Part shown: positions 1 through 64,000 of the stretch, piece by piece | Position numbering within the stretch: the first letter of the stretch is position 1 | How the letters are laid out: each line of letters starts with the position of its first letter | From: Paenibacillus sp. G2S3 | GTDB lineage: Bacteria; Bacillota; Bacilli; Paenibacillales; Paenibacillaceae | Length of the DNA: 64,000 bases | Assembly: GCF_030123105.1 (NCBI RefSeq) | Contig: NZ_CP126095.1 | Coordinates: 3,162,001 to 3,226,000, forward strand | Reading direction: 5' to 3' | The notes under the pieces: generated by a model | The model's input: the letters and a program-made list of their open reading frames with translations, nothing else | What the model was told of the DNA's origin: nothing | The model's database searches: none | Made by a program: the position numbers and the translations under genes

Positions 1-1
1 C

Positions 2-1222
2 GGAAGTGTGGTTGGATTCTTATCAGGAACTGCCTCGGCTTTCTTTCTAAAAAGCTTAGACTACGTAACAGATGTACGTTTAGAGCATCCATGGCTACTT
101 TACTTGCTGCCCCTTGGAGGGGTACTTGTTAGTTTCTTATATATGCGTTATGGGAAAAACAGCGCTAAAGGAAATAACCTTATTTTAGAACAAATTCAAG
201 ATGGTAACGAGACCATTCCTTTACGGATGGCACCCTTAGTATTGTTCGGGACACTAGTAACTCACTTGTTTGGCGGATCTGCCGGGCGTGAGGGAACAGC
301 TGTACAAATGGGAGGAAGCCTCGCGGAGTGGTTTGGAAAGCTGATCAAAATCAGCCCGCTGGATCGTAAGATTCTGTTAATGTGCGGGATTAGTGGAGGC
401 TTTGGCTCTATTTTCGGAACACCGCTGGCTGGAACCTTATTTGGTCTAGAGGTAGTAACCATTGGACTTATCAGCCAACGGGCATTACTTCCATGTTTTG
501 TAGCTAGCTTTGTTGGTGATTTGGTGACCACTCGATTCTGGGGCGTTCATCATACTCACTATGTAGTGAATGAATTTCCAGCCTTAAGTTTAATGATTAT
601 TCTAAAAGTGGTACTTGCTTCTGTAATTTTTGGAATCGTGAGTATGCTTTTCAGTGAACTGACTCATTTTCTAAAAAGAACCTTCACCGCCATGATAAGC
701 AATCCAATGATAAAAGGTGCTGTAGGTGGATTAATTATCATTGCGTTAGTATTCCTTGTAGGGTCCCGTGATTACTTGGGCCTCGGAATTCCATTAATCA
801 AGGATTCTTTTGAGGGAGATGTCTCGCCGTTCGCTTTTTTATGGAAGCTGATCTTTACCGCCTTTACCTTAGGAACAGGATTTCAGGGTGGTGAGGTTAC
901 CCCGCTATTTGCGATTGGTGCCACACTAGGCAATGCTTTGGCTGGAATCTTACATGTATATGGACCGTTTTTGGCTGCCCTCGGTTTTATTGCTGTTTTT
1001 TGTGGAGCTACGAGCACGCCTATCGCTTGCTTTTTAATGGGGATCGAGCTGTTTGGTTCAGAGGGTGCTGTATACATGTTCATTGCTTGTGTGGTGAGTT
1101 ATTTATTCTCCGGGCATAGTAGTATTTATACTTCGCAGCTTATTGGTGTATCGAAGAGTCAGCTCATTCCAATCCCTCAAGGGACTAGGATAAGTAATGT
1201 AAAACGACCTCGCAAAAAATAA
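2..1222 (+). CDS. ClC-family chloride channel/transporter, 5' end cut by window edge
   Basis: Membrane protein of the voltage-gated chloride channel (ClC) family, which moves Cl- across the membrane, in many bacteria in exchange for protons. The reading frame is already open at base 2 (Gly-Ser before the GTG at 8), so the start lies outside the window. Visible ClC signatures are the GSAGREGTAVQ selectivity-filter segment (usual form GREGP), the GTPLAGTLFGLE segment, and the later GFQGGEVTPLFAIGA segment (GxFxP-like), with about ten hydrophobic helices. About 407 residues are present, close to full length for compact bacterial ClC proteins without CBS domains. No CBS domain follows. It ends at a TAA and is followed by an independent promoter. 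Family call is firm; channel versus antiporter cannot be told, since the glutamate of REG is present. Confidence 0.9.
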   Translation, partial: GSVVGFLSGTASAFFLKSLDYVTDVRLEHPWLLYLLPLGGVLVSFLYMRYGKNSAKGNNLILEQIQDGNETIPLRMAPLVLFGTLVTHLFGGSAGREGTAVQMGGSLAEWFGKLIKISPLDRKILLMCGISGGFGSIFGTPLAGTLFGLEVVTIGLISQRALLPCFVASFVGDLVTTRFWGVHHTHYVVNEFPALSLMIILKVVLASVIFGIVSMLFSELTHFLKRTFTAMISNPMIKGAVGGLIIIALVFLVGSRDYLGLGIPLIKDSFEGDVSPFAFLWKLIFTAFTLGTGFQGGEVTPLFAIGATLGNALAGILHVYGPFLAALGFIAVFCGATSTPIACFLMGIELFGSEGAVYMFIACVVSYLFSGHSSIYTSQLIGVSKSQLIPIPQGTRISNVKRPRKK

Positions 1223-1241
1223 CAACATTTCCCCCTCTAAG

Positions 1242-1270
1242 TTGACAAGTAACGGCATGCGTTTTAAACT
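1242..1270 (+). promoter_or_regulatory. Sigma-A-type promoter of the leader/ABC-F/MFS unit
   Basis: TTGACA (1242-1247) and TAAACT (1265-1270) are separated by 17 bases. The start of transcription would lie just before the leader ORF at 1297. The -35 is perfect, the -10 matches 4 of 6. Confidence 0.6.
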
Positions 1271-1296
1271 GTTACCAAACGAAGGGATGGTTTAAC

Positions 1297-1383
1297 ATGA
1301 TTCATGTAGAAACTGTAAAGTTATATACCAGAGGCTGCTCCGAACAAACGGATACAAACGATGAAACGTTGTCCGGAGCTTAA
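1297..1383 (+). CDS. 28-codon leader peptide ORF in front of ABC-F attenuator
   Basis: ATG at 1297, TAA at 1381-1383, preceded by GAAGGGATGG (1281-1290). The peptide begins MIHVETVKLY and ends ETLSGA. The second half of the ORF contains complementary segments GCTCCG (1337-1342) and CGGAGC (1374-1379), so a ribosome stalled in the ORF would change the RNA fold. Short leader ORFs placed before terminators are the known control of several antibiotic-resistance ABC-F and Mef genes; here the role is inferred from position. It is not expected to have a function as a protein. Confidence 0.5.
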   Translation: MIHVETVKLYTRGCSEQTDTNDETLSGA

Positions 1384-1406
1384 TCAAAAGCGTATTGCTT
1401 TTATAT

Positions 1407-1628
1407 CATCGAATGATAGCGGGTCCGAATTAGCGTGAAATGTCATGCTTGTTTGGTTATGCTATCTTTCGATGTTAATGATTAAGAGGCTGTAGACAAT
1501 TTTCGTCTACAGCCTTTTGTGTTATATTGCTCAGTTTCTACACTGACATTTATATGTTTGTACCGTTCATTTGTGTACTTACAAGCAGAAGGCTTGCACC
1601 TAAGGGTGCAGTGTCTTCTGCTTTTTTT
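1407..1628 (+). terminator. Attenuator region: large hairpin and two tandem intrinsic terminators
   Basis: Three structures lie between the leader ORF and the ABC-F gene. (1) A 14-bp stem with one mismatch, CATCGAATGATAGC (1407-1420) with 1461-1474. (2) Terminator T1: 10-bp stem 1488-1497/1505-1514 followed by TTTTGTG. (3) Terminator T2: outer stem AGCAGAAG (1584-1591) with CTTCTGCT (1615-1622), inner stem TGCACC (1595-1600) with GGTGCA (1605-1610), then a run of seven T. T2 sits only about 40 bases before the ATG at 1665, so it must be read through for expression. T1 could alternatively be a distal terminator of the upstream gene. Confidence 0.65.
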
Positions 1629-1664
1629 GCGTTCTTAATTAATTTCAGAAAAGAGGAATAGGAA

Positions 1665-3215
1665 ATGAGTTTACTTGAGGTTTCAAATTTATCACATGCC
1701 TTTGGAGATAAGGTTCTATACAAGAATGTTTCTATGGAATTGTACAAGGGTGAGCATGTAGGCGTGGTTGGACAGAACGGAACGGGGAAAAGTACGTTAA
1801 TTAGCATCTTGACGGGCGAAGTAATTCCGGATGATGGAATGATAAAGTGGCAGCCCAATATTACAATCGGTCATCTCGATCAACATGCTGCCATGGATGG
1901 AAACAGTACGGTTCATAATTATTTAAGACAGGCTTTCTCAGAATTATATGAACTAGAACGAAAAATGAATGAGCTTTATGAGGAGTGCGCTGTAACTGGC
2001 AACGAAACGTTATTACAAAAGGCTGCAGACTATCAGGAACGATTAGAAGCGCTAGACTATTATTCGACGGAGAGCAATATCAGTAAGATGGTTATGGGTC
2101 TTGGGATTAACGCAATTGGAATTGACCGTCCCATCGAGCAGTTAAGTGGGGGGCAGCGGACGAAAGTCATACTGGCCAAGCTTTTACTTGAACAACCTGA
2201 TGTGCTATTGCTCGATGAACCGACTAATTATTTGGATACGGAACATGTTAACTGGCTCGCTGAGTATCTGGTTGCTTTCAATCAAGCGTTCATTGTGGTG
2301 TCTCACAGCTATGCCTTTCTCGATAAAATATCCACTAGTATTTGCGATATTGAGGGCGAAACGATAAAAAAATATCATGGGAAATACTCAGATTTTGTGA
2401 AGCAGAAGGAACATTTACGAGAGAGTCATATCCGGCAATATCATGCACAGCAGAAAAAAATCGAAACCACTGAGCAATTCATACGAAAAAACGGTGCGGG
2501 TGTCAATTCCAAAATTGCCCGTGGTCGTCAGAAACAGCTGGATAGGCTGGAACGAATCGCTGCTCCGACTTTTGTCTCAAAAGCGTCTATTCGCTTTAAG
2601 GAGCTTCCTTGCACGTCACAAGTAGCGCTTAAAGTAGAACACTTAGTCGTAGGTTACGATAAGCCTTTGTTGCCTAAATTGAAGTTCTCCATCCGTGGGG
2701 GACAAAAGCTGGTGATTTCCGGGTTCAACGGAATCGGAAAATCAACATTGCTCAAAACATTGGTTGGAGAAATTCAAGGGATTTCCGGTAGGTTTCAGTT
2801 TGCAGAACAAGTCAAAGTCGGTTACTTCGAGCAAGATTTAACATGGGAAGACGATAAGATGACACCTATTCAGGTGATTTCAGCTTATGATCCCAAACTG
2901 ACTGTAAAGGAAATACGTCGCCATCTAGCGCAGTGTGTTGTTAAAGATAACCTTGTAACACAATCTATCCGTACGCTCAGCGGCGGGGAGCAATCTAAAG
3001 TTAAGCTGGGCCTATTACTGCTTTCAGAATATAACTTTCTAATTATGGATGAGCCGACCAATCACTTAGATGCCGAAACGAAAGACGCTTTACAGAAAGC
3101 TCTAATTCAATTTGGTGGAACTGTGATTCTTGTTTCTCATGAAGAACAATTTTATCAGGGGTGGGTCGATCGTGTGCTAAACATAGGAGATGAAACCAAT
3201 AAAGGAGTTAAATAA
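1665..3215 (+). CDS. ABC-F family ATP-binding protein (YfmM paralogue, probable ribosome protection)
   Basis: Soluble protein of 516 residues with two ATP-binding cassettes and no membrane segment, the mark of the ABC-F family, which acts on the ribosome. First cassette: Walker A GQNGTGKST, signature LSGGQRTK, Walker B LLLDEPTNYLD. Second: Walker A GFNGIGKST, signature LSGGEQSK, Walker B IMDEPTNHLD. The linker between them (about residues 240-310) is charged and helical, as expected for the segment that reaches the ribosomal P/E site. Start ATG follows AAGAGGAATAGG. The same family member of housekeeping type lies at 41983-43539. Location behind a leader-ORF attenuator and directly before an MFS exporter (4-base gap) suggests antibiotic resistance (macrolide, lincosamide or pleuromutilin type), as in msr/mef pairs. 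The drug is unknown. Confidence 0.85.
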   Translation: MSLLEVSNLSHAFGDKVLYKNVSMELYKGEHVGVVGQNGTGKSTLISILTGEVIPDDGMIKWQPNITIGHLDQHAAMDGNSTVHNYLRQAFSELYELERKMNELYEECAVTGNETLLQKAADYQERLEALDYYSTESNISKMVMGLGINAIGIDRPIEQLSGGQRTKVILAKLLLEQPDVLLLDEPTNYLDTEHVNWLAEYLVAFNQAFIVVSHSYAFLDKISTSICDIEGETIKKYHGKYSDFVKQKEHLRESHIRQYHAQQKKIETTEQFIRKNGAGVNSKIARGRQKQLDRLERIAAPTFVSKASIRFKELPCTSQVALKVEHLVVGYDKPLLPKLKFSIRGGQKLVISGFNGIGKSTLLKTLVGEIQGISGRFQFAEQVKVGYFEQDLTWEDDKMTPIQVISAYDPKLTVKEIRRHLAQCVVKDNLVTQSIRTLSGGEQSKVKLGLLLLSEYNFLIMDEPTNHLDAETKDALQKALIQFGGTVILVSHEEQFYQGWVDRVLNIGDETNKGVK

Positions 3216-3219
3216 GCTA

Positions 3220-4431
3220 ATGCAAATCATTAATGAAAATTGGAAAAGAGAAATAACCCTATTTCTAACGGCTCAAACCATATCTTTATTTGGATCTTCG
3301 CTGGTTCAATATGCGATTATTTGGTATATCACCCTGACAACCTCTTCAGGGGTAATGATGACGATATCAACCGTCTGCGGCTTTCTCCCGCAGATGGCGA
3401 TCTCACTGTTTGCTGGGGTATGGATCGACCGTTATAGTCGTAAAAAAATGATCATGCTAGCGGATGGGATGATAGCGATCGCTACACTTATCCTCGCCGT
3501 GATATTTTTTATGGGTTATAAAAATATTTGGTTGCTATATGTAATTTTGCTGATCCGAGCAGCAGGTACAGGCATACAGGTTCCTGCTGTGAACGCACTT
3601 ATCCCTCAGCTTGTTTCAAAAGATCAGCTTATGAAGGTGAATGGAGTAAATAGCAGTATTTCATCTTTGATGATGTTTCTAGCTCCAGCAGCAGGGGGAG
3701 TGATTCTATCGATTAGTACCATAGAAACTGCCTTTTTTATCGATGTGATTACTGCAATTATTGGGATCGGTATGATGTGTATAATCGTTGTTCCAGTTCA
3801 TGCTAAGTTGGAGGAGGTTCAGAAATCAAATGTACAAGATATTAAGGAAGGATTTAAGTACCTAAAGGATCATGTCTTTATTAAGCAATTACTAATCTAT
3901 TTATTTGTCGTAATGATACTGATTAGTCCAGCGGCCTTCTTAACCCCTCTAATGGTGAGTCGATCCTTTGGTCCAGAAGTATGGAGATTGACCGCAAGTG
4001 AGATGACTTTTAGTGCTGGGGCGTTAGTTGGAGGGATTCTGATCGCATCTTGGGGCGGCTTTAAGTCTCGTATGCATACCAACATTCTAGCATGTACTCT
4101 CTACGGTTTGCTGATGGTTGGACTTGGCGTCGCTCCTATGTTTGCAATGTATTTATTGTTTAACTTGTTGATAGGCGTAACGATGCCTTGCTTCAACGCT
4201 CCGTTGACAGTGTTGTTGCAGCAGAATGTGGAGCCGAATATGCAAGGTAGGGTGTTCAGTCTTGTTCAAGTAACGAATTCATGTGCTTTGCCACTCGGGA
4301 TGGTGCTGTTTGGTCCGCTAGCGGATAGCGTCCAAGTGAAGACTATTTTTGTACTCGCTGGGGTTGCGGTGATTATATGTGCTTTGTATGCAATGAATAA
4401 ACTTCTTGTCCTAGCAAAGGAGTACGTTTAA
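3220..4431 (+). CDS. MFS exporter, DHA3/Mef-like
   Basis: Twelve-helix major facilitator superfamily protein of 403 residues, closest in pattern to the Mef/DHA3 group (opening with NFLTAQTISLFGSSL-like residues, GVWIDRYSRKK loop between helices 2 and 3). It probably expels a hydrophobic drug by proton antiport. ATG 3220 was chosen over the upstream in-frame ATG at 3190 because AAAGGAG (3201-3207) lies inside the end of the ABC-F gene and the 3190 start would overlap it by 26 bases. The four-base gap indicates one transcript with the ABC-F gene. The pairing of an ABC-F protector and a Mef-like pump resembles mef(A)-msr(D). Substrate is not deducible. Confidence 0.85.
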   Translation: MQIINENWKREITLFLTAQTISLFGSSLVQYAIIWYITLTTSSGVMMTISTVCGFLPQMAISLFAGVWIDRYSRKKMIMLADGMIAIATLILAVIFFMGYKNIWLLYVILLIRAAGTGIQVPAVNALIPQLVSKDQLMKVNGVNSSISSLMMFLAPAAGGVILSISTIETAFFIDVITAIIGIGMMCIIVVPVHAKLEEVQKSNVQDIKEGFKYLKDHVFIKQLLIYLFVVMILISPAAFLTPLMVSRSFGPEVWRLTASEMTFSAGALVGGILIASWGGFKSRMHTNILACTLYGLLMVGLGVAPMFAMYLLFNLLIGVTMPCFNAPLTVLLQQNVEPNMQGRVFSLVQVTNSCALPLGMVLFGPLADSVQVKTIFVLAGVAVIICALYAMNKLLVLAKEYV

Positions 4432-4432
4432 C

Positions 4433-4516
4433 ATGAAGTTATTCCAAATAAATACAAGGACAGTTTTAGAAATGGAAGGTGTTAATTTATATTTTGAACT
4501 TAAACGCAATGTTTAG
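4433..4516 (+). CDS. Possible 27-codon ORF downstream of the exporter
   Basis: ATG one base after the MFS stop codon opens a frame to TAG 4514-4516 (begins MKLFQINTRT, ends FELKRNV). It has no clear ribosome binding site of its own apart from AAGGAG within the end of the MFS gene (4417-4422), which is well spaced for it. It may be a translated small protein or chance. No family recognised. Confidence 0.25.
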   Translation: MKLFQINTRTVLEMEGVNLYFELKRNV

Positions 4517-4523
4517 ATAACAG

Positions 4524-4562
4524 AGTGGGTCTTCAATACAATTGAAGATCTACTTTTTTTTG
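4524..4562 (+). terminator. Rho-independent terminator of the ABC-F/MFS unit
   Basis: Fourteen-base-pair stem 4524-4537/4541-4554 with a three-base loop and eight T after it. Confidence 0.85.
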
Positions 4563-4627
4563 TATAAAGTGAGAGTTTTTCTGATAGGGATCGTCTATAT
4601 AGTATCGTGCTTCAAGGAGGCTTAAGG

Positions 4628-5218
4628 GTGAAGGGACAAGTACCGAAAGTTGAAAAAGAGGATGAGAGGCAATGGATTCAAAATGTTCTGGATGGACATA
4701 AGGAAGACTATTCGTATCTTGTGAATCGATATAAGAATAAAATCTAAGGTCTTTTGAGAGGGATGGGGGCCGATCACCAAGACGCGCAAGACATCACTCA
4801 GGAGACTTTTATAAAAGCTTATCGTAAGCTGGGTTCACATGATTTGGATAAAAACTTTGCGGCTTGGCTGTATACGATTGCGACTAATTTATTGAAGGAT
4901 TTGTGGAAAAAAACTCGCCCTACAGCGAGCTTGCCAGACGATCTTCCAGAACTTTCTCTTTCAGATAATCCAGAAGAAGAATTCATTCGATCGGAGCATC
5001 GCACAGAGCTGCATCAGTTAATGCAGAAGCTACCGCCTAATTATCGGACGGCTTTGTTGCTTCGTTACACCAATGATTTAAGCTATGAAGAAATGTGTAC
5101 GCTCTTAGAGGTCCCTTTAAGTAAGATCCAAAATGACCTTTATCGTGCAAAGCAGCGATTGAAGCAAATCATGACACCCCAGGAGGTAAAGAGCGATGAA
5201 GTGCTTAAGTCCATTTGA
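4628..5218 (+). pseudogene. ECF RNA polymerase sigma factor interrupted by an in-frame TAA
   Basis: The full frame runs from GTG 4628 (AAGGAGG at 4614-4620, ideal spacing) to 5218 and would give a 196-residue ECF sigma factor. Codon 40 is TAA (4745-4747) where the family has an aromatic residue in region 2.1 (local context NRYKNKI-stop-GLLRGMGA). After the stop, region 2 continues with DAQDITQETFIKAYRKL and the FAAWLYTIATNLLKD segment, and region 4 with LPPNYRTALLLRY and the helix-turn-helix around LSYEEMCTLLEVPLSKIQ. Reinitiation at TTG 4754 or ATG 4763 would give a protein missing region 2.1. The anti-sigma gene overlaps its end by 23 bases and is intact. Either a true nonsense mutation or a sequence error; no other lesion is seen. 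Confidence 0.85.
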
Positions 5219-6821
5219 GATAGAGCAATATATCCTAAGTACACCGACCTCCCGGCCTTTGGAAAAGGTTGATCATATCGCTGCTTGTGCTCATTGCAAT
5301 TTAATCTATCATGCACTATTAGAAGAACAAGAGGAGTGGTCGCAAGCATTGTTTGAAGAGAAGCTTCCAGATTCTTTTACTGCTCAAGTTATGGCTTCAA
5401 TAGAATTCGTAGAACTAGAGAAAGTAACGGTATCTGACAGGAAGCGAAAGCACCCGAAGATACTTAAATCACTAAGAATAGCCATGGGAGCGGCTTTGTT
5501 ACTTGTTGTTCTGAGTGCCGTGATTTTATATTCTGTACCCACATTGGCAGAAACTTTACGTTCTCTTTTTGTAAAAGATAATGTGGACATTGGCCTTCTA
5601 CGTGCACAAGAGTTTGGGTTAGTAGAACATCCTAATATTAAGGTGAAGGATAAAGGCTATACGATAAAAATAGATGAAGCTGAAGCGGATCCTACACGGG
5701 TAATTATTGCTTTACAGTTGTTCGGACCGGATGGAAAGCATGACAAAAAGCGGTTGGTCCTTAATGAAGGGAATAGTATTGCGATTAAGGATGATCAAGG
5801 GAAGATCGTAGGGAATTTATCTGATATAGGATTTACCAATGACTTTTACTATTTAATCGTTAATTTCTCTGAACCTCTGCAAACTGATCGAATTACGGTC
5901 GAAGGTCATGTTACTGAATTGGGGAGTGAACGAAAAAACATTCCTATTGTTCAAGGGGATTGGAAATTCAATTTTTCGATGGATATGACAGAAGCTAATA
6001 AGCAAACGACCTCTATGCCACTAACGGGTAGCTACACCTCCCCGGACGGTTTAACTGTGACCCTGAAAAAATTAACTCATATGGTGCAAGGTGTTCGTTT
6101 TGAGTTCGATACTCAATTGAGTGAAGAGGCGTTGACTCGTTCTCCTGGTGAACTATGGAAGCAGCAAGGCATGAAGTTCCATTTTGAGAATAGCGCGGGA
6201 GAAGAGATTCAGAGTGTCAATCCTAGAAAATCTCCGAGTAAGAGTTTCGTAATGTCAAGTTCTTCGATTCCAAGTGATAAGTCTGGACAAATGCATTGGA
6301 GCTATACGTTTCCAACTTTACCACAGGATACACCATATAATTTCGTGTTCGATGGATATTTTGTTCCTGAGAAGGATGGTTCGAGCGTGCAATTTGAGCC
6401 TTCCAAGTTGAAGGAACATCCGATTCCCTTTGATTTTGATGGCGATGAGCTGAAGTTATTTGACTTTACAGTGGAATCGCCACCAAATACCAATAGCAAC
6501 GAGAAGGAGGGTTCATTACACTTTAGTGGAAAATTCAGAAATGAGTTTATGAACAGTGAGTGGATATTTAAGGATGTCGCTGGCAAAGAGTGGCCTCTTA
6601 CAGGAAGGGGTGCTTATTCTCCCCGAGGATCTGGATGGAAAGATGGATATATTGAAATTGTTGAATCACAATCAGATAACAAAAAGTATTTTTTTCAGTT
6701 CCGTGCGGCTGGTCTTACTAAAATCCCTGATCAGCTTCAATTAATACGTACGATAGTCAACCGATTGTACACCAATGTAGATTGGTCCGTTCCTATCATG
6801 GAAGCTAGCAAAAAGCAGTAA
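5196..6821 (+). CDS. Membrane anti-sigma factor with DUF4179-type extracellular region
   Basis: 541 residues. The N-terminus has the zinc-binding anti-sigma pattern HIAACAHC (H-x3-C-x2-C, residues about 27-34) that holds an ECF sigma factor at the membrane. One transmembrane helix lies at about residues 89-112 (MGAALLLVVLSAVILYSV). The remaining 430 residues are outside the cell, beginning with a DUF4179-like domain and followed by beta-rich sequence. Start ATG 5196 is preceded by AGGAGG and overlaps the sigma gene, so the two are translationally coupled. Because its sigma partner carries a stop codon, this anti-sigma may now have no target. Function by family; the signal sensed is unknown. 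Confidence 0.85.
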   Translation: MKCLSPFEIEQYILSTPTSRPLEKVDHIAACAHCNLIYHALLEEQEEWSQALFEEKLPDSFTAQVMASIEFVELEKVTVSDRKRKHPKILKSLRIAMGAALLLVVLSAVILYSVPTLAETLRSLFVKDNVDIGLLRAQEFGLVEHPNIKVKDKGYTIKIDEAEADPTRVIIALQLFGPDGKHDKKRLVLNEGNSIAIKDDQGKIVGNLSDIGFTNDFYYLIVNFSEPLQTDRITVEGHVTELGSERKNIPIVQGDWKFNFSMDMTEANKQTTSMPLTGSYTSPDGLTVTLKKLTHMVQGVRFEFDTQLSEEALTRSPGELWKQQGMKFHFENSAGEEIQSVNPRKSPSKSFVMSSSSIPSDKSGQMHWSYTFPTLPQDTPYNFVFDGYFVPEKDGSSVQFEPSKLKEHPIPFDFDGDELKLFDFTVESPPNTNSNEKEGSLHFSGKFRNEFMNSEWIFKDVAGKEWPLTGRGAYSPRGSGWKDGYIEIVESQSDNKKYFFQFRAAGLTKIPDQLQLIRTIVNRLYTNVDWSVPIMEASKKQ

Positions 6822-6910
6822 AATCAATCATTTAACTTCCGGATTGTACAAGCAGATAGGAGCTCTGTCGCATCTCATATACTATCACAATCGAAAAGAG
6901 GTGGTAGTTT

Positions 6911-7138
6911 ATGACTGCTGCAGAGAAGAGAAGAATTCAAAGAGCTTTGAATGCTTTGCGTAAGCAAAGAGTGGTTCTGAAAGAAAGCCTTAAAAGAATT
7001 GAAGCATTGCTTTGCAGATTGCCTATTGGCAGTCGTGAAAGATTTGAATTGTTAGCAGTAAGAGATTCAATCGTAGAAGCGCTCCGACTCAATGCTATTG
7101 CTATACGAAATTTAAAAGACGTTACTTGTGCTTGTTAA
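6911..7138 (+). CDS. Small helical hypothetical protein (75 aa)
   Basis: ATG follows AGAGGTGG with good spacing. The product is basic and almost wholly helical, two amphipathic helices of about 30 residues separated by LPIGS, ending in CAC. It could form a helical hairpin or coiled coil. No family recognised. The gene lies between the anti-sigma gene and a terminator and is probably separately transcribed. Confidence 0.6.
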   Translation: MTAAEKRRIQRALNALRKQRVVLKESLKRIEALLCRLPIGSRERFELLAVRDSIVEALRLNAIAIRNLKDVTCAC

Positions 7139-7270
7139 TTCGTTGAACTTCTGAACCTTCTGATCCTTGTATCAACGATCAAAGTAAAGCTTTTTCTTGT
7201 CACATTAGGAGGATGCTGTTTTTCTTTCTTATTGATCTGACGGGTAACGATAGCTCAATAAACACGATAA

Positions 7271-7308
7271 GGCAGCCGGTCAGTCAATGTGATCGGCTGC
7301 CTTTATTC
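7271..7308 (+). terminator. Rho-independent terminator
   Basis: Stem GGCAGCCGGTC (7271-7281) with GATCGGCTGCC (7291-7301), one G-U pair, then TTTATT. Ends the 75-aa gene unit. Confidence 0.75.
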
Positions 7309-7489
7309 AGCAAACGGGCAGGATAGTTGAAGTTCAAACGCGGGAAAACGTATCATAAATAGGGTTTAATCCCTAAGATGACTCTTAGTTTTTTTATATG
7401 ACTTAATACAACAATATTTACAAATTCATGATACGATATTGCTAAATCAGGAAATAGATGCTCCATATGTAAGATAGAATTAATTATTG

Positions 7490-7627
7490 ATGGAACTGTT
7501 GAAGATGATTCATAACAAAATGATTGATGATCAACCAAGGACGTTTACTGAAACTATTCCCTTTCAAAAAAAGAGGAACCTCCTTTATTATCGACACGTT
7601 GAATTACAAGCGATAGCGGATACATGA
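7490..7627 (+). CDS. Possible remnant ORF (45 codons) in a 540-base gap
   Basis: The stretch 7139-7682 has no convincing gene. Apart from the terminator at 7271, it holds a weak AT-rich hairpin with T-run (CTAAGA 7373-7378 / TCTTAG 7383-7388) and this ATG-initiated frame (ends RHVELQAIADT). There is no ribosome binding site. The composition looks protein-like and may be a scrap of a decayed gene; equally it may be chance. Confidence 0.2.
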   Translation: MELLKMIHNKMIDDQPRTFTETIPFQKKRNLLYYRHVELQAIADT

Positions 7628-7682
7628 AGGATGTAATCTCAAATCTCATACATTAAAAGAGACAGTTTTGAGGAGTGTTCGT

Positions 7683-8565
7683 ATGGAACATAAATTAACC
7701 TTAATTAATGTTTTTGCCGGCATAAATTCAGAGGAAGCAGTCTTTGAAGAGCTTCCTGCAGAATGCATAAGCGATAAAATATTCAAATTATGTGCATCTC
7801 CTGGGCTGGCTCTAGGGCTTGCGAAAGGAGATACAATAAAACTCCATCCCAATGGAGAGTTTGAATTAATAAAACATGGTGGAAACTTCTGCATTCAAAT
7901 TTACAAAGAGGAGCTCGTTAAAGAAAAGATAGAGACAGCTGAATCTATAGTCAAACGAGAGCTTTCCGGTTCTTTAGATGGATTTCATAATGGCTCGCTT
8001 GCCTTCACCGCGCCCATCAGGAATGGATTTCATGCCACCAATATGGTTTTCAATGTAATTAGAGATTATTAGAATCGGAGTACTATTACTCTAATATTTA
8101 CGAATATCCATATAACTTTGACGATGAAGAGTTAGTTAGCTGGGCTAGAGATCTGGATTAATCGCTTCAAAATATCAGTTCTCCGGCGAGATTTGCAAGA
8201 CTGAAGTTCAAGTCAATTGATGAAATAATAAAGATTCTTGACGAAGAGAATGTATCCTACAGCATTAATGATCATGCCGTAAGAAACGAAAAATATTTAG
8301 CAACCTTTCATCTGGATGCCTTGAATGAACAAGGTAGGCTTAAGGAAGGATTCAAAGACACCCTATTCAAAGGAACTGTTCACAACTTTAAAACCAAAAG
8401 GGAAGAAGCAGTCTTAACCCTCTATAAATACATCGAATACCCTGAAAAAATCAATAACAAAAAAATATAGAAAAACTCCAAGACATCGAATGTTTCGCCG
8501 AATTGGAATTATCCTTAGGGGATGAAAGAATTCTAAACCAAAAAACCAATATTGAAAAAAGGTGA
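7683..8565 (+). pseudogene. Decayed DUF4265-like gene with two frameshifts and a nonsense codon
   Basis: ATG 7683 follows GAGGAG (7670-7675). The first 129 codons resemble DUF4265 proteins (FKLCASPGLALGLAKGD, GEFELIKHGGNFCIQ) and end at TAG 8070-8072. One base is missing there: with an extra T after 8069 the frame runs on as DYLESEYYYSNIYEYPYNF and further. That frame meets TAA 8159-8161 and continues without another stop for 102 codons to TAG 8468-8470. A further shift in the A-run at about 8459-8465 joins a third segment (IEKLQDIECFAELELSLGDE) ending at TGA 8563-8565, which overlaps the next ATG as TGATG. The reconstructed protein would have about 294 residues. Family call for the first part is by pattern only; the second half is unrecognised. 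The clean overlap with the next ORF supports the reconstruction. Confidence 0.6.
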
Positions 8566-8720
8566 TGGATGTGCAAATCAATAAAGAGTCATGCCGAGGG
8601 ATCATTCTGGAATTCGACATTAGGAGAACAATTATTCTCAATTTATATATTAAAGAATGGTCTATGCCAGAATATAGAGTCATAACGCAAGGCGTTTTTC
8701 ATTGTGCAGTTTGTCTTTGA
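8565..8720 (+). CDS. Small ORF coupled to the decayed gene (51 aa)
   Basis: ATG 8565 overlaps the reconstructed stop of the preceding pseudogene (TGATG). GTG 8571 is an alternative start, better spaced from AAAAGGTG. The peptide (contains CRGIILEFDIRRTIILNLY) ends at TGA 8718-8720. Resembles no family I can name. It may be an immunity- or partner-type small protein or the truncated head of a longer gene. Low confidence that it is still functional. Confidence 0.3.
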   Translation: MDVQINKESCRGIILEFDIRRTIILNLYIKEWSMPEYRVITQGVFHCAVCL

Positions 8721-8781
8721 AATCCGTTATGATACTATAAGCTTAATGTGCCATAAACGTATAAAAGAGAGGGATACATAC

Positions 8782-9942
8782 ATGACCAACAAACTATACT
8801 ACAATTCTACATACCTTACTGATTGGGAGACCTGTATTACTGAAACCATAGAACGAGAAGATGGACTCTATGTTATTTTGGAGAAGACCGCTTTTTATCC
8901 GCATGGCGGTGGGCAGCCTTGTGATTTAGGGACTATTGGGGATATTCCGGTACTTGATGTAATCAGTGAGGAAGATCTTGTCCTGCATAAGCTGGAACGT
9001 CGGCCTGATGATTTATCCGTCACTTGTCAGATCGATTGGAAGAGAAGATTTGATCATATGCAGCAGCATAGTGGACAACACTTGCTCTCAGCCATCTGTC
9101 TCGATTTGTACCAGTTTATGACTCTAAGCTTTCATTTGGGTGAGGATTATTGCACCATTGATATAGAAGCGCCAGAACTGTCGCCTAAACAACTTCATTC
9201 CATAGAGTGGGAGGTTAATCGGCAGATTTACCAGAACCATAGTATCCTGAGCTATTTTGTAACAGGGGAAGAGGCTTCACAGCTTAAATTGGTCAAACAA
9301 CCTAAAGTGACGGAGAACATCCGGATTGTAGAAATTAAAGATATGGAGTATAACGCTTGCGGTGGTACGCATGTATCTTCTACTGGTGAGATTGGTGTGA
9401 TTAAGCTTTTGAAAGCGGAGAAACAAAAAGGCAATACGCGGATCTATTTTAAATGTGGATACCGTGCGCTGGAGGAGTTTAATAGCAGTCTGCAAATCCT
9501 TGGAGCTCTATCTTCCAAGTTCAATACGGGAAAAGATGAAATTATTGATCGCATTGAAAAATGGGAGAATGAACAAAAGCAGCTGCAAGCTGAAATTACC
9601 CTTCTTAAAGAGAAGAATGATGATTATGTCGTACAGGAGCTTTTAGCACAACAAGAAGGAAAGCTGATCGCAAAAGTGTTCGAGGATAAATCGCTGAAAG
9701 ATTTACAAAGTTTAGCTAACAAGCTTACAGCGAAATGCGATGTTCCTGTTTTATTGGCTAGTTCTGCTGAGAATAAGGTTGTATTTGCACAGAATGGCAG
9801 CGCGGAGGTCTCCTGTGGAGCTTTTTTCAAAGAGCATCTTAGTACCTACAATGGAAAAGGCGGAGGTAGTGATAAACTAGCGCAAGCAGGATTCCCAACA
9901 TGGGAGGACGCTTTGGAGTTTTATGAGTTTGCTAGAAGTTAA
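8782..9942 (+). CDS. alaX: Alanyl-tRNA editing protein (AlaX long form with DHHA1 domain)
   Basis: 386 residues from ATG 8782 (preceded by GAGAGGG). The N-terminal part is an AlaRS-type editing domain: HMQQHSGQH with zinc ligands H96 and H100, and CGGTH with C193 and H197, which bind zinc and hydrolyse Ser- or Gly-tRNA(Ala). A coiled-coil stretch (about 250-290) leads to a C-terminal DHHA1 domain ending with GGGSDKLAQAGF. This is the AlaX-L/AlaX-II type; it lacks the aminoacylation domain and works in trans to clear mischarged tRNA. An earlier in-frame start at 8704 was rejected for lack of a ribosome binding site. Monocistronic, closed by a terminator. Confidence 0.9.
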   Translation: MTNKLYYNSTYLTDWETCITETIEREDGLYVILEKTAFYPHGGGQPCDLGTIGDIPVLDVISEEDLVLHKLERRPDDLSVTCQIDWKRRFDHMQQHSGQHLLSAICLDLYQFMTLSFHLGEDYCTIDIEAPELSPKQLHSIEWEVNRQIYQNHSILSYFVTGEEASQLKLVKQPKVTENIRIVEIKDMEYNACGGTHVSSTGEIGVIKLLKAEKQKGNTRIYFKCGYRALEEFNSSLQILGALSSKFNTGKDEIIDRIEKWENEQKQLQAEITLLKEKNDDYVVQELLAQQEGKLIAKVFEDKSLKDLQSLANKLTAKCDVPVLLASSAENKVVFAQNGSAEVSCGAFFKEHLSTYNGKGGGSDKLAQAGFPTWEDALEFYEFARS

Positions 9943-9962
9943 GATTACTTTGTAAAAGACAA

Positions 9963-10004
9963 AAGACCTGACTACGGTAGTCTCCCGTGGATCAGGTCTT
10001 TTTG
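9963..10004 (+). terminator. Rho-independent terminator after alaX
   Basis: AAGACCTGA (9963-9971) pairs with TCAGGTCTT (9992-10000), with inner CTACGG/CCGTGG pairing, then TTTTT. Confidence 0.85.
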
Positions 10005-10090
10005 TATGCTTAAAGCGGGAAACAAGAAACTTTTTCCAAAACCTGCCGTCTAATTACATATGACTATAGAGTCGAGGGAGACGAATAGAA

Positions 10091-11233
10091 ATGAATAAAT
10101 GGAAGGTAACGCTAGGAATCTTAGCTGCTTTGACTTTAAGTGCGGGGTATGGATCGGTATCTGCTCAAGCAGAAAGCCAAATTCAATTCAACTATAAAGA
10201 AATCGGGATCAGCAGTAAGCAAGTCATCACAGAGAATACAACTTTTGTACCTCTGAAATCACTCGCAGATGCTATGGGGTATACATTATCGTGGGATCAA
10301 AAGTCCCAAATAGCTAAGCTTGTTCGTCCTGAGCGTGAGGTTATCTTCACAGTTGGTACTGTAAAGTCAAAAATGAATGAGGCCGTGGTGCCCTTAGCAA
10401 AGTCCCCACGTATTATAAAAGGCTCGGTGTACGTGCCATTGGTCTCAGCGGTCAGTGCACTTGGAGGTAAAGCGAGGCTTAATAAAACGGATGGGGTTAT
10501 CCAAATTATAGATGAAGCTAGATTGGTTTCTGCTTCTGTAGATGGAAGATCCTATTGGATATCTCAAAAAAACGGCGATTTGTATTACCGTGCAACGGCA
10601 ACTGGGAAACCAGTAATTATTGGTCAACTACCGTTCAAGGAATCAGCCTACAACTACGCTTTTGAGATTAAAAAAATGGGCAATGGTACGGACTTACTCC
10701 ATTTAACGGACAATCATTATGCCATGTTCACCGATTTCAATAGCAGCTATCAAGTATTGGTCAAAGCGGGCACTATTCTCAAGCAAATGGACTATCATTA
10801 CAACAACTCGGCTTATATCCATGCACCACAAGTGCCTTCCACTCAGGTGTATATGACCGATGGGAAGAACGTGCAATATATTACTAAGGATGGGGGTTTG
10901 GACAAGTTATTTGAGATGGAAAAGTTAACAGGAGCAACTGGAGATTTCATAGTGGAGTATGCTGCGGAAGACGTTGTGCTTGTACGCTTATTAGATACGA
11001 CACACTTATATTTGGTTTATAGCAGCAGTGGAGAAATCATCAATCTTAGCGAACAACTGATTACCAGTGAGGATCGTAAGGAATGGGATAGAGTGAATGA
11101 TGGCAGAGATCCAAATGTTTTGACCAGAATGTTAGTGTTGAAGAGTCGCAAAGGGAATGTACTGACATTAACCTATACTCCAATCCTTGAGGAAAAAGCA
11201 AAAACAGTGACATTTACACTACAATCCAAATAA
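10091..11233 (+). CDS. Secreted stalk-domain (copper amine oxidase N-terminal-like) protein
   Basis: 380 residues with a Sec signal peptide (about 1-27, ending SVSAQA). Residues about 35-145 form a copper amine oxidase N-terminal-like (PF07833) stalk domain: paired TTFVPLKSLADAMGYTLSWD and GSVYVPLVSAVSALGGKA motifs. The rest (about 150-380) is beta-rich and shows no known catalytic motif; it may be a propeller-like cell-surface domain. Stalk domains are very common in Paenibacillus surface proteins and probably bind wall or carbohydrate. Ribosome binding site GAGGGAG precedes ATG 10091. Function beyond surface location is unknown. Confidence 0.75.
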   Translation: MNKWKVTLGILAALTLSAGYGSVSAQAESQIQFNYKEIGISSKQVITENTTFVPLKSLADAMGYTLSWDQKSQIAKLVRPEREVIFTVGTVKSKMNEAVVPLAKSPRIIKGSVYVPLVSAVSALGGKARLNKTDGVIQIIDEARLVSASVDGRSYWISQKNGDLYYRATATGKPVIIGQLPFKESAYNYAFEIKKMGNGTDLLHLTDNHYAMFTDFNSSYQVLVKAGTILKQMDYHYNNSAYIHAPQVPSTQVYMTDGKNVQYITKDGGLDKLFEMEKLTGATGDFIVEYAAEDVVLVRLLDTTHLYLVYSSSGEIINLSEQLITSEDRKEWDRVNDGRDPNVLTRMLVLKSRKGNVLTLTYTPILEEKAKTVTFTLQSK

Positions 11234-11259
11234 TTGCACTCACTTTTATGTAACTAGCA

Positions 11260-11291
11260 AAAAGAGCGATGTTTAAAATCGCTCTTTTTTT
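11260..11291. terminator. Bidirectional terminator between convergent genes
   Basis: AAAAGAGCGAT (11260-11270) pairs with ATCGCTCTTTT (11278-11288); T-run on the plus strand and A-run on the other side serve both converging genes. Confidence 0.85.
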
Positions 11292-11301
11292 GCATTTGGG
11301 A

Positions 11302-12102
11302 CTATTGCATCATCATCGTGCTGCCACCCTTAATTTGAACAGGTTGATCATTTACGGATACCCAAACATCAATAGCCGAGTTGTTACGGATGATCGTTTT
11401 GTCAGCACTAATTTTCAGTGAATATAGCGCAGCGACATAATCATAAATCTCTATATTGGTTGCGTACCAAATATCCGAATGTCCACCTGCTTGTTGGCAA
11501 AAGGACTCGATAAGCTCCCAATTATTCTGCTGTGCGAATTCATAACTATGACCCCAAACATAACAGAGTCTCAGTTTTTGGGATGGCCCCTCCGTTGTAA
11601 ATCGCTCCCAAACATGATGCAGATCTTCTATATGATGACATGTTGGATGCCACTCCATGAAGTTTAGAGGCATATCAAACTGTTTAGTAGAGTGGACTGT
11701 ACGGCTGTATTCAATCCCAACAGACTGTAATGGCGCTATGATTTCTTGAGAGTATGTACCGTAAGGATAGGACATACCTCGTACCGGATAATCCACTAGT
11801 TTTTCCAGTCGCTTGCGGTCTTCAAACAGTTCATCGATCACCATAGGTAAAGGAAGACGTTCAAGATGTGGATGGGTAACAGAATGGGCAGATACCTCAT
11901 GTTTTCTGAGCGAATGTTTAACATCAGCAGAAGATAAGAATCCAGGTGCGTTAATCATTGCGCTATTTAAATGGAAGGTGCCTTTAATCCCATATTGATC
12001 AAAAATCTCCGCCAAGCGAATATCGTGTTTCTGTCCGTCATCATAACTCATGGTGAGCGCCTTGGGCAATCCGCCCGGGAATAAATTAAATTGAAGTTTC
12101 AT
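11302..12102 (-). CDS. Polysaccharide deacetylase family protein (NodB fold), cytoplasmic
   Basis: 266 residues with the NodB motifs: YDDG (catalytic and metal-binding Asp21-Asp22), HSVTH (metal ligands His73 and His77) and SYPYGTYS. These enzymes remove acetyl groups from N-acetylated sugars using a divalent metal. No signal peptide or anchor is present, so unlike PdaA or chitin deacetylases it is predicted to be inside the cell. The end (about 225-266) is a small beta-rich tail. GAACAGGAGTG (minus strand) precedes the ATG. Substrate unknown. Confidence 0.8.
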   Translation of the reverse strand: MKLQFNLFPGGLPKALTMSYDDGQKHDIRLAEIFDQYGIKGTFHLNSAMINAPGFLSSADVKHSLRKHEVSAHSVTHPHLERLPLPMVIDELFEDRKRLEKLVDYPVRGMSYPYGTYSQEIIAPLQSVGIEYSRTVHSTKQFDMPLNFMEWHPTCHHIEDLHHVWERFTTEGPSQKLRLCYVWGHSYEFAQQNNWELIESFCQQAGGHSDIWYATNIEIYDYVAALYSLKISADKTIIRNNSAIDVWVSVNDQPVQIKGGSTMMMQ

Positions 12103-12233
12103 GAATGTACACTCCTGTTCATTTGGTCATTTCGAAAATCACCTCTTCCAATTATAAACATTAAACGTTATAATCGGATTCCACGTCTAAACAATGAAAG
12201 TGTTTACAGGAAGAAATAGACGTATAAGGAGAG

Positions 12234-13980
12234 ATGCTGCCTGCCTGACTTTCTCTATGTTGTAAAACTATTATATGTGAAAGACAGAAGAAACTCACTT
12301 TTATATTTTATCACTAACCTATTGAGTGCCCCAATCCTTTTTGCAGAATTGTTCACAACGAAATATGTGGTTGACCTCATTCAGAACTTCAATTCTAACA
12401 CCTATCAACATATCTTGTTATTAGTAAGTTTGCTTATGGTAATGTTATATCTCGCGGGCCTTAATAGTTCTCTTCGAGCCATTTCTTTAACCAATTTAAC
12501 ATCCACTAGTATATATGAACTAGAGAATAGTATTTTGGAAAAGACATCTAAATTATCTACGGTACTTTTGGAAGACCCTGCTACAAAAACTAAAAGAGAA
12601 AAAGCAAAACGACTTTCCTTAATTGATCTATTAGACCAATGGACGGGGGTGACAGTCCACCTAATAACATTAGTTGCACTAATGGTTGTCTTATCTGTTT
12701 ATGGCTTCTATATGTTGGCGTTGATTATTTTAGGGGTGCAGATTCTACAGCTTTATCTTATGAAGCGAATGTCTCAGAAAGTAGAATCCATTTCAGCGAA
12801 TCAAACCTCCTCTGTGCGAATGAACAACTATTTGGTTGATTTGTTGGTTAATAGAAATACCATTCCAGAAGTAAGAATGTACAGAATGTCCTCCTATTTG
12901 TTTTCCTCAATGAAAGAGAGCTTTACTAGTAACTTCTAACAAATGCACCGTAAGGTTATTTATTCTGAAACCCTCAACTTCTCCCAAAGCTTAATCATGA
13001 TCTTATTAAATGGGACTACGATTGCCATTCTAGCAATTACGATCAGAAGTAGCGGACAGAGTGCTGGGCTTTTTGTGTTATTACTTCAGATATCCAGTCA
13101 ATTATTCATCGTTATTCCTGCATTAACAAGAGTTTACGCTGACTTAGCTAAGAGTCGTTTACGGTACGAGGATTATACGTCTTATTTAGATTTGGAAGAG
13201 CAAGTGCTTAGGGATCAGGAGGTGAATTCCAATAGGAACACCGATCCGATGAAGGTCCAAGTTCATCAGCTGTTTTTTAGATATCCGACCAACGCTAAGA
13301 ACACTCTGAGTAATATAAACATGACTATTCATCCAGGTGAACGAATTGCTTTTGTAGGTGAGAATGGCTCGGGTAAATCTACGCTTGTTAAGTTGATCTT
13401 AGGGTTGTATCCTGCAACAGCTGGAAGCATCCAGTGGTTTAAAGGTGAGAATGAAGTCTTAGCGCATAACGTGACACAGGATACCAGAGTTGTTTTTCAG
13501 GATTTCATTAAGTTACAAAGACCAATTAGAGAAAACATTGCATTAGGTAATATGGCTACAATTCATGACGATTCAAGATTATTAGCCGTGATGAAAAAAG
13601 CAGAAGCTGATAATTATGGTGTTGCGTTGGATACCTTAGTAGGTCCTCAGTTTGGAGGGATAGATTTGTCTGGGGGACAGTGGCAAAGACTTGCGATTGC
13701 ACGAGCCTATCTCAATGACGGCGTTCTTATGATTTTTGATGAGCCGACTGCTGCCCTAGATCCTTATGCGGAACAACAGGCGTTTGAAACTTTTATGAAA
13801 TTAGGAGAACAGCAGACTTCCATTATAGTGACTCATCGGCTGTATATGTCCAAATTCGTCGATAGAATTTTTCTATTTGAGCATGGAGAAATCGTTGAAA
13901 GTGGAACGCATGAAGAATTAATGAGGGTGGATGGTAAATACAAAAAGATGTTTAATCGCCAGTCCTCTTTATATGTATGA
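12234..13980 (+). pseudogene. ABC exporter half-transporter (TMD-NBD), interrupted by in-frame TAA
   Basis: Six-helix membrane domain followed by a nucleotide-binding domain (Walker A GENGSGKST, signature LSGGQWQRL, Walker B MIFDEPTAALD, H-loop VTHRL). The frame open from before 12277 stops at TAA 12937-12939 and resumes directly with QMHRKVIYSETLNF through the NBD to 13980, so one codon splits the membrane domain. AAGGAGAG (12226-12233) directly precedes ATG 12234, but that ATG is one frame off; the frame of the gene (LPDFLYVVKLLYVKDRR) continues upstream of GTG 12277 without a start, so a second small indel near the start is likely. Together it would be a protein of about 580 residues. The next gene is its probable heterodimer partner. 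A TATAAT at 12169-12174 may be its promoter. Confidence 0.75.
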
Positions 13981-13994
13981 GAAAGGAGAAATCC

Positions 13995-15737
13995 ATGCTG
14001 AAGTCTGACATCACTAATCTTGTAATGATACTCGTGAGAATGGTTAGAAAAAGTCCGATGATCTCAACAATCACTATCATAGTCCCTATAATCAGTGGAT
14101 TATTAACTTTTTATTCTTACACTCTCCAAGTGAATATCATTAATGCTGTGGCTGATGGCGTCATGAGCTTTCTCCCTATTTTATGGTTTGTTTTGATTCA
14201 TACTGTACAGGCTTTTTCATTGAATATAACCAACATGATGAAGAATCGAATGAATGCGGAACTAACCCTCGCTTTTCAATCCGAACTGATAGATATTGCA
14301 AACCGGGTTGATTTTGAGGATTTTGATGATGAAGAGTTTGGAAACAAGCTGCAAAGAGCTAAAACCGTAGTTGGAGAAGATCTTGAGGGGATTACAGGTT
14401 TTTTGGTATCGAGTGTAGGGATTATCTCAGGACTAATAAGCATCATCTGGTTGTCGGCTACAAGTGGATATTCCTTGGTCACATTCGTGGTTACTCTAAT
14501 GATCGTGACTACCTTATCCATTCGATTATTTACAGAAATTAAAGTGAGAAGAACAGGAAGAGAGCTTACCTTTGATGGAAGAATGGGGGACTATCTTGCT
14601 AACACTTTGGAAGACCCTAATGCGATTCGAGAAATGCGAATTTATAACTCCATCTCTTATTTTACAAATCTCTGGGCAATGATTATGAAGAAGCAGCATG
14701 ATAAAAGATTTAGCGCCAGAAAATTCGAGATCAAAACAGGGATGGTCGTGGCTATGGTCCAGACGATTGCTATCTTTGTAGTTCTAGTGTACCTGTTAAA
14801 CAAAATGGGAGAGTCTAATACAGTTACAATTGGAACAATTTCGGTGTTATTTCTGGCGCTGTTATCTAGTGGTGGTAAAATTATGAGTTTGACCTGGCCA
14901 TTAAGCAAGCTTTACATCAGCAGTAGCAAATTATATGACTTGAATGAAGTACTTACATATAAGAACAGGGATTTTCGCAAAAATAACATTAATAATTCGA
15001 CTGATGCTATGCTCCCAATTACCGTTTCAAATGTCTATTTTAAATACGCAAAATCGAATAAGAATGTCTTATCTAACATCAATATGGCTATAAAGCCGGG
15101 TGAGAAAATAGCCATCGTCGGGGAAAATGGAGCAGGGAAATCCACGTTGATTAAAATGTTATTAGGTCAATATAGACCGAGCTCCGGAACGATTTACTGG
15201 AAGGATAGTCCAGAACCTAACGGTAAAGTGTCCGTTGTATTTCAGAATGCTGTGAAGTTTGAACTGACACTAAGAGAAAATATCTTTTTGGGTGATGCGC
15301 ATGCACCTTCAGATGATGCTAAAATACTCAGGGTTTTAGAACAATGTGAACTGATAGATTTACTCCATGAAATAGGTGGATTAGATGTAAAGCTGGGTCA
15401 ATTAGTAGAAGGAAGCAGGCAGCTATCAGGCGGACAGTGGCAAAAGCTAGCGATTGCGCGAGCGTTATACAATGATGCGGAGCTTATAGTATTCGATGAA
15501 CCTACTTCAGCTATTGATCCGAATGCCGAGATGGAAATCTATACGAAGTTATTAGAAATCTGCCAAGATAAAGCAGCTATTTTTATTTCACATCGGTTGG
15601 GCTGGGCAAAGAATGTCGATACGATCTACGTTATGTATAATGGAGGCATAGCTGAAGTAGGAAACCATCAAGACTTAGTACATCATAAAGGGATTTATGC
15701 AAAAATGTACGCTTTACAATCATATTGGTATAAGTAG
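13995..15737 (+). CDS. ABC exporter half-transporter (TMD-NBD), partner of the preceding gene
   Basis: 580 residues: membrane domain with about six helices (1-320) and an NBD (about 350-575) with Walker A GENGAGKST, signature LSGGQWQKL, Walker B IVFDEPTSAID and H-loop ISHRL. The LSGGQWQ form is common in exporters of lantibiotic-type and other peptides. There is no C39 peptidase domain. ATG 13995 follows AAAGGAG; an upstream ATG at 13977 overlapping the previous stop lacks a site. The two genes would form a heterodimer; with the first broken, this one may be orphaned or work as a homodimer. No precursor peptide or modification gene is adjacent, so the cargo is unknown. Confidence 0.8.
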   Translation: MLKSDITNLVMILVRMVRKSPMISTITIIVPIISGLLTFYSYTLQVNIINAVADGVMSFLPILWFVLIHTVQAFSLNITNMMKNRMNAELTLAFQSELIDIANRVDFEDFDDEEFGNKLQRAKTVVGEDLEGITGFLVSSVGIISGLISIIWLSATSGYSLVTFVVTLMIVTTLSIRLFTEIKVRRTGRELTFDGRMGDYLANTLEDPNAIREMRIYNSISYFTNLWAMIMKKQHDKRFSARKFEIKTGMVVAMVQTIAIFVVLVYLLNKMGESNTVTIGTISVLFLALLSSGGKIMSLTWPLSKLYISSSKLYDLNEVLTYKNRDFRKNNINNSTDAMLPITVSNVYFKYAKSNKNVLSNINMAIKPGEKIAIVGENGAGKSTLIKMLLGQYRPSSGTIYWKDSPEPNGKVSVVFQNAVKFELTLRENIFLGDAHAPSDDAKILRVLEQCELIDLLHEIGGLDVKLGQLVEGSRQLSGGQWQKLAIARALYNDAELIVFDEPTSAIDPNAEMEIYTKLLEICQDKAAIFISHRLGWAKNVDTIYVMYNGGIAEVGNHQDLVHHKGIYAKMYALQSYWYK

Positions 15738-15781
15738 CTTATTAAATGTGATTGCGGTTGATATAAGATGGAATATTCACC

Positions 15782-16678
15782 TTAACTATACTCATGAGGT
15801 TTACTGAAAAAATCCACAACAAATTTCTGAAAGTGTAAAGCCGCTTGCGATAAAAAGTGTTTTCTGCTCCAGGCGATGCCAAAAGTGCGCTGACAAAACG
15901 GATCCGTTATTTTCAATTGAACGATTTCAGTGTTTTTGCTTCTTCTGCTTAAGGCTAAAGGGAGAGTAAAGGTGATACCTAACCCCATCTCGACTAAGGT
16001 TTGAACGGCACTTACTTCTTCGAGCTCGAAAGCAATTAGCGGTTCAAATCCAGCTTGACGGCAAAATGCATCTGTAATTTCACGGAAATTAGATCTAGAA
16101 GACAAAGAAATGAAATTCTCACCTGCAGCTTCAATTAAAGAAATGCTTTCGCGATTTGCAAAACGATGATTCTTCGGCACACTTAAACATAATTCTTCTT
16201 CTGCTAAGGTCAGCCATTCGATGTCTGGTCCGGTAACAGGTGTCGAAGATATGCAAAAATCAATCACTGCACTCTCCAGATCGTTTCTCATTTCTAATGC
16301 TGAGCCAAGCTGACGCTGAATGATCCGAACGTGTGGGTAAAGGGTAAGAAACTCTTTTAGTAAAGTGGGCAATACATACGGTAGAGTAACTGCCATTGAT
16401 ATGACTCCATGTTCAAGTCCAGCCATATCGGTAAGCTCGCGCTGGCCTTCCTTCAGTTCCATAAAAGCTTGCTGGACACGCTGCAGATAGGTTTTACCAA
16501 ATTCGTTTAGTTTAATATTTCTGCCTTGTCGTTCGAATAAGGGAACACCTAAGCTTTTCTCTAAACGTTGTATGGAATTACTAAGAGATGGCTGAGATAC
16601 ATTTAATTCTTTTGCGGCTTTAGTCATATGTTCATGACGGGCAACCGCTTGGAAATATTGAAGCTGAAGGAATTCCAT
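15782..16678 (-). CDS. LysR-family transcriptional regulator
   Basis: 298 residues with an N-terminal winged helix-turn-helix (residues 1-60, FQAVARHEHMTKAAKELNVS, then SQPSLSNSIQRLE) and a periplasmic-binding-like effector domain (about 90-290). It is divergent from the MFS gene that starts 133 bases away, the usual arrangement for LysR control of a neighbouring transporter. The AT-rich gap (16679-16811) carries overlapping promoter-like sequences. Effector unknown. Confidence 0.85.
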   Translation of the reverse strand: MEFLQLQYFQAVARHEHMTKAAKELNVSQPSLSNSIQRLEKSLGVPLFERQGRNIKLNEFGKTYLQRVQQAFMELKEGQRELTDMAGLEHGVISMAVTLPYVLPTLLKEFLTLYPHVRIIQRQLGSALEMRNDLESAVIDFCISSTPVTGPDIEWLTLAEEELCLSVPKNHRFANRESISLIEAAGENFISLSSRSNFREITDAFCRQAGFEPLIAFELEEVSAVQTLVEMGLGITFTLPLALSRRSKNTEIVQLKITDPFCQRTFGIAWSRKHFLSQAALHFQKFVVDFFSKPHEYS

Positions 16679-16811
16679 AACATTGACCTCTCTTTATTCA
16701 TAACTCTAATGTGATATATCCATCATATAATATGTATTTTACTTAATTAATTTTCAGTCCTATACTATTGTAACATATAAAAAGATATAGGTAGGATGGA
16801 GAGAGTTTGCT

Positions 16812-18035
16812 GTGATTAGAGAGAAAATATGGACCCGGAATTTTATTGTTGTTTGTTTGAGTAGTTTTTTTATGTTTCTAACCTTTTACATTTTGGCGAC
16901 GGCATTCCCGTTATACGTGAAGGAAAGCTTGCACGGGAATCAGCAGCAAATGGGGTTAGCGATTACGATCTATGTCCTCGGAGGTGTATTGATCCGTCCT
17001 TTTTCAGGACAATGGGTCGATAAATTCGGTAAAAAGAAAATGGCGGTTATTGGGCTGGTATTATTCTTACTTGCCTGTATAGGTTATTTCGGATCTAATG
17101 GGATTGTATTGTTCCTGGTGATTCGTTTCATTCACGGTATGAGTTATGCGGTCGCCTCAACAGCGACAAGTACAATTGCTTCCACGTTAATCCCTTTCTC
17201 ACGCCAAGGAGAAGGCATCGGTTATTTCAGTATGTTTATGAGCATTGCGATGGTCATTGGACCAGCTTTAGGTCTTTTTCTTTGGAAAGATGAGAACATT
17301 AATGTATTGCTGTTAGGTGTATGTGTGATTGCTGGGCTTTCGCTGTTATTCACGTTAGGCGTTCGTATGCCCAAAGAAGAGAAGGATACGGTTAAAGAAG
17401 TTGTTAAGGAACCTGTGAAGAAACGAAAAGGTCTTCGCTGGAGTGACGTCATTGAACCCAAAGCACTGCCCATCTCGCTTGTCGGATTTACGCTTGCGTT
17501 CTCCTATAGTTCTTTATCTGGTTTCATCGCTTCTTTTACAAAAGAAATTAATCAATCACAGCTTACTGGTTATTTTTTTGTCGCCTTTGCGATTATGATT
17601 GTGCTGTTTCGTCCTCTGATCGGTAAAGTATTCGATAAATATAATGAGCATATTCTCATTTATCCCGGAATTTTGATTTTTGCTGTAGGATTGCTCAGCT
17701 TAAGTCAAGCTAGATCTGGATTCATGCTGATGTTCTCAGGCATCATTATGGGGGTTGGGTATGGTGCACTTATGCCGTGCTTTCAGACACTTGCTCTTAA
17801 ATTAGCGGATAAAGAACGTAGAGGAAGCGCAAATGGAACCTTTTTCTTATTATTTGATTTGGGGTATGGAGCGGGTTCTTATATTATGGGTGTAGTTGCT
17901 TCTTATACAGATTACCGCATGATGTACGAAGTCGCAGGGTTCGTGACACTTATCTCAGTTGCTGTATACTATTTGCTTCATCACCTACCCAAATCTAAGC
18001 TTCGCGTTCAAAAAGCTAAAGCTGACGCTGCATAA
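16812..18035 (+). CDS. MFS transporter, divergent from LysR gene
   Basis: 407 residues, twelve hydrophobic helices in two halves joined by a charged loop (about 190-215, KEEKDTVKEVVKEPVKKRK). The MFS loop 2-3 motif is seen as GQWVDKFGKKK. Resembles YwoG/AraJ-like drug or sugar exporters. Start GTG 16812 follows AGGATGGAGAG. Probably induced by the LysR protein encoded opposite. Substrate not deducible. Confidence 0.85.
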   Translation: MIREKIWTRNFIVVCLSSFFMFLTFYILATAFPLYVKESLHGNQQQMGLAITIYVLGGVLIRPFSGQWVDKFGKKKMAVIGLVLFLLACIGYFGSNGIVLFLVIRFIHGMSYAVASTATSTIASTLIPFSRQGEGIGYFSMFMSIAMVIGPALGLFLWKDENINVLLLGVCVIAGLSLLFTLGVRMPKEEKDTVKEVVKEPVKKRKGLRWSDVIEPKALPISLVGFTLAFSYSSLSGFIASFTKEINQSQLTGYFFVAFAIMIVLFRPLIGKVFDKYNEHILIYPGILIFAVGLLSLSQARSGFMLMFSGIIMGVGYGALMPCFQTLALKLADKERRGSANGTFFLLFDLGYGAGSYIMGVVASYTDYRMMYEVAGFVTLISVAVYYLLHHLPKSKLRVQKAKADAA

Positions 18036-18093
18036 ATGTGTGCGTTCAGTTGTATGATATAATTGTTGAAAAATAAGGCATGGGGAGAACAAT

Positions 18094-18495
18094 ATGACTA
18101 CAATCATTGATAAAATCGCTTGGATTCATATCGAGAATGGACAAGTTCTATGTGCGCGTTCCAAAGGGAAAGATATGTATTATTTACCTGGTGGGAAAAG
18201 AGAAGCCGGAGAAACAGACGAAGAGACGCTCGTTCGCGAGATAGAGGAAGAGATCTCTGTTCAGATTAAGGCAGATACCATCTCTTATTTCGGAACGTTT
18301 GAAGCAGAAGCTCATGGTAAAGCGGAAGATGTTACAGTCAAAATGACCTGTTATATTGCGGATTATGAAGGGACATTAACGCCAGCGTCCGAAATCGAGG
18401 AATTGTCTTGGCTAAGTTATAAGGATCGGAATCGTATGTCTGTTGTTACCCAAATTATTCTTGATCAATTGCGTGAGAAGAATTTGCTCTCATAA
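18094..18495 (+). CDS. Nudix hydrolase
   Basis: 133 residues. The Nudix box is present (GGKREAGETDEETLVREIEEE) with the metal-binding Glu residues of REIEEE; the Gly near the end of the classical box is Ser here. Nudix enzymes hydrolyse nucleoside diphosphates linked to another group. Start ATG after GGGGAG. Single gene with its own terminator. Substrate unknown. Confidence 0.88.
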   Translation: MTTIIDKIAWIHIENGQVLCARSKGKDMYYLPGGKREAGETDEETLVREIEEEISVQIKADTISYFGTFEAEAHGKAEDVTVKMTCYIADYEGTLTPASEIEELSWLSYKDRNRMSVVTQIILDQLREKNLLS

Positions 18496-18520
18496 ATCAA
18501 CCATATACAGTAGTTGAAGT

Positions 18521-18562
18521 CCGTTTTAAGCCAGCAAGTTGGCTTGAGACGGTCTTTTTATT
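18521..18562 (+). terminator. Rho-independent terminator
   Basis: CCGTTTTAAGCCA (18521-18533) pairs with TGGCTTGAGACGG (18540-18552) with two G-U pairs, then TCTTTTTATTT. Confidence 0.75.
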
Positions 18563-18686
18563 TCTACGAGTAACGCTCGTTCATTGGACAATAGCAACGT
18601 TTCTTCTCATTAAGGACAGATGTCCTTTTTTAAACCCTTGAATTGCTATTTAATATGTAAGAGATCGAAGTTGAGGAGAGAGAGAA

Positions 18687-19112
18687 ATGAGAGGAATTAT
18701 ATTTGCATTTTTAGCGGGGGCTTGTATTACGCTACAGGGTGTGTCAAATGCTCGAATAAGTCAAGATATTGGGACTTGGCAGGCAGCGACAATTACACAG
18801 TTAACAGGGTTCATCATGTCCTTCCTAATTCTTTTGTTCGTTAGAGATGGGAAAAGGGGAGGCTTTAAGCAAGTAAAACCCTTATATTTGATCGGTGGCG
18901 CTTTTGCGGCTGTTATTATTTTCAGTGAAGTAACGGCCATTCAGCAAATTGGTGTTACTTTTACAATATCCTCGTTATTGATTGCTCAGCTATGTCTGAC
19001 GTTCTTAATTGATATTAAAGGCTGGTTTGGAATGGAAAAGCGAAAGATGAGACTGCCGCAGTTCATTGGCATCGGACTGATGATTGTTGGCGTAGTGATA
19101 CTGAAATTCTAA
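18687..19112 (+). CDS. DMT-family small transporter (DUF606/YdcZ), subunit 1
   Basis: 141 residues, five hydrophobic helices, of the YdcZ (PF04657) family in the drug/metabolite transporter superfamily. Typical repeated start IIFAFLAGACITLQGVSNA. Preceded by GAGGAGAG. The next gene, 38 bases on, codes for a second protein of the same family. The pair likely makes a heterodimeric transporter of unknown substrate. Confidence 0.85.
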   Translation: MRGIIFAFLAGACITLQGVSNARISQDIGTWQAATITQLTGFIMSFLILLFVRDGKRGGFKQVKPLYLIGGAFAAVIIFSEVTAIQQIGVTFTISSLLIAQLCLTFLIDIKGWFGMEKRKMRLPQFIGIGLMIVGVVILKF

Positions 19113-19150
19113 CAACCTTGCGTATAGTTGATAAATGGAGGAATTAAATT

Positions 19151-19609
19151 ATGATTATTGGTTTGATATTAGCGCTTATCGCGGGATCACTCGTGAGTCT
19201 GCAAAATATATTTAATACAAAAGTTAACGAAAAGGTCGGATCTTGGGCGACGACAACTTTAGTGTTAGGGATGGGATTCTTAGCTTCATTTATCATGAGT
19301 CTTATCGTTGAAGGAAACCGTATATTTACTTTGAGAAATATGGAGCCTTGGTATTGGATCAGTGGTTTGATCGGGGTTGGGGTAGTAATATGCCTTGTGC
19401 AAGGTACTAAGCGGCTCGGCCCTACGTATGCGATTTCGATCGTATTAATCTCTCAGCTTGGGTTTGCACTGCTCTGGGATTCACTAGGCTGGTTAGGTTT
19501 GGAGAAGGTTCCTTTTACTTGGAAGCAGTTGGTCGGAGTGATTGTTATTGTTGGTGGCATTCTCGTGTTTAAGCTAGGTGGCGAACGGGAGACGCAGAAG
19601 GCGGCTTAA
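19151..19609 (+). CDS. DMT-family small transporter (DUF606/YdcZ), subunit 2
   Basis: 152 residues, five helices, opening IGLILALIAGSLVSLQNIFN, which aligns with the start of its upstream neighbour. ATG follows TGGAGG. Same family (PF04657) and operon. The two differ clearly in sequence, which points to an ancient duplication with division of roles rather than a recent copy. Confidence 0.85.
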   Translation: MIIGLILALIAGSLVSLQNIFNTKVNEKVGSWATTTLVLGMGFLASFIMSLIVEGNRIFTLRNMEPWYWISGLIGVGVVICLVQGTKRLGPTYAISIVLISQLGFALLWDSLGWLGLEKVPFTWKQLVGVIVIVGGILVFKLGGERETQKAA

Positions 19610-19730
19610 TTTATTCTAAGACTCATGTCTGTCAAAATAGAAGTGATGACAGTCACACGAGGATGGAAGCAAAGCAAATTATACTTTGGGAAAGTAATAG
19701 CTCAATTATAAATAAGGAGTAGATCATCCT

Positions 19731-20048
19731 ATGTTCATACAATTGAACTCCCAAACTATTGAAAAGTTAGAGAAATGCCTTGGTGAACGACCAGGATATT
19801 TTAAATTATTCTTCGATACAGAGGGCTGTGGTTGTAATGGCGTGATCGTAATTCAGGTCATTAGTGAACCTCATGCTACAGATATTGAAGTTCAGAAAGA
19901 GCCCTTTACTTTTTTTGTTGACCGGCAACAGGAGTCTTTATTTGATGAACAGATGCAACTTGAAGCAGATGAGAATTACCCGTCTTTCAAATTAAGTAGT
20001 GATTCGAGTCTGTTAGGAAGTAATATTCGAGTAAAGGATATTCGCTAG
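19731..20048 (+). CDS. HesB-like iron-sulfur cluster biosynthesis family protein
   Basis: 105 residues, HesB/IscA-like fold with the GCGCNG motif (residues about 32-37), though it lacks the C-terminal CGC pair of A-type carriers. Small Firmicute proteins of this form are annotated as iron-sulfur biosynthesis family. RBS AAGGAG. Terminator follows. Actual role in cluster transfer is uncertain because only one Cys pair is present. Confidence 0.8.
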   Translation: MFIQLNSQTIEKLEKCLGERPGYFKLFFDTEGCGCNGVIVIQVISEPHATDIEVQKEPFTFFVDRQQESLFDEQMQLEADENYPSFKLSSDSSLLGSNIRVKDIR

Positions 20049-20072
20049 GCAGGTTGGAGCAGTTGAATGTAG

Positions 20073-20116
20073 AGTGTGTAGAATGGCTGATGAAGCGATT
20101 CTACACACTTTTTTTA
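20073..20116 (+). terminator. Rho-independent terminator
   Basis: Perfect 12-bp stem AGTGTGTAGAAT (20073-20084) / ATTCTACACACT (20098-20109) followed by a long T-run. Confidence 0.9.
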
Positions 20117-20134
20117 TTTTTTCGATCAATAATA

Positions 20135-20167
20135 TTGCTGACTATGTCACGACGTGATATAGTCACG
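20135..20167 (+). promoter_or_regulatory. padR promoter with embedded palindromic operator
   Basis: TTGCTG (20135-20140) and TATAGT (20158-20163) are 17 bases apart. A 23-bp palindrome with 11-base arms and one mismatch (20141-20163) fills exactly the spacer and the -10. A second overlapping inverted repeat CGTGA-N5-TCACG lies at 20153-20167. Best explained as the autoregulatory site of the PadR protein encoded next. Confidence 0.6.
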
Positions 20168-20211
20168 TTAAGACATATTTAAATGCGACGTATAAATAAA
20201 GGGAGCTGGGC

Positions 20212-20559
20212 ATGTTGAACCCTGAGAAAGTATTGAAGAAATACGTACCCATGACTGAAACAGCATTCTATATTCTTTTATCCTTAGATGAACCACGTCA
20301 TGGTTATGGAATAGTGAAGCATGTGGAGAAAATCACGAAAGCGCGTCTTTTGTTAGGTTCAGGTACAGTTTATGGCACGTTAACAAAGATGCAAAAAGAT
20401 GGGATGATTACTGTTTTTGCTGATGAAGAGAGAAAAACGGTTTACGAAAGAACAGACATAGGGATGCTAATTCTTGCTACGGAGATTAATAGGCTTAAAG
20501 AGCTGCATGAGAATGCTATAAAATATGGAGGTGATGTAGATGATCATCAAAATATCTAG
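20212..20559 (+). CDS. PadR-family transcriptional regulator
   Basis: 115 residues with the PadR winged helix (AFYILLSLDEPRHGYGIVKHVE, then GTVYGTLTKMQKDGMI). These repressors dissociate from their palindromic operator on ligand binding or are antagonised by a partner. The stop overlaps the DUF2812 gene by 20 bases, the standard PadR/DUF2812 operon of Firmicutes. Promoter and operator are at 20135-20167. ATG after GGGAG. Confidence 0.9.
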   Translation: MLNPEKVLKKYVPMTETAFYILLSLDEPRHGYGIVKHVEKITKARLLLGSGTVYGTLTKMQKDGMITVFADEERKTVYERTDIGMLILATEINRLKELHENAIKYGGDVDDHQNI

Positions 20560-21751
20560 ACCCTTTTGGAGTTATGATGTTCAGAAAACCGAAGAATGGT
20601 TAGCTTCTATGGCCCAAAAAGGCTACGAACTTATCCGAATCAACCGTTTAACTAGATATTTTTACTTTCAGCAAGGTGAATCGAACGTAGCTAACTATCG
20701 GATCGTATTCGATAAAGTTCCCAATCAATCCCTCTCTAAGGGTCTATTAAATTTCGGATGGACGAAGGTGTTACAGAGCGGCAAATGGTACGTGACGATG
20801 AATAAGCTGCCTTTAGAACAGATTAGAACTTTCCCTGATCGAGAGGGGATCGTAAAGCATAACAAGAAGATCATGTATATTTTTATGGGAATATTGATTT
20901 ATTTAATGGTTGCATTACTCAATGTAATTTTAATAAGTACGATAGCAATGAGTGTTTCCAAGGTTGGTCATTTTAATGTCTTCAATGGGCCGTATGGTTT
21001 TATTCCCGCTACTGCATTAGGGCTTAGCATTATCTTATGTATTTTCACCGTATACTCGCTAATCACATTAAACAAGACGAACCAACGATTAACAGGAGAA
21101 TTCATACAACCAAACAAGCAAAATGGTCAGGGGACATCCCCTCTGAAAGACAGGCTAAGTAAGAATGAAAAGAAACGCTTGAAAAGCTCAGGTCAACTTG
21201 TTATGAAGTGGAAGCTTGGATGGATGTATGCTCCTGATCGGCTTGAAGCGTGGCTAGAGGGAATGGAAGAAAAGGGATATAATCTGTACAGCGTTGGCAA
21301 AACAGGAACTGCCTTTTATTTTAAAAAAGGGAAGCCTCGTAAGATGTGTTATTGTGCGGATTTACAAAATACTGCAGATACCAATTACTTCAACATTCAC
21401 ACGGATTCTGGCTGGGTATGTCTGTATCATTCGAGTTCATGGAGTCAGAAATGGGTCTTATGGGGCCAAGAATATGTGCCAGGCGAAGTAAAACCTCAAA
21501 TTTATAGCGATAAGTTAAATCAGTTGAAATTAGCTAGACGTATAGCTTTAACGTATTCTGCTATGTTCTTACCTCTCACTATTTTATATATGTATATTAT
21601 TGGTTTAAATGTAAGATTATCGGATTACGCAGATCTGGATCGATTGGAGATTATAAATTTGATCTTGTACGCCATATTAATTCTAATGTTTGGCTCATAT
21701 GTTACTCGCACTTGGCTATATTACAACCGGCTTCGTAAACTTCATCAATAA
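20540..21751 (+). CDS. Membrane protein with two DUF2812 domains
   Basis: 403 residues. Two DUF2812 repeats (FWSYDVQKTEEWLASMAQKGYEL near residue 10 and WMYAPDRLEAWLEGMEEKGYNL near 230), each followed by two transmembrane helices (about 113-140 and 150-172; 328-350 and 365-388). DUF2812 proteins are nearly always encoded after PadR; they probably sense envelope stress or control the PadR protein. The duplicated form here is longer than the common single-domain version. Start within the padR 3' end, AGGTGATGTAG upstream. Confidence 0.85.
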   Translation: MIIKISRPFWSYDVQKTEEWLASMAQKGYELIRINRLTRYFYFQQGESNVANYRIVFDKVPNQSLSKGLLNFGWTKVLQSGKWYVTMNKLPLEQIRTFPDREGIVKHNKKIMYIFMGILIYLMVALLNVILISTIAMSVSKVGHFNVFNGPYGFIPATALGLSIILCIFTVYSLITLNKTNQRLTGEFIQPNKQNGQGTSPLKDRLSKNEKKRLKSSGQLVMKWKLGWMYAPDRLEAWLEGMEEKGYNLYSVGKTGTAFYFKKGKPRKMCYCADLQNTADTNYFNIHTDSGWVCLYHSSSWSQKWVLWGQEYVPGEVKPQIYSDKLNQLKLARRIALTYSAMFLPLTILYMYIIGLNVRLSDYADLDRLEIINLILYAILILMFGSYVTRTWLYYNRLRKLHQ

Positions 21752-21768
21752 TATCGTGGAGGTGTATG

Positions 21769-22521
21769 ATGCAACAGAACATTTATGACAACCCTGAGTT
21801 TTTTCAAATGTATAAGAACTTAAGGGAGTCAAGAATTACATACAATGACTTTATTGAACAACCTGCAATAAGAGGGTTACTTCCAGATCTACAGGATTTA
21901 AATGTTCTCGACCTTGGCTGCGGTTTTGGAGAACAGGCGAACTATATGATTGATAACCATGCATCACAGGTAACAGGAGTAGATATATCAGAGAAGATGT
22001 TAGCTATGGCAAGGAAACGACCTGAGATCCGTTATATACAGGGCTCTATGGAAGAAATCGAATTTAATCGAAATGAATTTGATTTGGTAGTAAGTTCGTT
22101 AGCTTTTCATTATATCGAGGATTATAAAACACTCATTAGTAGGATTTCAGAATGGATTAAACCCAATGGGCACCTGGTATTTTCAATAGAGCATCCGGTT
22201 GTTTTATCGAATAAGAGCCAAAGTGGGTGGGTTAAAGATCTCGATCATAATATCCTCCATTGGCCTATTGATAATTATGGTGAAGAAGGTCTCAGATCAC
22301 AGTTTTGGGGAATCGATGGCGTTATTAAATACCATAGAAAACTCTCTACATTAATTAATACTTTGATCCAAAATGGGCTGGCTGTTGAACAAATTGTTGA
22401 ACCTGAATCTACACCTGAAGGTCTTGAGAAGATGCCCAATTTAATAAATGAAAGAAGGAGACCTTCATTTTTAATAATTAAGGCTAGGAAAACAGTTATA
22501 CAGCATCTGCAAGGAAAATAA
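21769..22521 (+). CDS. Class I SAM-dependent methyltransferase
   Basis: 250 residues with motif I VLDLGCGFGEQ (SAM binding), the acidic motif VTGVDIS and the post-motif segment FDLVVSSLAFHYIEDY. Methyl transfer to an unknown small molecule. ATG 21769 fits TGGAGG better than the in-frame ATG three bases earlier. Seventeen bases after the DUF2812 gene, possibly same transcript. Confidence 0.87.
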   Translation: MQQNIYDNPEFFQMYKNLRESRITYNDFIEQPAIRGLLPDLQDLNVLDLGCGFGEQANYMIDNHASQVTGVDISEKMLAMARKRPEIRYIQGSMEEIEFNRNEFDLVVSSLAFHYIEDYKTLISRISEWIKPNGHLVFSIEHPVVLSNKSQSGWVKDLDHNILHWPIDNYGEEGLRSQFWGIDGVIKYHRKLSTLINTLIQNGLAVEQIVEPESTPEGLEKMPNLINERRRPSFLIIKARKTVIQHLQGK

Positions 22522-22534
22522 GGGGAGTGTTTGT

Positions 22535-23335
22535 ATGCATGAAATATCTCATGAGGATTATTATAAAGTGAAGCCACTACTTCAAGGAGAGCATATCCAT
22601 CCCGAAATTCTCTCTGTGATTGAAGTCAATAATCCTGGTTGGATCTTTGTCGATCAACTTACAGCACCAAAGAGTGCGTTAGTATGGAGTCAGGGGATTG
22701 AAGGGTTTTATCTTATCGGCGATCACACCAATCAAGCTTTTATCCATGCACTGGACAGTTATGTAACAGATCATATTGTACCTAGAATGAAGGAACTCGG
22801 GATGGAACATTTCGAAGTTTCTGGTCAACATGATGAATGGAATCTGGAATTGATGTTTCCTTCTAGGAAGCTATATCCGTTTGAACAGATGGTGTTCAAG
22901 TTACTTCACAAGCCGCCTACGACGCTGACTAATGGGATTAGAACTATAAATCTTAAAATGCTGGATTGGGAGAACTCAGATCTAAAGAATATAGAATTTG
23001 TACATGAAAATATTGATTTATTCTGGTCATCGAAAGAAGACTTTGCCGAAAAAGGCTACGGATATGCTGCTGTTGAGGGATCTGAAATTATGGGGGTATG
23101 TTATTCTAGTTTTGTTACACAGGATACACACGCGATCGGAATTGAAACCCTTCCTAAATATCAGAAACAAGGAGTGGGGACACATTTAGCAACGCTAGTT
23201 GTTGAAGATGTACTCGCCAATGGCTTTATTCCTTACTGGGATTGTTCACTAGATAATGAAGCTTCGAAAAAATCGGCACTACGACTAGGGTTTCAACAGA
23301 TACATCAATATAAGTGTGGTGCTTTTGCAATTTAA
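22535..23335 (+). CDS. GNAT-family acetyltransferase (GNAT_acetyltr_2-like)
   Basis: 266 residues; C-terminal GNAT domain with the acetyl-CoA loop KYQKQGVGTHLA (about residues 208-219) and ALRLGF near the end. The N-terminal 120 residues are the extra domain found in the Firmicute zwittermicin-resistance-like acetyltransferase group. RBS GGGGAG. Shares a transcript with the methyltransferase gene 13 bases upstream; closed by a terminator. Substrate unknown. Confidence 0.82.
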   Translation: MHEISHEDYYKVKPLLQGEHIHPEILSVIEVNNPGWIFVDQLTAPKSALVWSQGIEGFYLIGDHTNQAFIHALDSYVTDHIVPRMKELGMEHFEVSGQHDEWNLELMFPSRKLYPFEQMVFKLLHKPPTTLTNGIRTINLKMLDWENSDLKNIEFVHENIDLFWSSKEDFAEKGYGYAAVEGSEIMGVCYSSFVTQDTHAIGIETLPKYQKQGVGTHLATLVVEDVLANGFIPYWDCSLDNEASKKSALRLGFQQIHQYKCGAFAI

Positions 23336-23346
23336 TCCTTTTAGAG

Positions 23347-23376
23347 ACGTCTATTCCATGGAGTAGACGTTTTTAT
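23347..23376 (+). terminator. Rho-independent terminator
   Basis: Near-perfect palindrome 23347-23370 (ACGTCTA ... TAGACGT) followed by TTTTATTA. Confidence 0.8.
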
Positions 23377-23504
23377 TATATTTACCATGAAGTTGTAAAT
23401 ACTTTAATATGAATTGTAATTTGGTATAACTCTATAATTATGAGAGAATGATCATCGGAACGAATGGAACGATTGAATATATTATAAGGTTAGGATGATC
23501 ATCC

Positions 23505-24188
23505 ATGAAAATTTTTCTTGTCGAGGACGATAGAACGATAGCATCAGGACTTGAATATTCATTACAGCAGGATCATTTTGAAACCCTTCTATGTTATGAC
23601 GCCACCTCAGCCAAAGCGGTGTTATCTGAGCAGTTATCAGAGCTCACTTTATGCATCTTTGATCTCTCACTGCCGGATGGCAGCGGTTATGAATTGTGCA
23701 AGATCGTGAAAGCGCAAAGTGATATACCGGTAATTTTTTTAACGGCGATTGATGATGAGGTCAACGTGGTGATGGGACTCGATATGGGGGCAGATGATTA
23801 CATAACCAAGCCTTTTCGGATTCGGGAGCTGCTATCGCGGATTAAATCCGTCTTAAGGAGATATAACAAGCAGGCTCAGACCCAATCCAATATCGAATTA
23901 GAGAATATACGGATTAACACACTTGAAGGAAAGGTTTATAAGAACGGCGATGAAGTGCTATTGACCGCATTAGAATATCGATTATTACTGATCTTTGCTA
24001 ACCATGTTGGTCAGGTTCTCTCAAGAAATCAATTGTTAGAACGGATTTGGGATGTGGCAGGTGAATTCGTGAACGACAATACATTATCGGTTTACATAAA
24101 AAGACTTAGGGAAAAGTTAGAAGATAACCCCCAAGAACCCACCCTGATCAAAACAGTTCGAGGGTTGGGTTACAAGGTTGGTGATTAG
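23505..24188 (+). CDS. OmpR-family response regulator
   Basis: 227 residues. Receiver domain with acidic pocket (VEDD), phosphoacceptor Asp53 in FDLSLPDG, Thr80 and Lys102 (TKPF); C-terminal winged helix DNA-binding domain (about 130-225, EFVNDNTLSVYIKRLREKLE, GLGYKVGD). It is the partner of the kinase that overlaps its end and probably activates the ABC operon at 25287, whose promoter carries 11-bp direct repeats. Start ATG has AGGATGATC upstream. Confidence 0.92.
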   Translation: MKIFLVEDDRTIASGLEYSLQQDHFETLLCYDATSAKAVLSEQLSELTLCIFDLSLPDGSGYELCKIVKAQSDIPVIFLTAIDDEVNVVMGLDMGADDYITKPFRIRELLSRIKSVLRRYNKQAQTQSNIELENIRINTLEGKVYKNGDEVLLTALEYRLLLIFANHVGQVLSRNQLLERIWDVAGEFVNDNTLSVYIKRLREKLEDNPQEPTLIKTVRGLGYKVGD

Positions 24189-24189
24189 G

Positions 24190-25191
24190 ATGCTTCGTAA
24201 TAGAGAATTTAGATGGTTATTGTTTACGATGTGCGTGATCAGTCTTGTGGCTACAGCGGTGGCGACATTTATATCGTTAGAGGCGGTAGGGCTCATAGCT
24301 GGGACTTCAGCTTTGCTTATAGCTTGCAGTGTATTGTTTACCCGCTGGAGATATGGTGAAATTGTAAAGCTTTCAGGGTATCTACGTCAAATCAGTAGTG
24401 GGAATTATTCGCTCGATGTTCGTGATAATCAGGAAGGTGAGCTTAGTATCCTGAAGAATGACATTTATAAAGTGACGCTGATGTTATCCGAGCAGAGTGC
24501 GCAATTACAAGAAGATAAAATGAAGCTTACCAATGCGATTTCGGATATCTCTCATCAGCTCAAAACCCCGCTTACTTCCATGACTGTGATGGCAGATTTA
24601 TTAAGTGATCCTGAGCTGCAAACTGAGAAGAGAATGGAGTTTACCAGGAAAATTACGATCCAACTCGAACGAATTGGCTGGCTGGTCTCCTCTTTATTAA
24701 AATTCTCCAAGATCGATGCAGGAACCATTCATTTTAAAAAAGATCTTGTTCTGGTGAACAAGCTAGTTCAAAAATCTTTGGAGCCCATGTTAATTCCAAT
24801 GGATATTAAAGAACAACGGGTCTTGATTGATGGAGATGATAGCACCACATTTACGGGCGATCTCAATTGGACAACTGAGGCGATCATTAATATTCTGAAA
24901 AACTGTGTAGAGCACACACCTGCTGGGGGAGAAATTTCGATTTCTTTTGCAGAAAATGCACTGTTTACGGAAATTTTCATTACAGATAACGGAAAAGGAA
25001 TCCCAAAGGCAGAGCTCCCCTATATCTTCAAACGATTCTATAAAGGTAAGAATGCAAGCGAAGATAGTGTAGGGATTGGACTTGCCTTGGCACAAAGCAT
25101 TATCACAGGACAAAACGGAACGATCGATGTGAAGAGTGAAGTGGGAAAGGGTTCACAATTTCAGATCAAATTTTATAAGCAAGTCATTTAG
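24190..25191 (+). CDS. Sensor histidine kinase, intramembrane-sensing type
   Basis: 333 residues. Two close transmembrane helices (about 10-29 and 33-51) with almost no extracellular loop, a HAMP-like stretch, a DHp domain with His122 in SDISHQLKTPLTS, and a HATPase domain (N box INILKNCVEH, G1 DNGKGIP, G2 VGIGLAL). Such small sensors often detect antimicrobial peptides through the neighbouring ABC permease. ATG 24190 is preceded by GGTGATTAGG; an in-frame TTG at 24178 is possible. Overlaps/abuts the response regulator. Confidence 0.88.
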   Translation: MLRNREFRWLLFTMCVISLVATAVATFISLEAVGLIAGTSALLIACSVLFTRWRYGEIVKLSGYLRQISSGNYSLDVRDNQEGELSILKNDIYKVTLMLSEQSAQLQEDKMKLTNAISDISHQLKTPLTSMTVMADLLSDPELQTEKRMEFTRKITIQLERIGWLVSSLLKFSKIDAGTIHFKKDLVLVNKLVQKSLEPMLIPMDIKEQRVLIDGDDSTTFTGDLNWTTEAIINILKNCVEHTPAGGEISISFAENALFTEIFITDNGKGIPKAELPYIFKRFYKGKNASEDSVGIGLALAQSIITGQNGTIDVKSEVGKGSQFQIKFYKQVI

Positions 25192-25202
25192 CACATATGG
25201 CT

Positions 25203-25258
25203 TAGTGACTAGAATGTCACTTTAGAGTCACTGGATAGTCATTGTAGACAGATATACT
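25203..25258 (+). promoter_or_regulatory. Four 11-bp-spaced direct repeats and -10 of the ABC operon
   Basis: GTGAC (25205), GTCAC (25216), GTCAC (25227) and GTCAT (25238) recur at exactly 11-base intervals. TATACT (25253-25258) is a fair -10, with no good -35 at 17 bases (CTGGAT). This is the layout of a promoter activated by an OmpR-type regulator bound as tandem dimers on one DNA face, matching the regulator encoded at 23505. Confidence 0.55.
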
Positions 25259-25286
25259 GATCTCATCAACAAATGGAGGTCTAACA

Positions 25287-25970
25287 ATGGACATTTTAAA
25301 GATTGAACATCTGTCTAAAACATATGGAAAAGGCGAAACAGCGGTAAAGGCACTGGATGATGTATCTTTTTCGATTAAAAAAGGGGAATTCGTAGCGATT
25401 ATCGGGCCATCTGGCTCCGGGAAATCGACCATTCTGCACTTATTAGGCGGAGTGGATAGACCGACAAGCGGCAAAGTATTCGTAGATAACACGGATATTT
25501 ATGAATTGAATGAAACACAGCTGGCGATCTTTAGACGCAGACAAATTGGGCTGATTTATCAATTCTATAATCTTATACCGGTCTTAACGGTCGAAGAGAA
25601 CATCACACTTCCTTTACTCCTTGATCAGCACAAGGTAGATAAGAAACAATTTGCGGATACTGTAAAGGCGTTAAATTTGGAAAATCGCTTAAATCATCTC
25701 CCGAATCAGCTCTCAGGTGGGCAACAACAGCGGGTCTCTATTGGCAGAGCGTTAATTAGTAATCCTGCAATCATGCTGGCGGATGAGCCAACCGGTAATC
25801 TGGATAGTAAGAACAGTGGTGAAATTATTGACTTACTAAAAATGTTTAATAAAACCTATAATCAAACACTGATTGTCATTACTCATGATGAACGGATTGC
25901 ATTACAAGCGGATAGAGTGATTACCATTGAAGATGGAAGGATCGCCAAAGATGAGGTGATTCGTCCGTGA
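25287..25970 (+). CDS. ABC transporter ATP-binding protein (MacB/BceA-like)
   Basis: 227 residues with Walker [11 protein letters not shown]-loop YQFYNLIP, signature [15 protein letters not shown], Walker [12 protein letters not shown] and H-loop THD, the LolD/MacB/BceA subclass. Works with the FtsX-type permease encoded next (4-base GTGA overlap). Strong RBS TGGAGG. Probably a peptide-antibiotic detoxification or sensing transporter. Confidence 0.92.
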
Positions 25971-28570
25971 ATATCGTAAATAAATTAACGCTTAGACATT
26001 TGAAGCAGAATAAGCGAAGAACCTTGGTTACTATCATTGGAGTCATCATTTCTGTGGCTATGGTGACGGCTGTGGCAACGCTTGGTTTTTCATTTATGGA
26101 ATTAATGAAGAAGCAGAGTATCTCGACTAATGGAGAATGGCATGTCCAATATAGAAATGTTACAAAAGCTCAGCTTAAAGCGATAGAGGCGGATGATGCA
26201 ACGAAAACACTTGTCATCTCAAATGATCGTGGCTATGCCCCTTTAGAGGGGGGACAGAATGAGAACAAGCCCTATTGGTATATCAAGGAATATAATGCAG
26301 CTGGTTTTAAACAATTTCCGATTGAACTTCTGGAAGGAAGACTCCCGAAGACTAACTATGAAGTAGTCATTTCTGAGGAAATTGCAAAAAATGCTAAAGT
26401 AACATACAAGATTGGTGAAACTATAACTCTCGATGTCGGAGAGCGAGTCACTAGGGATGATAAAAATAGTGGGCAGCCCTTATCTCAGAACGAACGATTA
26501 CGGACTGAAGAGGATACCCTGAATGAAGAGATCATTCATAAAAAACCAATGAACTACACGATTGTGGGAGTGATAAAGCGTCCCACTTGGGAACCAACAT
26601 GGTCTCCAGGTTATACTGCCCTAAGTTATGTGGATGAAAGCTTGATTGGAGCAGCCGAAAAAGCTACAGCGACGGTTGTATTAAATAAGGTGGACAGCTC
26701 CATATACAAGCATGCAGAGGAATTGGCAAAAGAAAACAATATAGAATCGATTTCTTATAACAATAGTCTGCTGCGCTATTATGGTGTGACGAATAGCGAC
26801 GGCTTACGTAATACACTTCTTTCATTGTCAGTCATCGTTATGACTGTAATTATCATTGGCTCTGTTTCATTAATCTATAATGCATTCGCGATTTCTGTCT
26901 CGGAACGTGCACGCCATTTAGGAATGCTCTCCAGCGTAGGTGCTACAAAGAGGCAGAAGCAGAATTCGGTGTTTTTTGAAGGAATGATCATCGGTTTAAT
27001 CAGTATACCTATTGGGATCCTTTGCGGAATTGCAGGAATCGGGATCACTTTTATGTTCATCAATACGATGATTCAAGATGTACTAGGGATAACTGAAAAA
27101 TTAACATTGGTTGTTACACCTCTTTCCCTATTCACCGCTTGTGTAGTTTCGATACTGACGATTTTTATATCCACCTATCTTCCTGCCAGAAAAGCTTCAA
27201 AGATTTCGGCGATTGATGCAATCAGACAAACAACCGATATTAAGCTCTCTGGTAAAGCGGTGAAAACTTCCAAGTTCGTTCGCAATTTGTTTGGAATTGA
27301 AGCAGAAATTGGTTTGAAGAATTTAAAGAGAAATAAACGCAGGTACCAAGCAACCGTGTTCTCACTTGTCATTAGTATTGTTCTTTTTTTATCCGTATCT
27401 TCGTTCACTACTAATATGAGAAAGTCGGTAGAACTCTCACAGGATGGTTTGAACTACGATATCCAAGTTTATATGGGGACTGAGGACGCTCAAAAAGTAG
27501 CTCGACTGACGAAATCGATATCTGCCTTACCTAATATAACGGAATATAATGTGGTCAGGGAACTAAGCTTGAGTTCATGGATTGATGAAAAAGATATGGC
27601 AAAAGAATTGCAAGAGATCGTGGAGCAGGATAGCAGTATTTTAAAGAATGGGAAATATCCTTACTACATTCAAATCCATGCCCTAAATGAACACAGTTTG
27701 AGAGCCTACGCAGAATCGGTTGGTGTAAGTTATGAACAATTAACGGATCTTAATCAGATGTCTGCTATTGTGAATGATATCGTCACCTTTGAGGATGAGA
27801 ACGCCAAAAAGATTATTGAGACCAAAGCTCTTCATTCGGAAATCGGTCAGAAGCTTGATTTAATTTATACGGATTGGAACACAGAGAAAGAGACGAAATT
27901 ACCACCAGTAGAAATCGTCGCATTAACTGATAAACGCCCTATGGGTGTTCATTCAGCACTAGTTGGTGGATTAAACATCATTGTCTCTGAACAAGTCTTC
28001 GATCAATTAACAAATGATACGATGCGTAACGATATTCAAAGCCGACTAAACCTGAACAGCTCTGATCCATTAGCGACACAACAAGCCATTGAGGAAATGA
28101 AAGAGCGGAATGTCTATGTTCAAAATGTGTTTCAAAATAGACAAAATAGTGAGCAGATGATCATGTTAATGTCTATTTTTACCTATGGTTTTATTGCTTT
28201 GATTACATTAATATCGATTGCGAATATTTTCAATACGATTTCAACAAGCATATCACTTCGTAAAAGAGAGTTCGCGATGCTGAAGTCTGTAGGGATGACG
28301 CCAAATGGTTTTAATAAAATGATTAATTATGAAAGTATCTTCTATGGGATAAAATCATTACTTTACGGGCTACCGATCAGTATAGTCGTGATGTACTTGA
28401 TCTATAGATCTATGATGAGTAGTTTCTCCTATGGATTTGCACTTCCGTGGATGAGTATCTTGTATGTCATAGTCGCTGTATTTATCATCGTTAGCTCAGC
28501 TATGCTGTACTCCAGTTCAAAAGTGAAGAAGGAAAATATTATTGATGCTTTAAAACAGGAGAATATATAA
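25967..28570 (+). CDS. ABC transporter permease with two FtsX domains
   Basis: 867 residues. N-terminal helix (about 18-40) followed by a large extracellular MacB-type domain, then FtsX helices at about 290-420, a second entry helix near 465-485, a second large extracellular domain (about 490-720) and the last FtsX helices (about 730-860). The arrangement of two MacB-periplasmic-core-like domains plus two FtsX domains differs from BceB, which has one 200-residue loop. GTG start overlaps the stop of the ATPase gene. Likely mechanotransmission-type exporter handling membrane-active peptides; the ligand is unknown. Confidence 0.88.
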   Translation: MNIVNKLTLRHLKQNKRRTLVTIIGVIISVAMVTAVATLGFSFMELMKKQSISTNGEWHVQYRNVTKAQLKAIEADDATKTLVISNDRGYAPLEGGQNENKPYWYIKEYNAAGFKQFPIELLEGRLPKTNYEVVISEEIAKNAKVTYKIGETITLDVGERVTRDDKNSGQPLSQNERLRTEEDTLNEEIIHKKPMNYTIVGVIKRPTWEPTWSPGYTALSYVDESLIGAAEKATATVVLNKVDSSIYKHAEELAKENNIESISYNNSLLRYYGVTNSDGLRNTLLSLSVIVMTVIIIGSVSLIYNAFAISVSERARHLGMLSSVGATKRQKQNSVFFEGMIIGLISIPIGILCGIAGIGITFMFINTMIQDVLGITEKLTLVVTPLSLFTACVVSILTIFISTYLPARKASKISAIDAIRQTTDIKLSGKAVKTSKFVRNLFGIEAEIGLKNLKRNKRRYQATVFSLVISIVLFLSVSSFTTNMRKSVELSQDGLNYDIQVYMGTEDAQKVARLTKSISALPNITEYNVVRELSLSSWIDEKDMAKELQEIVEQDSSILKNGKYPYYIQIHALNEHSLRAYAESVGVSYEQLTDLNQMSAIVNDIVTFEDENAKKIIETKALHSEIGQKLDLIYTDWNTEKETKLPPVEIVALTDKRPMGVHSALVGGLNIIVSEQVFDQLTNDTMRNDIQSRLNLNSSDPLATQQAIEEMKERNVYVQNVFQNRQNSEQMIMLMSIFTYGFIALITLISIANIFNTISTSISLRKREFAMLKSVGMTPNGFNKMINYESIFYGIKSLLYGLPISIVVMYLIYRSMMSSFSYGFALPWMSILYVIVAVFIIVSSAMLYSSSKVKKENIIDALKQENI

Positions 28571-28575
28571 AGATT

Positions 28576-28600
28576 AGCCGCGATAATCGCGGCTTTTTTG
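28576..28600 (+). terminator. Rho-independent terminator
   Basis: AGCCGCGAT (28576-28584) / ATCGCGGCT (28586-28594) with T6. Confidence 0.9.
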
Positions 28601-28663
28601 ACTTTTCTGAAGGTTTATATTTTTCGGGCCCTCCGCGAAGTACCTGAGTACGCATCGAAGCAA

Positions 28664-28742
28664 ATCCCCACTTTGTGGGGATATTTTGTGTCATATATGA
28701 CACGAACGGTATGGTATTACATATAAATCCCTATGATATAAT
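28664..28742 (+). promoter_or_regulatory. hemY upstream region: hairpin, perfect 16-bp palindrome, -10
   Basis: ATCCCCAC-TTT-GTGGGGAT hairpin (about 28664-28682), then a perfect palindrome GTGTCATATATGACAC (28688-28703), then TATAAT (28737-28742). The palindrome sits about 33 bases before the -10, fitting a regulator site. No named regulator consensus was matched with certainty. Confidence 0.5.
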
Positions 28743-28792
28743 GTATTCAATTGAATTTAACAGATTATAAATTTAGAGGCAGGTGTCAACGC

Positions 28793-30187
28793 TTGAGAAC
28801 GGTCGTCGTGATTGGCGGGGGAATTACTGGATTGTCTACCGCTTACTATCTACAGAAATCTATACAGCATAATAAGTTGGATGTAAAAATCATTTTGGTT
28901 GAAGCCAGCGATAGACTGGGCGGCAAAATTAGAACACTTCAGCATGATGACTTCATCATGGAGTCTGGTGCTGATTCAATTGTCACTCGCAAGACAAATG
29001 TAGCACCATTGATTGAAGAATTAGGCATTCAGGATGAGGTTGTATATAACGCGACAGGAATATCATACATCTACACAGAAGGTAAGCTGAAGCAAATTCC
29101 TAAAGATGCAGTCTTTGGCATCCCTCTCAGTATTGAATCGCTTGCTACTACAGATTTGATCTCTGCTGAAGGTAAAGTTGAAGCACTTAAAGATTTCTAT
29201 ACTCCGAATGATCGTTTTACGAAAAACGATTCTGTAGGTGATTTTCTGGAAGCTTTCTTTGGAAAAGAACTTGTCGAGAAGCAAATATCACCAGTCCTAT
29301 CAGGTGTATATTCCGGGAAATTGAGTGAACTTACCATTGCCTCGACCCTTCCTTATTTGATTGATTATAAAAATGAATATGGAAGTATTATTCAGGGATT
29401 GTCCGCGAATAAGGCTAAATTCCAGGGAAACGGCGATAAGAAGTTTATGTCTTTTAAGGGTGGCGTATCTGCTCTGATTGATGCCATGGAAGAACAGCTG
29501 TCCGATGTAGAGATCATCAAAGGGATTAGGGCCGAGCGCATTGCAAAGGATGGAGAACGATACCGTGTAACACTGGCAGATGGACGAATCTTGGACAGCG
29601 ACTTTGTCGTACTAGGAACGATGCATTCTACTGCACAAGCATTACTACAAGACGAAGCGCTGAATGAAGATTTCATTCAGTTGTTTAACAGCTCTATGAT
29701 TAGTGTGTATCTAGGATTTGATATCCCTGACAGTCAGCTGCCAGCGAATGGTACAGGGTTCATAACAGCGAACAGTGACGATGTTCTTTGTAATGCTTGT
29801 ACGTGGACAAGTCGCAAGTGGGAGCACACGTCTGGTCAACAACGTCTGCTTGTCAGACTCTTTTATAAAAGCTCAGGACCGCATTATGAGTCCTTGATTA
29901 AGCTTTCAGAAGAGGAATTATTAAAGGTGGCGTTGAATGATATACAGACCAGTCTTGGAATTACTGGACATCCAGTTACCCACGATGTGACCAAATGGCA
30001 TGATGTTATGCCAAATTACCACAAACGCCATCACGAGATTGTAGTATCCTTAGAGAAGAAGATTGCAGATCATTATCCGAATGTAATCCTTGCTGGATGT
30101 TCTTATTATGGTGTGGGTATTCCCGATTGTATTGCAAATGGAGAGAAGACAGCGGATCGCATTTTGGAACAAGTAATTACACATTAA
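28793..30187 (+). CDS. hemY: Coproporphyrinogen III oxidase / protoporphyrinogen oxidase (HemY/CgoX)
   Basis: 464 residues. FAD-binding Rossmann start VVVIGGGITGLSTAYYLQ and VEASDRLGGKIRT, followed by the family's GADSIVTRK and the C-terminal FAD motif AGCSYYGVGIPDCIANGEKTA. In Firmicutes this enzyme oxidises coproporphyrinogen III to coproporphyrin III in the coproporphyrin-dependent haem pathway. TTG 28793 was chosen because AGGCAGGTG lies at proper spacing and the Rossmann fold begins two residues later; an upstream in-frame start at 28751 would add residues without homology. Stands apart from hemEH, which are not in the window. Confidence 0.88.
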   Translation: MRTVVVIGGGITGLSTAYYLQKSIQHNKLDVKIILVEASDRLGGKIRTLQHDDFIMESGADSIVTRKTNVAPLIEELGIQDEVVYNATGISYIYTEGKLKQIPKDAVFGIPLSIESLATTDLISAEGKVEALKDFYTPNDRFTKNDSVGDFLEAFFGKELVEKQISPVLSGVYSGKLSELTIASTLPYLIDYKNEYGSIIQGLSANKAKFQGNGDKKFMSFKGGVSALIDAMEEQLSDVEIIKGIRAERIAKDGERYRVTLADGRILDSDFVVLGTMHSTAQALLQDEALNEDFIQLFNSSMISVYLGFDIPDSQLPANGTGFITANSDDVLCNACTWTSRKWEHTSGQQRLLVRLFYKSSGPHYESLIKLSEEELLKVALNDIQTSLGITGHPVTHDVTKWHDVMPNYHKRHHEIVVSLEKKIADHYPNVILAGCSYYGVGIPDCIANGEKTADRILEQVITH

Positions 30188-30207
30188 ACAAAGGAGGGCG
30201 GACAATA

Positions 30208-30273
30208 GTGAGAAAATTAGCGATAAGCTCTATGCAAAGTCTAGACTATAAACAACGGCGGTTGTTTGTATAG
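30208..30273 (+). CDS. Possible 21-codon ORF or remnant after hemY
   Basis: GTG 30208 has an excellent AAAGGAGGG site but the frame ends at TAG 30271-30273. A different frame continues as ERIKIDLPPVHCAGLFLE to about 30335, so this may be a small gene broken by a frameshift. No family recognised; the gap 30188-30376 otherwise shows nothing. Confidence 0.25.
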   Translation: MRKLAISSMQSLDYKQRRLFV

Positions 30274-30376
30274 AGCGAATAAAAATTGATTTACCGCCAG
30301 TGCACTGTGCAGGGTTGTTTTTAGAATAGACTTTGCTACCTTCAAACTCAAAAAAAGTTTAAGGAGCAGAGCGACT

Positions 30377-30643
30377 ATGAAATATGTAAATGCAGATACG
30401 ATTTTTCCAAAAGAATTAATAGAGGAAATTCAGAAATATATTAACGGTGGTATGGTGTATATCCCTAAGCCTGAAGAAGCACATGTAAAATGGGGCGAGA
30501 AGTCAGGGAGCAGAAAATACTTAAGATCTAGAAATATTGAGATTTGTCTAAGGTTTGCCGTTGGAGCAACGGTTGACCAGCTTTCGGATGAATACTGCCT
30601 ATCAAGGGATAGTATTAAGAAGATTGTTTACACAAAAAAATAG
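30377..30643 (+). CDS. CD3324-family small protein with helix-turn-helix-like C-terminus
   Basis: 88 residues. Pattern of the CD3324 family of Firmicutes: MKYVNADTIFPKELIEEIQKY, GGMVYIPKPEE, W near residue 40, then RNIEICLRFAVGATVDQLSDEY and LSRDSIKKIVY, the last being a probable DNA-binding helix-turn-helix. Role unknown, probably regulatory. Preceded by TTAAGGAGCAG. Its terminator has been split by the IS element that follows. Confidence 0.8.
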   Translation: MKYVNADTIFPKELIEEIQKYINGGMVYIPKPEEAHVKWGEKSGSRKYLRSRNIEICLRFAVGATVDQLSDEYCLSRDSIKKIVYTKK

Positions 30644-30763
30644 CCATAAGTCAAAAGCCACGTTGGAGGATGAAGTGCACCCTGTCAAGTAGACAGTCTA
30701 AAAAACAAAAAAAGAGTTAGTTTAGATACCTCAACTCGTATTACCAGAGCTGAGGTATCTTCG

Positions 30764-31618
30764 TTATGCAGCACGTCGGTATTCGTTAGGTGACAAGCCA
30801 TCCAAACATTCTACGTAGCGGTAATTATTATAGTAGTAAATATATTGGCTAACCTCTGTGAGGACATCTTCATAGGTATCATACTTTGTAAGATAATAGC
30901 TTTCTGACTTGTATGTACCCCAAAAACGCTCAATAGGTTGGTTGTCCAAACATCGGCTTACACGAGACATGCTTTTCTTAAATCCGTATTTCACATGAAG
31001 TCGGTTGTACTCATGAGAAGTATACTGGAAGCCTCTGTCGCTTTGTAGAAGAGGACTTACGCCAGGGTTCTTCGCGTAAGCCCTCTTCAACGTATCCATC
31101 ACGAGTTTATTGTTGTTGGAGGGGCTTAATACCCATGAGACAATGGAATTATCATATACATCAATAATAGCGCTCAAATAGGCTTTGCGCCCATTCCCGT
31201 ATTTCAGTTCTGTCACATCTGTACACCATTTTGAATTAGGAGAATTGGCATCAAAGTTACGGTTCATTACATTTTCAGCTACATGGATCTCCGTAGCTTT
31301 CACATAACTCGCTCGTTTTCTACGAATGACTGCTTTAAGCCCAAGAGCACACATAATTCGGTAATAACGCTTTTTGTTATACGGCTTTTTGAGCTTTCGG
31401 TTTAATTGCGTGCGCATTTGACGGTAGCCAAGAATCCCTTTTCGCTTGTCATATCGTAGCTTTACTTCTTTCGCTAACGCACGAGTTTCAAGTTCTATGC
31501 AAGAGGGTTTCCATTTTAACCACTTGTAATAGGCAGATCGAGCAACCCCAGCTAACGCACACAACTTCGTAATTGCGTGACCTTTTTCTTTGTTCAGTTC
31601 TTGAATCGCTTGATACAA
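30764..31618 (-). CDS. IS3-family transposase OrfB (DDE catalytic part)
   Basis: 284 residues from the TTG at 31618, but the frame is open further upstream into orfA, as expected for production by -1 frameshift. N-terminal HTH_21-like segment (KLCALAGVARSAYYKWLK), then the integrase core with Asp of WCTDVTELKY, Asp of LLQSDRGFQYTS and Glu of QPIERFWGTYKSE, the DDE triad. C-terminal IS3-type YYYNNYRY. Intact and probably active. Confidence 0.9.
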   Translation of the reverse strand: MYQAIQELNKEKGHAITKLCALAGVARSAYYKWLKWKPSCIELETRALAKEVKLRYDKRKGILGYRQMRTQLNRKLKKPYNKKRYYRIMCALGLKAVIRRKRASYVKATEIHVAENVMNRNFDANSPNSKWCTDVTELKYGNGRKAYLSAIIDVYDNSIVSWVLSPSNNNKLVMDTLKRAYAKNPGVSPLLQSDRGFQYTSHEYNRLHVKYGFKKSMSRVSRCLDNQPIERFWGTYKSESYYLTKYDTYEDVLTEVSQYIYYYNNYRYVECLDGLSPNEYRRAA

Positions 31619-31638
31619 GTTTACTTGTCTAACAAGGG

Positions 31639-32328
31639 TTAGCGTGTATTTCGTCGCTTGATCTCCGCCAACTTTTTTGCGAAGTCATTCTCCATCTCTA
31701 GGTATTCATTTCGCGCTTCTAGCTCTTTAATCCGTAGCTTAAGACGTTCATGGTCCTCTAGTTCTTCTACAGGCTTTTTACGACCTCGATTGTCCTGAAG
31801 AGCTTCCTCACGGCCAGCTTGATATTTCCGAACCCATGCGTAAACTTGCTGATAAGATACACCGTACTTTTCAATCGCTTTCTGATAATCCAATTCATTA
31901 GCGATGGTATATTGTGCAATTTCAATACGTTCTTCGAAAGTTGTTTTACGCCCTTTGTTCATATGAGATAGTCCTTTTCCTTTATGTGTAGGTTTTAATT
32001 CTATCTCATTAGTATACTTGGTAATCCATTTAATCAAAACACTTCTACTTGAAATATGATGCTTGTTTGTCGCCTCTTCAACGGAGAAACGACCAGACAA
32101 CACTTCGTTAACAGCAGCTAGTTTGAATTCCTTAGAGTATGTTTTCCATGTTCTCGATTCCTTTAACCCGTCCAAACCATCTGCTTTATATTTCCTAATC
32201 CATTCTCTAATCGTGTGCGAACTAAGACCTCGCTGTTTTGCCTCATAGTTTGGATTCGACTTGTGCTCAAGGCACAGCCGTACGACATGTAATTTTACTT
32301 CTAAAGATGCTGGACTTCTTTTAGACAT
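31639..32328 (-). CDS. IS3-family transposase OrfA with programmed -1 frameshift signal
   Basis: 229 residues. Two helix-turn-helix units (SSHTIREWIRKYKADG and the TNKHHISSRSVLIKWITKY region, plus a third YGVSYQQVYAWVRKYQAG) and a C-terminal leucine zipper (LKLRIKELEARNEYLEMEND). The start ATG at 32328 follows AAGGGAG; an earlier ATG at 32346 would overlap that site. Close to its end is the slippery heptamer A AAA AAG (31678 down to 31672) in the right phase to move ribosomes into the orfB frame. IS150-like subgroup is likely. Confidence 0.88.
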   Translation of the reverse strand: MSKRSPASLEVKLHVVRLCLEHKSNPNYEAKQRGLSSHTIREWIRKYKADGLDGLKESRTWKTYSKEFKLAAVNEVLSGRFSVEEATNKHHISSRSVLIKWITKYTNEIELKPTHKGKGLSHMNKGRKTTFEERIEIAQYTIANELDYQKAIEKYGVSYQQVYAWVRKYQAGREEALQDNRGRKKPVEELEDHERLKLRIKELEARNEYLEMENDFAKKLAEIKRRNTR

Positions 32329-32469
32329 TAGAAAAACTCCCTTCATTGTAGCAGTAGAAGTTTTTGTTTTTTCTACTGTCTACTATGAAGGGAGCATATC
32401 AGGAAGATCTGACGTGGCTTTTTGTATTATAATTGACAGTATGTTCATTAACTACGAGGTGGAAGATAC

Positions 32470-33075
32470 ATGGCAGACAAAACATACTTAGATTTACGGA
32501 TAAGAAAGACAAGAAAAGCGATTCGGAATGCCTTTATAGATTTGTTAGCGGAGAAAGAATTGAATAAGATCTCGATCAACGCTATTACGCAAAAGGCTGA
32601 AATCAATCGAGCTACATTTTATTTACATTACAAAGATATTAATGATTTGATTGATACTATTTTGGATGAATTATTAGCAGATTTAAAGAAAATACTCTCA
32701 GATAAATTTGAAGAATCCTATAAACCTGGGGATGAACTTACTTCGCTGATTTTATTGTTAGAGCATATTGCGGAAAACTCTCATATGTATAAGGTATTGC
32801 TTGTAACCAAAAACATCCCTTATTTCACACCGAAATTGATGGATCTGTTATATGAATTGATTTTAACAACAACAGAACAACAATCGATTCAAAAAACAGA
32901 AGATTTCTTAACTGTTGATACTCCAGCTGATATTGCAGCTTGGTATGGAACATCAGCGATCGTTGGTACAATTTCCATGTGGCTAGGGAATGATATGCCT
33001 TATACACCTAAATATTTAGCAGAACGAATCATACAGTTAAATCCATTTATACCTGCAAATAATAAAAAGAAATAG
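32470..33075 (+). CDS. TetR/AcrR-family transcriptional regulator
   Basis: 201 residues; N-terminal TetR helix-turn-helix (RKTRKAIRNAFIDLLAEKELNKISINAITQKA, then INRATFYLHYKDINDL), C-terminal ligand domain of the TetR_C_7 type common in Firmicute regulators. Located 74 bases from the right end of the IS. TATAAT at 32428-32433 is its likely -10. It may regulate the dehydrogenase gene 150 bases downstream. Confidence 0.88.
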   Translation: MADKTYLDLRIRKTRKAIRNAFIDLLAEKELNKISINAITQKAEINRATFYLHYKDINDLIDTILDELLADLKKILSDKFEESYKPGDELTSLILLLEHIAENSHMYKVLLVTKNIPYFTPKLMDLLYELILTTTEQQSIQKTEDFLTVDTPADIAAWYGTSAIVGTISMWLGNDMPYTPKYLAERIIQLNPFIPANNKKK

Positions 33076-33221
33076 TGAAACACTTCACTATTCAAATTTT
33101 AATTAACACATATTTATCAACTGTTGCTTTATTAACGCTTTCAGTATTATTGTAGATTGCTTAGCACCTTAATAACTACTACCATGAAAGCAATAGATAG
33201 TAACAAGGAGTGTGTTGAAAA

Positions 33222-34238
33222 ATGATGAAGGTCGGTATTTATCACGGTCAAAATAGTGTAGGAATAGAAGAGCGTCCAATACCTCAAGTAGGGCCAAAGG
33301 ATGCTTTGGTTCGCATTTTAGCGGGTGGAATCTGTGGTACAGATATTAATATAGTCAAAGGAGGCTCAGAAATGGGTATCCGTTTCGGCTCAGAATTTGG
33401 ACATGAAATGTTTGGTGAAATTGCCCTGTTAGGATCTGATGCTGAAACAAATTTGAAAGTTGGCATGCGTGTAGGTGTGAATCCAATTACTGCCAAACGT
33501 GCAGGTCGTCGTTATTCTTTGGAAGTAGGAGCTTTTTCGCAATATGTCTTAATTGAAGACGCAGCATTAAATTATAATCTATATGAGTTTAATGATTCAG
33601 TTTCGGCAACAGAAGCGGTATTAATGGAACCCATGAGTGTGGGTTTCCATGGCGCTTTTAGCGTACAACCCAAACATGGTGACAAAATCGTAGTTCTTGG
33701 TGCTGGTCCTATTGGTTTATCAGCAGCTGCAGGATTAATTGGCGAAGGCATTAAAGATGTTTGCGTAGTGGATATTGATCACTGGCGTTTGGATAAAGCA
33801 AAAGAGTTAGGTGCATTAACAGTTAATACTTCGACTGAATCATTGGCTGAGGGTTTAATTAAACACTTCGGGGAAGTTAACGTATACGGTGTGAGTGTAC
33901 CCAATGTAGATGCTTTTGTGGACGCAGCGGGCGCTCCGATATTATTTGAACAAGTGATGCAGATTGTAAAGCCACAAGCACGAATTGCAATCATTGCCGT
34001 TTATAAAAATGAAGTACCTTTAAGCCTTGCTCAAGTGATGAGTAAAGAAGTTAACATAGTTGGAGCTAGTGGATACACACATGAAGATATTGTAAAGGTA
34101 ATTGAACATATAAACGACAAGAAAACGAATATCTCTACAATGGTGACACAGACTTATAAATTAGAGGATATTCAAGCCGCCTTCGATAAAGCCATTGCAG
34201 CAAAAGAAACGATCAAGGTTATTGTAGATCTAACTTAA
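33222..34238 (+). CDS. Zinc-type medium-chain alcohol/sorbitol dehydrogenase lacking the structural zinc site
   Basis: 338 residues of the zinc MDR superfamily. Catalytic zinc ligands are in GGICGTD (Cys) and EFGHEMFGE (His-Glu); NAD(P) Rossmann motif GAGPIGLSAAAGL, and the acidic VVDID after beta-2 suggests NAD. The usual lobe with four structural-zinc cysteines is absent: the segment GVNPITAKRAGRRYSLEVG is shorter and Cys-free. Oxidoreductase of an unknown polyol or alcohol. RBS AAGGAG. Next to a TetR gene that may control it. Terminator follows. Confidence 0.87.
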   Translation: MMKVGIYHGQNSVGIEERPIPQVGPKDALVRILAGGICGTDINIVKGGSEMGIRFGSEFGHEMFGEIALLGSDAETNLKVGMRVGVNPITAKRAGRRYSLEVGAFSQYVLIEDAALNYNLYEFNDSVSATEAVLMEPMSVGFHGAFSVQPKHGDKIVVLGAGPIGLSAAAGLIGEGIKDVCVVDIDHWRLDKAKELGALTVNTSTESLAEGLIKHFGEVNVYGVSVPNVDAFVDAAGAPILFEQVMQIVKPQARIAIIAVYKNEVPLSLAQVMSKEVNIVGASGYTHEDIVKVIEHINDKKTNISTMVTQTYKLEDIQAAFDKAIAAKETIKVIVDLT

Positions 34239-34257
34239 TCATCAGGTAATTATATTG

Positions 34258-34296
34258 GAGTTCATTTGAGTGTAAAACTCAGGGGAACTCTTTTTA
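34258..34296 (+). terminator. Rho-independent terminator
   Basis: GAGTTC (34258-34263) / GAACTC (34285-34290) outer stem, TGAGT / ACTCA inner stem, then TTTTTATTTT. Confidence 0.8.
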
Positions 34297-34417
34297 TTTT
34301 ATATGAATAAGCCTTTATATAAAATTCAATTCAAATTAAATATGGCATATAACTAGAGTGAAGTCGTAATTATACTGAGTAATAGAAGTGAAATTAGAGA
34401 AAAAACGTGGAGGTACG

Positions 34418-34921
34418 ATGGAAATTAATCTGGTTCCAGTAACATTTGAAAATAAAGAGATATTGTCTAATCTATATCAATTTTATAATTATGATTTCAG
34501 TTTATTTACAGATCAAGACGTGAGCCGGCATGGGGAATTCGAGGTGAATATTGATTATTTTTGGGAAGGCGATCATCGATGGAATCCATATTTGATTGAG
34601 GTTTCAGGAAACTTAGCTGGATTTGTGGTTGTTCTTTTTGAAAACTTAGATACAGACCCAGATCCAACTCATTTGATCTATGACTTTATGATTTTGCAGA
34701 AATACAGAAGAAATGGAATAGGTACTGCTGCCGCAATAAAAACACTTGATCTATTTAAAGAAGCTAAATGGAAATTAGCTCAAATGGAAAATAATAAACC
34801 TGCCATAGCTTTCTGGCGAAAAGTACTTAAGGAGTATACAAAAGATAACTATTCAGAACGATATTTGAGTGATCTCCAAAAATATATTCAAGCATTCGAT
34901 AGAAGGGAGCCGACGAAATGA
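34418..34921 (+). CDS. GNAT-family N-acetyltransferase (first of a tandem pair)
   Basis: 167 residues. Acetyl-CoA binding loop KYRRNGIGTAAA at about residues 106-117 and C-terminal AIAFWRKVLKEYTKDNY. ATG 34418 fits GTGGAGG. Overlaps the next gene by ATGA. The following protein shares overall layout and the FWRK-LKEYT ending, so the pair arose by duplication. Substrate unknown. Confidence 0.85.
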   Translation: MEINLVPVTFENKEILSNLYQFYNYDFSLFTDQDVSRHGEFEVNIDYFWEGDHRWNPYLIEVSGNLAGFVVVLFENLDTDPDPTHLIYDFMILQKYRRNGIGTAAAIKTLDLFKEAKWKLAQMENNKPAIAFWRKVLKEYTKDNYSERYLSDLQKYIQAFDRREPTK

Positions 34922-35451
34922 ACATCACCGTAACATTAACTGACAGCAAAACGAAGTTTATGATTAACAATCTCTATCCACTATACTTACATGATTTATC
35001 AGAGATATGGGGGAACCTTCCTAATCCATACGGGATATACGAGGATAATGAAACGCAGACACTGAATGAACAGAATAAAGTCTTCGACATATGGTGGGAG
35101 AAGCCGGGGATTTTATATCCTTATTTAATAAAAGAGGATGGAATTCCCGCTGGCTTTGCATTAGTTGCGACACCGCCCTATACACCAGCAGGTTGTGAAT
35201 TTTATTTAAATGAATTCTTTATTTTGCGGCCCTTCCGAGGTACGGGAATCGCTGAATTTGCGGCTAATGAGGTGTTTAATCTTCATATTGGAAAATGGGA
35301 GCTACAAACCAATCCCACAGCTACAAATAGGAGAGCCCAGCATTTTTGGAGAAAGACACTAAAAGAATATACTGGTAATAGCTTTCAAGAAGAATGTAAG
35401 AAGTCTTTTGATGATGAATTAAAGATGATTTTTAATTTTTGTAATGGATAA
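34918..35451 (+). CDS. GNAT-family N-acetyltransferase (second of a tandem pair)
   Basis: 177 residues. Acetyl-CoA loop RPFRGTGIAEFAA and AQHFWRKTLKEYTGNSF, matching its upstream neighbour. Translationally coupled by a four-base overlap. Followed at once by a T-box leader that is unrelated to it. Substrate unknown. Confidence 0.85.
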   Translation: MNITVTLTDSKTKFMINNLYPLYLHDLSEIWGNLPNPYGIYEDNETQTLNEQNKVFDIWWEKPGILYPYLIKEDGIPAGFALVATPPYTPAGCEFYLNEFFILRPFRGTGIAEFAANEVFNLHIGKWELQTNPTATNRRAQHFWRKTLKEYTGNSFQEECKKSFDDELKMIFNFCNG

Positions 35452-35469
35452 AGCTAATCAAAACAAATG

Positions 35470-35727
35470 CTTTGATGGAGAAAAGTAGTTCAATACCTCT
35501 TTACAGGGAGGAAACGCCGGAGATTGAGAGCGTTTCTAGAGAAAAGGGTTGATCGAAGTTCACTCCGGAGCAGTCCCTTGAAACCATTGTTGGCAAGTAG
35601 AGGTGTACCGGTTTTAACCGTTAAATATTTAAGTGAGAACATTTCTGTTTGTTGTACAGAATAGTTTTAATTTAGGGTGGTACCGCGGCTCCTCGTCCCT
35701 TTTCGGATGAGGGGTCTTTTTGTTTTC
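35470..35727 (+). promoter_or_regulatory. T-box riboswitch, probably phenylalanine-specific, with no gene behind it
   Basis: Canonical T-box leader. Stem I base GGAG (35477-35480) / CTCC (35563-35566), specifier-loop AGTA (35484-35487) opposite GAAGTTCAC, putative specifier TTC (35559-35561, Phe; GTT one base earlier is the alternative). AG-rich distal stem I elements at 35500-35540. T-box sequence AGGGTGGTACCGCGG at 35674-35688. Terminator stem CCTCGTCC (35691-35698) / GGATGAGG (35705-35712) and T5. After the terminator there are only about 80 bases before the 3' end of sleB, which lies on the opposite strand, so no synthetase or amino-acid gene is controlled. A promoter was not identified with confidence upstream. 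Confidence 0.9.
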
Positions 35728-35757
35728 ATTTAGAAGAAATATTTTTTATTGCAAAAA

Positions 35758-35791
35758 ATAGCGGGTCAACCTTAATGGTTGACCCGCTATT
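35758..35791. terminator. Strong bidirectional terminator after sleB
   Basis: Perfect stem of about 14 bp, with core GCGGGTCAACC (35761-35771) / GGTTGACCCGC (35777-35787). A-run before it and T-rich sequence around it end sleB from the minus strand and any T-box read-through from the plus strand. Confidence 0.85.
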
Positions 35792-35807
35792 ACATTTATT
35801 TGAAGCG

Positions 35808-36449
35808 TTAACTCGCAAATATATGCTTACCAATTTTTAAATTCTGAGGACGAGTCCAAATCCATGCACTAGTAGCTGTATCTGGATTGAAATAATAGAT
35901 TGAATTGTTTGTTGGGTCCCAACCTCGGACAGCATCAAGAGCAGCTAAATAGGCAGTCCGGTTTGGAGTAAGCCAATACTGGCCGTCAGATACGGCTGTA
36001 AATGCGCCTTTTTGAAATACAACGTCTTTTATGTTGTTTGGAAATTGACTAGATTGTATGCGATTCATAACAACAGCACCAACTGCGACTTGACCTTTAT
36101 AAGGCTCACCGCGCGATTCACTGTAGATTACTTTCGCCAAAATATCCATTTCCTCAATATTAAGCGTGTATTTTTTTAAAGCATTCCAAGTTTTTGTACC
36201 AGTAACTCCATCGGCACTTAATCCATAGGTCTTTTGAAATTTAGCAACGGCTGCTTTCGTTTGTGATCCATATACACCATCTAAAGGCTGAGTATAGTAA
36301 TCCAGAGTTTTTAATCGATACTGAAGATCCCACACATCTCCAGAAGAACTCCCTACGGTTAATACAGGAGCAGCACTAGCAGAGCCGATCATAGTAGCCA
36401 TACTTACCAGACCCAAAAGAAGCAACAAAGTGAATATTTTAGTCTTCAT
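35808..36449 (-). CDS. sleB: Spore cortex-lytic enzyme SleB-type cell wall hydrolase
   Basis: 213 residues. Signal peptide (1-26, ending ASA), a peptidoglycan-binding domain (about 32-90, VWDLQYRLKTLDYYTQPLDG then VAKFQKTYGLSADGVTG) and a Hydrolase_2 catalytic domain (about 100-213) with AKVIYSESRGEPYKGQVAV holding the catalytic Glu, and the closing TRPQNLKIGKHIF. SleB is a lytic transglycosylase that opens the spore cortex in germination. Shorter than Bacillus subtilis SleB (about 300) because the linker is short. No ypeB follows, so it may be a second SleB-like copy. Minus-strand RBS AAAGGAGG. Confidence 0.88.
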   Translation of the reverse strand: MKTKIFTLLLLLGLVSMATMIGSASAAPVLTVGSSSGDVWDLQYRLKTLDYYTQPLDGVYGSQTKAAVAKFQKTYGLSADGVTGTKTWNALKKYTLNIEEMDILAKVIYSESRGEPYKGQVAVGAVVMNRIQSSQFPNNIKDVVFQKGAFTAVSDGQYWLTPNRTAYLAALDAVRGWDPTNNSIYYFNPDTATSAWIWTRPQNLKIGKHIFAS

Positions 36450-36624
36450 TGTAGTAGCCTCCTTTCAGAAAACATTATAAATAACCTTCAATAACTGAGA
36501 CAACACTCATTTATTGGTAATCAGATTATCATTTTACATTTTCGAAAAGATTTCATTCGGTTTGTGATCTTATGAATTGGGTAAATTAATAGTCATAGGC
36601 ATATAAACTCCGGAGGTTTTATAT

Positions 36625-37158
36625 ATGAAAAAGCAATTATATCTATTCATAATCGCAGCCGCACTCACTCTAACCGCATGTGGTAATGATAATAGCTATG
36701 GTAATAAGATAATGGAAAATACCTCACACTCTAGTTCAAGCAATGTACCCGAAAATTTGAAGGTGGCAGAGAATCCTACTTTTAAAATAGGAAGTAAAGC
36801 CCTTATCCAAGCAGATCATATGGAAGGTATGAAGGGGGCTACAGCAACGATCGTTGGAGCTTTTGATACCACAGCGTATATCGTTTCTTATAGACCTACA
36901 ACAGGTGGATTTCCAGTTACAAATCATAAGTGGATTATTCATGAAGAAATCAAAAAAGCAGCCGATAAGCCCTATGAATCCGGCTCGGAAGTCGTGATGG
37001 AAGCTGACCATATGAAAGATATGAAAGGTGCAACGGCTCAAATTAACGCAGCGGAACAAACTACGGTATATATGATTGATTAAACACCTACTACGGGTGG
37101 AGATAAAGTGAAAAATCATAAATGGGTAACGGAAGATGAGCTTTCAGCAATAAAGTAG
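36625..37158 (+). pseudogene. ydhK: YdhK-type lipoprotein (DUF1541) interrupted by in-frame TAA
   Basis: Lipoprotein with signal peptide and lipobox LTAC (Cys at residue 19) and two DUF1541 repeats. Repeat 1 contains QADHMEGMKGATATI and SYRPTTGG; repeat 2 contains EADHMKDMKGATAQI and then VYMID-stop-TPTTGG. The TAA at 37081-37083 falls exactly where repeat 1 has Tyr, and the same frame continues with NHKWVTEDEL to TAG 37156-37158. So a Tyr codon has become TAA, removing the last 25 codons of a 177-residue protein. RBS CGGAGG. Role of YdhK in the family is not established; it is an exported, probably metal- or stress-related lipoprotein. Confidence 0.85.
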
Positions 37159-37197
37159 CCAATAGAAATATTAGCTCAAAAGTAATGAAAAATGATT

Positions 37198-37252
37198 AAG
37201 GTAGGGGCAGTCATGGACTTTGTTAAAGTTCTAGGCTGCTCCTACCTTTTTT
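37198..37252 (+). terminator. Rho-independent terminator after ydhK
   Basis: AAGGTAGGGGCAG ... CTGCTCCTACCTT with an inner GGACTT/AAAGTTC pairing and T6. Confidence 0.8.
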
Positions 37253-37353
37253 GATTGCTTCTTTTATTGGTAGAGAAGTGTTAAGATATCTTTATAAAGC
37301 ACCGATATACAAAATATACCATTTTTATTGATATTTTCTTAGAAGGTAGGAGC

Positions 37354-38349
37354 GTGATTGAAATGCCTAACTGGCAGGTGAAATTCGATGAAGAGATGCT
37401 TAAGCAAGCTGCACAACAGATTCAAGTCGATTGGACAACGATAAAGTATATTGGTGGTTTTGAAAATGTTGTCTATAGCTTTCCAAAAGATGATCATGAA
37501 TTTATTTTACGTGTAACTCATCAGTCTCATCAGGATCTGGAGATGGTTATCTCTGAACTTGACTTTATGGACCATCTTGCAAAGCATGGAGTGCAACTGG
37601 CTCCCCCCATTCCCTTTCAGGATGGCAGTTTGGTACAAACGCTAGTCAAAGATGAGGAAAAATTCATGATCTGTGTGATGAAGAAAGCACCAGGTGGTCA
37701 TGTTAATGCTTCCGATCCTTTTTGGGGAACGGAGCTTTTTGAGCAATGGGGTGAGGTAACAGGAAGAATGCATGCTTTAACTCTGAAATACGAGCGTCCG
37801 GAGACTGTTCTGGCAAGACCACATCAGGGTAAGCTAGAGTTTGACTTTGCTAACTTTGGCACTGTTGAACAACAGCTTTTTGAAAAGTTGCTTCAAATAA
37901 ATGATCGGATTAACCAGTTGCCGCGGAATCGAGAAGGCTATGGACTATGTCACCGTGATTTGCATTCGGGTAATTTTTTCGTTAATGAGGGGCAGATCAC
38001 TGTGTTTGATTTTGATGATTGCGGATACGACTATATGGTGCATGATATTGCAATTGCCGTTTATTACTCAACCATCTTTGGAGATCGGCGAAAACCGGAG
38101 GTAGAGCAGAGTAGAACTTCTAGTCTTGCGGCAACCATGCTGAGGTCATTTATGAAGGGGTATAATCGAGAGTATGCACTCGACAATAAGTGGCTAGAAG
38201 AGCTCCCACTCTTTATCGAGAAACGCCGACTGGAATTAGTGCTTTTGTTATTTCAAGATTTTTCGGAGTCACAGCGTGAGGAAAATAGAGTGTGGCTTGC
38301 CCGCAATATTCACGATGCTCTAAATGACAAAGCTTGTTTAGAGCTTTAA
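37354..38349 (+). CDS. APH-fold phosphotransferase (aminoglycoside/homoserine kinase-like)
   Basis: 331 residues of the aminoglycoside phosphotransferase (PF01636) kinase family. Brenner motif CHRDLHSGNFF with catalytic Asp, metal-binding VFDFDDCG, and N-lobe IGGFENVVYSF. Resembles the homoserine-kinase/Ser-Thr-kinase-like branch (RdoA/ThrB2 type) rather than true drug-modifying enzymes. GTG 37354 or ATG 37363 may be the start; both lie near AAGGTAGGAG. Overlaps the Nudix gene by one base. Substrate unknown. Confidence 0.82.
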   Translation: MIEMPNWQVKFDEEMLKQAAQQIQVDWTTIKYIGGFENVVYSFPKDDHEFILRVTHQSHQDLEMVISELDFMDHLAKHGVQLAPPIPFQDGSLVQTLVKDEEKFMICVMKKAPGGHVNASDPFWGTELFEQWGEVTGRMHALTLKYERPETVLARPHQGKLEFDFANFGTVEQQLFEKLLQINDRINQLPRNREGYGLCHRDLHSGNFFVNEGQITVFDFDDCGYDYMVHDIAIAVYYSTIFGDRRKPEVEQSRTSSLAATMLRSFMKGYNREYALDNKWLEELPLFIEKRRLELVLLLFQDFSESQREENRVWLARNIHDALNDKACLEL

Positions 38350-38828
38350 TGACGAAGGTAACCGATATGACACCCCCAAAACATATTCTTTCCGCCGCTA
38401 CCGTTGTTTTTAATGATCGGGGAGAGGTTTTATTAATAAAAGGCCCTCGCAGAGGATGGGAGATGCCAGGCGGTCAGGTCGAAGAAGGGGAGTCTCTTAA
38501 AGAGGCGGCGGTCAGGGAGGCCAAAGAAGAATCTGGCTTTGATATAGAGATTAACAAGTTCTGCGGCGTTTTTCAAAATGTGGATCGATCTATTTGCACT
38601 ACGTTATTTTTGGGTAAAGCTATCGGTGGTGAGCCTGCTACTAGTGCTGAAAGCTTGGAAGTGGGGTTTTTCCCGATAAAACAAGCATTGGATATGGTTA
38701 AATGGAAAAACCTCAGATTAAGGCTAGAGTATTGTCTAAATGATGCTATGCAACCTTTTTATGTAGAATTACGGGGCACCGAAGTTGAAGAAATTATTTT
38801 TAAATTAGAAAATCAGCAAACTTATTAG
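38349..38828 (+). CDS. Nudix hydrolase coupled to the APH-fold kinase
   Basis: 159 residues from ATG 38349 (TAATG overlap) or 153 from ATG 38367, which has GAAGGTA upstream. Nudix box GGQVEEGESLKEAAVREAKEE followed by SGFD, fully canonical. Coupling to a kinase gene suggests that both act on the same phosphorylated metabolite, but this is inference. Confidence 0.86.
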   Translation: MTKVTDMTPPKHILSAATVVFNDRGEVLLIKGPRRGWEMPGGQVEEGESLKEAAVREAKEESGFDIEINKFCGVFQNVDRSICTTLFLGKAIGGEPATSAESLEVGFFPIKQALDMVKWKNLRLRLEYCLNDAMQPFYVELRGTEVEEIIFKLENQQTY

Positions 38829-39015
38829 AGGTCCCCCTGCGTCGTAGCAAATGAAATATCTGAGTTAATGTAGGGAGCACAATGGACAAATGTTACGATC
38901 AACAAAGATTCATACTTTTTTTATTTTATAACATTTTCACTTGATTACAGAACTTTTCATACGTTTACAGCGTCTTACTTATGAACGATAAATCGACGGT
39001 AAGGACTGAAACATT

Positions 39016-41049
39016 ATGAAAGACAACACGAAGCTTTTCAGAAATAATATGAGGAGCCAGTCTTCTATACAATCTGTAGGCGGCAGGCGTTATGTGCCAG
39101 GAATTGATGGTCTAAGGGCTTTATCAGTACTTGCAGTGATCGCATATCATTTGAATCTGAATTGGGCTGAGGGTGGACTTCTCGGCGTTGGAATATTTTT
39201 TGTAATCTCCGGATATCTCATTACTGACCAAATCATTGGCCAGTGGGAGCGGCACCGAAGACTGAACCTTGTAGACTTTTGGGTTCGTAGGGCGCGGAGG
39301 CTGTTGCCTGCGATGGTTGTCATGCTTTTTGTGGTTGCCATATGGCTTTTAATTATAGAACCATCAAGATTGTTTGGGCTCAAGGGTGACTTTATGTCTT
39401 CCTTATTATATTTCAATAACTGGTGGCTAATATTTCATAATGTTTCCTACTTTGAAAGCTTTGGCCCAGCATCTCCTATCGGACATTTATGGTCGCTTTC
39501 TATTGAAGGACAGTTTTATATTCTATGGCCAATAGTTCTCATCATCGTGATGAAAATCGCTCGTCGGCGAGGTAAGCTTATTGCATGGATTATGGCTTGC
39601 GCAGCAGTCTCGGCTTTAGCCATGGCATTGATCTACGTACCGGGGACTGACCCAAGTAGAGTGTATTATGGAACGGATACCCGCTTATTTGCGCTTCTCA
39701 TTGGAGCAGCACTTGCAGTTGCTTGGCCAAGTCAGAAACTTAATGATAAGGTCTCAGAACCGGCTCGGCGTGTGCTTGATATTGTAGGGGGATTAGGACT
39801 CATTCTATTGTTGGTACTTTTTAATCAGGTTAATGAGTTCGATGATTTGCTTTACCGTGGTGGGTTTTTAGTGATTTCTTTGATTGCAGCTGTAGTTATT
39901 GCCGTACTCGCTCATCCTGCTAGCCGTCTGGGATCGTTCGTAGGCTGTAAACCTTTGCGTTGGATCGGGCTGCGATCATATAGCTTGTACATATGGCATT
40001 TTCCAGTCATTATTCTTAGCAGTCCGAATGTGAGTACTGAAGAAAGCAGCATGCTTCGGATCATCATTCAGGTAGCAGTAAGTTTTCTTCTAGCTGCATT
40101 ATCATATAAGTATGTGGAGGAGCCCATTCGTCGAGGTTCATTTAAAGAAACTTGGAAGAACATCAGTGTAAAACGAAGGGGTGGTCTTCGTCCAGGCTTC
40201 TTAATGGCTATTATTGCTGTGATCCTTATCCCAATCGCATGCAAAGGTTATTTGTTAAACGCTGGATCGGATACGTCTGCGATCGAATCGGCAGATATGC
40301 AGTATGAACAACAACAACTGCAACAGCAAGAACAACGACTGCAGCAGCAAGAACAACAAGATATGGGAAGAAAGAATGATCCCGCAGATCACAAAGCGAT
40401 AGACAAAAGTGTAACAGATAAATCATCATTACCAGCCTTGGCAACAGCTACAACTGAACCTGAAGTGAAAAAAGCTGATACTAAGGTGGGAACTACAAAT
40501 ACAGAAATGACAAAGCCTGAATCAGAAGTGAAAAAATCTGTTCCTGAAGAAAAGAAACCTGTGGCTGAGAAGAGTCAAGCTGGAACGGATGTTACGGCCA
40601 TTGGAGATTCTGTCATTTTGGATGCAGCACCATACCTTTCAGAGGAATTACCTGGCATTGTCATCGAGGGAAAGATCGGTCGGCAGATGGCGAAAGCTCA
40701 GGACGTAGTGGATCAGCTTAAAACTCAAGGCCGGCTGGGTAAAAAGGTTATAATCGAGCTTGGGACTAACGGATCCTTTAGTTCAAAGCAATTACGTAAT
40801 TTACTGGATTCATTAAGTGATGCTGAGCAGATTTATTTGGTCAATACACGGGTCCCAAGAAAATGGGAGAATAATGTGAATCACAATATTTCAAAAGTTT
40901 CCAGTGAATATAGTAATACGACCGTAGTAGACTGGTACTCTGCAAGTGAAGGAAAAGACGATTATTTCTACCAAGATGGTGTGCATCTTAAACCAGAGGG
41001 TTCCAAGTGTTACGCTTCACTTCTTGCGAAAGCTTTGGAAAGTGAGTGA
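39016..41049 (+). CDS. OatA-like membrane O-acyltransferase with C-terminal SGNH domain
   Basis: 677 residues. N-terminal acyltransferase-3 domain (about 25-375) with ten or so helices and the motifs GIDGLRALSVLAVIAYH (His), FFVISGYLIT, WVRRARRLLPA and HLWSLSIEGQFY. After a further helix (near 395) comes a low-complexity outer linker: a Gln/Glu-rich stretch (about 433-450) and Lys/Pro/Glu-rich sequence to about 525. The C-terminal SGNH hydrolase-like domain has TAIGDSVILDAAPYL (nucleophile Ser), IELGTNG and YQDGVHLKPEG (Asp-x-x-His). This matches peptidoglycan O-acetyltransferase OatA, which confers lysozyme resistance. RBS TAAGGA somewhat far from the ATG. Confidence 0.88.
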   Translation: MKDNTKLFRNNMRSQSSIQSVGGRRYVPGIDGLRALSVLAVIAYHLNLNWAEGGLLGVGIFFVISGYLITDQIIGQWERHRRLNLVDFWVRRARRLLPAMVVMLFVVAIWLLIIEPSRLFGLKGDFMSSLLYFNNWWLIFHNVSYFESFGPASPIGHLWSLSIEGQFYILWPIVLIIVMKIARRRGKLIAWIMACAAVSALAMALIYVPGTDPSRVYYGTDTRLFALLIGAALAVAWPSQKLNDKVSEPARRVLDIVGGLGLILLLVLFNQVNEFDDLLYRGGFLVISLIAAVVIAVLAHPASRLGSFVGCKPLRWIGLRSYSLYIWHFPVIILSSPNVSTEESSMLRIIIQVAVSFLLAALSYKYVEEPIRRGSFKETWKNISVKRRGGLRPGFLMAIIAVILIPIACKGYLLNAGSDTSAIESADMQYEQQQLQQQEQRLQQQEQQDMGRKNDPADHKAIDKSVTDKSSLPALATATTEPEVKKADTKVGTTNTEMTKPESEVKKSVPEEKKPVAEKSQAGTDVTAIGDSVILDAAPYLSEELPGIVIEGKIGRQMAKAQDVVDQLKTQGRLGKKVIIELGTNGSFSSKQLRNLLDSLSDAEQIYLVNTRVPRKWENNVNHNISKVSSEYSNTTVVDWYSASEGKDDYFYQDGVHLKPEGSKCYASLLAKALESE

Positions 41050-41092
41050 AAAATAATTGAATCTCCAAACTTTTTTGATATTATATTTTAAT

Positions 41093-41133
41093 AGACCGGC
41101 AAGAGATTTCTCTCTTTGCCGGTCTTGTTTTTG
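41093..41133 (+). terminator. Rho-independent terminator
   Basis: AGACCGGCAAGAGA (41093-41106) pairs with TCTCTTTGCCGGTCT (41111-41125) with one bulge, then TGTTTTT. Confidence 0.85.
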
Positions 41134-41166
41134 TAAACGACTGATCTTTGAAAAGCCATCTATTTT

Positions 41167-41754
41167 CTATCCGTAGATAAAATGCTCTACCGTAGCCACT
41201 GTCTTCGTAATGTCAGGATTAGAATTGTCGATCACCTTAACATTGGAACTTGGAAGAGGCCACGTAACACTACGGTTTCCAAATGCTTTACGGAATTCAT
41301 CCCAATGCTGGAACTTCCATTCATCTAATGGTGATTGTCTATCTAGAATCCGTTTTCGGTACAATTCCTCATTGGCTAGTTCGACTAAAACAACTTTGAC
41401 CTCAACATCTTGCAGGGAACGTCCGATTCGAGATAACTCACTGCTGATCCAGTCAGGGTTGGCAGCTTCTTTGGTAAATGGTCCAACTACAAATGCATCT
41501 ACATTCAGGCCAATATTGTCTAGTGCTGCGTCCATCGTAATCCGGTAGCCCAAATCACGGCATAATCTTTTGTAATCTGCGGAGTCTCTGTCAGCCGGGT
41601 CCAATCCGTGAAAGGTCATGATGGCGTCTGCCGCTGGTCGTAAGAGAATATCCATATCAAAGAAGGGTACTTTACGCCGGGAAGCGATCGCTTTAGCTAA
41701 TGTCGTTTTTCCTGCCCCAGCTGGCCCTAGAAAAAATACAAGTTTGTTCATCAT
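41167..41754 (-). CDS. P-loop kinase-like ATPase (shikimate/gluconate kinase fold)
   Basis: 195 residues. Walker A GPAGAGKTT at residues 10-18, Walker B-like DMDILLRPA, and a kinase lid-like stretch NEELYRKRILDRQSPLDEWK. It is of the AAA_33/shikimate-kinase-like small-molecule kinase type. RBS AAGGAGAG on the minus strand. Substrate unknown. Confidence 0.8.
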   Translation of the reverse strand: MMNKLVFFLGPAGAGKTTLAKAIASRRKVPFFDMDILLRPAADAIMTFHGLDPADRDSADYKRLCRDLGYRITMDAALDNIGLNVDAFVVGPFTKEAANPDWISSELSRIGRSLQDVEVKVVLVELANEELYRKRILDRQSPLDEWKFQHWDEFRKAFGNRSVTWPLPSSNVKVIDNSNPDITKTVATVEHFIYG

Positions 41755-41920
41755 TGTCTCTCCTTAGAACCTCATTTCATTGCTACAGTCTATCTCTAAA
41801 TATTATCATATAAAAGAAGATGAGTAATCGCCAGCGTAAAATCGTCATCTACCGTAGGTTTTGAGAACCTGAGATATTTCGTGTTACGGGCCATAATATG
41901 ATAATTTTTTTGCTTCTCCA

Positions 41921-41949
41921 TTGAGTTTTTGTGTAATCCTGCTTATAAT
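41921..41949 (+). promoter_or_regulatory. Sigma-A promoter of yfmM-type gene
   Basis: TTGAGT (41921-41926), 17-base spacer, TATAAT (41944-41949), 34 bases before the ATG at 41983. Unlike the paralogue at 1665 there is no leader ORF or attenuator. Confidence 0.7.
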
Positions 41950-41982
41950 ATAGCGAGAAAAATAAGAAAAAGGTGTCCATAA

Positions 41983-43539
41983 ATGAGCATATTAAATGTA
42001 GAAGGATTAAGTCATGGCTTTGGAGATCGTGCGATCTTCAAGGATGTTTCATTCCGTCTTCTAAAAGGCGAGCATATCGGATTATTCGGCGCTAACGGCG
42101 AGGGTAAATCCACTTTTATGAATATTGTTACAGGCAAGCTGCAACCAGACGAAGGTAAAGTTGAATGGTCCAAACGGGTGCGTGTCGGTTACCTGGATCA
42201 GCATGCAGTGTTGACCAAAGGCATGACCATTCAAGATGTACTCAGAGGCGCTTTTCAATACCTCTTTGATCTTGAGCAAGAGATGAATGATATGTACGGC
42301 AGAATGGGTGACGTGTCGCCTGAAGAGCTGGAAAAGCTGCTTGAAGAAGTTGGTACGATCCAAGATACGCTTACGAATCAAGATTTCTACATGATCGATG
42401 CGAAGATACAAGAAACCGCGCGCGGTCTTGGCATCACAGATATTGGATTGGATCGTGATGTAGCTGATCTTAGTGGTGGTCAGCGTACCAAAATCTTACT
42501 TGCGAAGCTGTTGCTTGAAAAACCAGATATTTTGCTCCTAGATGAGCCTACGAACTATCTGGATGAGCAGCATATTGAATGGCTGAGACGTTATCTTCAA
42601 GAGTATGATAATGCATTTATTCTGATCTCACATGATATGCCTTTCTTGAACAGCGTTATCAACCTGATCTACCATATGGAGAATCAAAAGCTGACCCGTT
42701 ATGTGGGTGATTATGAGCAATTCCAGCAGGTCTACGAAATGAGAAAACAACAGCTTGAATCTGCTTATAACCGTCAAAAACAAGAAATCGCAGAGCTGAA
42801 AGACTTCGTTGCGCGGAACAAAGCCAGCGTAGCTACTCGTAACATGGCGATGTCCAGACAGAAGAAGCTCGATAAGATGGAAATCATCGAGATTGCTAAA
42901 GAGAAGCCAAAACCACAGTTTAACTTTAAAGAAGGTAAAACTGCGGGCAAGATGATTTTTGAAGCAAAAGAATTGGTGATCGGTTACGACTCTCCGTTGT
43001 CCAGACCCCTTAATTTGTTGATGGAGCGTGGACAAAAGATCGCGTTGGTCGGTGCGAACGGGATCGGTAAAACCACCTTGCTACGCAGCATCTTAGGTGA
43101 AATCCAAGCATTGTCCGGTTCCGTAGAACGTGGATACCATCAAGAGATTGGATACTTTGAGCAAGAAATGAAAGAAGGCAATTACAAGACTTGTATCGAG
43201 GAGATCTGGGATACATTCCCATCCTTGTCACAATTCGAAGTACGTGCTGCCCTTGCCAAATGTGGACTGACCACGAAACATATCGAAAGTAAAATTGCTG
43301 TTCTAAGTGGTGGAGAAAAAGCTAAAGTGCGTCTATGTAAGCTCATTAACAGTGAGACCAACATTCTCGTATTGGATGAGCCGACGAACCACTTGGATAT
43401 CGATGCCAAAGATGAATTGAAACGTGCACTGAAAGCATATAAGGGAAGCATTCTCATGATCTCTCACGAACCGGAGTTCTATCAGGACATCGTGACCGAT
43501 ATCTGGAATTGCGAAGATTGGACAACAAAAGTATTCTAA
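41983..43539 (+). CDS. yfmM: ABC-F ribosome-associated ATPase, YfmM type
   Basis: 518 residues, the length of Bacillus subtilis YfmM, with two cassettes: Walker A GANGEGKST and GANGIGKTT, signatures LSGGQRTK and LSGGEKAK, Walker B LLLDEPTNYLD and LVLDEPTNHLD. Linker (about 240-315) rich in Lys/Glu/Gln. No membrane segment. Probable housekeeping translation factor acting at the ribosome E site. A divergent paralogue, linked to an exporter, is at 1665-3215. Own sigma-A promoter and terminator; monocistronic. Confidence 0.88.
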   Translation: MSILNVEGLSHGFGDRAIFKDVSFRLLKGEHIGLFGANGEGKSTFMNIVTGKLQPDEGKVEWSKRVRVGYLDQHAVLTKGMTIQDVLRGAFQYLFDLEQEMNDMYGRMGDVSPEELEKLLEEVGTIQDTLTNQDFYMIDAKIQETARGLGITDIGLDRDVADLSGGQRTKILLAKLLLEKPDILLLDEPTNYLDEQHIEWLRRYLQEYDNAFILISHDMPFLNSVINLIYHMENQKLTRYVGDYEQFQQVYEMRKQQLESAYNRQKQEIAELKDFVARNKASVATRNMAMSRQKKLDKMEIIEIAKEKPKPQFNFKEGKTAGKMIFEAKELVIGYDSPLSRPLNLLMERGQKIALVGANGIGKTTLLRSILGEIQALSGSVERGYHQEIGYFEQEMKEGNYKTCIEEIWDTFPSLSQFEVRAALAKCGLTTKHIESKIAVLSGGEKAKVRLCKLINSETNILVLDEPTNHLDIDAKDELKRALKAYKGSILMISHEPEFYQDIVTDIWNCEDWTTKVF

Positions 43540-43559
43540 TAAGCAAATCTTTATTGAAC

Positions 43560-43607
43560 AAGCCTATGAGGTGTTAACGAATCTGTTACGCTCCATAGGC
43601 TTTTTTA
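43560..43607 (+). terminator. Rho-independent terminator
   Basis: AGCCTATGAG (43561-43570) pairs with CTCCATAGGCT (43591-43601) with one bulge, with inner GTTAAC/GTTAC pairing, then T6. Confidence 0.8.
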
Positions 43608-43628
43608 TGGATATTGGGGAGGGTCTAT

Positions 43629-44717
43629 GTGTTAGAGAATAAAATGGAACAGCTTAACACCTGTATGCGGCAAATTTTTGAGGAGCCAGAAGTAGAAATA
43701 GTCAATTTCATCTGCGAGGATTTAGATTATAAGACACCTAACTTTACAACAGCGGGTATTTTTCATCTTAAGGGTATCGCACTAATTAATCACGAGAGGC
43801 TTCCATGGTCAATTATATTAAAAATTATTAAGTCTGATAGTGCAGAAAAAGAGGATCCAGCTCATCACAATTACTGGCGACGAGAAGCTTTAGTCTTTGA
43901 ATCTAAGATTCTGGATGAGCTTCCTGACTCAATCCGAGCTCCAAAATGTTATCTAGTTGAGGAGCAAGTAGATGGTACCGTATGGTTATGGATGGAACGA
44001 ATAGAGGGGGAGTATGCGCATACGAAGGAGGAGTTTGATTTTATCGCTGAACGGTTGGGCCGATTCAATGGAGCTTATCTTACAGGAAAGAACATCCCTG
44101 ATGACCAATGGATATGCAGAAGCTGGCTTAGATCATGGACTACCTCGAGTAAAATGTATGCGCCTAACCCTGAGGATTATATACATCAAATACATAGAGA
44201 CAATGACCGAAGCCTTTGGGCTTGGTTCCAAGATTTCACAAACCAAATAGATAGACATATGGATGTTTTAAGTCACTTGCCGCGCGTTCTAGCCCATCAG
44301 GATCTCAGTCAAATGAATATGCTGTTAACTCAAAACGGCGGGTTAGTGTGGATAGACTGGCAATTTATGAGCATATCAGGTTTAGGGGAAGACCTTGGCA
44401 AAATGTTTGGCGTAAATATGAGTCTTGGTGTGATTCCTATCGATCGTTACGAGGAATATAAAGAGTCATTATTCCATTCGTATATTAAAGGTTTAAAGGC
44501 TAGCGGATGGCAGGGAGATGAAACCCTTGCAAGATATGGTTATTGTTTAAGCACAGCTTTACGTAGTGTCTGGGAAGTGCCACAATACTTTTCATTATCC
44601 ACTCAGCTAGCTACTGACTCTGATCACTTAAAGCTTCAGGATCGAGTTGCCCGGCTGGAACAGATAATTAATATTCAACGTGAAATGGCAGAAGAATGTA
44701 GCGCGTTGAAGGTATAA
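43629..44717 (+). CDS. Aminoglycoside-phosphotransferase-fold protein
   Basis: 362 residues; APH-family kinase fold with LAHQDLSQMNML (Brenner motif, Asp; the usual HxD-x4-N is present) and VWIDWQF (metal Asp). C-lobe helices follow. GTG 43629 fits GGGGAGGG; the in-frame TTG at 43614 overlaps that site. Resembles the ecdysteroid/choline kinase-like branch of APH proteins. Substrate unknown. Confidence 0.8.
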   Translation: MLENKMEQLNTCMRQIFEEPEVEIVNFICEDLDYKTPNFTTAGIFHLKGIALINHERLPWSIILKIIKSDSAEKEDPAHHNYWRREALVFESKILDELPDSIRAPKCYLVEEQVDGTVWLWMERIEGEYAHTKEEFDFIAERLGRFNGAYLTGKNIPDDQWICRSWLRSWTTSSKMYAPNPEDYIHQIHRDNDRSLWAWFQDFTNQIDRHMDVLSHLPRVLAHQDLSQMNMLLTQNGGLVWIDWQFMSISGLGEDLGKMFGVNMSLGVIPIDRYEEYKESLFHSYIKGLKASGWQGDETLARYGYCLSTALRSVWEVPQYFSLSTQLATDSDHLKLQDRVARLEQIINIQREMAEECSALKV

Positions 44718-44729
44718 ATAATATGGTCA

Positions 44730-44778
44730 AAAGCGATTCTCATCAGAATGTTTATGGATGAGGGAATCGCTTTTTTTT
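44730..44778 (+). terminator. Rho-independent terminator
   Basis: AAAGCGATTCTCATC (44730-44744) pairs with GATGAGGGAATCGCTTT (44757 on) with one bulge, then T8. Confidence 0.85.
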
Positions 44779-44857
44779 GTATTGGACAAACCATGTAATT
44801 CAAATGCCAGTAGTATCTCAAACCGCATAAACAGGCTGGAGTAAATTTAAAAAATAC

Positions 44858-45251
44858 ATGATAGCGGATATATCGCAGGATACTCACTCCCGTGATTCTT
44901 TTTCACTTGGCCATTGGGAAGTAGATGAGACAACAAGCAATGACAATAAGTCAACGAAAAGGGCAGAAATTCTAATGGTTGATGGTACTTTTCCGACACT
45001 GCAAGAATGGTATGGCTATAAATGGCGTGATCATATCAAAGATACTAAATACAAAGTAAATATTAACTTTACCATGAAAAAGCATAGTGACCTAGTGGGA
45101 CCAGCTGTGGAAGGAGATGAAATGGTAAAATGATCATTCAAGTCATGAAGATTCTGAAGCAAAAAAACTACCGAGGTGCGGTTGGTGCGGCGTTCTAGCG
45201 GGTCTCACGTTGTTTTTACCATTAGTCTTTAGTTTGTTGAGGAGCATGTAA
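44858..45251 (+). pseudogene. Remnant of an unknown gene with a frameshift, C-terminal membrane helix
   Basis: The gap 44718-45387 holds no intact gene. A frame from ATG 44858 (no ribosome binding site; contains LGHWEVDETTSNDNKS and TLQEWYGYKWRDHIKD) ends at TGA 45131-45133. One missing A in the AAAA run at 45127-45130 would join it to a second frame (NDHSSHEDSEAKKLP, then a hydrophobic helix GVLAGLTLFLPLVFSLL) ending at TAA 45249-45251. Together about 131 residues, reading like the end of a larger extracellular protein with a C-terminal anchor. Family not recognised. Confidence 0.35.
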
Positions 45252-45387
45252 AAACATAACTTCACATATCCGAAAATAATAACACTGAAACCGAAATAAA
45301 GAGCCTATTATGAGAAGTGTTTTAAGACTACAATCTTATTAAAAGGCTGCGACCAGTATTTTATTAAGGATAAAGGATGTGTTGTTT

Positions 45388-46488
45388 ATGAACCGGTTCT
45401 CATCGAAGGTACTACTCGTCTGTCTAATGCTTGTGCTCACGTCATGTACCTCTTCAACTGTAAGTAAAGTAGAGCCTCATCCAGAAGTGAATATGGAAGT
45501 GGTTCAGAAAGGACCTGTGGTACAGACTTTAAGCGTTGAACAACAAGTTGATAATATTATGGAAGAAAATAAGTTCTCTGGATCTATTTTGCTCGTCGAG
45601 GATAACAAGGTTAAGATTGCGAAAGGATATAATATGGCCAACTCAGAGACCATGCACGTAAACGGACCAGATACAGTATTCCAAATCGGCTCTTTGACAA
45701 AAGCTTTTACCGCTGCAGCGATAATGCAATTACAAGAAATGGGGAAACTTAATATTAATGATTCTGTTCAAAAGTATATAGAGAATTATCCTTATAAAAA
45801 TGTTACGCTCTACCAATTATTAACCCATACCGCAGGAATTCCGAACTTAACAGAATTTCCAGATTTCATAAGCACAATGGACATCCCGGTAAGTGTTTCA
45901 GAGAATATCGTTAAATTCTTAAATAAACCACTGGAATTCGAACCTGGAAGCCAATTCGCTTATAGTAATTCAGGATATATATTGCTTGGGGCTGTTATTG
46001 AAAATGTAAGCGGCCAAGCTTATAGTCAGTATATCGAGGAGCATATCATGTCGCCATTAGGGATGGGGAGATCTGGATACTTAAAAAAAGATAGAATAAC
46101 AGATGATATAGCATCAGGATATTGGGTAGCTATCGAAAGGTACCCGGCAATGGATATTGATATGACAGTACCTTATGCAGCAGGTGGAATCTACTCTACG
46201 GTGAATGATTTGTATAAATGGATCCAAGGGCTTGAAGAAGGAAAAGTTATTAATGCGGATTCTTGGAGGGCAATGCGTACTCCGGAGAAAAACGGGTATG
46301 GATTAGGATGGGGGGTAAATGATGCAGAAGGCTTGATTTACGCACATGGCGGAGCGATCAATGGATTTTCATCGTTTATCTTTAGAGATATTTCTAAGGG
46401 CACAGCAGTTATTATACTTAGTAATGTGGAAGGTGTCCAAACAGCCAAGCTATCAGATCTTCTTTTATATATGCTAGAATCAGAATAA
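45388..46488 (+). CDS. Beta-lactamase-fold serine hydrolase lipoprotein (class C/PBP-like)
   Basis: 366 residues. Lipoprotein signal with lipobox LTSC (Cys20). Catalytic motifs of the beta-lactamase/esterase C family: SLTK (Ser-x-x-Lys), YSN (Tyr-x-Asn, in FAYSNSGY) and HGG in AHGGAINGF. Such proteins act as DD-peptidases, esterases or D-amino-acid peptidases at the cell surface; true beta-lactamase activity is less likely. ATG 45388 chosen over GTG 45379, which overlaps AAAGGA too closely. Confidence 0.87.
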   Translation: MNRFSSKVLLVCLMLVLTSCTSSTVSKVEPHPEVNMEVVQKGPVVQTLSVEQQVDNIMEENKFSGSILLVEDNKVKIAKGYNMANSETMHVNGPDTVFQIGSLTKAFTAAAIMQLQEMGKLNINDSVQKYIENYPYKNVTLYQLLTHTAGIPNLTEFPDFISTMDIPVSVSENIVKFLNKPLEFEPGSQFAYSNSGYILLGAVIENVSGQAYSQYIEEHIMSPLGMGRSGYLKKDRITDDIASGYWVAIERYPAMDIDMTVPYAAGGIYSTVNDLYKWIQGLEEGKVINADSWRAMRTPEKNGYGLGWGVNDAEGLIYAHGGAINGFSSFIFRDISKGTAVIILSNVEGVQTAKLSDLLLYMLESE

Positions 46489-46533
46489 TGAATAATCAAG
46501 AATGAATCAGAATGGCTTGGAGGCAATACAAAG

Positions 46534-47010
46534 ATGAACATCAGAAGAATACATAAGAAAGATAATAGTGCGATTGAACAAATCATTAGGAGCTGCCTGA
46601 TTGAGTTTGGCGGGAATAGGGCAGGGCTTGCATGGGAAGATGACAGCCTGCATCACTTATATGAATATTACAATCAAAGTGAGAATCGGGCCTATTGGGT
46701 TGTAGAAGAAAATGGAGTTATATTGGGTGGCTGCGGAATTGCTCCTTTCGGGAGTGAGGGCAACATATGTGAGTTGCAAAAAATGTACTTATCTTCGTCC
46801 GTTAGAGGTAGCGGGATATCGTTCGAACTCTTAAATACCGCTCTGGATTTTGCCAAGCTTCATTACAACAAATGTTATTTGGAGACATTGCAGAACATGC
46901 ATGCAGCTAATCGTTTTTATACGAAAAATGGTTTCGAGCTTTTAGATGCCCCTTTAGCTGGCTCAGAGCATTTCGCATGTGATGCTTGGTATATTAAAGA
47001 GTTACTTTAA
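46534..47010 (+). CDS. GNAT-family N-acetyltransferase
   Basis: 158 residues with GNAT features: GGCGIAPFG strand, ELQKMYLSSSVRGSGIS acetyl-CoA loop, and AANRFYTKNGFE. RBS TTGGAGG. Stands between the lipoprotein gene and the TetR/SMR operon. Substrate unknown. Confidence 0.86.
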   Translation: MNIRRIHKKDNSAIEQIIRSCLIEFGGNRAGLAWEDDSLHHLYEYYNQSENRAYWVVEENGVILGGCGIAPFGSEGNICELQKMYLSSSVRGSGISFELLNTALDFAKLHYNKCYLETLQNMHAANRFYTKNGFELLDAPLAGSEHFACDAWYIKELL

Positions 47011-47051
47011 TTATGGTTTAGTAAGCCTGGATTAGCAGGCTTATTTTTTAT

Positions 47052-47081
47052 TTGACAATAAAACCGTCCAGACGGTATAGT
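47052..47081 (+). promoter_or_regulatory. Promoter and palindromic operator of the TetR/SMR operon
   Basis: TTGACA (47052-47057), 18-base spacer, TATAGT (47076-47081). A perfect inverted repeat ACCGTC-CA-GACGGT (47063-47076) fills the spacer and touches the -10, as expected for autorepression by the TetR protein of the operon. Confidence 0.7.
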
Positions 47082-47101
47082 AAATAGCAGGGGTGATCAA
47101 T

Positions 47102-47635
47102 GTGAACAGTAATTCTAAACGTAAAACTATTTTATTGGCGGCTTCCACAGTTGTTAAAAATAATGGAGTAGAGAAGCTTACGCTTGAAGCTGTGGCTAAA
47201 GAAGCCGGGGTCAGTAAGGGCGGGCTACTGCACCATTTTCCAAATAAAGAAGCTTTGATCATAGGGATGGTCGAAGATCTAACGAACCATTTTTTTACCA
47301 ATGTTCAAGATAGAGCAATGAGCGAAACGGTTGAAAAAGGGAAGTGGAGTCGTGCTATTACTGAAGCCATGGATGATGATATTAAAGAGGGCAAAGAGAT
47401 TGGTACCGCACTTCTTGCTGCTCTTTTCACAAATCCAGATATTCTTAACAAATTTCAAAGTCAATATGCAACGTGGCAACAAAACATAGAGAACGATGGC
47501 ATTGATCCTGTACGCTCCACTATCATTAGGTTGGCAGCAGATGGGTTATGGTATTCCGAAATGTTCGGATTAGGTGTGTTAGATGATGAATTACGCACGA
47601 AAGTCATTCAAGAATTGATAAATATGACGAAGTAA
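47102..47635 (+). CDS. TetR-family regulator of an SMR efflux pair
   Basis: 177 residues. N-terminal TetR helix-turn-helix (TLEAVAKEAGVSKGGLLHHFPNKEAL), C-terminal ligand domain. GTG 47102 is best spaced from AGGGGTG. It precedes two SMR genes in one operon, like yvdT-yvdS-yvdR of Bacillus subtilis, and presumably represses them from the palindrome at 47063-47076 until a toxic cation binds. Confidence 0.88.
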   Translation: MNSNSKRKTILLAASTVVKNNGVEKLTLEAVAKEAGVSKGGLLHHFPNKEALIIGMVEDLTNHFFTNVQDRAMSETVEKGKWSRAITEAMDDDIKEGKEIGTALLAALFTNPDILNKFQSQYATWQQNIENDGIDPVRSTIIRLAADGLWYSEMFGLGVLDDELRTKVIQELINMTK

Positions 47636-47648
47636 GGAGAGGTTATCT

Positions 47649-47975
47649 TTGAATTCATATGTATTACTTGCAACAGCGATCATCTGTGAGGTATTTGGTA
47701 GTTCAATGCTAAAAGTATCTAACGGGTTTAAAAGGATATTCCCTTCCATTGGCGTGATTCTTGGGATGGGCTTAGCATTTTATAGTCTTTCTTTAGCGCT
47801 TAAAACAATTCCATTAGGCACGGCCTATGCAATTTGGTCAGGGGTAGGTACAGCTTTGACAGCTATAATTGGCGTAGTTATTTATAAAGAGAACTTTAAT
47901 CGTAAGAAATTACTAGGTCTACTACTCATCATTGGTGGTGTAATCATTATGAAGCTCTCTGGTGGGGCTCATTAG
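47649..47975 (+). CDS. Small multidrug resistance (SMR) protein, subunit 1
   Basis: 108 residues, four transmembrane helices, membrane-embedded Glu14 (ICEVFGSS) and the SMR segment LGTAYAIWSGVGTALTA. TTG start after AAGGAGAGG. Expected to pair with the next protein as a heterodimeric proton/cation antiporter for quaternary ammonium-type compounds. Confidence 0.9.
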   Translation: MNSYVLLATAIICEVFGSSMLKVSNGFKRIFPSIGVILGMGLAFYSLSLALKTIPLGTAYAIWSGVGTALTAIIGVVIYKENFNRKKLLGLLLIIGGVIIMKLSGGAH

Positions 47976-47992
47976 AATTTGGAGGCTGTAGC

Positions 47993-48340
47993 ATGAAAAG
48001 AAATGTAGGATATATTGCTCTAAGTATAGCGATTGCTAGCGAAGTCGTAGGTACTACTATGTTGAAATTGTCAGAAGGATTCACGCAATTACTCCCTTCT
48101 ATTGGGGTTATTATTGGTTTTATTATTGCTTTTTATAGTTTATCCATAAGCCTTAGAGAATTACCGTTAAGCTTAGCTTATGCGATTTGGTCAGGAGTAG
48201 GTACAGTTCTAACAGCATTTGTGGGGATTGTCGTGTGGGGTGATCCATTTGGTATTCTAACTTTTGCCGGAATCGTATTAATAGTAGGAGGGGTTGTGTT
48301 ATTAAACGCACCCTCTGCAGATAAAGAAAGAGCCCGTTAA
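47993..48340 (+). CDS. Small multidrug resistance (SMR) protein, subunit 2
   Basis: 115 residues, four helices, Glu17 (ASEVVGTT) and LSLAYAIWSGVGTVLTA. RBS TGGAGG, 17 bases after subunit 1. The terminator hairpin begins inside its last codons. Differences in loop charge between the two subunits fit opposite membrane orientation, as in EbrAB-type pairs, but this was not computed. Confidence 0.9.
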   Translation: MKRNVGYIALSIAIASEVVGTTMLKLSEGFTQLLPSIGVIIGFIIAFYSLSISLRELPLSLAYAIWSGVGTVLTAFVGIVVWGDPFGILTFAGIVLIVGGVVLLNAPSADKERAR

Positions 48341-48359
48341 ATCAGGCTCTCTTTTTTTG
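48328..48359 (+). terminator. Rho-independent terminator overlapping the end of the SMR gene
   Basis: AGAGCC (48329-48334) / GGCTCT (48345-48350) with flanking pairs, then CTTTTTTTG. Confidence 0.75.
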
Positions 48360-48463
48360 TTTAAACGGATGTCATAGATTCCATAAATCGCATAGTTTCG
48401 TGATAATGGTATCACTTACCTTTTCCGTAGAATTACATCTTATAGTTTGAGCTGCTATTTATC

Positions 48464-48546
48464 TATAATGAGTGTGTCTGAAAGTGAAGGGAGGGTGTGG
48501 TTCTTTTTAATGTGCTCTGGATGATCTCTATTGAAAACGCTACCAT
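48464..48546 (+). promoter_or_regulatory. Glucanase promoter region with a CcpA cre-like site
   Basis: TATAAT (48464-48469) is a likely -10 (no strong -35). TTGAAAACGCTACCA (48532-48546) fits the broad cre consensus WTGNAANCGNWNNCW at every defined position and lies between the promoter and the glucanase start, where CcpA would block elongation. The rest of the 270-base gap shows no other feature. Confidence 0.5.
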
Positions 48547-48612
48547 TTGAGCACTCTGATAGGTTCGTGAATTTTTGAGAATCTAACATATTTAAGGAGG
48601 ATTAAAATTAAA

Positions 48613-51600
48613 ATGCGAAACAAGTATGTTGTATGGTCGCTGGTAGTATCTATGCTGATTTCAAGTTTATTCTTGGCTGCGGGCCCTCTTAATTTTGTTT
48701 CAGCCTCCGGAGGACCAAACCTGACACTCGGCAAAAATGTAACAGCGAGCGGTCAATCACAAACTTATAGTCCTGACAATGTTAAAGACAGTAATCAAAG
48801 CACGTATTGGGAAAGTACGAATAATGCATTCCCGCAATGGATTCAAGTCGATTTAGGTGCAAAAACAAATATTGATCAAATCGTTCTTAAGCTCCCTTCT
48901 GGATGGGAGACGCGGACGCAAACACTGGCTGTTCAAGGTAGCACAAACGGTTCGACATTCACTAACATTGTAGGGTCTGCGAATTATGAATTTAACCCAT
49001 CAATTGCAGGTAACAGTGTTACCATCGACTTTGCCGCAACCAGTACGCGTTACGTACGTCTGAATGTAACGAGCAACACAGTTTGGCCAGCAGCTCAGCT
49101 CTCTGAATTCGAGATTTACGGCGCTAGTGGTCCTATTCCTACTCCAACTCCATCGCCTTCCGGCACATATGAAGCTGAATCTGCTTCACTGTCTGGAGGA
49201 GCTAAAGTGAACACGGATCATGCCGGTTACTCCGGCGCGGGCTTCGTGGATGGATATTTGACCCAAGGTGCAACAACGACATTCACGGTTAACGTGCCTG
49301 CAGCAGGTAGTCGTGAGGTGACATTGAAATATGCTAATGCAAGTGGCAGCGCAAAGACAATAAGTGTCTATGTCAATGGTGCTAAAATTGGCCAGACCTC
49401 ACTGCCTAACTTGGCAAATTGGGATTCATGGAGTACTAAAGTTGAAGTTCTTAATCTGAATGCGGGTAATAACACCATCGCATATAAATATGATGCTGGT
49501 GATTCTGGCAACGTTAACCTTGACCAAATCACTGTAGCGTCGACAACAACAACCCCTACCTCAACACCAACGCCAACGGTCACACCAACACCAACGCCAA
49601 CGCCAACGCCAACACCAACTCCTACACCAACACCAACACCAACACCAACACCGACGGTAACACCAACCCCAACGCCAACACCGACGGTCACCCCAACACC
49701 GACGGTCACCCCAACACCTGCACCGGGTAGCAATATTGCTGTCGGCAAGACGATTACCGCTTCTTCCAGCACACAAACATTCGTAGCAACAAATGCGAAC
49801 GATAACGACACAAACACGTACTGGGAAGGCGGCAGCAATCCAAGTTCACTCACGCTTGACTTAGGTGCGAACCACAACATTACGTCAATCGTATTGAAGC
49901 TGAATCCAGCCTCTGCATGGAGTACTCGCACACAAACGATTCAAGTGCTCGGTCACAATCAAGACACGACTACCTTCGGTAATTTGGTAGCGGCACAATC
50001 GTATACGTTTAATCCAGCTTCTGGCAACACAGTAACCATACCGGTTACGGCAACTGTTAAACGTCTGCAGTTGAATATTACTTCGAATTCTGGTGCTCCA
50101 GCTGGGCAAATCGCGGAGTTTCAAGTATTCGGTACACCTGGGGCGAATCCTGATCTAATGATAACAGGTATGTCCTGGTCACCTACTGCTCCGGTCGAGA
50201 CAAGTGCAATTACATTAAATGCAGTTGTTAAGAACAACGGTAATGCTAGCTCCGCAGCAACAACTGTCAACTTCTACTTAAACAATGAGCTCGTTGGATC
50301 AGCTCCAGTAGGTTTGCTAACTGCAGGTGCTTCGACAACAGCCTCAATGACATTAAATGCTGGAGCCAAAACTGCTGCGACCTATGCTCTCAGCGCTAAA
50401 GTAGATGAGAACAATGTGATTTTCGAGCAGAACGAAGGGAATAACAGCTATACGAACGGGGCATCGCTTGTTATCGCTCCAGTCTCCAGCTCTGACTTAG
50501 TTGGTGTGACTACATGGACACCAAGTAATCCAGTGGCTAATAGTACAGTAGGCTTTACTGTAAATCTCAAGAATCAAGGGACCATTGCTTCTGCAAGTGG
50601 TGCTCATGGCATTATTGTAGCTCTAAAGAACTCAGCGGGCTCCACGATTCAAACATTTAATGGATCCTATTCCGGAACCATTGCTGCAGGAGCTTCCATG
50701 AACGTCACGATTCCTGGGACATGGACAGCAGTCAACGGTAATTACACTGTAACCACTACCGTTGAAGTGGATGCGAACGAAGTAACAGCCAAGCAATCAA
50801 ACAATGTAAGTACGACTAACCTGGTGGTGTATGCATTACGTGGTGCAAGCATGCCTTATAGTCGATACGATACCGAAGATGCTACTCTCGGCGGTGGTGC
50901 TACGTTGAAGTCTGCACCTACGTTTGATCAAGCACTAATTGCTTCAGAAGCATCTGGTCAGCGTTATGTAGCCCTTCCTTCGAATGGCTCGAACGTAGGA
51001 TGGACGGTCAGACAGGGGCAAGGCGGCGCGGGTGTAACTATGAGATTTACTATGCCTGACTCTTCGGATGGTATGGGATTGAATGGTTCACTTGACGTGT
51101 ATGTGAATGGAGTAAAAGTCAAAACGGTATCATTAACATCCTATTACAGCTGGCAGTATTTCTCGGGTGATATGCCTGGTGATGCTCCTAGTGCTGGGCG
51201 TCCGCTCTTCCGATTTGATGAAGTTCACTGGAAATTAGATACCCCTCTGCAGCCTGGAGATAACATCCGTATTCAGAAGAGTAATGGAGATAGTCTGGAA
51301 TATGGTGTTGATTTTCTGGAAATCGAACCTGTTCCTACGGCAGTAGCTCGTCCGGCGAATTCCGTATCAGTGACAGATTATGGTGCTGTAGCAAATGACG
51401 GTCAGGATGACCTTGCAGCCTTTAAAGCAACGGTAAATGCAGCTGTTGCAGGCGGTAAGAGCATGTATATTCCTGCCGGAACGTTTAATCTTAGCAGCAT
51501 GTGGGAAATTGGTTCTGCTAGCAATATGATCAACAATTTCACGGTTACAGGTGCTGGTATTTGGCATACGAACCTCCAGTTTACCAATCCTAATGCGGCA

Positions 51601-52542
51601 GGAGGCGGTATTTCACTCCGTATTAGCGGCAAGCTAGATTTTAGTAATGTTTACATGAATTCGAATTTGCGATCCCGTTATGGACAAAATGCTATTTACA
51701 AAGGATTTATGGATAACTTCGGTACCAATTCAATTATCCATGATGTCTGGGTAGAACATTTTGAATGTGGCATGTGGGTAGGCGACTACGCTCATACACC
51801 TGCTATTTATGCCAGTGGGCTTGTGGTTGAAAACAGCCGGATTCGGAACAATCTTGCCGATGGCATCAACTACTCTCAAGGCACTAGTAATTCGATTGTT
51901 CGAAACACCAACGTACGAAATAACGGTGACGATGGTCTTGCAGTATGGACTAGTAACACTAATGGTGCTCCAGCGGGTGTAAATAACACCTTCTCCTATA
52001 ACACGATTGAGAATAACTGGCGTGCAGCAGCCATAGCATTCTTTGGAGGTGGCGGTCATAAGGCTGATCACAACTACATCATCGACACTGTAGGTGGTTC
52101 TGGTATTCGTATGAACACCGTATTCCCTGGGTACCATTTCCAGAATAATGCTGGCATTGTTTTTTCAGATACTACGATTATCACAAGCGGCACCAGTAAA
52201 GACCTATATGGTGGAGAACGTGGAGCTATCGATTTAGAGGCATCGAATGATGCCATCAAGAACGTAACCTTTAGCAACATCGATATCACCAATACACAAC
52301 GCGATGCAATCCAGTTCGGTTATGGTGGTGGATTTGAGAATATCGTGTTCAACAACATCAATATTAATGGCACTGGACTTGATGGTATTACAACTTCAAG
52401 GTTCTCTGGGCCACATCAGGGTTCGGCAATCTATACCTACACAGGCAATGGTTCAGCAACGTTTAACAATCTGACGACTACGAATATTGCTAACCCCAAC
52501 CTGAATTATATTCAGAGCGGTTTTAAACTGACGATTCATTAA
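48613..52542 (+). CDS. Secreted alpha-1,3-glucanase (mycodextranase), GH87, multimodular
   Basis: 1309 residues. Signal peptide (1-31, ending SAS). Modules in order: discoidin/CBM32-like (about 35-175), CBM6/35-like (about 185-308, starting YEAESASLSGGA), Thr-Pro linker (about 312-372), second discoidin-like domain (about 375-510), two CARDB-like domains (about 514-625 and 630-735), a linker beta domain (about 745-910), and a right-handed beta-helix GH87 catalytic domain (about 920-1309, SVTDYGAVANDGQDDLAAF onward). The acidic residues expected in GH87 are Asp1083 (NLADGIN) and Asp1106-Asp1107 (NNGDDGLAVW); their spacing of 23 equals that I recall for characterised Bacillus circulans and Paenibacillus enzymes. 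It cuts alpha-1,3-glucan of fungal walls or dental plaque mutan. Likely under CcpA control. Confidence 0.9.
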   Translation: MRNKYVVWSLVVSMLISSLFLAAGPLNFVSASGGPNLTLGKNVTASGQSQTYSPDNVKDSNQSTYWESTNNAFPQWIQVDLGAKTNIDQIVLKLPSGWETRTQTLAVQGSTNGSTFTNIVGSANYEFNPSIAGNSVTIDFAATSTRYVRLNVTSNTVWPAAQLSEFEIYGASGPIPTPTPSPSGTYEAESASLSGGAKVNTDHAGYSGAGFVDGYLTQGATTTFTVNVPAAGSREVTLKYANASGSAKTISVYVNGAKIGQTSLPNLANWDSWSTKVEVLNLNAGNNTIAYKYDAGDSGNVNLDQITVASTTTTPTSTPTPTVTPTPTPTPTPTPTPTPTPTPTPTPTVTPTPTPTPTVTPTPTVTPTPAPGSNIAVGKTITASSSTQTFVATNANDNDTNTYWEGGSNPSSLTLDLGANHNITSIVLKLNPASAWSTRTQTIQVLGHNQDTTTFGNLVAAQSYTFNPASGNTVTIPVTATVKRLQLNITSNSGAPAGQIAEFQVFGTPGANPDLMITGMSWSPTAPVETSAITLNAVVKNNGNASSAATTVNFYLNNELVGSAPVGLLTAGASTTASMTLNAGAKTAATYALSAKVDENNVIFEQNEGNNSYTNGASLVIAPVSSSDLVGVTTWTPSNPVANSTVGFTVNLKNQGTIASASGAHGIIVALKNSAGSTIQTFNGSYSGTIAAGASMNVTIPGTWTAVNGNYTVTTTVEVDANEVTAKQSNNVSTTNLVVYALRGASMPYSRYDTEDATLGGGATLKSAPTFDQALIASEASGQRYVALPSNGSNVGWTVRQGQGGAGVTMRFTMPDSSDGMGLNGSLDVYVNGVKVKTVSLTSYYSWQYFSGDMPGDAPSAGRPLFRFDEVHWKLDTPLQPGDNIRIQKSNGDSLEYGVDFLEIEPVPTAVARPANSVSVTDYGAVANDGQDDLAAFKATVNAAVAGGKSMYIPAGTFNLSSMWEIGSASNMINNFTVTGAGIWHTNLQFTNPNAAGGGISLRISGKLDFSNVYMNSNLRSRYGQNAIYKGFMDNFGTNSIIHDVWVEHFECGMWVGDYAHTPAIYASGLVVENSRIRNNLADGINYSQGTSNSIVRNTNVRNNGDDGLAVWTSNTNGAPAGVNNTFSYNTIENNWRAAAIAFFGGGGHKADHNYIIDTVGGSGIRMNTVFPGYHFQNNAGIVFSDTTIITSGTSKDLYGGERGAIDLEASNDAIKNVTFSNIDITNTQRDAIQFGYGGGFENIVFNNININGTGLDGITTSRFSGPHQGSAIYTYTGNGSATFNNLTTTNIANPNLNYIQSGFKLTIH
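49553..49724 (+). repeat. Thr-Pro coding low-complexity repeat in the glucanase gene
   Basis: About 170 bases of short tandem repeats built on ACACCAACGCCAACG-like units, coding for (Thr-Pro)n with occasional Val-Thr. Serves as a flexible, probably glycosylated linker between binding modules. Likely to vary in length between strains. Confidence 0.9.
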
Positions 52543-52554
52543 GCGATAGTGTGA

Positions 52555-52588
52555 GGGAGGAGTTCTTCGGAACTTTTCCCTTTTTTTC
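52555..52588 (+). terminator. Rho-independent terminator of the glucanase gene
   Basis: GGGA-GG-AGTTC (52555-52565) pairs with GAACT-TT-TCCC (52570-52580) around a TTCG-type loop, then T7. Confidence 0.8.
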
Positions 52589-52779
52589 TTGTTTTGTGGA
52601 TAGTGAAAATTTAAAATTTCGAAGGAGGATATTGACTTGAAGAAAAAGAAATAAATGGTAGGAAATAAAGTTTATCTCATAAAGTAAATTTTATTTGGGG
52701 TTGTGTCGATTTCATCATCTTCCGTTCGTTGTTTAAATAGAAGGCTGGATATCCGACGTTACAACAAAGGAGAGATGAA

Positions 52780-53589
52780 ATGTATTTAGTAACCTCAATG
52801 GACGGAACTAAGATTGCCTATGACAAAACGGGTCAAGGACCAGCACTCATTCTAGTGACGGGTGCGTTTAGTTACCGGAAATTCCCAGCCCAGGTACAGC
52901 TAGCTGATCTGTTGTCTGAGAATTTCACAGTCTTCAATTATGATCGACGCGGTCGTGGCGATAGCGGAGACATTCAGCCTTATATGATAGCCCGCGAGAT
53001 CGAAGATCTGCAGGCTATCATTAATGTGGCTGGAGGATCGGCATATGTCTGGGGATTGTCTTCTGGAGCAGTTCTTGCTCTACAGGCAGCAGCAGATGGA
53101 GCAAATATTACAAAATTAGCGCTGCATGAGCCTCCATTTGTAGTTGATGCTTCGGATCCCAAGCCGCCTCTAGATTTTGTAAAGCACGTTACTAAGCTTA
53201 TTGCTACAAATCACCGAGCCAAGGCGATCAAGTATTTTATGACCAAAGGTTTGGGGGCGCCTACGTTTGTTGTTAACTTGATGCGCTTAATGCCAAGTGT
53301 ATGGTCTAACCTAATGGCTGTAGCTCACACCCTTCCCTATGATGCTGTTTTATTGGATGGGTATATGGACGGAAAGCCGCTTCCTGCCACCTTGTGGAGC
53401 ACAGTTAGCATTCCAACGCTAGTCCTCGAAGGTACGGAGAGTCCAGTTGGCTTACGGCATGGTGCTCAGGCGCTAGCCGAAGTGCTACCAAATGCGAAAC
53501 TATTAAGTAAAAAGGGACTTGGTCATACGAAGAAACTCAATACAAGGATCATTTCAACTGGGCTTACTGCATTCTTTATGGGAAATTAA
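52780..53589 (+). CDS. Alpha/beta-hydrolase
   Basis: 269 residues. Opening TSMDGTKIAYDKTGQGPALILV with the oxyanion region, YDRRGRGDSG, nucleophile elbow GLSSG (Ser about 95) and a late HTKK with the probable catalytic His. Acid residue likely in LVLEGTES. RBS AAGGAG. It leads a likely operon with the DGPF protein and the ECF42-type sigma factor (20-base gap). Substrate unknown. Confidence 0.86.
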   Translation: MYLVTSMDGTKIAYDKTGQGPALILVTGAFSYRKFPAQVQLADLLSENFTVFNYDRRGRGDSGDIQPYMIAREIEDLQAIINVAGGSAYVWGLSSGAVLALQAAADGANITKLALHEPPFVVDASDPKPPLDFVKHVTKLIATNHRAKAIKYFMTKGLGAPTFVVNLMRLMPSVWSNLMAVAHTLPYDAVLLDGYMDGKPLPATLWSTVSIPTLVLEGTESPVGLRHGAQALAEVLPNAKLLSKKGLGHTKKLNTRIISTGLTAFFMGN

Positions 53590-53609
53590 AAAATAGGAGG
53601 AATACACCT

Positions 53610-54044
53610 ATGAGATTTATGATGATTGTTAAAGCTACAACAGATTCTGAGGCGGGAACTATGCCTAGTCAAGAATTGATTGATGCCATGCAGAAGTATA
53701 ATGAGGAATTAGTTAAAGCAGGTGTGTTGCTTGCTGGCGATGGATTACAACCGAGTTCCAGTGGAATTCGAATTTCTTATCCGGATGCTGGTGGCAAACC
53801 GAAAGTTATGGATGGTCCGTTTACAGAGGCTAAAGAAATGATCGCTGGTTATACGCTGATAGAGGTCAAATCAAGAGAAGAAGCCATTGAATGGGCTTTA
53901 CGTATGCCGGACCCTCATGGATTTGGCCAAGGAGAGATTGAGCTACGACAGGTATTCGAGCCGGAGGAGTTAATGGACGATCCCGACACATTGGCGAAAG
54001 AAGCAGCACTTCGTAAACGGGTTGAGGAGCAGAGGCAAGCGTGA
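53610..54044 (+). CDS. YCII-related DGPF-domain protein, partner of ECF42 sigma
   Basis: 144 residues with the YCII/DGPF fold and the diagnostic VMDGPFTEAKEMIAGY. DGPF proteins are almost always encoded next to ECF42-type sigma factors and are their likely targets or modulators. RBS AGGAGG. Stop overlaps the GTG of the sigma gene (GTGA). Confidence 0.9.
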   Translation: MRFMMIVKATTDSEAGTMPSQELIDAMQKYNEELVKAGVLLAGDGLQPSSSGIRISYPDAGGKPKVMDGPFTEAKEMIAGYTLIEVKSREEAIEWALRMPDPHGFGQGEIELRQVFEPEELMDDPDTLAKEAALRKRVEEQRQA

Positions 54045-55303
54045 AGTTGTCCCATACTCATAGAACCATTGATACGATATGGCGAATGGAATCGGCAAAG
54101 ATCATTGCGGGGTTAACGCGTATGGTATGGGACGTGGGTCTCGCAGAGGATCTTGCTCAGGACGCTTTAGTAATTGCCCTTAATCGATGGCCAGAAATCG
54201 GTATTCCAGATAATCCGGGTGCTTGGTTGATGACCACCGCGAAGCGGCGTGCGATTGATCTTATTCGCAGGACTAAACTTCGAGATCAGAAATACGTTGA
54301 GATTGCACACAGTATGGATTTATCCACAGAGGAAGACATAGATGATTTGTTAGACGAGGAGATCGGTGACGATCTCCTTCGCCTGATCTTTATGACCTGT
54401 CATCCGGTTTTATCACAAGATGCCAGAGTAGCCCTGACCCTTCGACTATTATGCGGATTGACGACAGAAGAAATCGCACGTTCTTTCCTGGTCGCCGAAT
54501 CAACGATTGCTCAGCGAATTGTTCGGGCGAAGAGAACCCTTAGTGCTAACAAGGTTCCTTTTGAAATGCCTGCGAGGGAAGAACTCAAAGACCGTCTGTC
54601 TACAGTACTTGAAGTCATCTACCTTATGTTTAATGAAGGATATGCTGCAACCTCTGGCGTGGACTGGATCCGTCCGCTGTTATGCCAGGAGGCGCTGAGA
54701 CTAGGACGGGTACTTGCTGAGATTGATCCTTATGAACCTGAAGTTCATGGACTGGTCGCCCTTATGGAGATTCAATCCTCTCGCTTTAGGACGAGGGTTA
54801 ATAGCAAAGGAGAGCCCATTCTTCTTATGGATCAAAACCGTGCACAGTGGGATCAATTACTGATCCGTCGTGGCTTGGCTGCATTAGAACGTAGCCGAAA
54901 GCTTGGACGTCCGCTCGGACCTTATTCGCTTCAGGCTGCGATTTCTGCTTGTCATGCGCAGGCAAACACTACAGCCGAGACAGACTGGATCCGTATCTCT
55001 GCGCTGTACGAAGCGCTATCAAGAGTTATGCCTTCGCCGATCGTTGAATTAAACCGAGCAGTTGCCATATCTATGGCTTTTGGTCCAACCTTTGGACTGC
55101 AAATTGTGGATGAGCTGAATCATGAACCCTCTATGAGGGAATATCACCTGCTGCCTAGCGTTCGTGGCGATCTCTTGCTGAAGCTAGGTCGGTACGATGA
55201 AGCCCGTACAGAGTTTGAACGCGCCGCATCCTTAACCGCGAATGAACGTGAAAGAGCCCTTTTACTGAATCGGGCGGCAGACTGTAACTTAGAAACATCG
55301 TAG
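54041..55303 (+). CDS. ECF42-type RNA polymerase sigma factor with C-terminal TPR-like extension
   Basis: 420 residues, twice a normal ECF factor. Region 2 (VGLAEDLAQDALVIALNRWPE and GAWLMTTAKRRAIDLIRR), region 4 (SQDARVALTLRLLCGLTTEEIARSFL, then AESTIAQRIVRAKRTL), and a C-terminal region of about 220 residues with DUF6596/TPR-like repeats (LNRAVAISMAFG, GRYDEARTEFERAAS). No anti-sigma is encoded nearby; this group is controlled through its extension. Translationally coupled to the DGPF gene. The regulated genes in this family are usually the DGPF genes themselves. Confidence 0.9.
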   Translation: MKLSHTHRTIDTIWRMESAKIIAGLTRMVWDVGLAEDLAQDALVIALNRWPEIGIPDNPGAWLMTTAKRRAIDLIRRTKLRDQKYVEIAHSMDLSTEEDIDDLLDEEIGDDLLRLIFMTCHPVLSQDARVALTLRLLCGLTTEEIARSFLVAESTIAQRIVRAKRTLSANKVPFEMPAREELKDRLSTVLEVIYLMFNEGYAATSGVDWIRPLLCQEALRLGRVLAEIDPYEPEVHGLVALMEIQSSRFRTRVNSKGEPILLMDQNRAQWDQLLIRRGLAALERSRKLGRPLGPYSLQAAISACHAQANTTAETDWIRISALYEALSRVMPSPIVELNRAVAISMAFGPTFGLQIVDELNHEPSMREYHLLPSVRGDLLLKLGRYDEARTEFERAASLTANERERALLLNRAADCNLETS

Positions 55304-55353
55304 CTAATTCAAATAGATTTTAAACCTGTACGTACATAAAGGAGAGATGAAAA

Positions 55354-55695
55354 ATGAATCAAGAAGTCATCGATTTTATTGAAGCATTAAAAGAACCATG
55401 GCAGGGGGAGTTATCTACTAATCTTCGTGAGGTTGTGCACCAAGCGATCCCGGATGTGCAAGAGCGTATTCAATATAAGAAACCCCATTTTTTGAAAAAT
55501 GGTAAATACGCAGCAGCTATCTCAACATCGAAAGATGCGGTAAGTTTTGTTATTTTTAATACGAATGAGCTCGAGTTTCCAGAAGGGATGTTCGAAGGAC
55601 CCCCAGAGAGAAAAACGCTGAAACTGCGTAAAGGGGATACAGTGGATATGGCTCAATTAGTGACTTGGGTCAGCCAAGCTTCAGCTTTACTATAA
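55354..55695 (+). CDS. DUF1801 protein
   Basis: 113 residues, YdhG-like DUF1801 fold (FIEALKEPWQGELSTNLREVVHQAIPD, then IQYKKPHFLKNGKYAA and LRKGDTVD). RBS AAGGAGAG. Lies 50 bases after the sigma gene, maybe the same transcript. Function of the family is unknown. Confidence 0.85.
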   Translation: MNQEVIDFIEALKEPWQGELSTNLREVVHQAIPDVQERIQYKKPHFLKNGKYAAAISTSKDAVSFVIFNTNELEFPEGMFEGPPERKTLKLRKGDTVDMAQLVTWVSQASALL

Positions 55696-55716
55696 ATTAT
55701 AGATTCTTGATGCAGG

Positions 55717-55763
55717 ACGGTATCGCAAAGTCATTTGACTTCATGGGATATCGTCTTTTTTGG
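55717..55763 (+). terminator. Rho-independent terminator
   Basis: GACGGTATC near 55717 pairs with GGATATCGTC near 55748 with an inner AAGTCA/TGACTT stem, then T6. Confidence 0.7.
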
Positions 55764-55846
55764 ACGAATTTGGCTCCATCAATACATAATCGTTCAACAA
55801 ATTGTGAAAAATACATCAAGAGCTAGCAACGAAGGGAATGAAACCC

Positions 55847-56383
55847 ATGAAGAAATTAAAACAAACTTGTTTGTTACTGCTTACGGTCCTTGCACTTAGT
55901 GCATGCTCAAGACCAGTAGCAGATAAATCCCAGCTACCACCTCCAACGGTTGTGCCAAGTGGAGCTGAGGAAAGATTTAGCCTTGAGGAACTTGCCACTT
56001 TGATTGGAAAAGAGGATGCTCAAGTTGTCCAAGCTCTCGGCAAAGGCGCACCTAATCGTAATGAAGGTACGAATTCTACTCTTTTATCCCGCGAATATAA
56101 CGAGAAGATTGTGAATCACGAGGCAAATCTTCAGGTCTCCTATGATCACACTGGAAAAGTGATTGGAGAGACGATTCATTTTGAAGATGCTACTAAGGAA
56201 AAATTAACGCAAGAGATAACGCAACAGCTTGGAGAGCTTACGACTAACAGTGAAGGTAACACAGCAGATATAGAAAAAGAAGGCGAAGGTACAAACTTTC
56301 GTAAGGTATGGCAGACGGATAACGCTAAAATTTCTTTAATTGAATCGAATGGGATGCTGTCTATATCCATAGATACAAAGTAA
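55847..56383 (+). CDS. Hypothetical lipoprotein
   Basis: 178 residues. Lipobox LSAC near residue 20 (LLLLTVLALSACS), then a short Pro-rich linker and a mixed domain without recognised motifs (LEELATLIGKEDAQVVQALGKG, and a beta-rich end). ATG 55847 was chosen; ATG 55838 three codons earlier is too near GAAGGG. Anchored outside the cell membrane. Function unknown. Confidence 0.7.
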   Translation: MKKLKQTCLLLLTVLALSACSRPVADKSQLPPPTVVPSGAEERFSLEELATLIGKEDAQVVQALGKGAPNRNEGTNSTLLSREYNEKIVNHEANLQVSYDHTGKVIGETIHFEDATKEKLTQEITQQLGELTTNSEGNTADIEKEGEGTNFRKVWQTDNAKISLIESNGMLSISIDTK

Positions 56384-56402
56384 CATTCGAATAATGAGCG
56401 AA

Positions 56403-56450
56403 AAAAAGGACGAAACCCATTGTAATTAGGCAATGGGTTTCGTCCTTTTT
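56403..56450. terminator. Bidirectional terminator between convergent genes
   Basis: Long perfect stem AAAAGGACGAAACCCATTG (56403-56421) with its complement (56430-56448) and T/A runs both sides. Confidence 0.92.
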
Positions 56451-56467
56451 TGATGATTAATTAAGGC

Positions 56468-56959
56468 TTAAGTGGAAAGATTATTGATCGTCGTGGAGCT
56501 TAAACGATGAATCTGCTCTTCCAGGACCGTACTTGCTTTTCCTAAAAATTGAGTAATAAGTTCTAGCTCTTCATCAGAGTAAGTAGAAGCTAATTTAAGC
56601 ATCTCGGCATGCAGCGGAAGGTAAGCATTTCCGACCTCATTATTTTCATACAAAGGGACAATAATTACCTTACGACGGTCACTTGGGTCATTTTGTCTGC
56701 GAACAAAACCGTTATTTTCAAGTCGATCAACTAAAGCCGTAACACTCCCTGTAGCCAGTCCGGTTAGTTTGGAAAGTTCACCTGCGGTGATGGGACCTCT
56801 TTCGTGGAGGATATCTATGGATAGAAAATCATTATTATATAACCCAAGTGAGGCTGCCACATTTTGCTGATATAGTATCGTTCGACTTCCTAGGCCCCGC
56901 ATACGCAAGGTAAAGTCTTCCTGCTGATTTTTCGCTTGATTGTGTCGATCTCTTGACAA
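56468..56959 (-). CDS. MarR-family repressor of the DHA2 exporter
   Basis: 163 residues with the MarR winged helix (ITAGELSKLTGLATGSVTALVDRLENNGFV, wing RRQNDPSDRRKVIIV). Minus-strand RBS AAAGGAGG. Divergent from the DHA2 efflux gene; a perfect 19-bp palindrome lies between them. Typical drug- or redox-responsive repressor; no conserved Cys near the N-terminus, so thiol sensing is unlikely. Confidence 0.88.
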   Translation of the reverse strand: MSRDRHNQAKNQQEDFTLRMRGLGSRTILYQQNVAASLGLYNNDFLSIDILHERGPITAGELSKLTGLATGSVTALVDRLENNGFVRRQNDPSDRRKVIIVPLYENNEVGNAYLPLHAEMLKLASTYSDEELELITQFLGKASTVLEEQIHRLSSTTINNLST

Positions 56960-56986
56960 AAGTGAATCCTCCTTTTAAAATATTGA

Positions 56987-57005
56987 TATCTTGATAATCA
57001 AGATA
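56987..57005. promoter_or_regulatory. MarR operator palindrome
   Basis: TATCTTGAT-A-ATCAAGATA is a perfect inverted repeat in the divergent gap, 28 bases from the MarR start codon. Its shape (ATCTTGA...TCAAGAT) is that of known MarR/SlyA-type operators. Confidence 0.75.
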
Positions 57006-57177
57006 ATTGTTTAATGAGATACTCGATAAACGTGATATTCCTTGAATTCATTTTATCGGAATTATTAAAGTTTTGCAAAAGGTAATGTATCAAGAGGTTT
57101 AGAGAGAGGCTGGTGTGCGATCTTATAACGATACGATTAAATTCGAAATTAAGGAAAAGTGGAGGGAACAAAAGAGA

Positions 57178-58713
57178 ATGGTAAAGAAATTGGAGAAGAA
57201 AAATAATGTAGGCATTATTATAGCGGCTCTATTGCTGGCCACACTTATGGCATCAATGGATAACACTATATTAGCAACTGCAATGGGAACAATCGTAGGG
57301 GATCTTGGCGGTTTTGACAAACTGATGTGGGTGACCTCTGCTTATATGATAGCTGAGATGGCGGGTATGCCGATTTTCGGAAAATTATCGGATATGTATG
57401 GCCGCAAGCGTTTCTTTATTTTCGGAATTATTGTATTTATGATCGGATCTGCTTTATGTGGTACCGCAAACTCTATAGTTCAGCTGAGTATTTATCGTGC
57501 AATTCAGGGTATTGGTGGAGGGGCACTCGTTCCAATTGCGTTCACCATCATGTTCGATGTAGTTGCTCCAGAAAAACGGGGCAAGATCGGTGGATTATTT
57601 GGAGCAGCCTATGGTATATCAAGTATTTTCGGACCCCTTATTGGCGCTTACATAGCCGATTACATCCATTGGTCTTGGGTCTTTTACATCAACTTACCTA
57701 TAGGTGTTATTGCCTTCTTTTTGATAGCTTTCTTCTACAAAGAGTCTGTCGAGCATTCCAAGGAAAAGATCGATTACCTAGGTGCTTTTACACTTGTAGC
57801 TTCCATCCTGTGTCTTATGTTTGCGATTGAGCTGGGTGGAAAGAAATATGCTTGGGACTCTGCTATGATTTTGGGATTGTTTTTTGCTTTTGTAGTGTTT
57901 ATCGTGGGGTTTGTTTTTATCGAACGTCGTGCAGAAGAACCCATCATTACTTTCGGTATGTTCAAGAATCGTCTTTATTCTACGAGTAATGTAATGGCTA
58001 TATTTAGCGGAGCAGCATTTATTACAGCCTCGGTGTACATTCCTATCTACATTCAAGGGGTTCTTGGCGGATCGGCAACAAATTCGGGGCTTGTTCTACT
58101 TCCAATGATGGTCGGCTCCGTTATCACTGCTGCAGGCGGCGGATTCTTGCTCTCAAAATTCAATTATCGTACCATTATGATATCAACATTAATACTGCTT
58201 GTTTTAGGTATCGCTTTACTAACCACATTAACACCCGATTCTTCACGGTTCATGGTCACCATATTTATGTTTCTAGTGGGTCTTGGAATAGGTTCATCAT
58301 TCTCTGTGCTAAGCAACGCAGCCATTCATGGATTTAATGCAAGGCAGCGGGGTTCCGCAAGTTCGACACTTAGTTTTACAAGGGAGCTAGGAATGACACT
58401 CGGCATAACAGTATTCGGTATTATCCAAAGTCATGTGTTTTCGAATAAATTAGCTTCCATGTTCAGTGGCGGTGGTGCGGCTCCTGAAGGTGTTAACCTA
58501 AGCGATCCAAGTACTATTTTGACCCCGGATACTCGTGAGAAAATCCCTACTGAAGTTCTTGATAAGATCACAGAAGGATTATCCTCATCACTTGTTCACA
58601 CTTTTGCATGGGCGATTATTCCATCTGTTATAGCTCTATTAGCTGCATTTGTGATGAGCAAGGAGAAGTTTGATCCGGCCTCTGAATTGGGAGAGTATAC
58701 GGCTTCGCATTAA
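57178..58713 (+). CDS. DHA2-family (EmrB/QacA) multidrug efflux MFS transporter
   Basis: 511 residues, 14 helices. DHA2 signatures: TLMASMDNTILATAMGTI (helix 1), MPIFGKLSDMYGRKRFF (motif A), IYRAIQGIGGGALVPIA (motif B) and GLFGAAYGISSIFGPLIGAY (motif C). ATG 57178 fits GGAGGG; GTG 57115 with GAGAGAGG would add 21 residues of poor homology and cannot be ruled out. Expression is probably set by the divergent MarR repressor. Confidence 0.9.
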   Translation: MVKKLEKKNNVGIIIAALLLATLMASMDNTILATAMGTIVGDLGGFDKLMWVTSAYMIAEMAGMPIFGKLSDMYGRKRFFIFGIIVFMIGSALCGTANSIVQLSIYRAIQGIGGGALVPIAFTIMFDVVAPEKRGKIGGLFGAAYGISSIFGPLIGAYIADYIHWSWVFYINLPIGVIAFFLIAFFYKESVEHSKEKIDYLGAFTLVASILCLMFAIELGGKKYAWDSAMILGLFFAFVVFIVGFVFIERRAEEPIITFGMFKNRLYSTSNVMAIFSGAAFITASVYIPIYIQGVLGGSATNSGLVLLPMMVGSVITAAGGGFLLSKFNYRTIMISTLILLVLGIALLTTLTPDSSRFMVTIFMFLVGLGIGSSFSVLSNAAIHGFNARQRGSASSTLSFTRELGMTLGITVFGIIQSHVFSNKLASMFSGGGAAPEGVNLSDPSTILTPDTREKIPTEVLDKITEGLSSSLVHTFAWAIIPSVIALLAAFVMSKEKFDPASELGEYTASH

Positions 58714-58726
58714 GGTTGCAATGTTT

Positions 58727-58772
58727 AAACAGACTGAATTCTCTATTTAACGAGATTCAGTCTGTTTTTATT
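58727..58772 (+). terminator. Rho-independent terminator
   Basis: AAACAGACTGAAT (58727-58739) / ATTCAGTCTGTTT (58755-58767) perfect stem, T-run after. Confidence 0.85.
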
Positions 58773-58799
58773 ATTGATAATTAAAGGATCGCGTTCAGC

Positions 58800-59885
58800 T
58801 TATGCTTCTATAATATTGTAGCGTGAATGCAAATACCATATAAGTTCTCTACGGCTGCTGACACTTGCTTTGCTAAAAATGGACTTTAAATGATCCTGGA
58901 CGGTGTATGCGGAAATATGTAGAGCAGAAGCCAATTCTTTAGTGGATAATCCTCGAATTACACCGTGTAATAGCTGTTGCTCACGTTCCGTCAAACCATA
59001 AGCTTCAGCAATGATGGGAAGCATGTCAGCAGGACGCGCCGGTTCGAATGAAATGGCAACCTGTTTCTGACCGTTGCTAGCCTGAAGACGACTTGCTCGA
59101 ACGACTAAATAGGGCCCCTCAGTCATACGAATGCATGCCTTCGCTGTCCCCGCTGATTCGGAAGAGCTGTTTAACGCTTGCGTGCTTACAGCACGGATTG
59201 GACGAGGCAGAACATGAGCATCGATCATTTCCAATGAGCGGAGTTTGTCTAACCAGTGATCCGCTGCGGGATTGGAAGAGAGAAGAGCCAAGTGATCAGA
59301 TAAAACTGCAATGCCGGAACCGTAATGTTCTTCAAGCCAAGTCTCATCTCTCTCTGGAAGCTCAAGACTGAAAGCCCGCATTCTAGCTGCAATCATAGGG
59401 ATGAGCGAGGTGATCCAATCACATTCCTCTTGTGAGAATTTCAATTGATCTGCATTCCTGTACAGCGTCAAATACCCCCAGCAAGATTCTCCAAGAATTA
59501 GGACTGCACGTAGTTCATCCCCAAAACCTGCTGGAGACAAAACCTTTTGATATCGGGCACTCCGTTCGGGTTGCTGTTTGGTTGCTTCATATATTGTAGC
59601 GACGAGGAGCTTGCTTTGAACCATTTGCTCATAGGTGTTAACATCATCCTCACCGTATTCGATCTGGAACAAGTGGGGATGAATGGATTCTACGTTGTCT
59701 TCAGTAACCGCACCAGTTGATAGCAACGTCTGTGGATCAACATGAGTACAGCAGGCGGCATCAAAAGGAACAGCTTCACGCAAGAAGGACAGTAAGGAAG
59801 TACGGTAGTTGTGAGATGAATCAGTAACCATACCTAGCTTAATGATTTGTTTCTTTAGTAGAATGTAACGCTTGTTGGTGGTCAT
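58800..59885 (-). CDS. LuxR-family regulator with GAF-like sensor
   Basis: 361 residues. N-terminal 200 residues resemble a GAF-like sensory domain (DAACCTHVDP, ELRAVLILGESCWGYLTLYR). C-terminal LuxR helix-turn-helix (LTEREQQLLHGVIRGLSTKELASALHIS, then YTVQDHLKSIFSKASVSSRRELI). Not a response regulator: no receiver domain. Divergent from the saccharopine-dehydrogenase-like gene, its likely target. Ligand unknown. Confidence 0.85.
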   Translation of the reverse strand: MTTNKRYILLKKQIIKLGMVTDSSHNYRTSLLSFLREAVPFDAACCTHVDPQTLLSTGAVTEDNVESIHPHLFQIEYGEDDVNTYEQMVQSKLLVATIYEATKQQPERSARYQKVLSPAGFGDELRAVLILGESCWGYLTLYRNADQLKFSQEECDWITSLIPMIAARMRAFSLELPERDETWLEEHYGSGIAVLSDHLALLSSNPAADHWLDKLRSLEMIDAHVLPRPIRAVSTQALNSSSESAGTAKACIRMTEGPYLVVRASRLQASNGQKQVAISFEPARPADMLPIIAEAYGLTEREQQLLHGVIRGLSTKELASALHISAYTVQDHLKSIFSKASVSSRRELIWYLHSRYNIIEA

Positions 59886-59964
59886 TGGTCAGCCCTCTAG
59901 TCATTAATGTATTATTCGATCCCCCACATTTGTGGGATAGTGAACGGAAGCGAAATCCGTATAA

Positions 59965-59994
59965 TTGAGAATGATTCTTAATTAACTCTATTAT
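59965..59994 (+). promoter_or_regulatory. Promoter with Fur-box-like palindrome
   Basis: TTGAGA (59965-59970), 18-base spacer, TATTAT (59989-59994). TGAGAAT-G-ATTCTTA (59966-59980) is a 7-1-7 repeat matching 11 of 14 defined positions of the Bacillus Fur box TGATAAT-N-ATTATCA and covers the -35. A CCCACA/TGTGGG hairpin lies further upstream (about 59920-59937). Confidence 0.45.
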
Positions 59995-60013
59995 ATAGGA
60001 TGCGGTGATAAAA

Positions 60014-61108
60014 ATGCAGGGAAAAGAAGATATAGTTGTCGTTGGTGGTTATGGATATGTAGGGCGTACAATATGTGAAATATTAGAGAAGAGGTATCCA
60101 GGTAAAGTATTTGCTGCAGGAAGAAGTCTTGAAAAAGCAGAGCGGTTCAGTCAATCTACCCAGGGTAAAATCAAGCCGTTACAGTTAGATACCAATAAGC
60201 CGTTACCTCCACATTTACTAGATCAAGTGAAGCTAGTCACCATGTGTTTGGATCAAACGAACACAGATTTTGTAAAAGCCTGCTTTCGTAGCGGTACGCA
60301 TTATGTGGATATATCAGCGAGCGGTCCTTTTTTATCTCAAATTGAAGCGTTCAATGAAGAGGCTGTACGAGATGGGTCTAGTGCTGTTCTTAGTGTAGGG
60401 CTTGCACCCGGTATAACCAATCTAATGGCTCTTGAAGCGGAGAGACTGCTGGAACAGACGGAAGAAATCGATATCGCGATTATGCTCGGACTTGGTGATT
60501 CTCATGGTAAGGCAGCGATCGAATGGACAGTGAATAGTTTAGGGGAAAAGTTTGAAGTAAAGCAGAAGGATCGTCAGGTAGAGGTGGAGAGCTTCACAGA
60601 CAGCAAAACGTATCATTTTGGTGATGAGTTAGGGAGTCGACATGCTTATCGTTTCCCATTCTCAGATCAACAGACGCTTGTTCGAACGCTAAAAGCATCG
60701 TCCATTTCGACACGGTTTTGTCTGGATTCAGTCATCATTACAAAAATACTGGCCGTAGCCAAAAAAACTGGGGCTGTTCGTTTGCTGAAGACAGGCTGGG
60801 TGAACAGATCGATGGTTCGTGCTATGGAGCGGCTACATTTAGGGAGTGACCAGTTCGCGATCAAGGTTGAGGCCCGTGGAAGAAATCGAGAGGGAAAGCC
60901 AATGTATGCTGATTTAATATTGCAAGGAAAGAATCAATCCATTGTCACGGCAAAAGTGACAGCAGCAGTATCAAAGCTACTGTATGATTCTCCATTTCCA
61001 GGCGGCGTATATCATATCGAGCAGATAACAGATCTAGCCTATATACAGAAGGAATTAGGATCGACGCTCTCGCTAAAGATTCAAGTAAAGGAGCATAATG
61101 CAGATTAA
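60014..61108 (+). CDS. Saccharopine dehydrogenase-like NADP-binding oxidoreductase
   Basis: 364 residues. N-terminal Rossmann fold VVVGGYGYVGRTICEIL with AAGRSLEKAE (Arg suggests NADP), and the saccharopine-reductase-like YVDISASGPFL and SVGLAPGITNLMALEAE. Members act on amino-acid imines or, in trans-enoyl reductase relatives, on lipids; the exact substrate cannot be told. ATG 60014 sits well behind GGTGAT; GTG 60005 is the alternative. Lies behind a Fur-like site and opposite a LuxR regulator. Confidence 0.82.
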   Translation: MQGKEDIVVVGGYGYVGRTICEILEKRYPGKVFAAGRSLEKAERFSQSTQGKIKPLQLDTNKPLPPHLLDQVKLVTMCLDQTNTDFVKACFRSGTHYVDISASGPFLSQIEAFNEEAVRDGSSAVLSVGLAPGITNLMALEAERLLEQTEEIDIAIMLGLGDSHGKAAIEWTVNSLGEKFEVKQKDRQVEVESFTDSKTYHFGDELGSRHAYRFPFSDQQTLVRTLKASSISTRFCLDSVIITKILAVAKKTGAVRLLKTGWVNRSMVRAMERLHLGSDQFAIKVEARGRNREGKPMYADLILQGKNQSIVTAKVTAAVSKLLYDSPFPGGVYHIEQITDLAYIQKELGSTLSLKIQVKEHNAD

Positions 61109-61141
61109 TCTAAATAGAATAATTTGTGTATAGTTATTTTG

Positions 61142-61173
61142 AAAGAAGCTTGATTAGTCAAGCTTCTTTTTCG
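61142..61173 (+). terminator. Rho-independent terminator
   Basis: AAAGAAGCTTGA (61142-61153) / TCAAGCTTCTTT (61158-61169) with T-run. Confidence 0.85.
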
Positions 61174-61284
61174 TAACCCCAAAGAGTTTTGACCGTATTA
61201 ACTGATGAACATTTCATTCAGGAAGAAATTCTGTTCTTCCCTAATGGGTCATGTTAACAAAAAGAGAAGTTGAGGTCATCACCT

Positions 61285-63669
61285 ATGAATGAAAAATTTA
61301 CAGATTACGCCGATACAGGATATTCTATCGCAGAGCAGAAGGCGGCTCAGTATTTTGCAGCTCTTCGTGAACAGTTCAAAGAAAAAACTTATGTGTCTAC
61401 CTTGAAAGAAGATTTTCAGTTGTGGAAGAAAAACCATATTCATCGTCGTTCATGGTTGTCCTTTTTATCAAGAGGGAAAAGGAAACCTGATTCTCAGGAT
61501 TATCATAGATATCTAGGATGGCTGAATCAAACTGGTAAATTGGATGATTATTTGGATCGAAGTGTTTCTTATCTTTATATGAGAGATCTGGGGCAAGCAT
61601 TGGATTCACCTAACACACAGGTCCGGATCAAGCGTATGGTTGCCGACATTAGAAATCAGATGATTCATCCAGGCTCGACAAATGCGGGGGATCAATCAGA
61701 TTTCATGAGTTTCACGGGGATTTATCGTTGGGCTCAGAAGGAAGGCGTTGAAACGGCCACGATTTGGGTGATAGACAAACTGAAGCAGGTATCAGCACAT
61801 CTCCCGAAGGAAATGAATCCCGAGCAAGCGCAGCGTAAATTGATCAAGATCATAGTTGGAGTGATTCTCCATGTGATGGAAGAGATGGACGATGATGTGC
61901 CACGTGTGGAGCGTTCCAATAGAATTGGGGAAGCCATTAGACTTGGTTATTCATATGGCCTAACTTATCCATTCATTGATGATCTCCTTGATTCCAGTGT
62001 CTTAACCGACCAAGAGAAAGAACAGTATTCTAAGATGATACGCATCGCGATCCTTAATAGAGTTGTGCCAGAGATGGGAGAATGGTCCGGAGAGAACATG
62101 CCGTTCATTCAATTTGTACATTCGGAGCTCAAGGAGGCTTTTGAATACATCCGAGGGTATCAGCGGGAAGAAATGCAGGATGCATTTTTCGAGCAGTCCT
62201 TTGTATTTTTTCATTCTCAGGAGTTGGATCGAATCAAGGATCTTTCTAACCCTGATTATAGTAATGAAGAGCTTTTTATACCCATCATTTTAAAATCCTC
62301 TTCTTCCCGTTTAATTGTCCGATCCGTAATTAGTGCTCCAGCAGATGACGGATTTGATCAACGTACCTTTTTCTATGGGTTATATAATCAATTGGCTGAT
62401 GATTTTGCGGATATGTTTGACGATATGAAAGCGGGAGCGGTAACCCCCTATACTTATTATTTGCAATACCGTAGTCAACGTACAGATCTGATCAATCCTT
62501 TTGAATTATACTGGACGGTCATTTCCCATTTAATACACACCGTGTATCGCTCTGATCCTAAAACCCGTGAAGTAATATTAGATCGCGCCATTAATGGCCT
62601 CAAGCGATGTAAAGAACGTGTAGGAATTGAAAAGTATAAAGAAATCATGGAGATTTTTGCTTCTGGTCAACCAGCATTTAATCGGCTTGTTCAGCAGATG
62701 GTGCAAAAAGCGGACGATGTGGATTTTTTCGATAAACTGCTTCGGGATCAGTTGCTTTTGAATCTAAAAAACAGCAAGAAGGAAAAAGCGGAATTTCGAG
62801 ATACGATCCAAAAGGTCCGCGATCAAATCAATAAACAATTGTTGATAGCCAAGTCAGACGGGACGCCAGAAATGAAAGAGTTGCTTATTGATGCGGCTAA
62901 TTATAGTCTAGCAGGCGACGGCAAACGAATAAGACCAATATTGACATGGGTCATGGGTGTTAACGAATATAGTCTAGATGCATCGGCAATTGTGCCGCTT
63001 CTGAGATCTTTGGAATATATGCATACTGCTTCTCTAATCTTCGATGATCTTCCGTCCCAGGATAATGCCTCTACTCGAAGAGGTCGTGCAACTCTGCACG
63101 AAGTGTATAATAGCTCAACGGCGGAATTAACCGGTTTGTTTCTGATTCAGAAGTCGATTGAGGAACAAGCGTCACTTCATTCTTTTGATGCAAAAGCTGT
63201 CCTTGCCTTGATGCAATATTCAGCCCAAAAAGCAGAAGATACATGTATGGGTCAGGCGATGGATTTGAATTCTAAGGGGAAAACGTTGACGCTAGAGCAA
63301 TTAAATATGATTTGTTTTTATAAGACTGGAATTGCATTTGAAGCTTCACTAGTGATGCCAGCGATTCTGGCTCAGGTTAAGGAATCTGAAGTTCTGGCTT
63401 TGAAAAAATTTGCCTATCATGCGGGGATTGCCTTTCAGATTAAAGATGATTTGCTTGATTTGGAAGGGGATCATCATTTACTAGGTAAGCCGATAGGGCA
63501 GGATGTGGAGAATAACAATTCAACGTTTGTATCGATCCTTGGTCCAGACGGTGCGCGAAAAGAGATGTGGGAGCACTACTGTCTCGCCATGGAAGCGTTG
63601 AAGGAGATCCCTCGTAATATTGCTTTTCTGAAACATTTATTGAACTACATGATTAATCGAAATCGATAA
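61285..63669 (+). CDS. Two-domain isoprenoid synthase: C-terminal prenyl diphosphate synthase fused to a second Asp-rich domain
   Basis: 794 residues. The C-terminal third (about 520-794) is a bacterial FPP/GGPP-synthase-like polyprenyl synthetase: substrate Lys/Arg in AGDGKRIRPIL, first Asp-rich motif DDLPSQD (587-593) followed by NASTRRGRAT, and second motif KDDLLDLEGD (Asp721, 722, 725). The N-terminal part (about 1-500) is helical and has no close family I can name, but it also carries two Asp-rich motifs: IDDLLDSS (Asp232, 233, 236) and ADDFADMFDD (Asp372-380), placed like those of class I isoprenoid synthases. A plausible reading is a chimeric prenyltransferase-terpene synthase; a duplicated regulatory domain is the alternative. 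ATG 61285 follows TTGAGGTCATC. Own terminator. Confidence 0.75.
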   Translation: MNEKFTDYADTGYSIAEQKAAQYFAALREQFKEKTYVSTLKEDFQLWKKNHIHRRSWLSFLSRGKRKPDSQDYHRYLGWLNQTGKLDDYLDRSVSYLYMRDLGQALDSPNTQVRIKRMVADIRNQMIHPGSTNAGDQSDFMSFTGIYRWAQKEGVETATIWVIDKLKQVSAHLPKEMNPEQAQRKLIKIIVGVILHVMEEMDDDVPRVERSNRIGEAIRLGYSYGLTYPFIDDLLDSSVLTDQEKEQYSKMIRIAILNRVVPEMGEWSGENMPFIQFVHSELKEAFEYIRGYQREEMQDAFFEQSFVFFHSQELDRIKDLSNPDYSNEELFIPIILKSSSSRLIVRSVISAPADDGFDQRTFFYGLYNQLADDFADMFDDMKAGAVTPYTYYLQYRSQRTDLINPFELYWTVISHLIHTVYRSDPKTREVILDRAINGLKRCKERVGIEKYKEIMEIFASGQPAFNRLVQQMVQKADDVDFFDKLLRDQLLLNLKNSKKEKAEFRDTIQKVRDQINKQLLIAKSDGTPEMKELLIDAANYSLAGDGKRIRPILTWVMGVNEYSLDASAIVPLLRSLEYMHTASLIFDDLPSQDNASTRRGRATLHEVYNSSTAELTGLFLIQKSIEEQASLHSFDAKAVLALMQYSAQKAEDTCMGQAMDLNSKGKTLTLEQLNMICFYKTGIAFEASLVMPAILAQVKESEVLALKKFAYHAGIAFQIKDDLLDLEGDHHLLGKPIGQDVENNNSTFVSILGPDGARKEMWEHYCLAMEALKEIPRNIAFLKHLLNYMINRNR

Positions 63670-63681
63670 TTGATTATAGAG

Positions 63682-63712
63682 AGTGTTGGCATATTGCCAG
63701 CACTTTTTTTTA
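63682..63712 (+). terminator. Rho-independent terminator
   Basis: AGTGTTGGCA (63682-63691) / TGCCAGCACT (63695-63704) with one G-U pair, then T8. Confidence 0.88.
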
Positions 63713-63815
63713 TATTTCTTATAATTTCCCTTCCAAATAATTAATTGAATTTTATTGTTCATAATCGAAATTGCGTGTATGATGAAGTTGGAAATAGATA
63801 AAGGAGGTGTAACTT

Positions 63816-64000
63816 GTGAAGCTAGGAATTTTCTCAAAAGTATACTTGAACTATGAACTGGAGATCGCCTTACACAAAATCAAAGCTCAAGGCATGAGCA
63901 CCGTTCAATTCAATTTTTCTAACGTGGGGTTGGCGAGTTTACCTAAAGAAATTAGTCAGGAGATTATCCTTCAGATCAAAGAAGCCACCATACGTAGTGG
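63816..64000 (+). CDS. Sugar phosphate isomerase/epimerase-like protein, 3' end outside window
   Basis: GTG 63816 preceded by a perfect AAAGGAGGTG. The first 61 residues (KLGIFSKVYLNYELEIALHKI, then QGMSTVQFNFSNVGLASLP) look like the first strand and helix of a xylose-isomerase-like TIM barrel (IolE/IolI-type). Partial, so the assignment is tentative. Confidence 0.6.
   Translation, partial: MKLGIFSKVYLNYELEIALHKIKAQGMSTVQFNFSNVGLASLPKEISQEIILQIKEATIRS

Follow-up and report, generated by a model that had tools for sequence, protein, structure and literature searches.

A gene-less T-box leader in Paenibacillus sp. G2S3 as a probable remnant of a T-box/tRNA-Phe unit, and likely T-box control of tRNA genes in several bacterial lineages

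The leader and its neighbours

A complete T-box leader with no gene behind it raises the question of what, if anything, it controls. According to PMC7778990, the T-box antiterminator is stabilised by the uncharged cognate tRNA. The leader analyzed here lies in a 64,000-nucleotide stretch of the Paenibacillus sp. G2S3 genome (the window), and faces the 3' end of a sleB-like gene. The Rfam covariance model RF00230 matches it at 35463-35703 on the plus strand with 108.8 bits (E 4e-23, gathering score 93) over model positions 1-219 of 219, and the original prediction of a complete leader is thereby confirmed. It ranks third among the 27 T-box matches in this genome (G000), a single contig of 6,698,229 bases. 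All 73 base pairs of a consensus structure built from eight T-boxes, including that of the window, are kept.

In the Rfam alignment, stem I spans 35469-35571 (+), and the specifier place falls on UUC at 35559-35561 (+) within GAAGTTCAC (35555-35563). The context reads GAA-G-UUC-A, UUC being a sense codon in the specifier loop of stem I. The T-box L011, which precedes a pheS-like ORF elsewhere in this genome, and its counterparts in relatives share this context and the architecture, with 82% identity over the stem I half, in agreement with the Phe specifier originally proposed as probable. The antiterminator contains the T-box motif GGTGGTACCGCGG at 35676-35688 (+; Rfam alignment), in which UGGU (35678-35681) fits A73-CCA of tRNA-Phe when the letters are compared. 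An intrinsic terminator at 35687-35716 (+), found by terminator scan and folding, overlaps the antiterminator of the Rfam alignment; for the 50 nt around it, folding gives -21 kcal/mol (z -3.4), a value reached by 0 of 200 shuffles.

The left neighbour is a GNAT acetyltransferase gene (34918-35451, +; Pfam PF00583), whose orthologous 3' end also precedes the T-box in the relatives G093, G094, and G103, and the right neighbour is the sleB-like cell wall hydrolase gene (35808-36449, -; PF07486, PF01471). As predicted, no gene separates the leader from the convergent sleB: on the plus strand, 35452-35807 has no start of an ORF of at least 60 aa, ARAGORN finds no tRNA in the window, and by the ORF list and ARAGORN there is no cognate amino-acid-related gene 3' of the T-box. 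The hairpin at 35757-35791, identified by folding, terminator scan, and locus alignment, had been taken from 35758 on for the terminator of the leader. It lies outside the T-box, which has its own terminator at 35687-35716, and in the aligned relatives it stands between an 88-aa ORF and sleB. The 51 nt around this hairpin fold at -27.8 (+) and -26.7 (-) kcal/mol. In the window the scan recognizes it as a terminator on the plus strand (tail ACATTTATTT) and not on the minus strand, in G093 on either strand; most likely it is a shared two-way terminator.

No promoter-like site was found at 35400-35480 in the window at the threshold of the scan, whereas the relatives have one. This counts against function in the window, not against the assignment to the RF00230 family. 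The T-box is structurally intact and probably untranscribed, or at most a part of the 3' UTR of the GNAT mRNA.

Two further RNA elements of this genome may be listed. A uup RNA motif (RF03060, 40.3 bits, gathering score 36.8) is present at 1328-1379 (+) of the window, and at G000:C1:1157938-1158568 two successive T-boxes (L005, L016) stand ahead of one ORF, by eye of the isopropylmalate/homocitrate-synthase type.

The same locus in related genomes

Comparison of synteny had been proposed as one check of the orphan leader, an intact gene behind it in all relatives pointing to a simple deletion. Among 100 genomes of the genus (99 besides the one analyzed), three (G093, G103, and G094) contain a T-box 97-98% identical to that of the window between the same GNAT and sleB neighbours. 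In all three, which are the relatives with a readable leader, it carries a cargo, namely tandem tRNA-Phe(GAA) genes (four in G093, six in G103, and two in G094), the first of which begins 54-55 nt past the RF00230 match. The hairpin and the 88-aa ORF, which has no Pfam match, come after the array. These genomes depart from the original premise, by which T-boxes stand ahead of synthetase, biosynthesis, or transport genes. The G023 contig breaks off where the T-box begins.

In G093, a promoter-like site, TTGACT-17-TACAAT (10 of 12), occupies the expected place directly ahead of the T-box, and the stretch bearing it was recognized by eye in G103, G094, and G023. No further promoter-like site occurs on the plus strand of G093 until 2231, beyond the last tRNA. 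Such sites are not in excess over shuffled sequence (2 vs 2.7 in the window, 3 vs 2.4 in G093), so the assignment of the promoter is based on its position and its presence by eye in the relatives.

The locus alignment reveals two losses in the window. One is the promoter-bearing stretch, 77 bp long in G093, where it is flanked by direct 6-bp repeats; in the window the repeat, ATCAAA, is single and forms a scar at 35457-35462 (+). The other comprises about 720 bp by the length in G093 and stretches from AAATATTT, past the terminator, up to the closing codons of the 88-aa ORF. At the second scar (35737-35761, +; alignment with G093, G094, G103, and G082), AAATATTT at 35737-35744 is fused to the final codons of this ORF at 35745-35761, which end in TAG. 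A tiny reading frame behind the T-box was rejected as a candidate, its end at 35745-35761 being by alignment the tail of the lost 88-aa ORF.

Since the unit is intact at the same locus in the relatives, the element in the window is best read as a deletion remnant. We consider it highly probable that a unit consisting of a promoter, a Phe T-box, tandem tRNA-Phe(GAA) genes, the hairpin, and the 88-aa ORF once stood between GNAT and sleB, and that in the relatives the T-box governs the supply of tRNA-Phe. In the window lineage, one deletion between the direct repeats took the promoter stretch and another the tRNA array with most of the ORF. As both promoter stretch and cargo are gone, the element is most likely dead. 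Gene loss, one of the explanations originally offered, is thus confirmed as a deletion, with the difference that the lost cargo was a tRNA-Phe array and a small ORF instead of the sort of protein gene that had been expected. Taken by itself, the finding in the window is an ordinary deletion remnant, but the T-box/tRNA arrangements to which it led are not ordinary.

Could the leader nevertheless have kept a function, either as a charging-sensitive 3' UTR or terminator of the GNAT mRNA or as the source of a short tRNA-binding RNA? Its undamaged set of consensus pairs would agree with this, as would its 5' edge at 11 nt past the GNAT stop. The 97-98% identity to the relatives indicates, on the other hand, that the deletions are recent, so that an intact fold needs no selection; no promoter-like site stands just before the leader, nothing was found in favour of the stand-alone tRNA-sensing RNA suggested originally, and any read-through would meet the hairpin at 35757-35791 at once. 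We regard such a functional leftover as quite unlikely.

Two other relatives show further states of the locus. G082 keeps a part of the 88-aa ORF and has neither T-box nor tRNA there, and in G007 the GNAT end adjoins the sleB end with no T-box between, for which either gain or loss of the unit may account. About 5 kb upstream of the T-box, the window contains another 88-aa ORF (30377-30643, +), by eye resembling the lost one, beside transposase-like ORFs on the minus strand (30764-32346, labels by eye).

T-box/tRNA-Phe units in Paenibacillaceae

A strict pattern of the T-box motif, 54-84 nt, and a tRNA D-arm was found in 6 of 394 genomes of the family, the one analyzed here being among those searched (G093, G094, G103, G270, G400, and G405), and in three of 100 in the genus alone. 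The reversed pattern, used as a control, gave none in the 394 genomes, and a spacing of 80-110 nt between T-box and tRNA none in 398 genomes of the phylum. Two viral contigs with the pattern were discarded, neither having a T-box at E <= 0.001. By matching coordinates, G270 and G400 appear to be the same genomes as those of loci L111 (G123) and L158 (G125) described below.

Pairs of this kind include a complete T-box of 100 bits with two tRNA-Phe genes in G405, a T-box of 111.9 bits with tRNA-Phe in G270, and one of 109.5 bits with tRNA-Phe in the Paenibacillus genome of L119. In G400, tRNA-Phe is present behind a T-box of 41.4 bits that has no stem I. At a separate locus in G069, a T-box of 107.7 bits is followed by a transposase-like ORF (label by eye) and then by tRNA-Phe, 1.1 kb apart, and G019 contains a damaged relative (71.6 bits) with the 3' arm of the terminator gone and no tRNA in the locus. 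All seven stem-I-bearing T-boxes beside tRNA-Phe have the UUC specifier. In a tree of 27 T-boxes, half of whose internal nodes are open and whose bootstrap support had not quite settled, nine tRNA-Phe-type T-boxes, including that of the window, form one group (support 99/97) apart from 17 pheS-type T-boxes, which are a part of the available pheS-type loci and were labelled by eye. The latter, L011-type T-boxes precede a protein gene.

Judging from the anatomy of the unit, we suggest that uncharged tRNA-Phe binds the leader by the UUC:GAA and UGGU:ACCA contacts and blocks formation of the terminator; RNA polymerase would then transcribe into the tRNA-Phe genes, and the supply of tRNA-Phe would track its charging. 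A shortage of charged tRNA-Phe would thus yield more tRNA-Phe, which alone would be positive feedback. As a Phe T-box also precedes pheS (L011), and argS, trpS, or gat genes stand behind the tRNA in other lineages, the charging capacity could rise too. The T-box/tRNA-Phe units are rare and several are damaged (G000, G019, G400, and G069), so the value of the Phe unit may be low; the repeated damage suggests a weak or intermittent benefit.

One may ask whether the arrays of the relatives merely stand beside the T-box by chance and are transcribed from a promoter of their own, leaving the T-box idle. We hold this to be improbable, as T-boxes were found beside cognate tRNA genes at several loci from several lineages, the true pattern was found in six of 394 genomes and the reversed one in none, and G093 has no plus-strand promoter-like site between that of the T-box and the end of the array.

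The array genes differ from the ordinary tRNA-Phe genes. With the first array copy of G093 as the reference, identity is 90-93% for the ordinary genes and, among the arrays, likewise only 90% for the copy of L111 and 93% for that of L119. At the pair 27-43, most array copies have U27-A43 versus G27-C43 in ordinary tRNA-Phe, with A27-U43 in L119 and U27-G43 in one G094 copy as exceptions; pairing is kept. The encoded CCA is missing from most array copies and present in the G400/G405 type. By these letters, the array tRNAs are a distinct tRNA-Phe isodecoder.

Matches to tRNA-Phe were counted in 12 genomes at E <= 1e-10. Beside their arrays of four, two, and six copies, G093, G094, and G103 have two ordinary genes each, and G069 and G125 have two ordinary genes and one array gene. 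Two ordinary genes and no array were found in G000, G001, and G019, and three in G007. G123 and G124 have one tRNA-Phe each, namely the array one, and none was found in G082. Nine of the 12 genomes, that of the window among them, have two or three ordinary genes and could thus apparently do without the array.

Assemblies tend to collapse tandem tRNA genes that are nearly identical, and the array might on this ground be missing from the window by an assembly error. This is very unlikely, as the genome is one 6.7-Mb contig, the junctions are clean, and single-copy DNA, namely the promoter stretch and the ORF, is lost too. Antisense control of sleB by read-through from the T-box, proposed originally and compatible with the convergent orientation, is hardly credible, since no promoter-like site stands just before the T-box, two hairpins precede sleB (the second at -27.8 kcal/mol), tRNA genes occupy that place in the three leader-bearing relatives, and nothing was found in its favour.

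T-boxes before tRNA genes in other bacteria

When 84,980 species genomes were scanned with the pattern, 83 stretches were found, of which 80 loci were listed. Of the 80, 29 were set aside by eye and the remaining 51 were searched with Rfam; the pattern has many chance hits. In 38 of the 51, Rfam detects a T-box above the gathering score that is followed by a tRNA or a tRNA-like element, and in another eight a T-box below that score (E 2e-17 to 5e-5). Ordinary tRNA genes follow the T-box in 42 of these 46 loci and a tRNA-like element in the other four. L145 has a T-box and no tRNA, and L101, L103, L105, and L113 have no T-box at the gathering score. Among the 80 listed loci, the 42 comprise 33 with tRNA-Asn, five with tRNA-Arg (two of them doubtful), three with tRNA-Phe (L111, L119, and L158), and one with tRNA-Trp.

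The tRNA-Asn loci come from metagenome-assembled genomes (MAGs) whose titles name Bacilli, Erysipelotrichaceae, Mollicutes, Firmicutes, or the like. The 33 loci are mutually related and do not represent independent events, and two of them (L084 and L126) derive from one MAG. AAC occupies the specifier place in all 33, other triplets being listed by the script elsewhere, and the GTT anticodon was read in 30, the tRNA being cut by a contig end in the other three. Behind tRNA-Asn, Gat-like ORFs were recognized by eye in 10 of 11 loci examined; the exception is L123, with tRNA-Glu and another ORF, and in L141 a PGI-like ORF comes first. The tRNA-Asn genes of L152 precede gatC and gatA, both scoring below the NCBIfam cut-off, and then gatB and aspS, which pass it. 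In L108, L092, L128, and others, all from uncultured Bacilli, tRNA-Ile(GAT) and tRNA-Glu(TTC) stand directly before the Asn T-box, which may there lie inside a longer tRNA transcript.

A T-box before tRNA-amidation genes in Clostridium acetobutylicum was reportedly described by Saad et al. in 2012 and 2013. There, as in the loci found here, an Asn-sensing T-box precedes amidation genes. The present loci differ from that of C. acetobutylicum in the tRNA-Asn genes interposed between T-box and gat genes. In 13 of the 14 genomes tested, all detected tRNA-Asn genes are behind a T-box (search, and ARAGORN on doubtful places), where the completeness of the genomes is not given and 'all copies found' does not equal 'all copies'. 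The only tRNA-Asn gene without a T-box is in G128 (contig C9). In G141, one copy is on a second contig that starts inside a T-box terminator region of slightly different letters and runs into a GatC-like ORF; by this start, that tRNA-Asn also is behind a T-box, in a second unit or a strain mix.

Matches to asnS above cut-off were found in five of the 14 genomes (G126, G128, G131, G132, and G142); four of these five have the match on the contig that bears the T-box. The other nine have matches below cut-off only. The latter include AspRS-looking ORFs of 574-599 aa, which in eight of the nine genomes are on a contig with a T-box unit, and one of which (G145, L152) was tested as aspS. G145 and G147 have an additional match of 440-442 aa at 236-240 bits, which may be an AsnRS relative. 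The gene order agrees with a route to Asn-tRNA, the tRNA included, that would be controlled by a T-box.

Synthetase genes follow the tRNA at other loci. In L088, a CGA specifier precedes tRNA-Arg(ACG) and argS, and in L095 (Dojkabacteria) and L154 (WS6) an AGA specifier precedes tRNA-Arg (UCU, GCG, and UCG) and argS. In L151 (WWE3), a T-box of 48.9 bits, whose specifier was not read with confidence, is followed by tRNA-Trp, an ORF without an NCBIfam match, and trpS. The doubtful loci L124 and L132 combine tRNA-Arg(gcg) with weak T-box matches (41.6 and 38.5 bits), in which no specifier was read. In the operon cases, the tRNA might alternatively be a site of processing by which the mRNA is separated from its leader.

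Bacterial tRNA genes are usually regarded as responding to growth rate and to the stringent response, and not to how far any single tRNA is charged. We think it likely that in some bacteria tRNA genes are under the control of a T-box that senses the charging state of the very tRNA they encode, an amino-acid-specific positive feedback on tRNA supply that arose or persisted in several lineages and of which the window holds a recently killed copy. The loci suggest that these lineages include Paenibacillaceae, with tRNA-Phe arrays; small-genome uncultured Bacilli and similar MAGs, with tRNA-Asn in nearly always all copies found and mostly gat behind; and Erysipelotrichaceae and candidate-phyla bacteria, with tRNA-Arg and argS or tRNA-Trp and trpS. 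If this is true, tRNA supply would be under amino-acid-specific control, and the ligand of the riboswitch would be the product of the controlled gene. This raises the question of how stable such a positive loop would be, and whether it is damped by the co-expressed synthetase or amidotransferase (argS, trpS, or gatCAB-aspS).

The survey of Wels et al. (2008) deals with the same RNA family by the same reading of the specifier, and assigns the T-box targets to tRNA ligases (62%), transport (12%), biosynthesis (18%), and other functions (8%) (PMC2494555). T-boxes were judged there by the distance to a start codon, and the words 'tRNA gene' do not occur in its main text (PMC2494555); by such a criterion, stand-alone T-box/tRNA units would tend to be missed. 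In the open-licence literature we found no description of T-boxes before tRNA genes, and an earlier report elsewhere is possible. Target lists based on protein genes can miss a class, and an 'orphan' T-box may flag lost or unannotated tRNA genes.

The argS gene of the WS6 bacterium (L154:4589-7177) has a B3/4 domain (PF03483) on its N-terminal side, which recalls the editing domain of PheT. Finally, the four tRNA-like elements are found behind T-boxes in Ruminococcus MAGs (L107:7242-7339, L083:1995-2125, L130:997-1107, and L136:40-151). They have normal acceptor, D, and T arms and extra hairpins in place of the normal anticodon arm, and score 41.7-53 bits with RF00005. The T-box before them has by eye a GCT specifier (Ala), and alaS follows the element in L083 and, by eye, in L107. 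The element may be an AlaRS mimic or an odd tRNA.
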